Shown in pieces: positions 1 to 43,653 of a DNA stretch of 43,653 bases. Both the position numbers and the translations under genes were made by a program. The notes under the pieces are model-generated. The model was not told the origin of the DNA and did not search any database. It saw only the letters and a list, made by a program, of their open reading frames with translations. This stretch comes from Cohnella sp. (GTDB lineage Bacteria; Bacillota; Bacilli; Paenibacillales; Paenibacillaceae). The stretch lies in assembly GCA_028287445.1 (NCBI GenBank), contig JAQBPQ010000113.1, forward strand, positions 1 to 43,653, read 5' to 3'. Position 1 is the first letter of the stretch. Every line of letters begins with the position of its first letter.

Positions 1-573
1 ATAGGGAGCGTGAGGAGACATCATCGCCGTGATTCGTCCATCGGCTGCGCCGTGCCATTCCTGGGCGAAAGATATCGCGTCTTGAAGTTTCGCTTTTTGG
101 ACGTCCTTCGGACACAACCCGATGACACCGCGTGTCAGTACGGCGCGCATGCCGGACGTGTCCACAACTTCCCCGACCCGGTTCATATGATCGTACATGT
201 CGAGGAACGTCGTGGTTCCGCTTTTGAGCATTTCGGCGGCGGCGAGTGCCGTCCCCCAATAGACGTCATCACCACTAAACTTCGCTTCCATCGGCCACAT
301 GTGATTTTGCAGCCAATCCTGCAGGACAAGATCGTCCGCGTAACCGCGCAGCAACGACATGGCAGCATGGCCGTGGGTGTTGATCAGACCGGGCATAAAC
401 AGCAGGCCGCGTCCATCGAACACGTCCTGTGCCGCCTCGACAACCTCCGCAGAAGGTTCCCCATCTCCCATATCGGCGATCAACGTTCCCTCGATCGACA
501 TCCAACCTTGCATCAACGGGCGCTGCCCATCCATGGTGACAAAATATCCATTGCGGATCAGCCATCTTTTCAT
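1..573 (-). CDS. mtaD: Amidohydrolase, probable methylthioadenosine/S-adenosylhomocysteine deaminase (C-terminus cut)
   Basis: Open from an ATG at 571-573 to the window edge, giving 191 codons of a protein that is normally about 430 residues. The N-terminal cap is followed by a metal-binding NTHGHAAM motif (His67, His69), then an RGYADD segment and a PHAPY motif just before the cut, the pattern of cytosine-deaminase-like amidohydrolases of the MtaD/SsnA type. Members deaminate 5'-methylthioadenosine or S-adenosylhomocysteine with a divalent metal in the cytoplasm; the exact substrate is inferred. The start overlaps the rex stop by four bases (ATGA), so it is probably translationally coupled to rex. 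Another amidohydrolase of the same fold cannot be excluded without the C-terminal half. Confidence 0.75.
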   Translation of the reverse strand, partial: MKRWLIRNGYFVTMDGQRPLMQGWMSIEGTLIADMGDGEPSAEVVEAAQDVFDGRGLLFMPGLINTHGHAAMSLLRGYADDLVLQDWLQNHMWPMEAKFSGDDVYWGTALAAAEMLKSGTTTFLDMYDHMNRVGEVVDTSGMRAVLTRGVIGLCPKDVQKAKLQDAISFAQEWHGAADGRITAMMSPHAPY

Positions 574-1226
574 TCGTCGACTTTCCCTTCTTCCATGCGC
601 TTCTCATAGTCCATGTAGTAAGCCAAGCTGAGCAATTCCGCAGTAAAATCGGCATAATGGATTCGGACGCCCGCCGGCACTTTCAATACGGCAGGGGCGA
701 AATTCAAAATCCCCTTGATCCCGGCCGCCGCAAAGCGGTCCGCCACTTTCTGCGCTTCCATCGCCGGCACCGTAATGATGCCGATTGTAATGCCCAGCCG
801 GTCCACCGTTTCCTTGAGGTCATCCATCGGCTGGACGGTCAGATGACTGATCCGACCGCCCGTCTTGTTCACGTCCGCGTCGAAAACGGCCACAATTTTC
901 ATGTTATCCTTCGTATACATATTATAGTTGCACAAAGCGCGTCCAAGGTTGCCCGCTCCGACAAGCGCAACGCCAAGCGTTTGATCCAGTTTGAGAATCT
1001 GCAGGATTTTCTCGATGAGATAGGCCACATTATATCCGACGCCCTTGCGGCCGAACTCGCCGAAATAAGCGAGGTCCTTACGGATTTGGGCGGGATTCAG
1101 ATTCAACTTATCTCCGAGATCCTGGGAAGAAACGGTTTGGACATCGGACAGACTTAATTCGTTCAAATAACGCAAGTACACGGGGAGACGGCGAACGACC
1201 GCTTCCGATATTTTATCCGGCTTCAT
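570..1226 (-). CDS. rex: Redox-sensing transcriptional repressor Rex
   Basis: 218 residues, the usual Rex length. The N-terminal winged helix (about residues 10-65) contains NPAQIRKDLAYFGEFGRKG, the Rex DNA-recognition region. It is followed by a Rossmann NAD(H)-binding fold with GAGNLG at residues 90-95. Rex represses fermentation and respiration genes and releases DNA when NADH rises. An upstream in-frame start exists, but the ATG at 1224-1226 is preferred: it follows a GGAGGAG ribosome-binding site and overlaps the dinG stop as ATGA. It sits between dinG and mtaD, probably co-transcribed. No clear full Rex operator was recognised in the window. Confidence 0.95.
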   Translation of the reverse strand: MKPDKISEAVVRRLPVYLRYLNELSLSDVQTVSSQDLGDKLNLNPAQIRKDLAYFGEFGRKGVGYNVAYLIEKILQILKLDQTLGVALVGAGNLGRALCNYNMYTKDNMKIVAVFDADVNKTGGRISHLTVQPMDDLKETVDRLGITIGIITVPAMEAQKVADRFAAAGIKGILNFAPAVLKVPAGVRIHYADFTAELLSLAYYMDYEKRMEEGKVDE

Positions 1227-4108
1227 CCGGCTTCTCCTCCTTCGCCGTTCTCCCGAGGCGCCAGCCATTCCCGCACCCGGTCCGCGATGGCCATCGTCGG
1301 CAGATGTTCCATCTTCGGACCAGGCAGCGAATACAAAAAGTATTTGCCATAGTTCGTGTCAATGACCCGGGTATCGTACAGGATGACGATCCCCCGATCG
1401 GTGGCCGTCCGGACCAGCCTGCCGAATCCTTGTTTAAACCGGATCACCGCTTGCGGCAGGGACAGCTTCATGAACGGATTTTTCTTCTCCGCCTGCAGCT
1501 TTTCCGACTTCGCTTCGACTACCGGATGATTCGGCGGCTGAAACGGCAGCCGGACGATGGCCAGACAGGTGAGGGCATCACCCGGCAAATCTACCCCTTC
1601 CCAAAAACTGCTGGTGCCGAGCAGAACGGAAGCGGGTTGTTCACGAAATTGTTTGGTCAGCCGGCTTCGGCTGGAGCCGTCGATCCCTTGTCCCAGCACT
1701 TGAATGCCGGAAGGCTCCAGGCTTTCCTTGAGTGGGCCGTAAACCGATTTGAGCATCCGATGCGAAGTAAAGAGTACCAACGTCTTGCCGCCCACCGTGC
1801 GAGCGACATCCCGAAGCGATTCGGTCAGTGCTTTCACAAACAACGGATCGCCGTCACGTCCCTTGATGCCGGGAAAATCTCTCGGAATGAGCACGAGCGC
1901 CTGTTCCCGGTAATGAAACGGCGAAGGAAGCAGTGCGGTGCGAAGTCTGCCGTCTTTGTGCGCTTCGGTGAGTCCGAGTTGTTCCGTCACGTACTGAAAC
2001 GATTTGTCGACGGTTAAAGTTGCGGATGTCATGACGACGCTCTCCTTGCGATCGAACAGCCCTTCTTTGAGCAACCCGCTCACATCCGCAGGCACTCCGT
2101 ACATCCACACCGATCGACCCCGATATTGAGAATGACCTTCCGCCCAGTATACAAAGTTCTTCTCACCGAGTGAAATGAAGGAGCCGGTGTCGGCACGTAC
2201 GGCAGCCATATCCTTCACCACACCTCCAAGGTCGGTCAGCAGCGATTGAAGCGCATATTCATCGGTCTCTTCCCTTATTTCTACCGAGAGCTTCTCCATG
2301 GGCCGAATAAAATCGGAAAGCAGCTGGATCACGTTTTCTCCATCGATCCGGATGGCTTCCCAGCCGGACGGCAGCGCATCGGCTTTCAGACGAAGCGTAA
2401 AATTGCCGGACTCATCCGTTGCCGCATGGGAAGCGAGAAGCCCGAATAAGGCTTCCGTCCACCGCTCCCAGGCCTCACGGATTTCGTGAAGCTTCGGCGA
2501 GAGCATCTCCACCTTCTCGATCCACGCTGCAGACTGCTCGTGCCCTATGGACGCGAGGACACCGGTTAACTGTGACAACAGCCCGCTCCTGGCGTCCCGC
2601 CATAACCGCTGCAGAGGCACGGTGAGCGAAGTGTATCCGGTTTTTTGCCCCAGATGCTGACTGGCCACTTCTTCGAGATGGTGAGCCTCATCTACGATCA
2701 ATTTCTCGTAAGCAGGAAGCAAGCGATGTTCGGCGCGCATATCGGTAAAGACGAGCGCATGGTTCGTGATGATCAAATCGGATTTGGTGGCGTCATTACG
2801 GGCTCTATGATAGAAACATTTGTGGAACCACGGACAAGAGCGGTTCAAACAGGATGCCGTGTCGCTGGCCACCGCGTCCCATTCTTCCTTGGAACGGCCA
2901 AGGTTCAATTCCTCTCCTTCACCGTGCTTTGTCTCCGAGAGCCACACGGTCATCGCGCCGCGACTCACCGCTTCTTCCGGTCCAAGGGCATAATCCGGAA
3001 CGGACACCCTGCCCTCAAACTTCCGAAGGCATAGATAATTGCTCCGGCCCTTAAAAACTGCCGCCTTAAAAGGTACCGGCAGCACTTCCTGCAACAACGG
3101 CAAGTCCCGCTGACGGAGCTGCTCTTGAAGTTGGATCGTGTGGGTGGTGACGACGATTTTTTTGGAGTCGCGGAGTCCATAATAGAGAGAGGGAAGCAAA
3201 TACCCCAGGGATTTGCCCGTACCCGTTCCGGCTTCCACCAACAAGTGAGAATCGTGCTCGAGCGCTTCGAGCACCTCGCCGAACATAATGTCCTGCCCTT
3301 CTCTCTCCTCATAGGCAGGCAGCCGTTGTTTCAGGCGATTCCGCACTTCCTCGGCGAACGCCTCGAAAGGCATATCCGCTAGTGAACGAGCAGTTTCTTC
3401 CGCTTCTTTGTCTCGAGCGGCGGGCATATCTTCGTTCCAGTCGCCGACTTTCATCGCGAATTGACGGTGATAATGGTAACCTTGTTCCTCGACTGGAAGA
3501 CGGATTTCCCGCTCTTGCAACGATAGAGCGATCAACCAGCCCAAATCGTTGCGGTCGGGATCGAACAGCATATTCAGGCGCTGCAAGGTAACAAGCGGAA
3601 GGCTGCGCAATTTGTCCATCCCGATCCGCAGCACTTCCGCTGTGGCCAGCGCATCGCTGTCGGCCTGGTGAGGACGATCGTGTACGATACCGAATGATTG
3701 CGTTAAAGAAGACAGCTGATAAGAAGGCAATGTGGGGAACATAAGCCGGGTCAAATCGACCGTGTCCACCATTCGGCCGGTAAACGGCAAATAACCGCTC
3801 CGATCCAGAGCGGTTTGCAAGAATCGCGCGTCAAATTCCACATTGTGGCCAACCAGCACAGCGTCCTGGAGCAACGGCACCATTTGGGCGAGTACATCTT
3901 CGATTTGAGGCGCATCCTGCACATCGTCGTCGGTAATGCGCGTGAGTCGGCTAATCTCCGCAGGAATGGGTTTATCCGGACGAACCAAGCTGGCGAACGA
4001 GGAAAAGACGGTACCCGCTTCGTCAATGACCGCGAGTCCCGCCTGGATAATTTCGTCTTTATCGGATGATAAGCCCGTCGTCTCAAAATCGAGCACGGCG
4101 AATTTCAT
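1223..4108 (-). CDS. dinG: DinG-type helicase with N-terminal 3'-5' exonuclease domain
   Basis: 961 residues. Residues 1-160 are a DEDD exonuclease (DFETTG at 7-12, VGHNVEFD at 86-93, HQADSDA at 147-153). The rest is an XPD/DinG-like superfamily 2 helicase with Walker A AGTGTGKS at 293-300 and DEAH at 473-476. The domain order is that of Bacillus and Staphylococcus DinG. Four cysteines (360, 420, 425, 431) lie between Walker A and the DEAH box, where the [4Fe-4S] domain of XPD-like helicases sits, so a cluster is plausible. It presumably acts in DNA repair or replication. It is preceded by a TPR gene 31 bases upstream and has the ribosome-binding site AAAGGAAG. Confidence 0.9.
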   Translation of the reverse strand: MKFAVLDFETTGLSSDKDEIIQAGLAVIDEAGTVFSSFASLVRPDKPIPAEISRLTRITDDDVQDAPQIEDVLAQMVPLLQDAVLVGHNVEFDARFLQTALDRSGYLPFTGRMVDTVDLTRLMFPTLPSYQLSSLTQSFGIVHDRPHQADSDALATAEVLRIGMDKLRSLPLVTLQRLNMLFDPDRNDLGWLIALSLQEREIRLPVEEQGYHYHRQFAMKVGDWNEDMPAARDKEAEETARSLADMPFEAFAEEVRNRLKQRLPAYEEREGQDIMFGEVLEALEHDSHLLVEAGTGTGKSLGYLLPSLYYGLRDSKKIVVTTHTIQLQEQLRQRDLPLLQEVLPVPFKAAVFKGRSNYLCLRKFEGRVSVPDYALGPEEAVSRGAMTVWLSETKHGEGEELNLGRSKEEWDAVASDTASCLNRSCPWFHKCFYHRARNDATKSDLIITNHALVFTDMRAEHRLLPAYEKLIVDEAHHLEEVASQHLGQKTGYTSLTVPLQRLWRDARSGLLSQLTGVLASIGHEQSAAWIEKVEMLSPKLHEIREAWERWTEALFGLLASHAATDESGNFTLRLKADALPSGWEAIRIDGENVIQLLSDFIRPMEKLSVEIREETDEYALQSLLTDLGGVVKDMAAVRADTGSFISLGEKNFVYWAEGHSQYRGRSVWMYGVPADVSGLLKEGLFDRKESVVMTSATLTVDKSFQYVTEQLGLTEAHKDGRLRTALLPSPFHYREQALVLIPRDFPGIKGRDGDPLFVKALTESLRDVARTVGGKTLVLFTSHRMLKSVYGPLKESLEPSGIQVLGQGIDGSSRSRLTKQFREQPASVLLGTSSFWEGVDLPGDALTCLAIVRLPFQPPNHPVVEAKSEKLQAEKKNPFMKLSLPQAVIRFKQGFGRLVRTATDRGIVILYDTRVIDTNYGKYFLYSLPGPKMEHLPTMAIADRVREWLAPRENGEGGEAG

Positions 4109-4139
4109 GACTGACTTCCTTTCCTGGGCATCCTGCCGA

Positions 4140-4781
4140 TCAACTCAGACCTGCAGCCTGCAGCTCCGCGCTTCCAAATTGCAACTGAAGCTCCCCTCCA
4201 CCTGAACGGCAGCATTCTAAGTTCTGCCTCGGCTCAGTGAAAGAAGGATCCGCCTCCAACGCTTTGCGGAACAGTTGCTGGGCCTGATCCAGATGGGCAA
4301 ACACAGCTTGAATGCAGCCCAGCGCATTGTAGGCGATGGCTTGCAGCTTGGCTTCCTCCGCCAAAGCAGCGATTAGCCGAAAATGACGCTGGGCCTCCGC
4401 CCATTGTTTAAGATGCATGCGGGACATCGCCAGATACAGCCTTGCCGACAACATGTCCGGAAACAGTTGAACGGTACACTCCAGTTGTTCCGCCGCCTGG
4501 TTAAACATGTGGAGCTTAAAATAACCTTGGCCCTTTTGGAACGCACCGAGTAATTCCTCAGGTTCTTGTATAACGGCACCTTGCTGCTGAATCTCACAGA
4601 ATAAGGACATTTTCTCTTCCAGTTGCAGCCAATTCTCCACGGTTTCGTCGCTGAACGTTTTGAGCATCTGCCATTGTTCCTGCAATCGGACTCGTTCTTC
4701 ACCGGTGGCCTCCGGATACCGGAGGATCAGTTGGTCGAGTGTCTCGTGCAGGGCCGCGAACCATTGCCGGATGACGGACAT
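4140..4781 (-). CDS. Tetratricopeptide-repeat protein of unknown role
   Basis: 213 residues with no signal peptide or membrane segment. The C-terminal half shows TPR-like helix pairs (for example an AYNALGCIQAVFAHLDQAQ segment, then ALEADPSFTEPRQNLE). The N-terminal half is helical, glutamine- and glutamate-rich and less repetitive. TPR proteins are protein-interaction scaffolds; no catalytic motif is seen and no partner is evident. It lies between panD (61 bases upstream) and dinG (31 bases downstream), probably on the same transcript. The ATG at 4779-4781 follows a G-rich ribosome-binding site. The TPR call is fairly secure; a cellular function cannot be assigned. Confidence 0.75.
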   Translation of the reverse strand: MSVIRQWFAALHETLDQLILRYPEATGEERVRLQEQWQMLKTFSDETVENWLQLEEKMSLFCEIQQQGAVIQEPEELLGAFQKGQGYFKLHMFNQAAEQLECTVQLFPDMLSARLYLAMSRMHLKQWAEAQRHFRLIAALAEEAKLQAIAYNALGCIQAVFAHLDQAQQLFRKALEADPSFTEPRQNLECCRSGGGELQLQFGSAELQAAGLS

Positions 4782-4842
4782 GGATGTTCCCCCTTGTCGC
4801 AGTGGTGGCTGTACTGCTCATTCTGCGTATCGGGGGATGCTT

Positions 4843-5235
4843 TCATACGCGTTTCAACACGGTCGAATGCGGCTCATCCGCCAGTATTTGAACCGTTCGA
4901 TTGGCTTCATCCATAATGGCAATTTTGGGCTTATGCGTCCGTGCTTCTTCCTCGCTGACAAAGCCGTAGCTGATAATAATGACTTGATCGCCGGGCTGGA
5001 CAAGACGCGCCGCGGCGCCGTTTAAGCAGATGACGCCGGAACCCCGCGTTCCGGGAATGGCATAAGTCTCGAACCTGGCCCCATTGTAATTATTCACGAT
5101 CTGCACTTTCTCGTCGGGCAAAATGTCGACCAGTTCCATTAAATCTTGATCGATCGTCACACTGCCCACATAGTTCAGATTCGCTTCCGTTACGGTAGCC
5201 CGGTGAATTTTAGATTTCATCATTTGGCGAAACAT
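4843..5235 (-). CDS. panD: Aspartate 1-decarboxylase (pyruvoyl enzyme)
   Basis: 130 residues, a typical PanD length. The proenzyme self-cleaves at Gly24-Ser25 in NYVGSVTID, converting Ser25 to the pyruvoyl cofactor; this site is intact. The conserved YNGARFETY and [12 protein letters not shown] segments are present. It decarboxylates L-aspartate to beta-alanine for pantothenate and coenzyme A synthesis. Last gene of panB-panC-panD: its start is one base from the panC stop, with GGAGGTGA lying inside the panC 3' end. The C-terminal extension after KPKIAIMD is common in Bacillales. Confidence 0.97.
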
Positions 5236-5236
5236 G

Positions 5237-6124
5237 TTACTTCACCTCCGAAGGAAACAAGAGCACATTATCAATAAGCCGGGTTTTTCCGAAACGTACG
5301 GCTAGAGCTACCAGAAGCGGCTCCTTGGAGTCCCGGAGCGGGCGGTCCGCACTCGGCTGCGTCAAATCCGGAAACGTCAACACCTCGGCGTATTCGATAT
5401 CCGCGAGCGGCTGCGACCGGATTTTGCCGCGAATGCGGACCACCAATTCGGCTTCCGTCATCCCGTCTTCGATCCAACCGGGCACTTGAGACAGCGACTG
5501 CGACAAGACGAGCGCCTGGCTGCGTTCTTCATGGTTCAAATAAATGTTCCGGGAACTGAGGGCAAGCCCGTCAATCTCACGCACCGTCATGCAAGGCACG
5601 ATATCAATGGGCAGATTCAAGTCTCGGGTCATGCGGGCGACGACCGCCACTTGCTGGGCGTCCTTCAACCCGAAATAAGCATGATCAGGCAGCACGATGT
5701 GGAACAGCTTGGACACGATCGTGGCCACGCCGTCAAAATGACCGGGCCGGCTCGCCCCGCACAGCCTGTCGGTTAGACCGGAGACGCTGACCGTGGTCCG
5801 GATAGGCTCGGGGTACATTTCTTCCTCCGTCGGGATAAACACCACGTTCGCCCCCGAGGCCGAAGCCAAGGCGATGTCCCTTCCTTCGTCACGCGGATAC
5901 CGGTTGTAGTCCTCATTCGGACCGAATTGCAGCGGGTTCACGAAAATACTCAAGACCGTGAGTCCGTTTTCTTGTGCCGAACGTCGTATCAAGCTTGCAT
6001 GTCCTTCATGAAGATAACCCATGGTCGGAATCAATCCCACACGGGCAGCTTCGGGTTGTTGGCGCCGATAGCCGGCGACTTCCTCCCGGAGTTCGGCGAT
6101 ACGCCGAACGATTCTCGGTGTCAT
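5237..6124 (-). CDS. panC: Pantothenate synthetase (pantoate--beta-alanine ligase)
   Basis: 295 residues. [14 protein letters not shown] near residue 33 carries the HxGH nucleotidyl-transferase signature; later come the [16 protein letters not shown] and FGLKDAQQ segments typical of PanC. It activates pantoate with ATP and condenses it with beta-alanine in the cytoplasm, the final step of vitamin B5 synthesis. The start overlaps the panB stop by four bases (ATGA), indicating translational coupling. The upstream partner PanB supplies ketopantoate and the downstream PanD supplies beta-alanine. Confidence 0.97.
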
Positions 6125-6990
6125 TTGGTTTCTCCTCCGTACAGCCGGGAAGATGAGGCCGATGCTTTGGTCAATTCGTCGTCTAACGGGAAGCCGTGTT
6201 TGTCTTCCGGAAAACTTCGGGTTTTGACGTCGTTTACGTATTCGGAAATGGCGGTACGAATCGTTTCGCCGACGTTTGCATACGTTTTGACGAATCGTTT
6301 GTCACGAATGCCCGATCCGTATCGGATAAGGTCATGGTAGACAAGCACCTGCCCGTCGCAGCTTTGCCCCGCCCCGATACCGATCGTCGGTACGCGGACG
6401 GATTTGGTCACGGCCGCGGCCAGCGGCTCGGTCACGAGTTCCAGCACGATGGCGAACACACCGGCTTGCTCCAATGCTTTGGCGTCCTCCAGCAGGCGTT
6501 CCGCTTCCCAGCGGTCTTTGCCTTGCACCTTATAGCCGCCGATTTGGTGTACCGATTGAGGAGTCAGTCCGAGGTGGCCGATCACGGGAATTCCCGCGGA
6601 CGTCAAGCGTCGGATTTCTTCCGCCAAATCGGCGCCGCCTTCCATCTTCACCGCATGGGCGCCGCCTTCACGCATGATGCGGGCGGCATTGCGCAGCGTC
6701 TCTTCCGGCCCCAGCCGGTAGGTGGCAAAAGGCATGTCCGTCACGATCATCGTGCCTGGCGCGCCACGCACGACCGCACGGGTATGATAAATCATGTCGT
6801 CCAGCGTTACCGGCAATGTCGTCTCGTAACCGAGCACGACGTTGCCAAGGGAATCGCCGATCAGGATCATATCTACGCCTGCTTCTTCCGCCAGCATAGC
6901 CGAGGGATAGTCGTAGGCGGTCAGCATGGCAATCGGTTTGCCTGCCGCTTTCATCGCTTTTATTTTAGGAATGGTTAACGCTTGTCTCAT
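6121..6990 (-). CDS. panB: 3-methyl-2-oxobutanoate hydroxymethyltransferase (ketopantoate synthase)
   Basis: 289 residues from the chosen ATG. Motifs include [19 protein letters not shown] (Mg-binding region), [19 protein letters not shown] and [19 protein letters not shown], all characteristic of PanB. It adds a one-carbon unit from methylene-tetrahydrofolate to alpha-ketoisovalerate, the committed step of the pantothenate pathway. An in-frame TTG at 7024-7026 would add 12 residues, but the ATG at 6988-6990 is preceded by GGAGG at ideal spacing. The ribosome-binding-site region is directly duplicated upstream (see repeat). First gene of panBCD, with its own promoter. Confidence 0.96.
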
Positions 6991-7023
6991 GGATGGTCCT
7001 CCTTGGAGTGGATGGTCCTCCTT
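6990..7023. repeat. 15-bp direct repeat duplicating the panB ribosome-binding site
   Basis: TGGATGGTCCTCCTT occurs at 6990-7004 and again at 7009-7023 (19-base period). On the minus strand each copy carries AAGGAGGACCATCC. The proximal copy positions GGAGG correctly for the panB ATG; the distal copy serves the frame of an upstream in-frame TTG at 7024-7026 poorly. It looks like a small tandem duplication. Confidence 0.85.
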
Positions 7024-7050
7024 CAAATGTCCGTAAAACGGGAAAAAACC

Positions 7051-7079
7051 ATTTTGCCCAACGCAAAAAGGTTTGTCAA
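7051..7079 (-). promoter_or_regulatory. Probable sigma-A promoter of panBCD
   Basis: On the minus strand, TTGACA (7074-7079), a 17-base spacer and CAAAAT (7051-7056). The -35 is perfect and the -10 matches 4 of 6. Transcription would start near 7044, about 54 bases before the panB ATG. Confidence 0.6.
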
Positions 7080-7236
7080 CATCGAACGTCGATCACGTCC
7101 TTCTGTCTCGGTCCCTTCGGCTCTGAGCAGAATCCGCCGCGAATCTAAGACGGTATTCGGTTAGGATGGCTAAGCGATCAGCGTTCCCTGCAAGTGCGGT
7201 TCGTTCGTCAATAACCGATACCCCCTTGCGGAATCC

Positions 7237-7265
7237 AGTATATCATGAAACCAAATGGGAGTCCA
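7237..7265 (-). promoter_or_regulatory. Possible second, distal promoter between birA and panB
   Basis: TGGACT (7260-7265), 17 bases, TATACT (7237-7242) on the minus strand, just after the birA stop. If used, it would give a leader of about 240 nt before panB. In the 6991-7279 gap no further gene or strong terminator was seen. A structured leader (the published pan motif lies in front of panB in some Firmicutes) is possible but I could not recognise its consensus. Confidence 0.35.
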
Positions 7266-7279
7266 TGGAGTTCCGCGGG

Positions 7280-8263
7280 CTAGCGGTCCGTCGAATCGCC
7301 CAATTCTGCGGAGTAGACAGTCCTTACCGATCCGTCCGCGATCCGTACGAGCAGACCGCCGGAATCGTCCAAGCCCTCCGGAACGCCTTCCACCTGGCCT
7401 TGGGGAGTGTTCAGCAGCGCCGGTTTGTTCAACGTCACCGTGTGAGCTTCCCACAGCGACCGAATCGGAGCGAATCCCCGCTCTTGATACAACACGTACA
7501 AGCGTTCAAACTCGTCCAACACGACGGCGATCAATTCCGCGCGATTCACCGGTTGACCCGACGCCATCTTGAGCGACACGGCCTTCCCCCGAAGCTCTTC
7601 CGGGTAATCTTCCTCGTCCAGATTAGCCGAAATGCCCATACCGACGGCCACATACCGCAGCCGTTCGTCTTCCGCCGCCGATTCCAGCAAAATACCGCTA
7701 ATTTTCCGTCCCTGCACGAGCAGATCGTTTGGCCATTTGATGCCAATGTCGAGCGGAACGACTTTGCTGATAGCCCGACTCAGCGCCACAGCTGCCAGCA
7801 AGGTGAGTTGCGGTGTGTGTTGCAGCGGAACTTGCGGCCGAAGCAGCAGACTCATCCACACTCCTTTGCCCGCAGGCGACAGCCAAGATCGTCCCATTCG
7901 TCCTCTGCCCTTCGTCTGCAGTTCGGCAATGACGAGCGTGCCTTCCGGCGCCCCTTCCTCCGCCAGTTTTCTTAGTTCGTCCTGAGTGGAAGTGACCTCC
8001 TCCATCAGTTTCAGGTTTCGTCCGAAAACATGCGTACGCAGCATCGGCAGCAGCTCGGGCAGAGAGAGGCGGGAAGGCCGGCCCTTCAGCCGATAGCCAA
8101 GCCGGGGTACCGCGTCGATGACATAGCCTTCCGCCTCCAACTTGTGAATTTGTTTCCAGACGGCGGTTCGGCTGACGTTCAGCTTACGGCTGATTTCTTC
8201 GCCTGAGACATACTCTCCGCTTTCGGCTTCGAGTAGTCTCAACAAAGTAACAACTTGAGTCAA
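7280..8263 (-). CDS. birA: Bifunctional biotin--protein ligase / biotin operon repressor BirA
   Basis: 327 residues. An N-terminal winged helix (SRTAVWKQIHKLEAEGY, about residues 31-47) precedes the ligase domain with GRGRMGRSW at 119-127 and KWPNDL at 176-181, the biotinoyl-AMP and catalytic-lysine regions. It activates biotin with ATP, attaches it to carboxylase carrier proteins and, as the biotinoyl-AMP complex, binds biotin operators. Start is TTG at 8261-8263, following AGGTGG seven bases upstream; there is no better ATG. It follows cca by 44 bases, the Bacillus order. Confidence 0.95.
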   Translation of the reverse strand: MTQVVTLLRLLEAESGEYVSGEEISRKLNVSRTAVWKQIHKLEAEGYVIDAVPRLGYRLKGRPSRLSLPELLPMLRTHVFGRNLKLMEEVTSTQDELRKLAEEGAPEGTLVIAELQTKGRGRMGRSWLSPAGKGVWMSLLLRPQVPLQHTPQLTLLAAVALSRAISKVVPLDIGIKWPNDLLVQGRKISGILLESAAEDERLRYVAVGMGISANLDEEDYPEELRGKAVSLKMASGQPVNRAELIAVVLDEFERLYVLYQERGFAPIRSLWEAHTVTLNKPALLNTPQGQVEGVPEGLDDSGGLLVRIADGSVRTVYSAELGDSTDR

Positions 8264-8307
8264 TACGGTTCCACCTCTCCGTGTACGGATCCTAAGTCAT
8301 TGAACCC

Positions 8308-9549
8308 TCAGACTTTATTGGAGTTCGCCAACTCCGCCGCAGCCCGAAGCAGCGAATCCTTCTCATTCGGAAGCCGCCCGTGTGCAACCTCTTCCAGTAA
8401 ACGGCGCAAAAGATGAGCCACCCAAGGACCCGCCGGTTTGCCCACACTTCGAGCCAGTTCATCACCTTTGGCGGCCAGTTGTCCCATCGTGGTGACGGTC
8501 AACTCCGTCAACCACTCACGATAGGGTTGCTGGTGGCTAATCATCTCCAGCCAATCCACGGCGGCAGCTCGTCCGGAATCAAGAATAGCCGTAATAAACG
8601 CAGACCGCTCAGGCGACGACATCATCATCTTCCGATCAAACGCAACAGCGGCCGCAATCCGGACCTCCCGTTTTCCGCTGAAACGCAGCGTGCGGCAGAG
8701 CAGCCGCGCTTCTTCAGCAGACGCACCCTTCTGCGCGATAAAGGCCGCCCACCGCACCTCCGTCTCCCCAATGTCACGGAGACTTCGATACTCCTCACAC
8801 TGTCTCCATCGCATGTTCGCCGCTTTCCTGCCGACAACGGTTTCCGGCAGCGGCTCCTTCACGCAGGCCAGAAGTCCGCTGCGAAGAAGCAGCCCGCAGG
8901 CGCGGTCCGGATCGCTCCCGGCCATCATTCTGTCCCATTCCGATCCCACGCGTTCCATCGCGACAAAGCGCAGTCTCTCCGCCTGACCGCGCAACCCTCG
9001 CCATACGGTTAAGGTCATGTCGAATCCGAACTCCGCCGCGAATCGAATCGCTCGGAGCATGCGCAGTGCATCTTCGCCGAAGCGGACACTGGCGTTGCCG
9101 ACACAGCGGATGATCCCGTCGGCCAAGTCTTTCCGCCCGTCGAACAGATCGACAACCTCGCCGTTCAGGTCGACGGCCAACGAATTGATCGTGAAATCCC
9201 GGCGCGCCAAATCTTCCCGGAGCTCATCCACGAACGCCACCTCATCCGGACGTCTGGCATCCGAATACCGGGACTCCGTTCGAAACGTGGTCACCTCGAA
9301 AATCCGTCCGCCCTCAAGAACCGTCACCGTTCCATGTTTCAAACCCGTCGGCACGGTACGGGGGAAGATCCCCGTCACTTCCTCCGGAAGCGCGGAGGTG
9401 GCGATATCGATGTCGTGTAAGGGACGACCCAGCAAACGGTCGCGTACACAACCCCCGACCAGATAGGCTTCATGTCCGCGGTCCCGCAGGATGCGGATCA
9501 CTTCCAGGCCTGCCGCCCACAGCGCCTCTCCTTCGTCCGCCATCGCCAT
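8308..9549 (-). CDS. cca: CCA-adding tRNA nucleotidyltransferase
   Basis: 413 residues. The class II nucleotidyltransferase head has YLVGGCVRDRLLGRPLHDID (catalytic Asp46 and Asp48), RRDFTINSLA and EDALRMLRAIRFAAEF, all standard for bacterial CCA-adding enzymes. It builds or repairs the 3' CCA end of tRNAs from CTP and ATP. Two ATGs two codons apart (9547-9549 and 9541-9543) share one GGAGGTGAG site; spacing is 4 or 10 bases, so the exact start is uncertain. The neighbours bshA upstream and birA downstream match the Bacillus cluster. Confidence 0.95.
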   Translation of the reverse strand: MAMADEGEALWAAGLEVIRILRDRGHEAYLVGGCVRDRLLGRPLHDIDIATSALPEEVTGIFPRTVPTGLKHGTVTVLEGGRIFEVTTFRTESRYSDARRPDEVAFVDELREDLARRDFTINSLAVDLNGEVVDLFDGRKDLADGIIRCVGNASVRFGEDALRMLRAIRFAAEFGFDMTLTVWRGLRGQAERLRFVAMERVGSEWDRMMAGSDPDRACGLLLRSGLLACVKEPLPETVVGRKAANMRWRQCEEYRSLRDIGETEVRWAAFIAQKGASAEEARLLCRTLRFSGKREVRIAAAVAFDRKMMMSSPERSAFITAILDSGRAAAVDWLEMISHQQPYREWLTELTVTTMGQLAAKGDELARSVGKPAGPWVAHLLRRLLEEVAHGRLPNEKDSLLRAAAELANSNKV

Positions 9550-9595
9550 CTCACCTCCGAACCGAGCGTCCGGACACCGCCGAAACCGCCGTCGT

Positions 9596-10759
9596 TTAAA
9601 CCTTGCAGACAGGTTCAGGCAATTCCGCCGGAATCCCCAGCACCCGATAATAAATTTCCTCGTATTGCTTGGTAATCCGTTCGTCGCAAAACTCCGTTCG
9701 TGCCCGTTTCAGGCAAGCCTCGCGAAAATTTGCATATCGAACCGGATCTTGAAGCAACTCTACCGCATACCCGGCCATTTCTTCCGTATGACCGATCGGC
9801 GCAAGGTAACCGGTAACCCCATGCTGAACCAATTCCGGGATTCCCCCGGCCAACGACCCGATCGTCGGAACGCCGCAGGCCATCGCCTCAAGCGCGACCA
9901 AGCCGAAACTCTCTTTTTCCGAAGGCAGCAGCATCAAATCAGCCATCGATACGACCTGCGCGACATCGTCCTGTTTGCCCATAAAATGCACTTTATGCGT
10001 CAAGCCCATGTTGGCGATCTTGGTCTGCAGTTTCGGCAAATCCGGCCCTTCTCCGACCAGCAGCAGCTTGGAAGGCACCTTGGCATTCACATGAGCGAAA
10101 ATGTCGACCACGTCGGCCGTCCGCTTCACAGGCCGGAAATTGGAGATGTGCATCAGCACCTTCTCGTGCGGCTCAGCGTAATCGCGGCGCAAATCCGTGC
10201 ACTCCCGAGGATAATAAATCCGTTTGTCCACGAAATTGTACGTCAAGTCGATCGGCTCCGATATATCCAACAGCTCCCGTGTCTCCTTGATCAAATCCAT
10301 GCTGACCGCCGTAACCGCGTCGCTCTTCCGGATGCCGAGCCGGATCATATCCTTGAGTCCCTCGTCTTGCGCGAGAACCGTTATGTCGGTGCCATGAAGC
10401 GTCGTGACAACCTTGAGCTGGTCGCCGGACAACTCTTTGGCCAAATAGGCACAAATGGCGTGGGGAACGGCATAATGTACATGCAAAATATCCAAGCCCT
10501 GCAGCTGCGCCACCTGGTGCATTTTACTGGCGAGCGATAAATCGTAAGGAGGATAGCGGAAAACGTAGTAATCGGTCACTTCTACTTCATGATAAAAAAT
10601 GTTGCGGTGGAATTTACCGAGCCGGAACGGAATGCTGTGCGTAATAAAATGAATTTCGTGACCTTTTTCGGCCAAAATTTTGCCCAGTTCCGTCGCCACA
10701 ACGCCGGAACCTCCGAGCGACGGATAACAGGTAATGCCGATTTTGAGCGGCCGTTTCAT
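9596..10759 (-). CDS. bshA: N-acetyl-alpha-D-glucosaminyl L-malate synthase BshA
   Basis: 387 residues from the ATG at 10757-10759, which has GGAGG nine bases upstream; a longer in-frame version lacks such a site. GT-B glycosyltransferase of family GT4: GITCYPSLGGSGVVATELG near the N-terminus binds nucleotide sugar, HVHYAVPHA and LHGTDIT follow, and SEKESFGLVALEAMACG is the donor-site ExxxxxxxE region. It joins UDP-GlcNAc to L-malate, the first step of bacillithiol synthesis. It shares a locus with bshB1 upstream; the third enzyme, bshC, is not in the window. Confidence 0.95.
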   Translation of the reverse strand: MKRPLKIGITCYPSLGGSGVVATELGKILAEKGHEIHFITHSIPFRLGKFHRNIFYHEVEVTDYYVFRYPPYDLSLASKMHQVAQLQGLDILHVHYAVPHAICAYLAKELSGDQLKVVTTLHGTDITVLAQDEGLKDMIRLGIRKSDAVTAVSMDLIKETRELLDISEPIDLTYNFVDKRIYYPRECTDLRRDYAEPHEKVLMHISNFRPVKRTADVVDIFAHVNAKVPSKLLLVGEGPDLPKLQTKIANMGLTHKVHFMGKQDDVAQVVSMADLMLLPSEKESFGLVALEAMACGVPTIGSLAGGIPELVQHGVTGYLAPIGHTEEMAGYAVELLQDPVRYANFREACLKRARTEFCDERITKQYEEIYYRVLGIPAELPEPVCKV

Positions 10760-10887
10760 CGGGATTCCTCCAATTCGGTTACGACTATACGATCTGTTGA
10801 GGCTTCGACCGGCCGTCATCTCACGAGGCCTATCACGATTCTATTCCCCAACAGCTTGCTTTCTTGCCGCAGGATGTATTCGCGGAC

Positions 10888-11598
10888 CTAGAAAAGGTCG
10901 ACCCGAACGGCTCCTTTGGCGATGAACCCTTCGGCGTGGGCGAGCCGATTCGGCTGACCAAACAGTTGGTCCCGGGCGACGACATTGTCCAAATATCCCC
11001 GGGTAAGCGGTGTCTCCACCCAGTCCGGCTGATGGCGGCCCGGCTCGAACTGAGAACGGTAGGCACGAAGAGCGGCCATCTTCTGCTCCTGCACATCGCT
11101 GATATCGACGATGAGCCCCGGAGGGTGCATATCATTGATAAAGTAATAGTACAGCGTTTCAACGGTCCATGCCGGTTCTTCCGGTAAATAGCGGCGCAGC
11201 TTGGCGTTAAATACCGCTTCCTCGGCCATCCGGCTGCAGTTCATGTGATCGGGATGGCGGTCGATAAAATAGGGTGCGAAAACGTGGCGCGGACGGTATT
11301 TTCGGATAACGGACACCATTTTATCGAGCTGTTCCGGCACGGAAGCCAGCTGACGGTCAGGCAAACCGAGATTTTCCCTTACCGTTAGTCCTAACAAACG
11401 GCTCGCCTCAGCCGCCTCGCGCTGCCTCGTTTCAACATCGCCGTTCGAGGACATCTCCGCATAGGTGAGATCGATAAGTCCGACTTTACGGCCTGCCCGA
11501 ACATGCTTAACGATCGTCCCGCCCATGCCGATTTCGGCGTCATCCGGATGGGCGGCGAACACGAGCAAATCCAGCCCATCATGACGTTCTCCGCTCAT
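10888..11598 (-). CDS. bshB1: Bacillithiol biosynthesis deacetylase BshB1
   Basis: 236 residues. LmbE/PIG-L zinc deacetylase with [15 protein letters not shown] at the N-terminus (the HPDD metal site) and [11 protein letters not shown] in the middle (HPDH). It removes the acetyl group of GlcNAc-malate to give GlcN-malate for bacillithiol. The start (ATG 11596-11598) overlaps the mgsA stop by four bases, which decides it over a longer in-frame form. It is followed after 128 bases by bshA, the previous step of the pathway. Confidence 0.94.
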
Positions 11599-12014
11599 TC
11601 GGGGGCCCCCGGCTTGTACTTGTGGACGAGTTCCCTCCATGCGAAATCGCCGCGTTCCAGCGCCTTGATCAGCAATTCCGCCGTGGCTACGTTCGTGGCC
11701 AGCGGAATGCCCTGAACATCGCAGAGCCGCAGAAGCGCGGTGATATCCGGCTCGTGGGGCTGAGCCATTAGTGGATCTCGCAAAAAGATGATCAAATCCA
11801 TCGTATTCTCCGCCACCCGGGCGCCGATCTGTTGATCGCCTCCTAACGGACCGGACATGAAGCGATGCAAGATCAGCGTCGTGCTGTCCATAATCCGTTG
11901 TCCCGTTGTGCCGGTCGCATAGAGCCGATGCGGTTTGAGCACATGCTCATAGGCGATAACGAAGTTGACCATCTCGTCTTTTTTGCGGTCGTGCGCAATT
12001 AATGCGATATCCAT
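11595..12014 (-). CDS. mgsA: Methylglyoxal synthase
   Basis: 139 residues, the family length. [36 protein letters not shown] and [14 protein letters not shown] (catalytic Asp and His) are all conserved. It converts dihydroxyacetone phosphate to methylglyoxal and phosphate, a bypass of lower glycolysis under phosphate limitation. The ATG at 12012-12014 lies 14 bases from AGGAG, whereas an in-frame TTG two codons upstream (12018-12020) lies 8 bases from it, so the true start may be that TTG. It sits in the dapB-mgsA-bshB1-bshA order of Bacillus. Confidence 0.95.
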
Positions 12015-12072
12015 CTTCAAAACAACTTCTCCTCTCCAGCACTCGTGAAGGATACGGGCTTGTCCGTAAGTG

Positions 12073-12876
12073 TTAGTCCAAAAAGTGCTCGAATCCATAT
12101 ACCATGCCGGTTACGGACATAATTTTTTTGATCGCTGTATTCACACCCGGCATATAACCTGCGCGATCGAAAGAATCGTGACGAATCTTTAACGTTTGAC
12201 CGAAAGCGCCGAAGATGACTTCCTGCTGCGCGAAAACTCCAGGTAAGCGCACACTATGTATACGGAACCCGTTGTAATAACCTCCGCGGGCTCCTTCGAT
12301 CACTTCTTCCTCGCTTGGGTTGCCCTGCCGAAGTTCCTGGCGGGCCTTGGCAATCCACTCGGCCGTTTTGATCGATGTGCCGGACGGCGCGTCCAATTTC
12401 TGGTCGCCATGGTATTCGATGATTTCCACATGGGGAAAATATTTGGCAGCCATGGACGAGAATTTCATCATCAAGATGGCCCCGATACTAAAATTAGGAG
12501 CGATGAGACCTCCGATACCCTTGTCGCGGCATTGCTTGTCCAACTCAGTGATCTGCTCGGGCGTAAAGCCCGTTGTGCCCATAATCGGGCGAACGCCATG
12601 GGCAATCGCCGTCTCCGTGTTGGGCATCGCTGATTTCGGGCTGGTGAAGTCGACCAGCACATCGGGTCGTGCGGCATCCAAAGCGGCGGATAAATCGGAT
12701 ACGACCATGATGCCGATGCCGGGTTTACCCACCAGACTTCCGGCATCAACCGGGCCTGCCGATCTGGCGATGGCCGCGACCAGCTGCAACTGGTCGTCTT
12801 CCAAAACCATGCGGATGACTTCGCGGCCCATACGACCGCTGGCGCCGGCTACGGCTATTTTAATGCGTTCGGACAA
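12073..12876 (-). CDS. dapB: 4-hydroxy-tetrahydrodipicolinate reductase
   Basis: 267 residues. GASGRMG at residues 11-17 is the dinucleotide-binding loop; GTTGFTPEQ and [11 protein letters not shown] are the substrate and catalytic regions (HGDQK keeps the catalytic His and Lys; the second His of the usual HH pair is Gly). It reduces dihydrodipicolinate for lysine, peptidoglycan and spore dipicolinate. The start is taken as TTG at 12874-12876 because AGGTGAT lies six bases upstream; the upstream GTG lies inside that site. This gives the B. subtilis length. Confidence 0.94.
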
Positions 12877-12881
12877 TGATA

Positions 12882-13427
12882 TCACCTGTTTCTTTTAGGT
12901 GTGGAACGAAATTGCGAACGAAGAAGACGTCTCCGTTCAGCCCTGGTTTCTTGAAGCAGACGCTTAGCTTCATCCAACTGCGGATCCAGCAACAGGGTGT
13001 CTTGGAGATAGGCGATGGCGCTTCGGTAATCGCCTTGAATCCGACAAACCAGCCCGAGAAGCAGCTTGGCCTCCACAGCAAGCGGATCCAACAGCACCGC
13101 GTCCAGCAGAAGAGGTTTGGCTTGCTCAACATCCTGCACAGTTGTGCTGAGGAGGGCGCGGGCTTCCGCAATGAATCGTTTGGCCTCGATCATCTGATAA
13201 TTCAAGGAGTAATCCGGGTTTTTAGGATCAAGTTCGACCGCCCGTTTGGCATATGTTTCCGCCAGCGGCATTTTACCGCTTCTCGCGCAAGTGATCGACG
13301 CTTTATAATAAAAGGACGCGTTATCGGGCTCCTGTTCAATCGCCTGAACAAACCAGTGGACCGCGGATTCGAAATCCCCGTGAAAAATGGCGTCGTACGC
13401 CTGTCGGAGAAACGTGTCCCCGTCCAT
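12882..13427 (-). CDS. Tetratricopeptide-repeat protein
   Basis: 181 residues, no signal peptide. Several TPR units can be read: FLRQAYDAIFHGDFESAVHW, then IEQEPDNASFYYKASITCAR, then AKRAVELDPKNPDYSLNYQM, and near the end DYRSAIAYLQDTLLLDPQ. The C-terminus is strongly basic. It may be a scaffold protein; no catalytic residues are apparent. The ATG at 13425-13427 has GGAGG nine bases upstream; the GTG three codons earlier is too close to it. It is inserted between ypjD and dapB, which are closer neighbours in B. subtilis, and ends five bases before dapB, so it is probably co-transcribed. Confidence 0.75.
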   Translation of the reverse strand: MDGDTFLRQAYDAIFHGDFESAVHWFVQAIEQEPDNASFYYKASITCARSGKMPLAETYAKRAVELDPKNPDYSLNYQMIEAKRFIAEARALLSTTVQDVEQAKPLLLDAVLLDPLAVEAKLLLGLVCRIQGDYRSAIAYLQDTLLLDPQLDEAKRLLQETRAERRRLLRSQFRSTPKRNR

Positions 13428-13478
13428 GCCGACCACCCTCCTTTCGTTCTCGTCCGAGGATGGTACAGCATATGAAAT

Positions 13479-13847
13479 CTACACGTTTTCGGTGTCCTTC
13501 TTCGTCCACCGGCCGGCATCGCGCGTATTGAATTTATGCATGACGCGGTTGTGGGCTTCCGTCAGATCGAGCCCCAAAGCATTCGCGAAGCATAAGACGA
13601 TAAAGAATACATCGCCCAGTTCCATCTCAATGGAGTTTTCCGCTTCATCCTTTTTCTTCGGTTTCTCTCCATACAGGTGGTTAACCTCCCGAGCCAGTTC
13701 GCCCACTTCTTCCGTCATCCGGGCCAGCATGGACAAGGGGGAGAAGTAGCCTTCCTTAAATTGCGATATGTAGGCATCCACCTCGCGCTGGATATCAGAC
13801 AATGATTTGTCGGCGAGGGGCAGGCCGGCGAGGCCGGATTCTCCCAT
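13479..13847 (-). CDS. ypjD: MazG-like nucleotide pyrophosphohydrolase (YpjD family)
   Basis: 122 residues. An all-alpha MazG fold: EEVGELAREVNHLYGEKPKK supplies the EExxE metal motif, and ELGDVFFIVLCFANALG the ExxD motif. HNRVMHKFNTRDAGRWT is diagnostic of YpjD. Family members hydrolyse (d)NTPs to monophosphates; the physiological substrate is unknown. The ATG at 13845-13847 follows AAAGGAAG by six bases; an in-frame ATG six codons upstream (13863-13865) is an alternative. First gene of the dapB-bsh cluster, and divergent from the plus-strand ypjC. Confidence 0.88.
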   Translation of the reverse strand: MGESGLAGLPLADKSLSDIQREVDAYISQFKEGYFSPLSMLARMTEEVGELAREVNHLYGEKPKKKDEAENSIEMELGDVFFIVLCFANALGLDLTEAHNRVMHKFNTRDAGRWTKKDTENV

Positions 13848-13954
13848 GTTCCGCTTCCTTTCCATCAGGTTTATTCCTATGTTAGCCTAAGATGTTGTCG
13901 AAAACAAATCCATTTTTCCGCCTCAACCGGCCACCTCAAGGAGGATCACCCCCT

Positions 13955-14824
13955 GTGAATAAAGAACGTCTATGGAACACTGCCCGTACTTGGAGCATGG
14001 TCGCTATCGGCACGGCGATATACGCTTTTGGTCTGCAATATTTCATATTGCCGAATTTGCTTATGGAAGGCGGAGTTACCGGCATCTCTGTACTGCTGAA
14101 TTATGCGGCGGGCATCCCGGTTTCCGTCTCGATATTGGTCATCAATATCCCTCTCTTCTTGGTCGGGTGGCGGCAGCTAGGCCGCAGCGCCATGGTTTTG
14201 ACGATCGGCGGTACGGTACTGCTGTCTGTGTTCCTCTGGATCCTCGAACAGGGAGTGGCGATGGGTTGGTTCGTTCCTTTCCGAACGGAGCATGACGCCA
14301 TTCTTGTTGTATTGTATGCCGGGGTTACGCTGGGAGCCGGTCTCGGTCTTGTGTTTCGCGCAGGGGGAACGACCGGAGGCGTGGATATCATAGCTCGCAT
14401 TGTACACCGCTGGAGAGGCTGGAGCATGGGCCAGATCATGCTGGTGCTGGATGTGGCGATCCTGGGCGCTTCGCTCCTGTTCATTCCGAAAGAGAAGGTA
14501 CTCTATACGCTTGTCAGCGTATTTATCGCCTCCAAAATCATCGATTCGATTCAGGACGGCGTTTATGCGGCCAAAGCATTTACGATCATCTGTGACGCTC
14601 CGGAAAACCTGGCTGCAGCCATCGCCAGTCAATTGGAACGAGGAGTCACGCTTATGCCTGCGATCGGCGCCTATTCCAAAGACGCTAAAACGATCGTGTA
14701 CTGCGTGGTCAGCCGTTTCGAAATCCGCAAATTAAAAAGCCTCGTCCGTCTTCACGACAAACGGGCTTTTATTGTGATCAACGACGTTCATGACGTTCTT
14801 GGGGAAGGGTTTCGCGAGGAGTGA
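13955..14824 (+). CDS. ypjC: YitT-family membrane protein with C-terminal DUF2179 domain
   Basis: 289 residues, the only clear plus-strand gene in the window. The N-terminal 200 residues contain about five hydrophobic segments (for example SMVAIGTAIYAFGLQYFILP and SVSILVINIPLFLVGW), and GAGLGLVFRAGGTTGGVDI is the YitT signature. The soluble C-terminus (ERGVTLMPAIGAYS, IKSLVRLHD-like region, AFIVINDVHDVLGEGF) is DUF2179. Function is unknown. Start is GTG at 13955-13957 after GGAGG ten bases upstream. Its last 47 bases overlap the 3' end of the convergent ypjB. Confidence 0.88.
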   Translation: MNKERLWNTARTWSMVAIGTAIYAFGLQYFILPNLLMEGGVTGISVLLNYAAGIPVSVSILVINIPLFLVGWRQLGRSAMVLTIGGTVLLSVFLWILEQGVAMGWFVPFRTEHDAILVVLYAGVTLGAGLGLVFRAGGTTGGVDIIARIVHRWRGWSMGQIMLVLDVAILGASLLFIPKEKVLYTLVSVFIASKIIDSIQDGVYAAKAFTIICDAPENLAAAIASQLERGVTLMPAIGAYSKDAKTIVYCVVSRFEIRKLKSLVRLHDKRAFIVINDVHDVLGEGFREE

Positions 14825-15749
14825 TCCGATCGATGCGTTGATAGCGGCGCCATCCGACCCATGTGAGCACCGACACGATAAAAGTACCCATAAAAGCCGA
14901 CCATCCCCATGGAGGTCCGGCCAGCGGAGTCACGACTGCCGCCTGGTCTTTCTCTTTTACCGGGAACAACCCCTCCATCGATTCCTGCAGAGATGGTGTT
15001 AATCTCGTGAGCAGCCGGGGATCCGTATTCGGGTTGACCAGAAGGCGCTGGGCATATCGCAGCACTGAATCGGCCCTCTCCGTCAAAAAAGTTTCCGAAT
15101 GAAGCAGCACCGAAGTACGAATCAGCTCATAATGTGCCTTCAGTCGATTCAAACTCGCCAAAGACGCGGATGACACCCCCGCCTTTTGGATGGCAGCGCT
15201 CAAGGATGCGACGTCTTCCCCAAGTACCCTGCGGTATTGGTGCCAGAGCGGAGCTTCCGGATGAGCCAAAGCATCCGCGGCCAGCCGGATTTCAGCCGCC
15301 TCATCCTTCCAATTCTGAGGATCGGTCGATACGGCTGCCACCGTGCGTTTCATACGGGAGACGCTTTGCGCCAACGCTTCAATGCCTTCAGCGGTCGCGA
15401 TTCGCTGCATCGGAAGGGCTCGCAATTCGGCTTCCGTCTGCCTCAAGTACAATCGTGTCTGAAACGTATCGCCGCGAACCGCCGCATCATATAAAGCTTC
15501 CGCCGATCGCAGGAACGCTTCGGCTGGAGCGTGGAGTCCCGTGGGGGAGGGGGCCTCGGTCTTCGGGGCAGCGGATGCCGGAACGGTGTTGCCGTATGCC
15601 GGAACGGCATACCAGGTCGCTGCCATAATGCCGAATCCGAACGCCGACGTTATTCCTATGGCGATATATCGCCGTAGGGATACCTTCAGCCGCCATGATC
15701 TTCGAATCCGCACCCGTTCACTTCCCATCCGCCGATCCCCCCAAAACAC
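14778..15749 (-). CDS. ypjB: Sporulation-associated protein, YpjB family
   Basis: About 323 residues. A basic N-terminus is followed by a hydrophobic segment (YIAIGITSAFGFGIMAATWY) that serves as signal or anchor, then a long helical outer domain. A C-terminal membrane segment (GWSAFMGTFIVSVLTWVGW) and a basic tail close the protein. Layout and position next to ypjA identify YpjB; the function is not established. The ATG at 15753-15755 is only two bases from GGAGG, so the GTG at 15747-15749 (eight bases) is used here. The start region lies in a 12-bp hairpin. The 3' end overlaps ypjC tail-to-tail. Confidence 0.75.
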   Translation of the reverse strand: MFWGDRRMGSERVRIRRSWRLKVSLRRYIAIGITSAFGFGIMAATWYAVPAYGNTVPASAAPKTEAPSPTGLHAPAEAFLRSAEALYDAAVRGDTFQTRLYLRQTEAELRALPMQRIATAEGIEALAQSVSRMKRTVAAVSTDPQNWKDEAAEIRLAADALAHPEAPLWHQYRRVLGEDVASLSAAIQKAGVSSASLASLNRLKAHYELIRTSVLLHSETFLTERADSVLRYAQRLLVNPNTDPRLLTRLTPSLQESMEGLFPVKEKDQAAVVTPLAGPPWGWSAFMGTFIVSVLTWVGWRRYQRIDRITPRETLPQERHERR

Positions 15750-15789
15750 GGACATCCCCTCCTGCCCTTAGAGTATGAGGGGATGTCCG
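15749..15789 (-). promoter_or_regulatory. 12-bp inverted repeat burying the ypjB ribosome-binding site and ATG
   Basis: CGGACATCCCCT (15749-15760) and AGGGGATGTCCG (15778-15789) are perfect inverted repeats around a 17-base loop. In the minus-strand mRNA the 3' arm holds part of the GGAGG site and the first possible ATG. A short TGTTTT follows, so a weak terminator is the alternative reading. Confidence 0.8.
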
Positions 15790-15813
15790 AGTTTAGAAGA
15801 GGTTGTCCGAACG

Positions 15814-16464
15814 TTATCGGTCCGCTATCCCTGATGCAGCGGGAACAAACCTCGCAAGCCCGGCAGCCATTACACTTAACGCTGTCAACAGGACAGTGAA
15901 CACGCACACCGCCGTCAAATCGTCATCCAACTGGTACGGCAGATACGGGAACACATGATACGTATAATCGACTGCATCGTTAAGGAACGTCCAGGCCGCA
16001 GCCGCAAGCAGCGCGAATCCGCTGAAAGTGAAAAAGCGGGCATAAAACAGCGCGCATACGGCCATAGCGGAATGACCGATGATGAGCATCCAAGAAACCG
16101 AATCAAGCGGTGATCCTTGTGCATAACCCGCAAAAATAATCGCCGTTGCCCACACCCCGTATTTGACCGATGTCACCACACCCAGCGCCTCAACGACACC
16201 TCGCAAGGCTCGGGCCCATCCTGCCCTCGGGGGATCCGGCGAAATCCAGAGCCAAAGCATCGCAATCGCAAAAAATAACGACGCGCTCGGACTGTCCGGC
16301 ACAAACACGATCTGCCAATGCGGGTGTTCATGCCATGTGCTGATTAACTGATCCTTATACCAATAATAACCGTAAGCCGTTCCGGGAATATAAATGAGCA
16401 TCATCAGCCACAGAAGAGACGGATGCAAGAGTACTGCCTTCGACCAGAACCATCTAAGACTCAA
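15814..16464 (-). CDS. ypjA: YpjA-family membrane protein (DUF1405)
   Basis: 216 residues, mostly hydrophobic with about six membrane spans, starting with SLLWLMMLIYIPGTAYGYYW and ending with VFTVLLTALSVMAAGLARF. The polar HEHPHWQIVFVPDSPSASLF stretch between the first two spans is typical of DUF1405. No function is known. Start is TTG at 16462-16464, with AGGTGAT correctly spaced upstream. It follows qcrC after a hairpin terminator and precedes ypjB, the order in B. subtilis. Confidence 0.85.
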   Translation of the reverse strand: MSLRWFWSKAVLLHPSLLWLMMLIYIPGTAYGYYWYKDQLISTWHEHPHWQIVFVPDSPSASLFFAIAMLWLWISPDPPRAGWARALRGVVEALGVVTSVKYGVWATAIIFAGYAQGSPLDSVSWMLIIGHSAMAVCALFYARFFTFSGFALLAAAAWTFLNDAVDYTYHVFPYLPYQLDDDLTAVCVFTVLLTALSVMAAGLARFVPAASGIADR

Positions 16465-16514
16465 ACTTCATCACCTCTTCGAAGTTTTCATTCACTTGGC
16501 AGAGACAAAGTGAA

Positions 16515-16538
16515 ATAGCGGCACCGAAGTGCCGCTAT
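16515..16538 (-). terminator. Hairpin after qcrC
   Basis: Perfect 10-bp stem (16515-16524 with 16529-16538) closed on the RNA by a UUCG tetraloop, starting 17 bases after the qcrC stop. The following U-tract is weak, so it may act partly as an mRNA-stabilising or leaky terminator between qcrABC and ypjA. Confidence 0.65.
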
Positions 16539-16554
16539 CTCTCGATCGTATGGC

Positions 16555-17418
16555 TCAGCCTCCGGCTTTTTGTTTCTCAAGCCATGTGGCGATCTCACTG
16601 ATTTGAGCATCCGACAGCTGACCTTTGAAAGACGGCATTGCGTTGCGTCCGTTCATGATTGTGTCGTGGATCTGCTGTTTGTTGAGCCTGTCCCCCACAC
16701 CCCGAAGTGCAGGTCCTGCTCCGCCTTCCAGCTCTGTACCGTGACAAGCGATACATTGCGCTTTCTGCATCGTCTTGAAAGCGGGATCGTCGGCAGCCAC
16801 CATGGCCGGAATTTTCTCCCGTCCCGGAACCGGTCGAGGCAAGCCTTTGCTAATCGCTTCCCGGGCTTTGGCAACCCGTTCGACATCCTCCGGAACGACT
16901 CCGTTGACCCTCAGTTCGCTCTGATAGTGATCCCATGACACCCACGTCAGGTAGCACACCGCTACAAGCGAAACCAGCATCAGGGACGAAGCGATCGGCC
17001 GACGATAGAAACGGCGCTCTTTGCCGCTGTCCAGGAACGGAGCGAGCAGAAGTGCGATGAAAGGCAGACCGGAAAGGCAGACGACGCCGAAGCCTACATA
17101 ACTTCCGGATGCATACGGATATTTCAGCATCTGATACAGAAATAGGAAGTACCAGTCCGGAACCGGTATGAAGGAACCGTTCAGCGGATTCGCAGGATAA
17201 CCGAGCGGAGCCGGCTCGGAAATAACGAGCACGAGGAAGCCGACCAGTACAACAACGCCGACCATCCATTCCTTCAGCAGGAAGTTCGGAACGAACGCTT
17301 CCGATTTGCCCGGATAAGCCGAGTAATCCGCCGGGTAACTCGGGTTATGTTCGCGTTTGCGTATACGCGAATCGCCTACATAGATGACTTTTTCATTCGG
17401 ATTCTGTTTGTGTGCCAT
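16555..17418 (-). CDS. qcrC: Menaquinol:cytochrome c reductase, cytochrome b/c subunit QcrC
   Basis: 287 residues. The first 160 residues correspond to subunit IV of b6f complexes (the C-terminal part of cytochrome b), including NGSFIPVPDWYFLFLYQML and three hydrophobic spans. The C-terminal domain is a class I cytochrome c with CIACH at 222-226 and the distal ligand Met261 in NAMPSF. In Bacillus this fusion carries electrons from the bc complex to the outside. The AGGAG nearest the ATG is 15 bases away, an unusually long spacing with no alternative start because of an upstream in-frame stop. Third gene of qcrABC. Confidence 0.95.
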   Translation of the reverse strand: MAHKQNPNEKVIYVGDSRIRKREHNPSYPADYSAYPGKSEAFVPNFLLKEWMVGVVVLVGFLVLVISEPAPLGYPANPLNGSFIPVPDWYFLFLYQMLKYPYASGSYVGFGVVCLSGLPFIALLLAPFLDSGKERRFYRRPIASSLMLVSLVAVCYLTWVSWDHYQSELRVNGVVPEDVERVAKAREAISKGLPRPVPGREKIPAMVAADDPAFKTMQKAQCIACHGTELEGGAGPALRGVGDRLNKQQIHDTIMNGRNAMPSFKGQLSDAQISEIATWLEKQKAGG

Positions 17419-17443
17419 TGCTTGTTATCGCCACTCCTCTCTC

Positions 17444-18115
17444 TTACAGTGGACCGGATATGCCCTGTTTGCGAATCATGAAGAAGTGAGCGGCAAGCAG
17501 CGTGAGCAGCGCGCCGGGGAGAAAAAAGACATGGATCGCGAAAAAGCGCGTCAGGGTCTGGGCGCCGACGATCGTTCCCCCGTTCATCAATACCTTGATG
17601 TAACTGCCGATCCAAGGTACGGAGCCGGCGATTTCCAAGCCGACCTTCGTGGCAAAGTAGCCTTTGTTGTCCCAAGGCAGCAGGTACCCTGTAAATCCTA
17701 GGCCCAACATAACGAAGAAAATGAGCATCCCGACTACCCAGTTCATTTCGCGCGGCGCTTTATAGGAGCCGGTGAAGAATACACGCAGGGTATGTAGGAA
17801 CATCATAACGATGACCAGGCTGGCGCCCCAGTGATGCATGCCGCGGACGATCTGACCGAAGGCGACTTGATGCTGCAGGTAATCGACGCTGTAATAAGCG
17901 TTGATGATGTCGGGTACGTAATACATCGTCAAGAACATCCCCGACAAAATTTGAATAACGGTAATAAAGAACGTCAAACCGCCGAAACAATAGACGAATG
18001 CGGAGAAATGATGCGCCGGGTTTACGTGCTCCGGCACCTCATGGTCCGCAATGTCCCTCCACATCGGCGTAATATCCAGACGCTCGTCGATCCAGTTATA
18101 CATGCCTTTGAACAT
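17444..18115 (-). CDS. qcrB: Menaquinol:cytochrome c reductase, cytochrome b subunit QcrB
   Basis: 223 residues, corresponding to cytochrome b6. Four membrane spans carry the heme histidines (HHWGASLVIVMMFLHTLRVF and later FFAIHVFFLPG / LAAHFFMI). Cys43 in FVYCFGG is the position that holds a covalently attached heme in Bacillus QcrB and b6f. GYLLPWDNKGYFAT borders the quinol site. It oxidises menaquinol at the membrane. It lies between qcrA (18 bases upstream) and qcrC (25 bases downstream). Confidence 0.97.
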   Translation of the reverse strand: MFKGMYNWIDERLDITPMWRDIADHEVPEHVNPAHHFSAFVYCFGGLTFFITVIQILSGMFLTMYYVPDIINAYYSVDYLQHQVAFGQIVRGMHHWGASLVIVMMFLHTLRVFFTGSYKAPREMNWVVGMLIFFVMLGLGFTGYLLPWDNKGYFATKVGLEIAGSVPWIGSYIKVLMNGGTIVGAQTLTRFFAIHVFFLPGALLTLLAAHFFMIRKQGISGPL

Positions 18116-18133
18116 GAGACGAAACGCCCTCCT

Positions 18134-18670
18134 TTACTTAACGCGCGTGTTAGGTTCAAGCGGCCCGAGGTAAACCCAGCCGTTGTTGAGCTTCACTTGA
18201 TACTCGTCGAGCGGTCTCGGTGCGACCTTCAGGTTTTTGCCGTTCTTGTCATATTGAGCGCCGTGGCACGGACAAAGAAATCTATTCGGTATTTCCTTTC
18301 CGAATTGACCGATGGTGCAACCCAAATGCTTACAAACCGGGGACAAGGCATAAACTACGCCGTCATCGCCCTTGGTCACCCAAGCCTGAAGCTTAGGATC
18401 GCTTTCATACCATCCATCAACCTGGTGAATCTTGAAATCCACCTGCTGAGGTTGGTTCGTCACTTTGCTTTCCTCGATGACTTTCACGAAGCTTCCCACT
18501 TGCTTGGGCTGTAAAAGCGGATCGACTGCAAAGCGAATCATGGGCAGGATCGACCCGGCGGCCATGAATGCTCCGGCTCCACCCAGGGTGTACGACAGAA
18601 ACTGACGACGCGTCATCTCTTTACGCTTGGCCGGCTTATGCGCGGTATCTTGCTGCTGATTGTGGTCCAT
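18134..18670 (-). CDS. qcrA: Menaquinol:cytochrome c reductase, Rieske iron-sulfur subunit QcrA
   Basis: 178 residues. A twin-arginine type N-terminus (TRRQFLSYTLGGAGAF, Arg21-Arg22) forms the membrane anchor and export signal. The Rieske centre is complete: Cys113 and His115 in CKHLGC, Cys133 and His136 in CPCHGAQYD, with Cys118 and Cys135 placed for the disulfide. It passes electrons from menaquinol at the outer membrane face. First gene of qcrABC, directly behind a good sigma-A promoter. Confidence 0.97.
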   Translation of the reverse strand: MDHNQQQDTAHKPAKRKEMTRRQFLSYTLGGAGAFMAAGSILPMIRFAVDPLLQPKQVGSFVKVIEESKVTNQPQQVDFKIHQVDGWYESDPKLQAWVTKGDDGVVYALSPVCKHLGCTIGQFGKEIPNRFLCPCHGAQYDKNGKNLKVAPRPLDEYQVKLNNGWVYLGPLEPNTRVK

Positions 18671-18744
18671 TGTTCAACCCCCTTTGCCCCACCAAACTCG
18701 CGTCCGACATGGACTTTTTCCTAACTGTTTACAAGGTCATACCT

Positions 18745-18773
18745 ATAATAGCCCACGTAAAATGGAGCGTCAA
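18745..18773 (-). promoter_or_regulatory. Sigma-A promoter of qcrABC
   Basis: Minus strand TTGACG (18768-18773), 17-base spacer, TATTAT (18745-18750); each hexamer matches 5 of 6. It lies about 75 bases upstream of the qcrA ATG and downstream of the ypiF stop, so qcrABC can be transcribed independently of ypiF. Confidence 0.75.
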
Positions 18774-18830
18774 GAATGGGCTGGTCCCGTTTCCCACATT
18801 GCTGCCGGTACGAAACCTAAAATGTTCTCA

Positions 18831-18843
18831 AATTGTCACAATT
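18831..18843. promoter_or_regulatory. Palindrome upstream of the qcr promoter, possible operator
   Basis: AATTGTCACAATT is a perfect palindrome around one central base, about 58 bases upstream of the qcr -35 box, in the gap between ypiF and qcrA. It resembles a short dyad operator; the binding protein is unknown. It contains a TTGTGA half-site of Rex/FNR type but not a full canonical site. Confidence 0.4.
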
Positions 18844-18896
18844 GCCCGCACGAGGCTTTCTCTATTGTTTGCCTCAACGGATGGGGACTATGCGTA

Positions 18897-19352
18897 TTAT
18901 CCTTGACCGGACGGAAGGCCGGGGGAACGGTCCAACCCCGATTTACGCCATAACGCGGTCACGGCCTGGCGAAGCGCTTCGGAGTCCGGCTGCTCGTCTT
19001 CCGTCTTCGGCTGCAGGAGCAGATCGGCTCCGATGTTTCCCCGCAGCAAGCCCGGCCGGCCGCAGATCAGAATCACATGGCGAAAACCGGACTGACGATA
19101 CCGCTCGCACAACCGTTCCAGGTTGTCCGACGCTTCCTCGCTTCCGTCATGATAATGATAGGCCGGAAGCGTCACGGTCCTCCCTTTAAAAGCCTGTTCC
19201 AGCGGAAATAACCACTGTCCTGCACGGGCCGCCTTATCGGCCATTTCCCACGGCGCCTCATCCCCCAGAAGACCGCTTACGGGCAGCAGGCACGTATCCA
19301 GGTACGGCTGAAGATCCGGCCAGCCCGCTTCATCCATTTCGCTGAATTTCAT
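18897..19352 (-). CDS. ypiF: YpiF-family protein (DUF2487)
   Basis: 151 residues, soluble, no signal peptide. The N-terminus (MKFSEMDEAGWPDLQPYLDT) and the central AYHYHDGSEEASDNLERLCE and GFRHVILICG stretches fit the DUF2487 family, which sits immediately upstream of qcrA in Bacillus. No enzymatic motif is seen and its role is unknown. Either the ATG at 19350-19352 or a GTG three codons upstream could start it; the AAAGGAT site is suboptimally spaced for both. Confidence 0.75.
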   Translation of the reverse strand: MKFSEMDEAGWPDLQPYLDTCLLPVSGLLGDEAPWEMADKAARAGQWLFPLEQAFKGRTVTLPAYHYHDGSEEASDNLERLCERYRQSGFRHVILICGRPGLLRGNIGADLLLQPKTEDEQPDSEALRQAVTALWRKSGLDRSPGLPSGQG

Positions 19353-19478
19353 ATTACGCACTTATCCTTTCGTAGTAACTGCTAACGCGGCGCACCTCTA
19401 CTGGATGTAGTACAATTCTTCCTTCCTTCATCCTAATGTAAATTTCCAGGCAAGAAAAGAGCCTGCTGAAGACGCAGC

Positions 19479-19505
19479 AAAAAACCGTCCGCATGAAACG
19501 GACGG
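19479..19505 (-). terminator. Intrinsic terminator after the IDEAL-domain gene
   Basis: Minus-strand stem CCGTCCG/CGGACGG (19499-19505 with 19485-19491) with a seven-base loop, followed by six T (A-run 19479-19484). It lies about 40 bases after the 19545 stop and separates that gene from ypiF. Confidence 0.9.
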
Positions 19506-19544
19506 CCTTGCCTCATTATGGGAAGCGTTCCCACCCGGTGCCAG

Positions 19545-19727
19545 TCAAGCGAGGAACGTCTTGAGCTCGTCGGTTAACCGCTTAAACGTATCCGCGTCCC
19601 CTTCGGCAAGCGCATGGTCGATGGCTTGATATATTTTTTCTGTCCGGTATTTGCGCAGTGCTTCATCCAGGACCATTTCGGCCGCCAGTCCCAGCATTGT
19701 CTCGTAGGCGACTTTCATGTTGTCCAA
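19545..19727 (-). CDS. Small IDEAL-domain protein (YpiB C-terminus-like)
   Basis: 60 residues. The C-terminal two thirds (KIYQAIDHALAEGDADTF then KRLTDELKTFL) is an IDEAL domain, a short helical unit found at the end of B. subtilis YpiB and in ComK-related proteins. YpiB normally has about 120 residues in front of it; here only the IDEAL part with a short helical lead is present. The start is taken as TTG at 19725-19727, eight bases after GGAGG; the ATG at 19716-19718 is 17 bases away. The position next to ypiF supports a relation to YpiB. Function unknown. Confidence 0.7.
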   Translation of the reverse strand: MDNMKVAYETMLGLAAEMVLDEALRKYRTEKIYQAIDHALAEGDADTFKRLTDELKTFLA

Positions 19728-19915
19728 TCGTTGCACCTCCGAATCCGGCGTTAGGGTTCCTTGAAGCGTACCCGTTCCACCGTCTTTTGCTCCGTTACGA
19801 TCGCGCCGGCTCTCCCTACAAGCATATTCAGCGAAGCCGGCTCCGCTCAGGTACGATGGCCCCCCTGCCGATCATTGTGCCATGGCCTATGTATTCTGAC
19901 TTGCGCGGATCGGCT

Positions 19916-21160
19916 CTATCCTCCACTGTAGGCGGTGCTGTTGTCCAGATGTAAGGTATCCTCAAATAACAACGCGACTCCGGAGACGATGGCACGCCCT
20001 TGGGGGGTCATGCGCACCACCGATTCCGCCTCCGCCGTTTCCCCCCAGCTGAGCAGGCCCAAATGCATCATCATTCCCAGTACCCGGCGATCCAACACGT
20101 CTCTCTCGGTGTCGTAATAATAGGAACGGATGAGCGGTCTCATAATCTCGAATAGAGACTCCGTCGTTGTCCAGTCGGTACATAACCGCGATACCCATTG
20201 GACAAGCGCCGCCAAATTCGGAATCGGCCCTTTGTAAAGCCTGAGCCAAAAACGGTAGAGTTGGGCGGGATCGATTCGATTCAGCCCTTCCGCAGCATTA
20301 AACCCTTCTTCCGTTACGATTAACCGGTCCGGATTCTCCCGAATCAAACTTTCGTAATAGGCGTAGTCGTACAGCAGCGAAAAACGGTCGGGATAATCAA
20401 GGAACCTCCGTCCGTATCCGAAACGCCAACCCCCTCTGCCCGGAATCGGTTCTTGTACGGACATCAGCTCCAATACCTGTCCGAGTTGTCTCTTATACAG
20501 AACGCCGTCTCCCGTTACAAGGGCATCGTGATCGCGTACGAAACGGAGGAAAGTAACCAAATCAGGGATGAGCAGGCTTCTTTCGTCGCGATAAACAAGC
20601 GGCTCTTCCCGTTCGACCAAGCTGACCCGAAATTTACGTTCCAACGCTTCGGACAGTCTGCGTTTCATGTCTTCCGGCACCTGATAAAGATACCGCGTCT
20701 GTTGGGAGAATCCGTTAAAAAGCCAGCCGAAGCGTTTAAAACGTGTAATCGTTTGGCGGGTAATATCTTCCGGCCTTGAAGGCTCCTCCGAAACAGCCTG
20801 TTTTTTTTTGCGGGAACGGCTGCTTTTGGCGGTCGGTGCCACCACGGTAATCGGGGGTGCCACCTCGGGCTTGGGCAGGCTTTCCTTGGGAAACATCGCC
20901 GCCGTGCCGACTGCGCGGGCTCTTAACTCTTCCAAACTGTAGGCATTTCGGGTCTCGAACAAAAGCGAGTTAAGGAAACGCAGATCGTCTCCGCTCATTT
21001 CCTCGACTCGGGACTCCAAGGAATCTCGCCGTTGTACCGCCGTCAGGATCGATTGTATCAGCTCGTTTTTGGAGTGGCTGCTGCAGCTGCATTCGTATGT
21101 CTGGGCGATCCGGGTCAATTGGTCAATATCGGCATAACACAGCATATCGGCCAGATTCAT
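19916..21160 (-). CDS. Uncharacterised 414-residue protein
   Basis: Not recognised with certainty. The protein is soluble, with an N-terminal helical region (DIDQLTRIAQTYECSCSSHS then KNELIQSIL) reminiscent of SAP-like or helicase-associated modules. A low-complexity basic linker follows near residue 115 (SSRSRKKKQ), then a large mixed alpha/beta C-terminal part rich in Tyr, Arg and Leu with possible winged-helix segments (for example LGMMMHLGLLSWG). No catalytic motif stands out. The second ATG (21158-21160) is favoured by a GGGGA site six bases upstream. It is isolated between the phosphatase operon terminator and the IDEAL gene, so it is probably its own transcript. Confidence 0.6.
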   Translation of the reverse strand: MNLADMLCYADIDQLTRIAQTYECSCSSHSKNELIQSILTAVQRRDSLESRVEEMSGDDLRFLNSLLFETRNAYSLEELRARAVGTAAMFPKESLPKPEVAPPITVVAPTAKSSRSRKKKQAVSEEPSRPEDITRQTITRFKRFGWLFNGFSQQTRYLYQVPEDMKRRLSEALERKFRVSLVEREEPLVYRDERSLLIPDLVTFLRFVRDHDALVTGDGVLYKRQLGQVLELMSVQEPIPGRGGWRFGYGRRFLDYPDRFSLLYDYAYYESLIRENPDRLIVTEEGFNAAEGLNRIDPAQLYRFWLRLYKGPIPNLAALVQWVSRLCTDWTTTESLFEIMRPLIRSYYYDTERDVLDRRVLGMMMHLGLLSWGETAEAESVVRMTPQGRAIVSGVALLFEDTLHLDNSTAYSGG

Positions 21161-21226
21161 CGGCATTCCCCGTTTCGAGAGGATTTACTTTCCATTATTG
21201 GTCCCCGTGCAGCGATTTAAACGTAT

Positions 21227-21261
21227 AAAAAACGGTTGATCGGATTTCTCCGCTCAACCGT
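21227..21261 (-). terminator. Strong terminator after the sigma/anti-sigma/phosphatase operon
   Basis: Minus-strand stem ACGGTTGA/TCAACCGT (21254-21261 with 21232-21239), continued by CGGA-GAAA-TCCG with a GNRA tetraloop, then six T (A-run 21227-21232). It starts about 20 bases after the 21281 stop. Confidence 0.92.
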
Positions 21262-21280
21262 ACCGTAGTCATGCTTATTC

Positions 21281-21886
21281 TTACGCCTTCACGCGATCGA
21301 TATCCAAGTGCGCCGTGCAGTTGTGCAGCAGCGGGATCCAATCCTGATCCTGTTTCTCCAGGATCGTCAGGGATGCATTGAGCAGATGTGAATCGTCCAA
21401 GTCCCGGCACATCGATTGAAGAATCCGAGCCAGAAGGCTTCCGTGCGTGACGACCAGCCAAGCCTCTCCGGGGTGTCCGAGTGTCAATTCTTCAACAAAT
21501 GCGTGACCCCTGGCCTTTAACAGCTCATCGCTCTCCTGATCGGCAACGAGGCCTCTCCAGTCCGGCCCCCACCTTGCCATTCTCTCCGGCTCCGTGGTGC
21601 CTTCCGCTTCACCGAAAAACCGCTCCCGCAATCTTCGATCGATCCGCAGAGGGATGCCCAGACGATGCGCAATAATTTCGGCTGTCTGCACCGCGCGGGT
21701 CAAATCACTGCATAGGACTCCGTTCCAGGTCTCGCCTTCGCGGACCAAACGATCAGCCAGCCGCCCGGCTTGTTCGACGCCTTCAGGACTGAGTGGGATG
21801 TCGGTCACTCCCTGGATTTTGCCCAATTGGTTCCATGGTGTAACGCCGTGCCTTACCCAGCCGATGCGTGTTGCCTTCTCCTTCAT
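21281..21886 (-). CDS. Histidine phosphatase family protein (phosphoglycerate mutase-like)
   Basis: 201 residues. The RHG motif in GWVRHGVTPWN carries the phosphorylated histidine; QGVTDIPLSPEGVEQA, CSDLTRAVQTAEII and VVTHGSLLARIL complete the branch 1 histidine phosphatase signature. Relatives include PhoE-type broad phosphatases and alpha-ribazole phosphatase; the substrate cannot be read from sequence. The ATG at 21884-21886 overlaps the anti-sigma stop (ATGA) and has only a weak site of its own, so it is translationally coupled to the anti-sigma gene. Last gene of the operon. Confidence 0.85.
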   Translation of the reverse strand: MKEKATRIGWVRHGVTPWNQLGKIQGVTDIPLSPEGVEQAGRLADRLVREGETWNGVLCSDLTRAVQTAEIIAHRLGIPLRIDRRLRERFFGEAEGTTEPERMARWGPDWRGLVADQESDELLKARGHAFVEELTLGHPGEAWLVVTHGSLLARILQSMCRDLDDSHLLNASLTILEKQDQDWIPLLHNCTAHLDIDRVKA

Positions 21887-22485
21887 GAGCGGACACGGGA
21901 GAACCAATTCAGAATCAGCAGCGTCATGATCATCCCGAGCATCGACAGCGCAACCCAATATTCCGGCATGAGCGGTGTGACGTGAAGCACGATCGGATCG
22001 CTAAGACTGGCGACCGGAACATCGACCGTCACCGGATGGCCGAAATCGCCGCCTGTCGCAAGCGCGTTGGCCGTTTCCATCACGCCCGACGTGTTTCCTT
22101 CTCCCCCTGATATCCGATTCCACGCAGTATAGAGAAACGCACATCCGAACACAGCGAAAAGAGCGGCAAGCGTAAAAGCCACTTTGCGCCGGAATCCGAA
22201 AGTGAACGCATAGGTACGGCGAACAGCGGGCATATACCAGGACTGCTCGGAATAGATCCGGGTCATCACCTGGCGGCTTACACCATCGGGTACCCGAACA
22301 TAATCCTCCGAATTGTCGGATTCGGACAGCCCGCGGATCAGCTCCGCACTCTCTTCCCACAGTCGGAATTCTTCCGCGCAATCCGCACACTCGGCCACAT
22401 GAAGGTCAACTGCCAGCCGTTCCGGCGAGTCGCCAGGCATATCCCGGTACTCCCCTATCCATTCGGATATTTGTTCGCATTTCAT
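21883..22485 (-). CDS. Zinc-finger anti-sigma factor, membrane-anchored
   Basis: 200 residues. The N-terminus shows the zinc-binding anti-sigma pattern: Cys3, His29, Cys33 and Cys36 (HVAECADC). Two membrane spans follow (about 101-121, AFTLAALFAVFGCAFLYTAW; about 176-196, YWVALSMLGMIMTLLILNWF) with an outer loop between them. Such proteins hold an ECF sigma factor inactive at the membrane and release it on an envelope signal. The start overlaps the sigma gene stop by four bases, so the two are coupled. The signal sensed is unknown. Confidence 0.85.
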   Translation of the reverse strand: MKCEQISEWIGEYRDMPGDSPERLAVDLHVAECADCAEEFRLWEESAELIRGLSESDNSEDYVRVPDGVSRQVMTRIYSEQSWYMPAVRRTYAFTFGFRRKVAFTLAALFAVFGCAFLYTAWNRISGGEGNTSGVMETANALATGGDFGHPVTVDVPVASLSDPIVLHVTPLMPEYWVALSMLGMIMTLLILNWFSRVRS

Positions 22486-23081
22486 CGAAATTTCATCTCC
22501 TCGTACTCCTTCATCATAGCCGGCTCGTTGAAGTACGATTCCAATTGCGTTTTCACGCTGGCTCTCGCCCGGAACAACAACGATTTGACGGAACTGACCG
22601 ATTGATCCAGGATGTTCGCGATTTCCTGATAATCCATACCGTCATATTCCCGGAGAATGAGGGCGGAACGCTGTTTTTCAGGAAGGCTGTTGATCGCTTC
22701 GCGAACCATCGTCACCTTCTCGCTGCGGAGAAGATGTTGTTCAGGTGCCGCTTCCGGAGGTGCGATCGGTATGTATGTGGAATCGTCCAGCGAAACATGG
22801 GCCGTCTTCTGCTTGCGAAGTTCACTCAGCACCGTGTTTCGGGCAATCGTATACAGCCATGTCGAGAAAGAAGCGTCCACTTCCCGAAACGAATGAAGGC
22901 TTCTATAAGCCTTGTAGAACGTTTCGGAACTCAGGTCTTCGGCCAACAGCTCCAGCTTGGCGCTCTTCAACATATGATAGATAAAGGATAAAATCTTTTT
23001 TTGATAACGGTTCATCAAGGTGGCATAAAGATCCACGTTTCCGTCTTTAATTTCACGTATTATTTGTGAGTCGGTCATCAT
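22482..23081 (-). CDS. ECF-family RNA polymerase sigma factor
   Basis: 199 residues. Region 2 is visible in AEDLSSETFYKAYRSLHSF and FSTWLYTIARNTVLSELRKQ (-10 recognition). Region 4 is in SLPEKQRSALILREYDGMDY and QEIANILDQSVSSVKSLLFR (helix-turn-helix for the -35). No region 1 or 3, hence group IV. The ATG at 23079-23081 is chosen over a longer in-frame form because GGGAGG lies nine bases upstream. It heads a sigma/anti-sigma/phosphatase operon. A promoter with extended -10 and a terminator-like hairpin lie in its leader. The regulon is unknown; its low similarity to named Bacillus sigma factors prevents a symbol. Confidence 0.9.
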   Translation of the reverse strand: MMTDSQIIREIKDGNVDLYATLMNRYQKKILSFIYHMLKSAKLELLAEDLSSETFYKAYRSLHSFREVDASFSTWLYTIARNTVLSELRKQKTAHVSLDDSTYIPIAPPEAAPEQHLLRSEKVTMVREAINSLPEKQRSALILREYDGMDYQEIANILDQSVSSVKSLLFRARASVKTQLESYFNEPAMMKEYEEMKFR

Positions 23082-23148
23082 AACCGCGACCCTCCCCCAT
23101 GGCAGGGTGAACGTTCGCAGCCGGTTCATCTATAGGCTTATACCGGCC

Positions 23149-23176
23149 AAAAACGAAAAAGTTGCGCTCGCGCGCA
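23149..23176 (-). terminator. Terminator-like hairpin inside the sigma-factor leader (possible attenuator)
   Basis: Minus strand TGCGC-GCGA-GCGCA (23172-23176 with 23163-23167, GNRA loop), then AC, five T, CG and five T (A-runs at 23156-23160 and 23149-23153). It lies between the putative promoter and the sigma ATG. The stem is short but GC-only apart from one pair. Confidence 0.4.
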
Positions 23177-23220
23177 CAGTTGCACTAGTGGAAACCAGTA
23201 TTTTACAAATCACACCTGTT

Positions 23221-23229
23221 ATTGTAACA
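23221..23229 (-). promoter_or_regulatory. Possible extended -10 promoter of the ECF sigma operon
   Basis: Minus strand TG-T-TACAAT (23221-23229), an extended -10; no convincing -35 at 16-18 bases. Transcription near 23214 would give a leader of about 130 nt. Confidence 0.4.
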
Positions 23230-23291
23230 CATGACCTGCTTGCTTGAGTTTAAATATTTTCTCAAAAAAATAAGGAAAAAGCCTATTTTAT

Positions 23292-23305
23292 AGGGAAATT
23301 TCCCT
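23292..23305. promoter_or_regulatory. 14-bp perfect palindrome, possible operator
   Basis: AGGGAAATTTCCCT is a perfect palindrome in the AT-rich gap between the small-RNA terminator and the sigma-factor promoter. Position and symmetry suggest a repressor site, but the binder is unknown. Confidence 0.35.
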
Positions 23306-23365
23306 GGAAAATGGCCAAGCATGAAAGCAAATTCTGGTTATATATCCTTATTAGCCATTCCACAC

Positions 23366-23390
23366 AAAAAAAAACCACCCGTTGGGGTGG
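23366..23390 (-). terminator. Strong intrinsic terminator of the small RNA candidate
   Basis: Minus strand CCACCC-CAAC-GGGTGG (23385-23390 with 23375-23380) followed by nine T (23366-23374). Confidence 0.92.
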
Positions 23391-23438
23391 CTGCACAGGG
23401 TGCTAGTATTGGATAGGAGTGGAGAGAAACCATACTGT
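23366..23438 (-). ncRNA. Candidate independent small RNA, about 73 nt, between tyrA and the ECF sigma operon
   Basis: Seen directly: a perfect sigma-A promoter, then about 73 bases, then a strong terminator, with the tyrA operon's own terminator-like hairpin lying upstream of the promoter. No ribosome-binding site or credible reading frame lies between. By hand the RNA folds into three stems: AGUAU/AUACU (23432-23436 with 23405-23409, extended by GG/CC), GCAC-CCU-GUGC (23393-23403) and the terminator. The first stem presents a 17-base, purine-poor loop (23413-23429) holding CUCUCCACUCCU, complementary to Shine-Dalgarno sequences. Such C-rich loops are typical of trans-acting Gram-positive small RNAs (for example RsaE/RoxS). 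No known family was recognised; function is inference. Confidence 0.65.
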
Positions 23439-23444
23439 ACTTTT

Positions 23445-23473
23445 ATTATATGTATCCGTTTTCATTTTGTCAA
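23445..23473 (-). promoter_or_regulatory. Perfect-consensus sigma-A promoter of the small RNA candidate
   Basis: Minus strand TTGACA (23468-23473), exactly 17 bases, TATAAT (23445-23450), with AT-rich sequence upstream. It is the only perfect 12/12 promoter I found in the window. The expected start is near 23438. Confidence 0.88.
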
Positions 23474-23502
23474 TAACCGATTATATAAATCGTTAGGGGA
23501 AC

Positions 23503-23525
23503 CAAAAACGAGCACCTTGGCGCCC
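23503..23525 (-). terminator. Probable terminator of hisC-tyrA
   Basis: Minus-strand stem GGGCGC/GTGCTC (two G-U pairs) with loop CAAG, then G and five T (A-run 23504-23508), ten bases after the tyrA stop. Moderate strength. Confidence 0.6.
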
Positions 23526-23534
23526 CGCCGGGTA

Positions 23535-24674
23535 CTAAAAATGAACCGCATACTTCAAGGATTTCAGCAGCGCAACGGCTTTTTGCAGGTCGCCTTCCTG
23601 CCGGAAGGAAAGACGCAGCACGCCCGGTACGTCTTCCCGGCTCTCGATGATCTGCAAGTTGCTTAAATTGATTCGAGCCTGCCCGAGTTCCGTGGCGATT
23701 TTGCCGATGATGCCCGGATGGTCCGGTACGTCTACATAACATTCGAATAAGGACGTAATCATGCCTTTGCGGCGTTCGGGGAGTTGGCTGCGGAATAATC
23801 CGGCACGACGGAATTCCCCGGCCACCCCGTCCCCGTCCCCGCTCTCGAGCAGTTTCCGGAACTTGTCCATTTCGCTTTGCCAATCCTCCAGCAGCTTCAA
23901 CAGGACTTCCCGATTGCCCAACAGGATATCCCTCCAAATCAGAGGATCTCCGCTCGCAATACGGGTAATGTCGCGAAAGCCGCCAGCCGCAAGACTGGCA
24001 TAAAGCTCATTCGCCTCGTTATACCCGGAAATCTGGTTGACAAGCCCTACCGCGATCATATGCGGAAGGTGACTGATCGCGCCTACGATCTCGTCATGAA
24101 GGACGGCGTCCGTCTTCACGATGTGGGCTTTCGTCCAGCCAAGCAGCGCCTCAAGGCGCTTCACCGCCTCGGTCGGCGTGTTATTCGTCGGCGTCAATAC
24201 ATAATAGGCGTTCTCGAACAAATGAGAGCTCGCCGCTTCCACGCCCGATCGTTCCGAGCCGGCCATCGGATGTCCGCCGATGAAGAAGGCGCCTTGCTGT
24301 TCCAATTTGGCAGCGTGATCCACGACGGACGCTTTCGTACTGCCTACGTCCGTCACGATGCAGCCGGGTTTTAGAGGCAGCCGGGACAGTTCGTCTACAT
24401 AATCCTCCAGTCGCCCGACCGGTACGCACAGAAACAGAAAATCAGCGTCCGAAGCCGCTTCCGCCATAGAGACGGTCGATTGGTCGACAACCCCTCTCGC
24501 CACATATTTCTGCGCGGACGCCGGGTTCACCGAATGACCGACCACAGTCACGCCGGGTTTGTCTTTAAAGCAAAACGCCAGCGATCCTCCGATCAGACCG
24601 ACGCCGAAAATGGCGATCCGGATCGGTGCAACGTCCGGGCCGCTGCGGGTAAAGCCGCCGATTTCTCCACTCAT
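23535..24674 (-). CDS. tyrA: Prephenate dehydrogenase with C-terminal ACT domain
   Basis: 379 residues. The N-terminal Rossmann domain begins with IRIAIFGVGLIGGSLAFCF; then GGHPMAGSERSGVEAA and AISHLPHMIA cover the substrate site. The last 70 residues (CYVDVPDHPGIIGKIATELG onwards) form an ACT domain, which in Bacillus TyrA gives feedback control by tyrosine. It oxidises prephenate to 4-hydroxyphenylpyruvate. The ATG at 24672-24674 is chosen because AAGGTG lies seven bases upstream and the hisC stop is only four bases away. It is the last gene of the aromatic cluster; aroE, which follows tyrA in B. subtilis, is absent. Confidence 0.95.
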   Translation of the reverse strand: MSGEIGGFTRSGPDVAPIRIAIFGVGLIGGSLAFCFKDKPGVTVVGHSVNPASAQKYVARGVVDQSTVSMAEAASDADFLFLCVPVGRLEDYVDELSRLPLKPGCIVTDVGSTKASVVDHAAKLEQQGAFFIGGHPMAGSERSGVEAASSHLFENAYYVLTPTNNTPTEAVKRLEALLGWTKAHIVKTDAVLHDEIVGAISHLPHMIAVGLVNQISGYNEANELYASLAAGGFRDITRIASGDPLIWRDILLGNREVLLKLLEDWQSEMDKFRKLLESGDGDGVAGEFRRAGLFRSQLPERRKGMITSLFECYVDVPDHPGIIGKIATELGQARINLSNLQIIESREDVPGVLRLSFRQEGDLQKAVALLKSLKYAVHF

Positions 24675-24678
24675 TCCG

Positions 24679-25770
24679 TTACACCTTGGCTTCCTGCAGC
24701 ACGGATTCGAGGGCGGCAATCACCTTCCCGTTCTGCTCCGGATTTCCGACCGTGATGCGGATGTGGTTCGGATACCCCCGGTGTCCGGCACGTACGATTA
24801 CCCCTTTGCGGAGCAGCTCGTCGAATACTTCCATGGCGGGGCGTCGTACATCCACCATGATAAAGTTCCCATAGGCCGGGAACGATTCAAGCCCAAGCCG
24901 GTCGAATGCGGCACGCAGCGTACGCAATCCTTCCAGGTTGGCGCGGCGGCAAGAGTCGATAAACGATTGATCTTCCAAAGCGGCGAGTGCGGCAGCCTGT
25001 CCGAAACGGGATGTGTTAAAAGGTTCGCGCACCTGATTGATGGAGCGGATCAGTTCGGGGCGCCCAATTGCGTATCCGATCCGGAGCGATGCCAGCCCGT
25101 AAATTTTGGAGAATGTCCGCAGAGTGATGACATTCGGATATTTCTTCAATACTTCCAGACCGTCCGGGAAAGAGGGATCTTCTATATATTCGCAATAAGC
25201 TTCGTCCAAAACGACCATAACGGATGCCGGAACCTTGGACAAGAACCATTCCAACTCGTCAGCGGTTACGATCGTGCCGGTCGGGTTGTTCGGATTGCAC
25301 ACCCAGATGATTTTCGTTTTGTCCGTTACTTTGTGCAGCATGGAGAACAGATCGTGAGTGCCTTCCTTAAGCGGCACTTCGATAATGACGGCATTCTCGA
25401 TCTGCGCGTTGTGCTTGTATTGCGGGAAGGTAGATTCGGCCATGATTGTTTCATCGCCGGGTGACAGGAACGCACGGGTGATCATCAGGATGATTTCATC
25501 CGATCCTGCCCCGAATATGATCTGCTCGGGTTTAACGCCGTACCGGCGGGCCAAAGCAGCCGTCAATTGTACGGCCGCGCCGTCCGGGTAAATGCTTGTG
25601 TTTTCGATTTCCCGTGCGATGGCTTCCTTGGCTTTCGGCGATGCGCCGTACGGATTTTCATTGGATGCTAGCTTGATCACTTCGCTCAGTCCAAGCTCAC
25701 GTTTCACATCCTCAACAGGTTTGCCCGGCTGGTACACCGGCAGATGGACGATACTCGGTTTTGGTTGCAT
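24679..25770 (-). CDS. hisC: Histidinol-phosphate / aromatic aminotransferase
   Basis: 363 residues, PLP fold type I. SNENPYGASPKA, CNPNNPTGT, VLDEAYCEY and TFSKIYGLASLRIGY are all present, with the PLP Schiff-base lysine at 222. In Bacillus, HisC serves histidine synthesis and also transaminates the tyrosine and phenylalanine keto acids, which explains its place between trpA and tyrA. The ATG at 25768-25770 has AGGAGG upstream. A terminator separates it from trpA; a weak promoter-like stretch lies in that gap. Confidence 0.94.
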   Translation of the reverse strand: MQPKPSIVHLPVYQPGKPVEDVKRELGLSEVIKLASNENPYGASPKAKEAIAREIENTSIYPDGAAVQLTAALARRYGVKPEQIIFGAGSDEIILMITRAFLSPGDETIMAESTFPQYKHNAQIENAVIIEVPLKEGTHDLFSMLHKVTDKTKIIWVCNPNNPTGTIVTADELEWFLSKVPASVMVVLDEAYCEYIEDPSFPDGLEVLKKYPNVITLRTFSKIYGLASLRIGYAIGRPELIRSINQVREPFNTSRFGQAAALAALEDQSFIDSCRRANLEGLRTLRAAFDRLGLESFPAYGNFIMVDVRRPAMEVFDELLRKGVIVRAGHRGYPNHIRITVGNPEQNGKVIAALESVLQEAKV

Positions 25771-25802
25771 GTTGGGTTGCCCTCCTGAAAAACGTCAAAT
25801 GG

Positions 25803-25825
25803 AAAACGGAGCGTGGGGCGCTCCG
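25803..25825 (-). terminator. Intrinsic terminator between trpA and hisC
   Basis: Minus strand CGGAGCG-CCCCA-CGCTCCG (25819-25825 with 25807-25813), then four T and a pyrimidine-rich tail, about 65 bases after the trpA stop. It should reduce readthrough from trp into hisC-tyrA. Confidence 0.75.
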
Positions 25826-25891
25826 GATCGGAAATGTGTATATTATTTTGACATAATCGAGTGACCGTGTACAGATGGAAAAATACTGGGA

Positions 25892-26734
25892 TCAGCCGAT
25901 ACGGCGCGGCTTCAAGTCTGCGATGAAATCCTGAACCGAACGCAGACCGCGTGCCTTTTCCGATTCTTCGTTCGACTTCAGTTGTGGAAGCACTTCCTCC
26001 ACATGGCGAACGATCGCGCTGCCCACGATGACTCCGTCGCATTTGCCGGCCAATTGTTCCGCTTGCTCGCGGGAAGAGATACCGAATCCGACGCAGATCG
26101 GCACATGGGCTGCTTGGCGGACCGTCGCCAAGAACTGATCGATTCCTTCATGGAAAGAAGAGCGAACACCGGTGACGCCAAGAGACGATACGCAGTACAC
26201 GAAGCCGCTGGCTCTGGCCGCAATTCGCTCTACCCTGGCTTCGGAAGTAGGCGCTACGAGCGGAATGAGGTGAATCCGGGCACGTTCAGCCATCGCTCTT
26301 GCCTCTTCATCTTCCTCCATCGGAAGATCGGGAATGATGACGCCGCTGAACCCATGTTCCTGCAACATGCCGAAGAAACGTTCGAGCCCGAGCTGCAAAG
26401 CCGGATTATAGTAAGTAAAGAGAATAAAAGGCATCGTGACCCCGCGGCTGCGCGCTTTGGAAGCGACGCCGATACAATCCGTCAGGGAAATGCGGTTGAT
26501 CAGCGCGCGTTCGGAAGCGCGTTGGATAACCGGACCGTCGGCGAGCGGATCGGAATAGGGAACGCCGAGTTCGATCATGTGGGCGCCTGCTGCTTCAGCG
26601 GCCTGTACGAGTGCGACCGATGTGTCCAGATCGGGATCTCCCATCGTAAGAAAAGGAATGAGTGCCGTTTCGCCTCGAGCCTTCAGCTCCGCGAAAACCG
26701 CATCGATGGCGTTCGGTGTCAGGACGGTGCTCAT
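25892..26734 (-). CDS. trpA: Tryptophan synthase alpha chain
   Basis: 280 residues. The TIM barrel carries the catalytic glutamate (Glu55 in [15 protein letters not shown]) and Asp66; [10 protein letters not shown] and [10 protein letters not shown] are the conserved loop 6 and phosphate region. It cleaves indole-3-glycerol phosphate and channels indole to TrpB. The start overlaps the trpB stop by four bases. Last gene of trpEDCFBA, followed by a terminator. Confidence 0.97.
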
Positions 26735-27933
26735 AGCTGAATGCCTCCTTCCTCTTCGTACTTCATGATGGAGTCGACGTCTTTGTCGCCCCGTCCGGAC
26801 AGATTCACGATAAGAATTTCGTCCGGTTTCATCGTTTTCGCCGTCTTCAAGGCTTGGGCTATGGCATGAGCGGATTCGAGCGCCGGAATAATGCCTTCGG
26901 TTCGGGAGAGCAGAACCAGCGCTTCCAGCGATTCGGCATCCGTGATCGGCACGTATTCCGCACGTTTGATGTCTTTGAGATAGGCGTGCTCCGGTCCGAT
27001 CCCGGGATAATCAAGCCCTGCCGAAATGGAATGCGCAGGAAGCACTTGTCCGCCTTCATCCTGAAGCACATAGCTCATCGAGCCTTGGAACACGCCTGGA
27101 CGTCCCTTGGTCATCGTCGCCGCATGCTCTTCCGTATCGACGCCGCGCCCGGCGGCTTCGACTCCGATCAGCCGCACGTTCGTGTCGCCCACGAACGGAT
27201 GGAAGATGCCGATCGCGTTGCTTCCGCCGCCCACGGCCGCAATAATCGCGTCAGGCAGCCGCCCTTCGGCTTCCAGGATTTGATCTCGTGTTTCGAGGCC
27301 TATGATCCGTTGAAAATCGCGAACCATCATCGGGTACGGGTGTGGTCCCGTCACGGAGCCGAGAATGTAATAAGTATCGTCTACATGACTCACCCAATAA
27401 CGCAGGGTTTCGTTACACGCGTCTTTGAGCGTCCGGGTGCCGGATAGGACCGGGATGACTTCCGCGCCGAGCAGCTTCATACGAAACACGTTTAACTGCT
27501 GGCGTTTCGTGTCTTCTTCTCCCATGAACACTTTGCACTCCAGCCCCATCAAAGCGGCAACGGTTGCCGAAGCGACGCCGTGCTGGCCGGCTCCGGTCTC
27601 GGCGATCACTTTCTTTTTGCCCATCCGCTTCGCGAGAACGGCTTGGCCAATCGTATTGTTGATTTTGTGTGCTCCGGTATGATTCAGGTCTTCGCGTTTC
27701 AGATAGATCTTGGCGCCCCCGACGCGTTCGCTTAACCGCTCTGCATGGTACAAAGGGGTGGGACGACCGGAATATTGCTTGAGTAAATAGCGGACCTCCG
27801 CAAGAAAGTCGGGATCGTCCTTGTAATGGCGATAAGCGTCTTCCAACTCGATCAGCGCGTTCATCAGCGTTTCCGGCACGTATTTCCCGCCGAACGGGCC
27901 GAAACGCCCATGTTGATCCGGTACTTGTATCAT
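26731..27933 (-). CDS. trpB: Tryptophan synthase beta chain
   Basis: 400 residues. [14 protein letters not shown] at the N-terminus and HTGAHKINN with the PLP lysine at 90 are typical of the TrpB1 class; [12 protein letters not shown] is the PLP phosphate loop. It condenses indole with serine to tryptophan in an alpha2-beta2 complex. Both ends overlap neighbours by four bases (trpF stop upstream, trpA start downstream), ensuring stoichiometric translation. Confidence 0.98.
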
Positions 27934-28616
27934 GTTCGGTTCACCCTTTCCGCGAATGCGGCCATTTTCTTGATGTCCTTCGTTCCCTCGGTTTCAACAC
28001 CGCTGGAGATATCTACGCCGTCCGGCGAATGAGCGGCAAGCAGCTCCGACACATTGTCGGGCGTCAGTCCGCCCGCGACAAACAGGCGCAACCCGTGTTG
28101 ACGGGCCCGTTCCTGATAGGAGGGGATCAAATCCCATCCGAAAGTGCGGCCCGTTCCGCCTCCGGCAGTGTCGATCAGAACGGTGGAGACGGCGCCTTCG
28201 TAATCGGCAAGGCGCGCCGGGCCGGCAGCCGAGGCGGAGTCCCCTGGCGGCTCATCCGCAGATAACGCACGCCACACCTCGACGCCTAACCGCTTCCCGA
28301 CTTCCCGGCAAAATTCGGCTGTCTCCTGTCCATGGAGCTGTACCACATCCAGCGGCACCTGTTGCAATACCTCGGTCAGTTGATCCAGGGTTGGGTTCAC
28401 GAACACGCCCACGGTTCGTGGCGGCTGTCCGCCCTGCATCGCAATCTCGCGCGACACGGCATGCATACGGGCAGCTTGCCCGGCAGTCACCTGACGCTTG
28501 CTGGGCGCAAATACGAAGCCGACGTATTGGACAGGCAGCCCGGCCATATGCCGTAGGGTCTGTTCGTCCCGGATGCCGCAAATCTTGACGTTCGTAAGGT
28601 TGGCCGTTTCCGTCAT
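27930..28616 (-). CDS. trpF: Phosphoribosylanthranilate isomerase
   Basis: 228 residues. [11 protein letters not shown] with the catalytic cysteine, [13 protein letters not shown], then VQLHGQE and the phosphate-binding [11 protein letters not shown] complete the TIM barrel; [12 protein letters not shown] is the C-terminal signature. It performs the Amadori rearrangement of PRA to CdRP. It is coupled to trpC upstream and trpB downstream by ATGA overlaps. Confidence 0.96.
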
Positions 28617-29425
28617 CCCTTCGCGCCTTCCTTCGCCGTCGTAACGGGTCCAAGCAGGCTTGCCACCGCAGCCCCCGGATCGGGCTGACGCATGAAATGT
28701 TCACCGACAAGAACGGCTTGCGCACCTGCTGCACGAACAAATGCGATGTCGTCGATGGTGGAAATCGCGCTCTCGCTGACTGCGGCAACGCCTGGAGGCA
28801 TCAATCCGATCAGCTGCTCCGTGACCTTCAGATCGGTCTCGAACGTATGCAGGTTCCGGTTATTAACGCCGATCAGCGTCGCCCTGCCCATGTCCAGTAC
28901 CATCTCCAGCTCTGCCCGGTTATGGACTTCGACCAGCACGTCCAATCCCAGATCGCGCGCGAGCTGATAGAACGACCCCAACTGCGCCGGAGTCAGGATG
29001 GCTGCGATCAACAGGATGGCGTCGGCCCCGATCAGCCGGGCTTCGTAAATCTGGCGTTCGTCGATCGTAAAATCTTTGCGCAGCAGTGGTACGGGTACCG
29101 CTTCGCGAATCTGTTTTAAGTACGCGTTGCTGCCCTGAAAATATTCGGTATCCGTCAGCACGGAAATACAGTCCGTTCCTGCCTCTTCGTAAGATCGGGC
29201 GAGTGTGACGGGATGGAAGTCCGGCCGAATCAAGCCTTTCGACGGGCTCGCCTTCTTCACTTCCGCGATCAGGCCCACCGGGCGCCGACGGTTGCGGAGC
29301 GCGCGCTCAAAGCCCCGGCCAACCGGAAGCTCCGAAATGGCCTTCTCCGCCGAGGCAACCGATAACGTCCGATGTAAAATTTCCACCTCATGCCTCTTGG
29401 TGGCTACAATTCGATCAAGAAACAT
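28613..29425 (-). CDS. trpC: Indole-3-glycerol-phosphate synthase
   Basis: 270 residues. IAEVKKASPSKGLI (catalytic Lys region), LLRKDFTIDERQIYEARLIG, LVEVHNRAELE, IGVNNRNLHTFETDL and SESAISTIDDI match TrpC throughout. It decarboxylates and closes CdRP to indole-3-glycerol phosphate. The start lies inside the trpD 3' end (11-base overlap). It is a stand-alone enzyme, not fused to TrpF as in enterobacteria. Confidence 0.97.
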   Translation of the reverse strand: MFLDRIVATKRHEVEILHRTLSVASAEKAISELPVGRGFERALRNRRRPVGLIAEVKKASPSKGLIRPDFHPVTLARSYEEAGTDCISVLTDTEYFQGSNAYLKQIREAVPVPLLRKDFTIDERQIYEARLIGADAILLIAAILTPAQLGSFYQLARDLGLDVLVEVHNRAELEMVLDMGRATLIGVNNRNLHTFETDLKVTEQLIGLMPPGVAAVSESAISTIDDIAFVRAAGAQAVLVGEHFMRQPDPGAAVASLLGPVTTAKEGAKG

Positions 29426-30479
29426 GGCTCAATTCTCCTGTCGTGGCGATCCAATGCTGCAGTTTGTCGGCGGCACGACCGGAATCGATCGTATCTGCAG
29501 CGACGCGGACACCGTCCCGAATCGAATCGGCACGGCCGGCCACGTAGATGCAGGCGCCCGCATTCGCGAGTACCATATCGCGATAAGGACTTCGCTCCCC
29601 GCCGAATATCCGCCGGATGATCGCCGCATTCTCTACGGCGTCTCCGCCAAGCACATCGCGAAGTGAGACGGCAGCAAATCCGAGCTCTTCCGGGGTGATA
29701 TCGTAAGTGGTGACTTCGCCGTTGTTCAACTCCGATACCTGTGTCGGAGCGGACAAGCTGATTTCGTCCAATCCGTCGTGACTGCCGACGACCATCGCCC
29801 TCCGCAGGCCAAGCCGTGCAAGCACGGATGCCACGGTTGCGGTGCGGCTGCGATCATACAAACCGATCAGCTGGCGATCGGCATTCGCGGGATTGGCCAG
29901 CGGTCCGAGCATGTTAAAGATGGTCCGGACGCCAAGCTCCCTGCGCGGTGCCCCGGCATGCATGAGGGCCGGATGGTACAGCTGTGCGAACATAAAGCAG
30001 ATCCCGTTGCGCTCCAGACAAAGCGCCGCTTGCTCCGCCGTCAACTGAATGTTGACCCCAAGCGCCTCAAGCACGTCGGCGCTGCCCGCTTTACCGGACA
30101 TCGCGCGGTTGCCGTGTTTGGCCACGCGGGCTCCGGCCGCAGCGGCGATGATGGCGGAAGCGGTGGAAATGTTGAATTTATGAATGCCGGAGCCGCCGGT
30201 CCCGCACGTATCGAGCAGATCGTAATTTTCCGTCGTTACACGGTTGGAGAACGACCGCATCGCCTCCGCGAACCCCGTGATTTCGTCGACGGTTTCGCCT
30301 TTCATTCGCAGCGCCATGACAATCCCGCCGATCTGCGCGGGGGTCGCTTCGCCCTGCATAATTGTGGTCATGATACCGAACGCTTCGCCTCGCGTCAAGT
30401 CTCTGCCTTCCATGATCGCCCCCAACGCCTGGGGTATGGTCACTGTGCTCCTCATTTGCTTGCCTGTGTCAGCGTCCAT
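29415..30479 (-). CDS. trpD: Anthranilate phosphoribosyltransferase
   Basis: 354 residues. The PRPP site DTCGTGGSGIHKFNIST, KHGNRAMSGKAGSADVLEAL and MLGPLANPA are all conserved. It transfers phosphoribose to anthranilate. The ATG at 30477-30479 has GGGGGAG six bases upstream; a later ATG at codon 9 is possible. It lies 24 bases after trpE. No trpG glutaminase subunit lies in this operon, as in Bacillus, where a shared pabA/trpG is encoded elsewhere. Confidence 0.97.
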   Translation of the reverse strand: MDADTGKQMRSTVTIPQALGAIMEGRDLTRGEAFGIMTTIMQGEATPAQIGGIVMALRMKGETVDEITGFAEAMRSFSNRVTTENYDLLDTCGTGGSGIHKFNISTASAIIAAAAGARVAKHGNRAMSGKAGSADVLEALGVNIQLTAEQAALCLERNGICFMFAQLYHPALMHAGAPRRELGVRTIFNMLGPLANPANADRQLIGLYDRSRTATVASVLARLGLRRAMVVGSHDGLDEISLSAPTQVSELNNGEVTTYDITPEELGFAAVSLRDVLGGDAVENAAIIRRIFGGERSPYRDMVLANAGACIYVAGRADSIRDGVRVAADTIDSGRAADKLQHWIATTGELSHVS

Positions 30480-30503
30480 TCCGTTCTCCCCCTGTCCTTG
30501 GTA

Positions 30504-32048
30504 TTAGTCGTAATCCAAATTGGTGCGCCGATCTCCCACGATGGCGAGCGGCGGGAATGCCGCTTCTGCCGAACGGATTGCTTTGAGCATCGCTTTGGCC
30601 TTGTTCACCGTTTCCTCATACTCCGACTCCGGGACGGAATCCCATACGATGCCCGCTCCGGCCTGCACATACGCTTTACCTTGTTTAAAAATGATCGTTC
30701 GAATGGTGATGCAGGTGTTGAGGTTGCCCGAAAATCCGAGATAACCGATCGCTCCGCCATAAGCCCCCCGGGCTTCATTTTCAAGGTCCGAAATGATCTG
30801 CATCGCACGCAGTTTCGGAGCGCCCGACAAGGTGCCGGCCGGAAGGCAGGAGAGGAATGCATCGAAAAAGTCTTTGTCCTCTCTCAGTCGTCCCGACACA
30901 TTCGAAACGATGTGCATAACGTGGGAATAACGCTCGATCTCCATGTAGCTGTCGACCTTGACCGAGCCGTAATCGGATACCCGCCCAAGATCGTTGCGGC
31001 CGAGATCGACCAGCATGACATGCTCCGCCCGTTCTTTCTCGTCGGCCAGCAATTCCTTCTCGAGCGCCTCATCCTGTTCCGGCGTCTGCCCGCGAGGCCG
31101 GGTTCCGGCCAGGGGCCGCGTCTCCACTTTGCCGTTATCCACTTTGACAAGCAGTTCCGGCGAAGTGCCCACGATCATTTCATCGTCGAGTTTGAGACAG
31201 TACATATAAGGAGAAGGATTCATGGTCCGCAGAACGCGGTACACCTGGAGCGGATCGACCTTGGTCTCGATATGAAAACGTTGGGACAACACCACCTGGA
31301 AAATGTCGCCTGCGCGGATATATTCCTTGGCCTGCTCGACGTTGTCGATGAATTGCTGCTTGGTGAGGTTCGAGGAAATCGTTCCGAGATCCGGATCGTT
31401 CGGAGGCGCTCCTCTGGATCCGGCCTGTGGAACAGGCTGCTGCAGGCGGCGGATCGTGTCTTCAATACCCCGGACAGTATTACGATAAGCATCCTCGATG
31501 TGACCGTCGGTCGCACCGTCTTTGATGTGAACGTTACCGATGACCAGTACCTGCTGCTTCAAATGATCGAATACGATGATCCGGTCACAGAACATGAATT
31601 GCATGTCGTCCATGTTCAGATCGTCTTGGCGGTGACGCGGCAGTTTTTTCTCATAATATTGAAGCAGATCGTATCCGAAAAAACCGATGGCTCCTCCGGT
31701 GAACGGCGGCAGCTCCGGCAGCGCGGGGCTGCGGTAGGTACGGAGCTTCTCACGGATGAGCTGCAGAGGATGATCGGTATACTGCCTCTCGATTTGGCCA
31801 TCTTGCTCAAGCGTCACTTCGCCGCTTTTGAGCCTGAGCACGAGAAACGGATCCGTACCGATGAACGAATAACGGGCCCATTTGACGCCGCCTTCCACGC
31901 TCTCGAGCAGGAACGCCCGTGTGTCCCGGCTGAATTGCTGAAACACCCGGATCGGGGTTTCCGTATCCGCCATCAACCGCCGGACGACGGGGATTACATT
32001 ATAGGTTCCCGCCATCGCAATGACCCCCTGAAGCTCCTGCTGATCCAT
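30504..32048 (-). CDS. trpE: Anthranilate synthase component I
   Basis: 514 residues. The LLES element at 47-50, which binds feedback tryptophan, is intact. The catalytic half has MNPSPYMYCL, GTSPELLVK, LAGTRPRG, DLGRNDLGRVS, LPAGTLSGAPK and GGAIGYLGFSG. It makes anthranilate from chorismate with ammonia from a glutaminase partner. The frame is open upstream through the leader to an ATG at 32196-32198, but the ATG at 32046-32048 has GGGGAG eight bases upstream and fits the family. First gene of the trp operon, behind an attenuator. Confidence 0.97.
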   Translation of the reverse strand: MDQQELQGVIAMAGTYNVIPVVRRLMADTETPIRVFQQFSRDTRAFLLESVEGGVKWARYSFIGTDPFLVLRLKSGEVTLEQDGQIERQYTDHPLQLIREKLRTYRSPALPELPPFTGGAIGFFGYDLLQYYEKKLPRHRQDDLNMDDMQFMFCDRIIVFDHLKQQVLVIGNVHIKDGATDGHIEDAYRNTVRGIEDTIRRLQQPVPQAGSRGAPPNDPDLGTISSNLTKQQFIDNVEQAKEYIRAGDIFQVVLSQRFHIETKVDPLQVYRVLRTMNPSPYMYCLKLDDEMIVGTSPELLVKVDNGKVETRPLAGTRPRGQTPEQDEALEKELLADEKERAEHVMLVDLGRNDLGRVSDYGSVKVDSYMEIERYSHVMHIVSNVSGRLREDKDFFDAFLSCLPAGTLSGAPKLRAMQIISDLENEARGAYGGAIGYLGFSGNLNTCITIRTIIFKQGKAYVQAGAGIVWDSVPESEYEETVNKAKAMLKAIRSAEAAFPPLAIVGDRRTNLDYD

Positions 32049-32083
32049 CTGTTTTTCTCCCCTTTTTCGTTTGCTAAGCCAAT

Positions 32084-32108
32084 AAAAAAAGCATCTCCGC
32101 AGAGATGC
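32084..32108 (-). terminator. Attenuator terminator in front of trpE
   Basis: Minus strand GCATCTC-TGCG-GAGATGC (32102-32108 with 32091-32097), then seven T (32084-32090), 36 bases before the trpE ATG. Being inside the leader of trpE, it must be regulated rather than constitutive. Confidence 0.9.
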
Positions 32109-32125
32109 CGTAAGTTCGATAGAGA

Positions 32126-32195
32126 TATAATGGCCCGTTCTCCGTGCACCTGGATGGTGCGCAAACTCCGGACATCCGCCGTCTGCCCCATTATA
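32126..32195 (-). promoter_or_regulatory. Long-range stem in the trp leader
   Basis: TATAATGG (minus strand, 32188-32195) pairs perfectly with CCATTATA (32126-32133), enclosing smaller hairpins such as GCACC-ATCCA-GGTGC. This would bring the GAG array close to the terminator. Confidence 0.5.
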
Positions 32196-32211
32196 CATAG
32201 GACACGGCCTT

Positions 32212-32245
32212 CTCCGCTCGACTCCACTCTGCTCGGCTCGCTCTC
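32212..32245 (-). promoter_or_regulatory. Seven GAG triplets in the trp leader: probable TRAP binding site
   Basis: On the minus strand seven GAG triplets occur with spacers of 3,2,2,2,2,2 bases (plus-strand CTC at 32243, 32237, 32232, 32227, 32222, 32217 and 32212). TRAP of Bacillus binds (G/U)AG repeats separated by 2-3 bases, and the TRAP gene mtrB is in this window. The B. subtilis trp leader has eleven repeats; seven clear ones are seen here. The GCAGAG at 32227-32232 can pair with CUCUGC at 32099-32104 in the terminator, a plausible antiterminator that bound TRAP would block. Confidence 0.8.
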
Positions 32246-32298
32246 GCGTAAGTGATCGACCCTCCGGTCAACCGTTCCGCGCCGCGTAACTTGTTCCT

Positions 32299-32327
32299 AC
32301 TATAGCATCGGCTGTCAAAGCCGTCAA
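32299..32327 (-). promoter_or_regulatory. Sigma-A promoter of the trp operon
   Basis: Minus strand TTGACG (32322-32327), 17 bases, TATAGT (32299-32304), starting 18 bases after the aroH gene ends at 32345. Transcription near 32292 gives a leader of about 245 nt containing the GAG array and terminator. Confidence 0.75.
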
Positions 32328-32344
32328 TGGATGCTTCACAACTC

Positions 32345-32713
32345 TCACTTGCCTGACAAATCCGGACGAAGCGCCTGCGCGGCGCCGAGATAGACATGGC
32401 GAATGTCCAATTGGGAAGCTTCCGTGTTCACGAGCACCATAAGCCTTACACATTTCTCAAGGCTTCCCTTTACCGGTATCTCGAGTGAACACATGAGCGG
32501 GACGAGTTCCCAGCCGGCCATTTGGCGAATGGCGCGGGCAGGAAATGTGGCATCCAAATCATGCGTCACGGTGACCCAAACGCAGGCGATATCCTCCGGT
32601 TTGAAGCGGTTGGCCTCCACGATTCCGTTTAATAGAGCAATCGTGGCATCCAAAATCGCCTTCTCTTGATTGACCTCCACCGTAATAGCGCCACGTATGC
32701 CTCTTGTGCTCAT
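32345..32713 (-). CDS. aroH: Monofunctional chorismate mutase, AroH class
   Basis: 122 residues. RGIRGAITVEVNQ at the N-terminus, then VWVTVTHDLDATFPARAIRQ, LMCSLEIPVKGSLEKCVR and HVYLGAAQALRPDL match the AroH trimeric pseudo-alpha/beta-barrel enzyme of Bacillus. It rearranges chorismate to prephenate, the branch to tyrosine and phenylalanine, opposite to TrpE. The start overlaps the aroB stop by four bases. Confidence 0.96.
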   Translation of the reverse strand: MSTRGIRGAITVEVNQEKAILDATIALLNGIVEANRFKPEDIACVWVTVTHDLDATFPARAIRQMAGWELVPLMCSLEIPVKGSLEKCVRLMVLVNTEASQLDIRHVYLGAAQALRPDLSGK

Positions 32714-33825
32714 TCTTCTCCGGTCTCCTCTCGCAGATCCTTCACAATTTCCCGCACCCAGGCGGACGGCACGTCGTTACGGATCTCGACACTGCCGATG
32801 GAGGTAGGTACGACAAACACCATTTGCCCCTCGCTAAACTTCTTGTCGTGTTGCATGGCGCGCATGATCGCATCCGGATCGCAGCCTGAAGGAATGCGCA
32901 CGGGTAGGCCGAATTTGCGGAAAATGCGTTCCGTCTCCAAGGCAATTCCCTTATCATAGCCGAATCGTGCGGCTAGACGAGCGGAACCGACCATGCCGAT
33001 GGCAATCGCTTCTCCGTGTAGGAGCTCGCCGTAACCGGCTACCGCTTCCAACGCGTGGCCGATCGTATGACCCAGATTTAATATGGCACGAAGATCATTT
33101 TCGCGTTCATCCTTGGAAACTACGATAGCCTTCACTTTACACCCTTCGTACAGCGCGTATCCCAGAGCTTCCGGATCAAGTGCCAACAGCTTCCCGGCGT
33201 GTTCGTCGCACCATCGGACAAAATCGGCGTTCCAGATCAAACCGTGCTTGATCACCTCGGATAAACCGGCCCGCACTTCCCGTGGAGGCAAGCTGCGCAG
33301 CGTGTCCAAATCATACATCACAAATTCCGGCTGATAAAAAGCCCCGATGATGTTTTTAGCCAACCGGTGGTTAACCGCCACCTTGCCGCCGACGCTGCTG
33401 TCATGAGCCAAAATGGTGGTCGGGATCTGCACGAAACGGACGCCTCGCATATAGGTAGCCGCAACAAAACCCGCCAGATCCCCAACAACGCCTCCGCCAA
33501 GCGCAATGACGGTTGATTTTCGATCCAACCCGGCTTCCAGCGCGGCTTCGATCAAACCGTCAAAGACCGATAGAGACTTCGACGTCTCTCCGGACGGAAC
33601 AACGGTCTGCGTCACTGAATAACCCGATGCCTGAAGCGACGATACTACCGTATCGGCATACAAGTGCGCAACCGCCGCGTCCGTCACGAGCAAAATCGGC
33701 GCCTTCACCGGGAATCCCCGTTCCGCGAACAAGGCTCCCGTCCCGGCCAGCAAGCCGGAGCCGATTAGGATCGGATAGGATCGCTCCCCCAGCTCTACCG
33801 TTAATTGCCGCGTCCCGCCTGCCAT
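32710..33825 (-). CDS. aroB: 3-dehydroquinate synthase
   Basis: 371 residues. PSGETSKSLSVFDGLIEAAL, VIALGGGVVGDLAGFVAATY, MRGVRFVQIPTTILAHDSSV and GGKVAVNHRLAKN form the NAD and metal site; LNLGHTIGHALE supplies metal-binding histidines. It converts DAHP to 3-dehydroquinate in the shikimate pathway. ATG and the aroC stop share one base (TAATG). The short extra C-terminal tail is not unusual. Confidence 0.97.
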   Translation of the reverse strand: MAGGTRQLTVELGERSYPILIGSGLLAGTGALFAERGFPVKAPILLVTDAAVAHLYADTVVSSLQASGYSVTQTVVPSGETSKSLSVFDGLIEAALEAGLDRKSTVIALGGGVVGDLAGFVAATYMRGVRFVQIPTTILAHDSSVGGKVAVNHRLAKNIIGAFYQPEFVMYDLDTLRSLPPREVRAGLSEVIKHGLIWNADFVRWCDEHAGKLLALDPEALGYALYEGCKVKAIVVSKDERENDLRAILNLGHTIGHALEAVAGYGELLHGEAIAIGMVGSARLAARFGYDKGIALETERIFRKFGLPVRIPSGCDPDAIMRAMQHDKKFSEGQMVFVVPTSIGSVEIRNDVPSAWVREIVKDLREETGEE

Positions 33826-34994
33826 TAGTAATCCGCCAATTGGCGCAAATAGTTCTCAACATTGGCCTGAATTTCTTCCATCGAATCGCCGCCGAACTTC
33901 TCCAAGAATGCCTTGGCGACTTCCCAAGTGACGACATGCTCAAGAACGACGCTGGCCGCAGGCACCGCACATGCGTCGGAGCGCTCCACTTGTGCGGTGA
34001 ACGGCTCCTTCGTATCGATATCCACGCTGGCCAGCGGTTTATACAAGGTCGGTATCGGCTTCATGACGCCGCGAACGACAATCGGTTCCCCAGTCGTCAT
34101 TCCTCCTTCGAAGCCCCCCGCATTATTGGAAGCCCTGTAGAAGCCTTTATCGCCGTCATAATGAATCGGATCGTGCACCTGTGACCCAGGACGCCTTCCG
34201 GCCTCGAAACCGATGCCGATTTCCACGCCTTTAAACGCGTTAATCGACATAACCGCTTGCGCGATGCGTCCGTCCAGCTTGCGGTCCCATTGCACATGGC
34301 TGCCAAGTCCGACCGGAACGCCTTCAATGATGCATTCCACGATGCCTCCGATGGAGTCGCCGTCCGTTTTTGTTTGGTCGATCAGCTCGATCATTTTCCG
34401 TTCGGCCGCCTTGTCCGCGACCCTCACCGGAGATTCCTCCGTGATACGGACCAGCTCGTCGATCGGCAAATTCGGCGTCTCCGCCGTCACATTGCGGATC
34501 GATATGACATGCCCCGCCACCTTGATACCGAACTTGGCGAGCAATTGGCGTGCAATGGCACCCACCGCTACCCGTGCGGCTGTTTCACGAGCGCTGGACC
34601 TCTCCAGCACGTTTCGCAAATCTTTGAGATTATATTTCAGGCCGCCGTTCAGATCCGCATGACCCGGGCGGGGACGGTTAAGCCGCCGTTTGGCTTCATC
34701 GTTTCCTTCGATCGGTTCAACGTTCATCACCGCGGTCCAATGCTTCCAGTCCTTGTTCTCGACAACGAGAGCAACCGGTGCCCCTGTGGTTCGTCCATGT
34801 CTCACGCCGCCGACGATTTGGGCCGTGTCCGTCTCGATTTGCATGCGGCGTCCGCGTCCGTGCCCTTTCTGCCGGCGCTGCAATTGAAAATTCAAGGCTT
34901 CAAAATCCAGTTCAAGATTGCTGGGCAATCCATCAATAATCGCCGTTAATTGCGGACCGTGCGTCTCCCCAGCGGTCAAATAGCGTAAACTCAA
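33825..34994 (-). CDS. aroC: Chorismate synthase
   Basis: 389 residues. [59 protein letters not shown] and the C-terminal [16 protein letters not shown] are the chorismate synthase signatures (FMN-dependent). It produces chorismate, the branch-point for TrpE, AroH and MqnA. B. subtilis calls the orthologue aroF. Start is TTG at 34992-34994, with AAGGAGG eight bases upstream; no better ATG exists. First gene of aroC-aroB-aroH, with its own promoter. Confidence 0.97.
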
Positions 34995-35089
34995 CTCCGG
35001 TTCCTCCTTAACGGGGCGGTCACCGTGTCAATGGTGCAAGTTTCGACCGGCGTTATCGTGTGCCCCAAACCCGTAAATGTCTTTTGCTC

Positions 35090-35119
35090 ATTATAGTACA
35101 GCGTTAAAGCGTTTGACAA
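35090..35119 (-). promoter_or_regulatory. Promoter of aroC-aroB-aroH
   Basis: Minus strand TTGTCA (35114-35119), 18 bases, TATAAT (35090-35095): a perfect -10 and a -35 matching 5 of 6. The expected start near 35083 gives a leader of about 90 nt. It overlaps the tail of the preceding terminator. Confidence 0.75.
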
Positions 35120-35148
35120 GAAAAGAAGCCCGTCACGATCAGACGGAC
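35118..35148 (-). terminator. Terminator after the 48-residue gene
   Basis: Minus strand GTCCGTC-TGATCGT-GACGGGC (35142-35148 with 35128-35134) followed by a T-rich TTCTTTTCTTG tail; the stem begins at the stop codon. Confidence 0.7.
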
Positions 35149-35294
35149 TACTTGTGGGATGAGGCTCTCTTGGGGCCTTTGCTTTCTCTCATCATACCGA
35201 TCAACTTCACATTGTCGATACCTAAAATCTGCGCGCATTCCTGCACGGAAATCAAACCCCGCCGGTAAGCGGTGATCACTTTTCGCTTGTCCAT
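35148..35294 (-). CDS. Small 48-residue helix-turn-helix-like protein
   Basis: An ATG at 35292-35294 with GGAGG six bases upstream opens 48 codons ending TAG at 35148-35150. The protein starts MDKRKVITAYRRGLISVQE and continues CAQILGIDNVKLIGMM before a basic tail. GLISVQECAQILGIDNVKL reads like a helix-turn-helix or sigma-region-4-like unit, with basic ends suited to nucleic acid binding. It has its own ribosome-binding site and a terminator directly at its end, strong signs that it is real. It lies between cheR and aroC. I recognise no named family; function unknown. Confidence 0.7.
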   Translation of the reverse strand: MDKRKVITAYRRGLISVQECAQILGIDNVKLIGMMRESKGPKRASSHK

Positions 35295-35345
35295 GGTTCC
35301 CTCCGCGTGGATGGTTATCCTTAGTATCGGGAGGGATACGGCTTC

Positions 35346-36170
35346 TCATACGCGTGCGCCGGGACGACGGTAAAAAAACGTGTCGGCCGGCTCCAGTCCA
35401 TACTGCGCAGGAGAAAAAATTTGTTCCGTGCTGCCTACGAACAATAATCCGCCGGGTTTGAGCGAGCGGGCGAATTTCTCATAGAGAAAAGCTTTGGTCT
35501 CTTCGGTAAAATAGATCATGACATTGCGGCAAATGATCAAATCGTATCTGTCCCCGAAAGGATCCATCAGCAAGTTTTGCTTTTTGAAACTCACCGATCT
35601 TTTTAAACGATCCGAAACGCGATAGGATCCTTGCGCTTCTTCGAAGTACCGTCTCAAATAGTCGGAAGGAACCTCGCGGATGGAACGTAAGGGGTATATG
35701 CCTTCCTTCGCTTTGGCCAGCACTCCGTCGTCGATATCCGTTGCCAGAATGGAGGAACGATCGAGCGCTTCGAGCGAATCGAGAATCATCGCCAGCGTAT
35801 AAGGCTCTTCGCCCGTGGAGCAGGCTGCGCTCCAGACATTCAGCAGGGCGCCGGCTTTCACCATCGACCCCAGAAAGCGGTCCGCCAACACCTGCCAGCG
35901 GTTCGGATTACGCCAAAATTCAGAGACGTTAATCGTCATGCGGTCAAGAAACTCATTGCACAAATTGGCGTCGCTGCTCAAAGCCGCATAATAGGCGGCA
36001 AACGTCCCGAATCCGTGTTTAAGGCGAAGCGTCGTCAGTCGGCGGCGCATCTGGTTTTCTTTATAATGGGATAGATCAATCGATAGGCTGCGCTTGATGT
36101 CCGCCACGAAACGGGCGAAATCCTGATCTTCCGATAATCGGCCGATCGGACTCGTCTCGCTTTCCCCCAT
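35346..36170 (-). CDS. cheR: CheR-type protein-glutamate O-methyltransferase
   Basis: 274 residues. An N-terminal helical domain (DFARFVADIKRSLSIDLSHY then KENQMRRRLTTLRLKHG) precedes the SAM-binding domain with WSAACSTGEEPYTLAM, ATDIDDGVLAKAKEGIY and CRNVMIYFT. It methylates receptor glutamates in chemotaxis adaptation. As in B. subtilis it lies between ndk and the aro cluster rather than among other che genes. The ATG has GGGAG nine bases upstream. It is followed after 51 bases by the small HTH-like gene. Confidence 0.95.
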   Translation of the reverse strand: MGESETSPIGRLSEDQDFARFVADIKRSLSIDLSHYKENQMRRRLTTLRLKHGFGTFAAYYAALSSDANLCNEFLDRMTINVSEFWRNPNRWQVLADRFLGSMVKAGALLNVWSAACSTGEEPYTLAMILDSLEALDRSSILATDIDDGVLAKAKEGIYPLRSIREVPSDYLRRYFEEAQGSYRVSDRLKRSVSFKKQNLLMDPFGDRYDLIICRNVMIYFTEETKAFLYEKFARSLKPGGLLFVGSTEQIFSPAQYGLEPADTFFYRRPGARV

Positions 36171-36209
36171 GAATTAACGCTCCCCTGATTCTTTGATGGC
36201 GACGCCCGT

Positions 36210-36653
36210 TCAGATCCAAAGTTCAACGGCTTTGTCGTACGAAACCAGTTCTTCCGGTTTGAAGAAGATTCCGATTTCGCGTTCGGCGTTCTGCGTGGAG
36301 TCGGATCCATGGATCAGGTTAAATCTCGTATGTATGGCGAAATCGCTTCGAATGGTACCGGGCGCCGCCTCTAGGGCGTTGGTTTTGCCGATCAAGAGAC
36401 GTGCGAGCTCAACGGCATGATCGCCTTCCCACACCATGGCGAAGACCGGGCCGGCCGTAATAAAAGTGAGCAGAGGCTCGTAAAAGTCTTTGCCCTTGTG
36501 TTCGGCGTAATGGCGTTCCGCGGTTTCGAGAGGAATGTTCATCAGCTTCGCGCCGACAAGCTTCAAGCCTTTGCGCTCGAACCGGCCGACGATTTCGCCA
36601 ATTAAGCTCCGCTGCACCCCGTCGGGTTTGACCATCAGATAAGTCCGTTCCAT
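36210..36653 (-). CDS. ndk: Nucleoside diphosphate kinase
   Basis: 147 residues from the ATG at 36651-36653, which follows AAAGGAG; the longer frame upstream belongs to the intergenic region. [18 protein letters not shown] and the active-site NLIHGSDS (His115) are conserved, with the usual [12 protein letters not shown] segment. It transfers the gamma phosphate between nucleotides through the phosphohistidine. An extended -10 (TGGTAAAAT at 36712-36720, minus strand) upstream may give it its own transcript between hepT and cheR. Confidence 0.97.
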
Positions 36654-36732
36654 GATCTCTCTCCTTTGTGCGTTTGGTTGCTGGCTCGAGAAGATATGTC
36701 GATGTATCCTCATTTTACCACAATAAGGAAAC

Positions 36733-37707
36733 TTAATAACTCCGATGAGCCACAAACCGGGCAATTTCGGCCAAATTCTTCTTAGCCGCCACATCGGGCA
36801 AACCTTCCAAAGCCTTCAGCGCTTTGGCAATATACCGGTCCGCCAGCTGCTCGGCGGCATTGATTCCCCGGCTCGAACGAACGAGTCGAACGGCAGGCGA
36901 CGAATCGGTCTGAACTTCGCTTCTTCGGATGGAGGCTATTTCGTCCAATAAGGCGCCGCGAATCGTCTCGTCTTGAAGTGCATACAGTACCGGCAGCGTA
37001 ATATTGCCTTGCCGGAGATCACTTCCCGGCGGTTTGCCGATCGCTTTCTCTGTACCGCACAAGTCGAGCAGGTCGTCCGTGATTTGGAACGCCATTCCTA
37101 CGTTGTAGCCAAACCGGTACATCGCATCGCAGATCCGTGCCGGAGCGTTCGTTGCGAGGGCGCCAAGCTGGCAGCTGATCGCAATCAGCAGCGCTGTTTT
37201 GCGGCGGATCCGCCGCATGTAGGTGCGTACGCTTTGCTCCACGTTAAAAAAATCGCGGATTTGCTCCATTTCTCCGATGCACATTTGCACCATGGCGCCC
37301 GACAATATTTGATGGATTTTCGGATTGTTTAACTCCGTGATCACCGTAAGAGCTTTCGCGTATATGTAATCTCCGGTATACATGGCGATCCGGTTGTCCC
37401 ACTTGGACTTCACGGTCAACTGTCCCCGGCGGGTATCGGCGTCGTCAATTACATCATCGTGCACAAGGGTCGCCATATGGATCAGTTCGAGCGGCACGGC
37501 GACTTTCTTCAGTGTTTCCAGTGAATAGTTCCCAAACTTGCCCGATAAAAGCACGAAAACAGGGCGGATCCTCTTCCCCCCCGCTTTCAGCAAGTGGAGA
37601 GACGTCTCGCTGAGAAGCGACAGTTCGGAGGCGACCGAACGGGCCATTTCGTCCTCGATCACTTGTACATCCGATTTCATTGCGGCATACAACTGCATTA
37701 TTTTCAT
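36733..37707 (-). CDS. hepT: Heptaprenyl diphosphate synthase component II
   Basis: 324 residues, all-helical trans-prenyl-transferase. The first aspartate-rich motif DDVIDD is at 84-89, the second DDLLD at 211-215; [13 protein letters not shown] binds the allylic substrate and IPP. With HepS it makes the C35 side chain of menaquinone-7. The start overlaps the mqnA stop (ATGA). In B. subtilis hepT directly follows menG; here three genes lie between. Confidence 0.95.
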
Positions 37708-38585
37708 GGAATCACCTGCGGCTCTAAGAAATTATCGGAAACGGCCTCCGGCCACTCCGTCAGCCTGACATCGCCTTCCATCAGACCGAGTTCGCGGGCA
37801 TAACGAAAATACAGCATGAGTCCAGATTGCTGCTCTGGACCGAAACCGTGAAACAAATGCTGAAAATAACCGTGCCAGTAGGCAGGTGTTCCGCCGATTT
37901 GGCGGAGCGCCTTCTTGATGATGGAATCGAGGTTTTGCGACACCAACCGCTTGCTGGCCATGAGCCCTTCGTAGATATCGCGTACCGCTTCGGGATGGGC
38001 ATGTGCCGTCTCCCGCCTTACGGCCCACAAAGCAAACGTCATCCAGTGGCCCGTCCATAAATTCCATACTTCGCCAAGGTCCAGCACACGATAGCCGTGT
38101 TCCAACCAGGATGCCCTTATGGCATGGTCGCCGATCAACAGAGCGGCGTCCGCCCCCTCAAGCATCCGTTCCAGCGACGGTTCGGCGTCTTCATAAGTGG
38201 GTTTGCCGCCGTAAAATTTCTCCATGATGATTTTGAGTAAATTGACGGAGGTAGCCGATGTGGTCGTCAAGGCGATTTTGCCGTGGACGACTTTCTCGAG
38301 CGGCGATTTCAGAAACAGCAAGATGGACTGAACCCGCCCAAGCGCGCTTACCGACAAATTAGGCAGCAAAAAATAAGAGTCAGATGAAGCGCCGAAAGCG
38401 AACGACGAGATCGCCGCCACGTCGATCTCGCCTTCCCGCAGTTTGCGGTTAAGCGTAGACGGCATCTCGGACACCTGCTCGGCCGGATGCGGAAGCGTTC
38501 CGGGATCGAAATGGTGAAACACGGGCCACACATTCGTATAATCGATACGTCCGATACGGATCGGCCGCGCCAGGCCGTCAGTCAT
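37704..38585 (-). CDS. mqnA: Chorismate dehydratase MqnA (futalosine menaquinone pathway)
   Basis: 293 residues from the ATG at 38583-38585 (GGGGAG six bases upstream). The periplasmic-binding-protein-like fold of MqnA/MqnD is indicated by IRIGRIDYTNVWPVFHHF, SSFAFGASSDSYFLLPNLSV, TTTSATSVNLLKIIMEKFYG and DAALLIGDHAI. MqnA dehydrates chorismate to 3-enolpyruvylbenzoate, the first step of the futalosine route. The family also contains MqnD, so the precise step is inferred. It overlaps ubiX by eight bases and hepT by four. The other Mqn enzymes are not in the window. Confidence 0.85.
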   Translation of the reverse strand: MTDGLARPIRIGRIDYTNVWPVFHHFDPGTLPHPAEQVSEMPSTLNRKLREGEIDVAAISSFAFGASSDSYFLLPNLSVSALGRVQSILLFLKSPLEKVVHGKIALTTTSATSVNLLKIIMEKFYGGKPTYEDAEPSLERMLEGADAALLIGDHAIRASWLEHGYRVLDLGEVWNLWTGHWMTFALWAVRRETAHAHPEAVRDIYEGLMASKRLVSQNLDSIIKKALRQIGGTPAYWHGYFQHLFHGFGPEQQSGLMLYFRYARELGLMEGDVRLTEWPEAVSDNFLEPQVIP

Positions 38586-39213
38586 GTTCTTCTCCCCATC
38601 TGTTGAACAAGTTGTTGGATATGCCCATATTGTCCATGATTTTGCCAACCTGGAATGCAATCAGGTCGTCAAGCGTTTGCGGTGCATGGTAAAAGGCCGG
38701 CATCGCGGGAATGATCCGTATGCCCAGCCGGGCCAGTTTAAGCATGTTTTCCAAATGAATGGCGTGAAGGGGCGTCTCCCTCGGAACAAGCAGAAGCGGC
38801 CGCCCCTCCTTCATCATGACATCTGCAGCCCGGGTCAGCAAGTTGGTCGAAGAACCGTTCGCGATGGCCGACAACGAGCCCATCGAACAAGGGATCACAA
38901 CCATGCCCTCGCAGCGGAACGAACCGCTGGCAATGCCCGCTCCGATGTCTCCCAGCGGATGGTAGGTGAGCCGGCCGTCTGAAGCGGCTTCTCCGAAAGC
39001 GGTCTGCAGAGCATCCGCCCGGCGGGACGAGTCCCATCCCCTCTCTTCCTTGAGCACCCGCCATCCGGCATCTGTCACGACCAAATGCAGATGAAATCCA
39101 ACCTCAAGCAGACGATGGCACAGTGTGATGGCATATACGGCTCCGCTTGCCCCGGTGATGCCCACGATCCAGCGTTTGGGAGCCGGCGAACTTTCGTTTC
39201 CTGCCGAAGTCAC
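38578..39213 (-). CDS. ubiX: UbiX-family flavin prenyltransferase
   Basis: 211 residues. WIVGITGASGAVYAITLC is the FMN-binding N-terminus; VVIPCSMGSLSAIANGSSTN, LLLVPRETPLHAIHLENML and PAFYHAPQTLDDL are hallmarks of UbiX/Pad1. It makes prenylated FMN for a UbiD-type decarboxylase. In the futalosine pathway a UbiX/UbiD pair is assigned to the late decarboxylation; no ubiD is visible here. Start GTG at 39211-39213 overlaps the ubiA stop (GTGA). Confidence 0.92.
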   Translation of the reverse strand: MTSAGNESSPAPKRWIVGITGASGAVYAITLCHRLLEVGFHLHLVVTDAGWRVLKEERGWDSSRRADALQTAFGEAASDGRLTYHPLGDIGAGIASGSFRCEGMVVIPCSMGSLSAIANGSSTNLLTRAADVMMKEGRPLLLVPRETPLHAIHLENMLKLARLGIRIIPAMPAFYHAPQTLDDLIAFQVGKIMDNMGISNNLFNRWGEEHD

Positions 39214-40085
39214 CAAGATCTCACCACCACGAGATCGATGAATGTAAAGGCGAATACGACGGCACTTAATACCCCGTTCATCGTGAAAAAGGCGGCATTC
39301 AGCTTGCTGAGATCGTTCGGTTTGACCATCCGGTGTTCATTGAGCAGAAGCGCCCCGGCTACTACGATGCCTGCAAAATACCACCAGCTCAGATCGGTCA
39401 GCAGCAAAAGCAATGCGAAGCCCAGCGCGGTCAGCGCGTGGAAAACCCGGGCAATGGCCAACCCTCTGGCGATTCCGAATCTGGCCGGAATCGAATAAAG
39501 CCCTTCTTTGCGGTCAATCTCCACATCCTGACAAGCATAGATCACATCGAAGCCGGCCGTCCATAAAGCAACCGTGACATACAGAATAAGAGCGGGAATC
39601 GTCACCTGTCCCGTGACGGCGACCCATCCTCCAAGCGGCGCAAGTCCGATCGTCAGTCCCAGAACAATGTGACAGAGCCAGGTAAATCTCTTGGTGTACG
39701 AGTATATGACCGTCATGAAAACCGCGATCGGCAGCAATTTGACGGACAGACTGTTGAGCTGCGATGCTGCCCAGAACAATAACACAAACGACACGATAAT
39801 GAACAATAGAACTTCACCCGATCGAAGCAGACCGGCGGGAAGCGCTCGAATGGCGGTACGCGGGTTGCGGGCGTCAATCGCCTTATCGATCAGCCGGTTC
39901 AAGCCCATGGCCGCACTTCTCGCTCCGACCATGGCGAGCAGGATCCAACCGATCTCGCTCCAGTCCGGCAGCCGCCGCTGCACCGTTACTGCGCCAAGAA
40001 GAGCGCCGACGAATGCGAACGGAAGCGCGAAGAGTGTATGCTCAAATTTAATCATGTCCAAAATAATGCGTATTTTGCGGATCAT
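39210..40085 (-). CDS. UbiA-family prenyltransferase (menaquinone, MqnP-like)
   Basis: 291 residues with about eight membrane spans. The first aspartate motif [19 protein letters not shown] (NxxxDxxxD) and the second [19 protein letters not shown] (DxxxD) bind the prenyl diphosphate. It attaches the heptaprenyl tail to an aromatic acid in the membrane. The protein resembles 4-hydroxybenzoate polyprenyltransferases more than MenA; next to mqnA and ubiX it is probably the prenylating enzyme of the futalosine route. Coupled to menG upstream by ATGA. Confidence 0.85.
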
Positions 40086-40816
40086 GCCCCGTCATTCCCC
40101 TTCGTTCCGATATGCAGTGCCGCAATTCCGCCGGTCAGCGGATACGCCCGTACGTTGCGCATCCCCACACCGCGGAACCGCTCCGCAAGCTCCTGCAGAT
40201 CCGGGAATGCCGCGAGAGATTCGGGCAGCCAGCGATACTGCTCGTATTTTTTAACCAACCACTTGCCCAGGAGCGGAAGCAGTGTTTTGAAATATAAATA
40301 ATAAAGGCCCTTAAAGGGCTGCCAAGTCGGCTTGGATAACTCCAGACAGACTACTTTGCCGCCCGGCTTAACGACTCGTCTCATTTCACTTAGCACTTGC
40401 ATGATATCCTGTACATTGCGTAATCCGAACCCGATCGTCACGAAATCGAACGTGTTGTCCGGGAACGGCAGCTCCATGGCATTGCCTTGGACAAGCTTGA
40501 TCTGCCTGGACAGCCCAAGTTTGTCGACTTTGGCTTGTCCGAAATCCAGCATGTTCCGGCTAAAATCAAGTCCCACGGTTTCGCCGTCTTTGCTGGCTTT
40601 GGCCAGTGCAATCGTCCAATCGCAGGTTCCGCAGCATAGATCGAGAGACTTTTGTCCGGGTTTCACGTCCATCTTCCGCATTGTGAACCGGCGCCAAGCC
40701 TTGTGCCTGCGGAAGCTGAGAACGTCGTTCATCAGATCGTATTTGGGAGCGATGCTCTCGAAAACGGCGTGTACATGTCGTTGTTTGGATTCTGCGTCCA
40801 TTCCCATCAGGCTCAC
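40082..40816 (-). CDS. menG: Demethylmenaquinone methyltransferase
   Basis: 244 residues. Class I SAM methyltransferase of the UbiE/MenG family: [18 protein letters not shown] at the N-terminus, [17 protein letters not shown] (motif I), [16 protein letters not shown] and [14 protein letters not shown] (motif post I/III), [11 protein letters not shown] at the C-terminus. It adds the last methyl group to give menaquinone. Start is GTG at 40814-40816 with AAGGAG five bases upstream, overlapping the hepS stop. Confidence 0.95.
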
Positions 40817-41691
40817 CCCAACTCCTTCAGTGCTGCTGCCCGCTGCGATCCGGCTGCCGTAACAAACGGCTCAATGAGCGGCTGCAGCTCCCGGACCAAC
40901 TTTTCCGATTGAATACGTCCGAGCAGCCCCTGCAGCTGCGTGGAGGATTGGCGAAGCAGCACGCGGAGTTTGTCCGGTACGCCGTATTTGTCCAGCAAAT
41001 GGCGGATGAATCCGGTGTCTTCCCGCCGTTCCGACAAGGCACGGCGGTCTTCCTCCGTACCTTCCTGCAAAATATGCCAAAACCCCCAGCTGTCGCTGAG
41101 CTTCGCCGGTTTCTGCGCATCTCTCAATTCCTCAAGCAACACTTCACAGCGGCTGAACCTCTCAACCAGTTCAGGCCACAACCTTTCATACAACCCGTGC
41201 ATGAATCCGGTGAACGACAAGAACAGGCCGGATCTCAGTTCCGCCCCGTACGTTACATATTCTTCCGCGTTGAGCTTTCGTTGTGTGATCTTGGAATAAA
41301 GGTTCATCTTGATCCGGTTTAACTCACAGATGGCCTCGCTCAAACGACGAATCGCATCGATGTGGCCCGCTTGGGAAAGCAATTGATAAAACCGGCTGCT
41401 GAAATAATCTCCGGCCAATATCTTCAACTGCTGCGATCTCATGGCGGCCATACCGGTCATGCCGTCTGAGGGGCCGTTGTCCACCATCTCGTGTGTGTCG
41501 AGCCCCAGTTGAACTATGGAAGTAACGAGCGTCAAGAGTTCCTTGTCGGAAGCGGCCCCCGGCTGCTGATTCAGCACCGCATATAACAAGCGAATCCGGC
41601 CGTCGGGGAATTCGGGCAATTCCGTGTGGAGGGCAATCATTTCGTGATCCATATATTTGTGGGCCATTTGCTCAACCCGGTATCGTGTCAT
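40813..41691 (-). CDS. hepS: Heptaprenyl diphosphate synthase component I
   Basis: 292 residues, helical, without aspartate-rich motifs, as expected for the small regulatory subunit. [37 protein letters not shown] and [20 protein letters not shown] are typical of HepS (HEPPP_synt_1). It pairs with HepT to form the C35 prenyl synthase. The ATG at 41689-41691 has GGAGG seven bases upstream; the longer frame lacks a site. First gene of the menaquinone operon. Confidence 0.9.
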
Positions 41692-41745
41692 TCTCCAGCC
41701 TCCGAGCCTGATGCCGAACACCTGAACGGCGTTTTCATTTTATCT

Positions 41746-41754
41746 ATTATAACA
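41746..41754 (-). promoter_or_regulatory. Extended -10 promoter of the hepS operon
   Basis: Minus strand TG-T-TATAAT (41746-41754), a perfect extended -10 about 55 bases upstream of hepS; no good -35. Expected start near 41739. Confidence 0.6.
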
Positions 41755-41790
41755 CACCCCCGGTATCACCGCATAAGACGCCGGACATGT

Positions 41791-42327
41791 TCAAGAATTT
41801 GCTGAATTCAGGAGCCACCGTTCCCCTGCGGCTGTTTTGACCAAACGTAATTTCTGTGAAAACTGCTCATTTAACAAGGATTCTGAAGACAACAATGAGG
41901 CAAGTTCTGCCCGCCGCCAATCTTCTCTTCGGCCGTCTCCGTACAACAACAGCGCACGGCTGCCGCCGGTCTGCCGATACACCCGAAACAGCAGCTGCCG
42001 CACGTTTCCTGCATCGCCGAATGCAAAACGGATCAGCTCCGTCAAGTCGTGCGCTATCGCCTGACCGGTGCCGGCTTCCGCCCGGAGTGTCAGATCGATG
42101 GTGAGGATGGAATGATCCCAGCCCACTCTCGTCAATCTTTCCTGCAATTGAAGACCGACCATCGCATCGGCGAGGTTATCGTCGGACAGCATTTGCTGCG
42201 GAGCCGCAATCGCCATTTTGGCACGGAGCTCCTGCGTACCCCGCTCCAGCGCCGGCAACCGGCCGAGAATCAGGATCGCCGCAATTCCGGCTGTTATTGT
42301 AAATACGGTGATTCGCCAATGGGGCAC
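41791..42327 (-). CDS. Uncharacterised membrane-anchored protein
   Basis: 178 residues from GTG at 42325-42327, chosen because AAGGAGGG lies seven bases upstream. One N-terminal membrane span (ITVFTITAGIAAILILG) is followed by a soluble domain probably outside the cell. It contains LADAMVGLQLQERLTRVGWD, LTIDLTLRAEAGTGQAIAHD and SRALLLYGDGRREDW, giving an alpha/beta impression like small lipoprotein-type or GerMN-like domains, but no family is recognised. It is located between mtrB and hepS with its own ribosome-binding site. Function unknown. Confidence 0.65.
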   Translation of the reverse strand: MPHWRITVFTITAGIAAILILGRLPALERGTQELRAKMAIAAPQQMLSDDNLADAMVGLQLQERLTRVGWDHSILTIDLTLRAEAGTGQAIAHDLTELIRFAFGDAGNVRQLLFRVYRQTGGSRALLLYGDGRREDWRRAELASLLSSESLLNEQFSQKLRLVKTAAGERWLLNSANS

Positions 42328-42377
42328 AACGGTTCCCTCCTTCACGGACGAGAGTTCCCTATCCCATTGTACAAAGT

Positions 42378-42398
42378 AAAAAGGCAGGCTATGCCTGC
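42378..42398 (-). terminator. Terminator of mtrB
   Basis: Minus strand GCAGGC-ATA-GCCTGC (42393-42398 with 42384-42389), then C and five T (A-run 42378-42382), about 16 bases after the mtrB stop. Confidence 0.88.
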
Positions 42399-42413
42399 GT
42401 ACTTGCAAAATCT

Positions 42414-42635
42414 CTAAACTTCAGTTTCCACCGTTCCGAATTTGGTCATCACCGTCGCCTTGCCGCGGATTTTGATGGCCGATGTGTGATCGGTGAACTG
42501 CGCGATCAGCACTTCCCCCCGGTCCAGTTTCTCCATATGGTGAAATTTGGTGTCCTGTCCGCGCGTCAATCCGATGACCTGGACTCCGCCCTCTTTAGCC
42601 TTGATGACGACATAATCCGCCTGGTTCGATTCCAT
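42414..42635 (-). CDS. mtrB: Tryptophan RNA-binding attenuation protein TRAP
   Basis: 73 residues from the ATG at 42633-42635 (AAAGGAGG ten bases upstream). It aligns by eye with B. subtilis TRAP nearly throughout: [35 protein letters not shown], then [15 protein letters not shown]. Residues corresponding to the RNA-contacting Lys37, Lys56 and Arg58 are Lys36, Lys55 and Arg57. The protein forms an 11-mer ring that, with tryptophan bound, wraps (G/U)AG-repeat RNA and attenuates trp transcription. Unlike in B. subtilis, folE (mtrA) is not in front of it; the gene appears monocistronic. Confidence 0.95.
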
Positions 42636-42662
42636 TCGGTCGCGGCCTCCTTTTTTCTTCCC

Positions 42663-42691
42663 ATCATGAAGAAAAGTCGGACTTGTGTCAA
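42663..42691 (-). promoter_or_regulatory. Possible promoter of mtrB
   Basis: Minus strand TTGACA (42686-42691), 17 bases, CATGAT (42663-42668, 4 of 6). It begins in the U-tract of the tRNA terminator; the start near 42656 leaves a 20-nt leader. Confidence 0.5.
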
Positions 42692-42692
42692 A

Positions 42693-42733
42693 CAAAAACT
42701 GCTCTCCCGCGGCTAAACCATGGAAAAGCAGTT
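42693..42733 (-). terminator. Terminator after tRNA-Pro
   Basis: Minus strand AACTGCTTTTCC (42722-42733) pairs with GGGAGAGCAGTT (42697-42708), 12 pairs including two G-U, followed by a T-rich run. Confidence 0.75.
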
Positions 42734-42746
42734 CGTGAATACGGAA

Positions 42747-42823
42747 TGGTCGGAACGGAGAGATTTGAACTCTCGACCTCACCCACCCCAAGGGTGCGCG
42801 CTACCGAGCTGCGCTACGTCCCG
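42747..42823 (-). tRNA. tRNA-Pro, anticodon GGG
   Basis: A full cloverleaf can be drawn on the minus strand: acceptor CGGGACG/CGTTCCG with discriminator A and encoded CCA (42747-42749), D arm around AGCTCGGTAGC, anticodon stem CACCC/GGGTG with loop TTGGGGT (42785-42791), T arm GAGAG/CTCTC around TTCAAAT. The anticodon GGG (42787-42789) reads proline CCC. It stands alone between hbs and mtrB. Confidence 0.95.
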
Positions 42824-42841
42824 ACGAAAAGTACGAAATTG

Positions 42842-42871
42842 AGTATAGCACAGGCTCAAATCGGTGCGCAA
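42842..42871 (-). promoter_or_regulatory. Promoter of tRNA-Pro
   Basis: Minus strand TTGCGC (42866-42871), 18 bases, TATACT (42842-42847) with an extended TGC in front of the -10. The tRNA 5' end is about 19 bases downstream. Confidence 0.55.
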
Positions 42872-42885
42872 CCTCTGTTGAAACC

Positions 42886-42933
42886 AAAAGACCACCTCCC
42901 TCCATGTGAACGCACATAGCGTGGGAGATGGTC
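42886..42933 (-). terminator. Long hairpin terminator of hbs
   Basis: Minus strand GACCATCTCCC (42923-42933) pairs with GGGAGGTGGTC (42890-42900, one G-U); the loop forms a second stem CTATGTG/CACATGG. Four T follow. It lies 23 bases after the hbs stop. Confidence 0.85.
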
Positions 42934-42956
42934 CATTCGGTTAAGTATAATCCGGT

Positions 42957-43229
42957 TTATTTGATGCCTTCTTTTAACGCTTTGCCCGGTTTGAACGCGG
43001 GAATTTTGCCAGCCGGGATTTCGATTTCGTCACCGGTTTGCGGGTTGCGTCCTTTACGGGCGGAACGCTCGCGCACCTCAAAGTTGCCGAAGCCGACGAG
43101 TTGGACTTTGTCACCGCTTTGCAGCGCTTCGGAAATCACATCGAATACCGCGTCAACCGCTTGCGTGGCATCCTTCTTGGACAGGTCCGCCATTTCTGCG
43201 ACTTTGGTAATCAGATCGGTTTTGTTCAT
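42957..43229 (-). CDS. hbs: DNA-binding protein HU
   Basis: 90 residues. [40 protein letters not shown] and [15 protein letters not shown] are the classic HU sequence; the beta-arm with [13 protein letters not shown] is complete. The homodimer bends and compacts DNA and is the main nucleoid protein in Bacillales. The ATG at 43227-43229 follows GGGAGGTGA; a start five codons upstream is not supported. Position between spoIVA and mtrB matches Bacillus. Confidence 0.98.
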
Positions 43230-43286
43230 GGATTCACCTCCCACAACGGAACGTGGCTTTTTATCTGTTTATCCGTTTCATCAGAA

Positions 43287-43316
43287 ATTATACACGGGTG
43301 AAACCCGAAGTATCAA
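43287..43316 (-). promoter_or_regulatory. Promoter of hbs
   Basis: Minus strand TTGATA (43311-43316), 18 bases, TATAAT (43287-43292). The spacer contains the inverted repeat CGGGT-TTC-ACCCG. The leader is about 50 nt. The rest of the 43230-43499 gap shows no convincing gene. Confidence 0.75.
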
Positions 43317-43440
43317 GCGTGGCGCGAGATTTACGCCTGTTTCCGGTTCAGATGGATGAAAGTGACGTCCAAAGCAAGTACGAGAACCGCCTCTTTGACG
43401 ATATCTGTGGAGTAGTATTGCGCGCTCATCATGGCAGCAC

Positions 43441-43470
43441 AAAAGGGCTGCCGAGACGTCCTCGACAGCC
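43441..43470 (-). terminator. Terminator of spoIVA
   Basis: Minus strand GGCTGTCGAG-GACGT-CTCGGCAGCC (43461-43470 with 43446-43455, one G-U), then C and four T, 30 bases after the spoIVA stop. Confidence 0.85.
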
Positions 43471-43499
43471 TGCCACCTTCCAGATATGGGTGCCACGCT

Positions 43500-43653
43500 T
43501 TACAGAATGATCGCAATCAAACCGACGGAGCCTTCGTTAATAATACGACCGAGCGTTTCCTGCTATTTGTTTCGCGCGTTGTCGGGCATCATCGCGATTT
43601 TACCTTGGATGCCTTCCCTAACATTCGAATGAAGAGAACGACCGAAAATGTCG
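43500..43653 (-). pseudogene. spoIVA: Stage IV sporulation protein A, C-terminus, with in-frame TAG
   Basis: The last 50 codons can be read in one frame to TAA at 43500-43502: DIFGRSLHSNVREGIQGKIA, then MMPDNARNK, a TAG at 43563-43565, then QETLGRIINEGSVGLIAIIL. The sequence matches the conserved SpoIVA C-terminus, which anchors the spore-coat basement ATPase through SpoVM and is invariant at GLIAIIL. The TAG stands where the family has a hydrophobic codon such as TTG, one base away. It would remove 20 residues essential in B. subtilis. Because it lies 90 bases from the window edge, a sequence error at a contig end is as likely as a real mutation. Confidence 0.8.

Follow-up and report, generated by a model that had tools for sequence, protein, structure and literature searches.

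The interval between tyrA and an ECF sigma factor gene in this stretch of Cohnella DNA contains, on the minus strand and in that order, a promoter, a predicted small RNA, and a terminator. We have little doubt that this is a small RNA gene and that it is conserved. Our overall reading, which we consider reasonably probable, is that it would encode a trans-acting, CcpA-repressed, C-rich RNA that blocks ribosome-binding sites and is perhaps a counterpart of RoxS/RsaE. This reading draws on the gene itself, its conservation, fold, and autonomy, a cre-like site in its promoter, the presence of a CcpA ortholog, and the lack of families shared with RsaE in the genomes sampled; from these we infer that the RNA is probably transcribed, that CcpA would bind at its promoter, and that it would base-pair with targets and have a physiological role. 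The window refers throughout to the whole 43,653-nucleotide stretch analyzed.

In the mechanism we propose, a sigma-A-type promoter in Paenibacillales would be off in the presence of a preferred sugar, with CcpA sitting on a cre site between the -35 and -10 hexamers, and would fire once the sugar runs short. The resulting trans-acting RNA of about 73 nt would present an open CU-rich core at its 5' end, followed by two 3' hairpins of which the second is the terminator. By pairing with purine-rich ribosome-binding sites, the core would block translation of several mRNAs, as has been reported for RsaE and RsaI, and in Bacilli without RoxS the RNA may fill the RoxS/RsaE role. Provided that it is transcribed, this RNA would rank among the very widely conserved small RNAs of the Firmicutes, one that our Rfam 15 scans did not recognize. 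It would also put a small RNA directly under the carbon-catabolite regulator across the Paenibacillales, a large group that includes bacteria of soil, plants, and industry and for which our literature searches found little small RNA work, and its either/or pattern with RoxS/RsaE would offer a testable case of riboregulator replacement.

Promoter, terminator, and genomic context

The features of the locus are collected in Table 1. The arrangement TTGACA-17-TATAAT at 23473-23445 is the sole perfect consensus promoter of the 43.6-kb window, and none of 100 shuffled sequences held one. The TTGACA hexamer is retained in nearly all aligned Paenibacillaceae copies, with TTGACT in two, and the window copy is matched by a covariance model (described below) at 23367-23440. 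A first-pass annotation of this DNA had reported the same promoter and a terminator stem with nine T residues, both of which were recovered here; it left the strand unstated. Its figure of about 73 bases between TATAAT and the stem corresponds instead to the predicted length of the RNA, the actual gap being 52 bases. No ribosome-binding site for the unit was seen by eye, in agreement with that annotation, and the terminator-like hairpin it placed after tyrA does exist, yet is weak, with a 6-pair stem containing four G-C pairs. The qcrABC genes (Rieske, cytochrome b, and cytochrome b/c subunit) also lie downstream of the small RNA, at 18670-16555 on the minus strand.

Table 1. Features of the predicted small RNA gene and its neighbors, in window positions.
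Feature	Position	Strand	Basis or remark
tyrA (prephenate dehydrogenase)	23535..24719	-	neighbor upstream of the small RNA
-35 hexamer TTGACA	23468..23473	-	promoter scan and relatives
cre operator candidate ATGAAAACGGATACAT	23450..23465	-	fills most of the promoter spacer; zero mismatches to WTGNAANCGNWWNCAW
-10 hexamer TATAAT	23445..23450	-	promoter scan
predicted small RNA, ~73 nt	23366..23440	-	start inferred from the -10 box, ~23438-23440
conserved 5' core ACAGUAUGGUUUCUCUCCACUCCUAUCC	23411..23438	-	predicted mostly unpaired; presumed pairing segment
hairpin 1 (GCAC CCU GUGC)	23393..23403	-	stem varies on both sides among relatives
intrinsic terminator: 8-pair stem 23392-23373, nine T 23374-23366	23366..23392	-	
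ECF sigma factor gene	22482..23129	-	neighbor downstream of the small RNA; separate unit

Of 178 distinct copies of the unit, 132 follow tyrA or aroA in the same orientation at a distance of less than 400 nt. A further 24 have tyrA as the nearest downstream marker, but on the opposite strand and facing the RNA, and in the flipped copies listed the sigma gene is upstream of the RNA on the opposite strand. At ten distant loci tested, the upstream gene was aroA in eight, tyrA in one, and a sugar kinase gene in one. The address is thus mostly kept while the direction is not, indicating that the unit behaves as an independent gene. An element without an RNA of its own, serving as part of the tyrA/aroA 3'-UTR or as a leader to the ECF sigma operon, would fit the closeness to tyrA/aroA in the 132 copies. 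We consider this very improbable: the aligned Paenibacillaceae copies have their own promoter, the orientation is flipped relative to tyrA in 24 copies, one family has the sugar kinase gene as its neighbor, and the terminator sits ahead of the sigma gene. Both the tyrA tail and the sigma operon leader were rejected on the orientation and address of the 178 copies. A near-leaderless small peptide beginning at the ATG of the core is the least likely alternative, and we give it almost no weight. An ATG does occupy that position in 161 of 172 copies, but the other 11 have different codons there, the frame ranges from 8 to at least 66 codons (the reading window ended at 66), its residues 9-14 form 119 different strings, and the third codon positions within the core do not vary. 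The frame is 31 codons long in the window copy, rather than the 27 stated previously, and its lack of conservation over the 172 copies led us to reject a 31-codon peptide, in line with the earlier view that no credible frame is present. A 20-codon peptide starting in the promoter spacer was likewise rejected, as ATGTAA occurs there in 15 of the 172 copies. Judged by its sequence features, the locus is a predicted autonomous small RNA gene with its own promoter, its own terminator, no conserved frame, and a conserved fold. The independent gene had been proposed in the first-pass annotation, which missed the cre-like site, how widely the gene is conserved in Bacilli, the tyrA/aroA address, and the mutual exclusion with RsaE/RoxS.

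Conservation and distribution

A 121-nt query covering the promoter and RNA found the block in all 295 genomes sampled from the GTDB family, the nearest named relatives being Cohnella and then Paenibacillus. Loss of the promoter and loop in relatives, which had been named beforehand as the observation that would speak against the gene, was therefore not seen. The unit is carried by 100 of 111 loci examined, the other 11 being sigma-gene loci without it in the flank examined. All 100 of these Paenibacillaceae copies share the same 25 nt (GTATGG...TATCC), and a 28-nt core, ACAGTATGGTTTCTCTCCACTCCTATCC, is all but invariant, while the sequence 3' of the core varies throughout. The 28-nt core is invariant in all 46 copies of an alignment (A1) chosen for diversity out of 80.

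A covariance model built from alignment A1 detects the RNA in 244 of 246 genomes of the order. At E <=0.01 it matched 137 of 299 genomes sampled from the class, some of the weakest by chance; several of 20 weak matches inspected (e.g., L398, L400, L411, and L412) had no core. The exact 20-nt core GGTTTCTCTCCACTCCTATC gave a sharper picture, with one to two copies in each of 113 of the 299 Bacilli genomes and none for the reversed control. This 20-mer spans 22 families of the class sample, and inspection revealed slightly altered cores in five more (f16, f17, f28, f58, and f60), bringing the total to 27. In a phylum sample of 199 genomes, the core with up to one mismatch was found in only four, all from the family of the window; three other Bacilli, from RsaE-bearing families, and 192 genomes outside the class had none. 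Some copies are located away from aroA/tyrA (L175/L202, L201, L203, L204, L180 of family f37, and L182 of f32), some genomes having two; that at L175 follows a gene for an FGGY-type carbohydrate kinase, and those in f37 and f32 are possible paralogs.

Predicted structure of the RNA

The recurrent fold predicted by modeling consists of an open 5' CU-rich core and two variable 3' hairpins, the second of which is the terminator. Over 163 RNAs, the predicted mean unpaired probability of a 21-nt core is 0.75, and the region after the core is predicted to fold as two hairpins in 144. Hairpin 1 takes 60 stem types in these 144 RNAs (e.g., GCAC/GTGC, TGCTC/GAGCA, and ATGGGA/TCCCAT). With 19 of 169 copies set aside for their short linkers, a linker hairpin forms in 144 of 150 copies, compared with 39% of shuffled linkers. 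In alignment A1, both partners have changed in four pairs of the terminator stem. Within the core, RNAalifold predicts a further stem of three pairs that never vary. The first stem of the earlier annotation, in which the 5' end pairs with CUGUGC, is present when the window copy is folded at minimum energy, but it could not be upheld as a conserved stem closing a 17-base loop: only 77 of 163 distinct copies are predicted to make at least four pairs that join the 5' end to the 3' part, and a long conserved first stem was rejected on this count.

A cre-like element in the promoter spacer

The promoter spacer is unusually conserved among relatives, and its variable columns coincide with the free letters of WTGNAANCGNWWNCAW, which we take to be the cre consensus. 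The match to this consensus, ATGAAAACGGATACAT, is the only one in the window, where 0.13 would be expected; one or more turn up in 11 of 100 shuffles. Of 120 Paenibacillales copies, 118 fit the consensus without a mismatch and two with one, a level of up to one mismatch that shuffles reach in 0.6% of cases, and the site starts at a fixed 34-35 nt before the core GG. A CcpA ortholog was found above cut-off in all 12 genomes examined, including that of the window. A cre-like spacer in a genome encoding CcpA makes repression by glucose likely, and the sequence evidence points strongly to CcpA as the repressor of this small RNA in Paenibacillales, which we regard as highly probable. High basal expression, deduced earlier from the perfect promoter, does not follow, as the spacer fits a CcpA operator.

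Outside this group the picture is mixed. One-mismatch cre-like sites are found elsewhere in the promoter in f33, f34, and four of five copies of f37, and such a site is present in all four core-bearing copies of f16; 15 of 18 copies of f32 have a two-mismatch site, a level that about 6% of shuffles also reach. No cre with up to two mismatches was found in f21, f27, f29, f40, f42, f46, and others. The presence of these sites in some families and their absence from others suggest that CcpA control is old or was repeatedly gained, and that it is not universal.

Several other promoter and terminator features were noted. By eye, part of the order has, just upstream of the -35 hexamer, a second cre-like stretch such as GAAAACGTTTACA or GAAACCGTTTTCA (L115, L117, L118, L120-L124, and L127). 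Terminator loops of L134, L145, and L151 (f32) and others hold, again by eye, cre-like sequences such as TTGAATGCGCTTTCAT, which might point to a second site of CcpA action there. Two spacers lacking cre, at one locus each in f42 (L164) and f29 (L165), contain the reverse complement of the core (AGGAGTGGAGAG versus CTCTCCACTCCT) over 12 and 11 nt, with shorter complementarity in L191-L195 (f21); in L174 (f17) an altered core, CCACCCC, is accompanied by GGGGTGG in the spacer. Such spacer complements may serve as an operator, or may shield the core when transcription reads through from upstream.

Possible functions of the conserved core

The core is C/U-rich, mostly open in predicted folds, and has no UCCC motif. 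By eye, its distance from the promoter varies between families, which favors an element acting in the RNA over an operator of the promoter. Pairing of a pyrimidine-rich segment with Shine-Dalgarno sequences in the manner of RsaE/RoxS had been suggested in the first-pass annotation, and an open core of this composition could pair in this way. From its sequence, we lean toward pairing of the core with ribosome-binding sites as its probable function.

Searches for partners were conducted in 37 genomes of the genus. The exact complement of a 12-mer of the core gave 55 matches, 37 of which are the small RNA itself and 18 of which are elsewhere, compared with 26 for the control. A near-full-length complement, with G-U pairs and up to one mismatch allowed, matched the small RNA locus in 37 of 37 genomes and gave 14 scattered one-mismatch matches elsewhere against six in the control. 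These counts, from which no target emerged, argue against a single long-duplex partner; many mRNAs with short, imperfect sites, or else a protein, are the partners left to consider. The 9-mer GGAGTGGAG followed by ATG occurred about nine times per genome, clearly more often than the reversed control, as words resembling Shine-Dalgarno sequences would; the matches listed covered 17 of the 37 genomes. Among these matches, 50 loci were inspected (30 from the search and 20 chosen for recurring spacing), and the 34 frames of 40 codons or more that they contain showed no evident recurrent gene by eye.

Thirteen genes near the small RNA were assessed for pairing in 20 relatives and ranked against 40 permuted cores. 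Five (trpA, hisC, qcrC, trpC, and ypiF) ranked 1-4, within the top tenth, for which the chance probability is 0.006, although the genes are not independent; the remaining eight fell outside the top tenth. This is a mild sign of pairing with ribosome-binding sites, and fits a general liking for Shine-Dalgarno sequences. The pairing segments of trpA, hisC, and trpC shift between relatives. For qcrC, the ribosome-binding site GGAGTGG, which pairs with CCACTCC of the core, is present in seven of 11 genus copies and in none of seven others. On this sequence evidence qcrC and, in part of the genus copies, ypiF are candidate targets and weak leads. The RoxS target sucC did not stand out in 30 genomes, with 65 of 100 permuted cores pairing at least as well.

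Proteins other than those assumed in our reading could occupy either the spacer or the core. LacI-family operators resemble cre, and of 15 matches to the ccpA profile in the genome of the window only one is above cut-off, so that another regulator of this family might be the one that binds the spacer. We consider this quite unlikely, given that the spacer agrees with the broad cre consensus at fixed positions, and that one-mismatch cre-like sites occur in other families and at other promoter positions, as for a global regulator. An invariant core of 20 nt is long for the seed of a small RNA, and a protein could be what binds it instead. Its invariance over 22 families and the lack of a conserved complementary partner in the 37 genus genomes would both suit a binding site for an RNA chaperone or translation factor that the RNA sequesters. 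Protein-sponging RNAs such as 6S and CsrB, however, use structure or repeated short motifs rather than one long unpaired pyrimidine stretch. Available excerpts of two sources also report C-rich unpaired segments in pairing small RNAs of Firmicutes (PMC8464778, PMC9266662), and we judge the protein site to be an unlikely explanation, if a less remote one than another LacI-family regulator. Repression by CcpA and pairing of the core with ribosome-binding sites remain our preferred reading.

Relationship to known small RNAs

Rfam scans of the unit, in a database that presumably includes the RsaOG and FsrA families, gave no match at gathering score, and the relaxed score around the unit gave only chance-level matches. 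At distant loci, there were none at gathering score (20 loci), with sub-threshold matches only at relaxed score (6 loci). The earlier statement that no described family could be recognized is consistent with these scans.

RoxS/RsaE (RF01820) is likewise a small RNA of Bacilli with C-rich unpaired segments and is widespread in its own lineages; a metabolic role is plausible for the Cohnella RNA as well. RF01820 matched 79 of the 299 class genomes, 58 of them over the cut-off and with Bacillus subtilis among the matching controls; it found nothing in the genome of the window, nor in the window itself at gathering score or at E up to 10. When 51 families were compared, 22 had the exact core, 13 had RsaE, 16 had neither, and none had both, with a chance probability of 1.4e-4; counting altered cores, 27 families had the RNA and 13 had RsaE, none were shared, and the probability falls to 5e-6, but these values overstate the case, as related families are not independent and ancestry confounds the comparison. 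At the genome level about 30 joint cases of core and RsaE would be expected. Only nine of the 13 RsaE families have a match over the Rfam cut-off, and f26 rests on a single weak match; with these nine, and subject to the same overstatement, the family-level probabilities are 0.003 for 22 RNA families and 0.0004 for 27. Three covariance model matches in RsaE genomes (G428, G435, and G630) have no core and were counted as chance. We suggest tentatively that the Cohnella RNA may be the RoxS/RsaE counterpart in Bacilli lacking RoxS. It is similarly conceivable, if somewhat doubtful, that it is an ancient core riboregulator of Bacilli in the RoxS/RsaE niche, where a lineage has either RNA but not both, implying that a small RNA of central metabolism was non-orthologously replaced by one that differs in core, location, and transcriptional control. 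Unlike RoxS/RsaE, the Cohnella RNA is shorter, has another core, gives no RF01820 match, and shares no family with it in the sample, and its neighborhood is mostly tyrA/aroA. Its predicted transcriptional control also differs from that by ResD and Rex described for RoxS/RsaE in the excerpts available (PMC8464778).

Control by CcpA has precedents among small RNAs of Firmicutes. RsaI (RsaOG) of Staphylococcus is reported to be under CcpA repression that is lifted when glucose is exhausted, and to repress translation by Shine-Dalgarno pairing, and thus shares with the Cohnella RNA the CcpA repression predicted here and the pairing proposed here (PMC9266662, in part). According to excerpts of another source, RsaI has two G-rich regions and is conserved in Staphylococcus and not in Bacilli (PMC8216469); unlike RsaI, the Cohnella RNA gives no RsaOG match in Rfam scans. 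RosA of Bacillus subtilis is described in the same excerpts as a stand-alone, CcpA-repressed small RNA (PMC8216469), features that the Cohnella RNA shares, its repression being predicted. RosA is reported as 92-225 nt, with longer forms that have three G-rich regions and sponge RoxS and FsrA (PMC8464778, in part), whereas the Cohnella RNA is C/U-rich and occurs in families that gave no RoxS match. FsrA of B. subtilis, an 84-nt RNA whose C-rich single-stranded regions are proposed to pair with ribosome-binding sites and whose targets include qcrA, resembles it in its C-rich segment but is controlled by Fur, according to the same excerpts (PMC8464778), and no FsrA match was obtained in Rfam scans. 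SR1 is also reported there to be controlled in part by CcpA (PMC8464778). By its predicted features, the Cohnella RNA is a putative new family of a known kind, with control like that of RsaI and RosA and a C-rich segment like that of RoxS and FsrA.

Literature searches by sequence and topic found no description of this RNA. RNA-seq of P. riograndensis yielded 27 intergenic small RNAs, most without known function in the excerpts available, and the Cohnella-type RNA may be among them (PMC5670726). The only match of the window to Rfam at gathering score is a tRNA gene at 42750-42823 on the minus strand.
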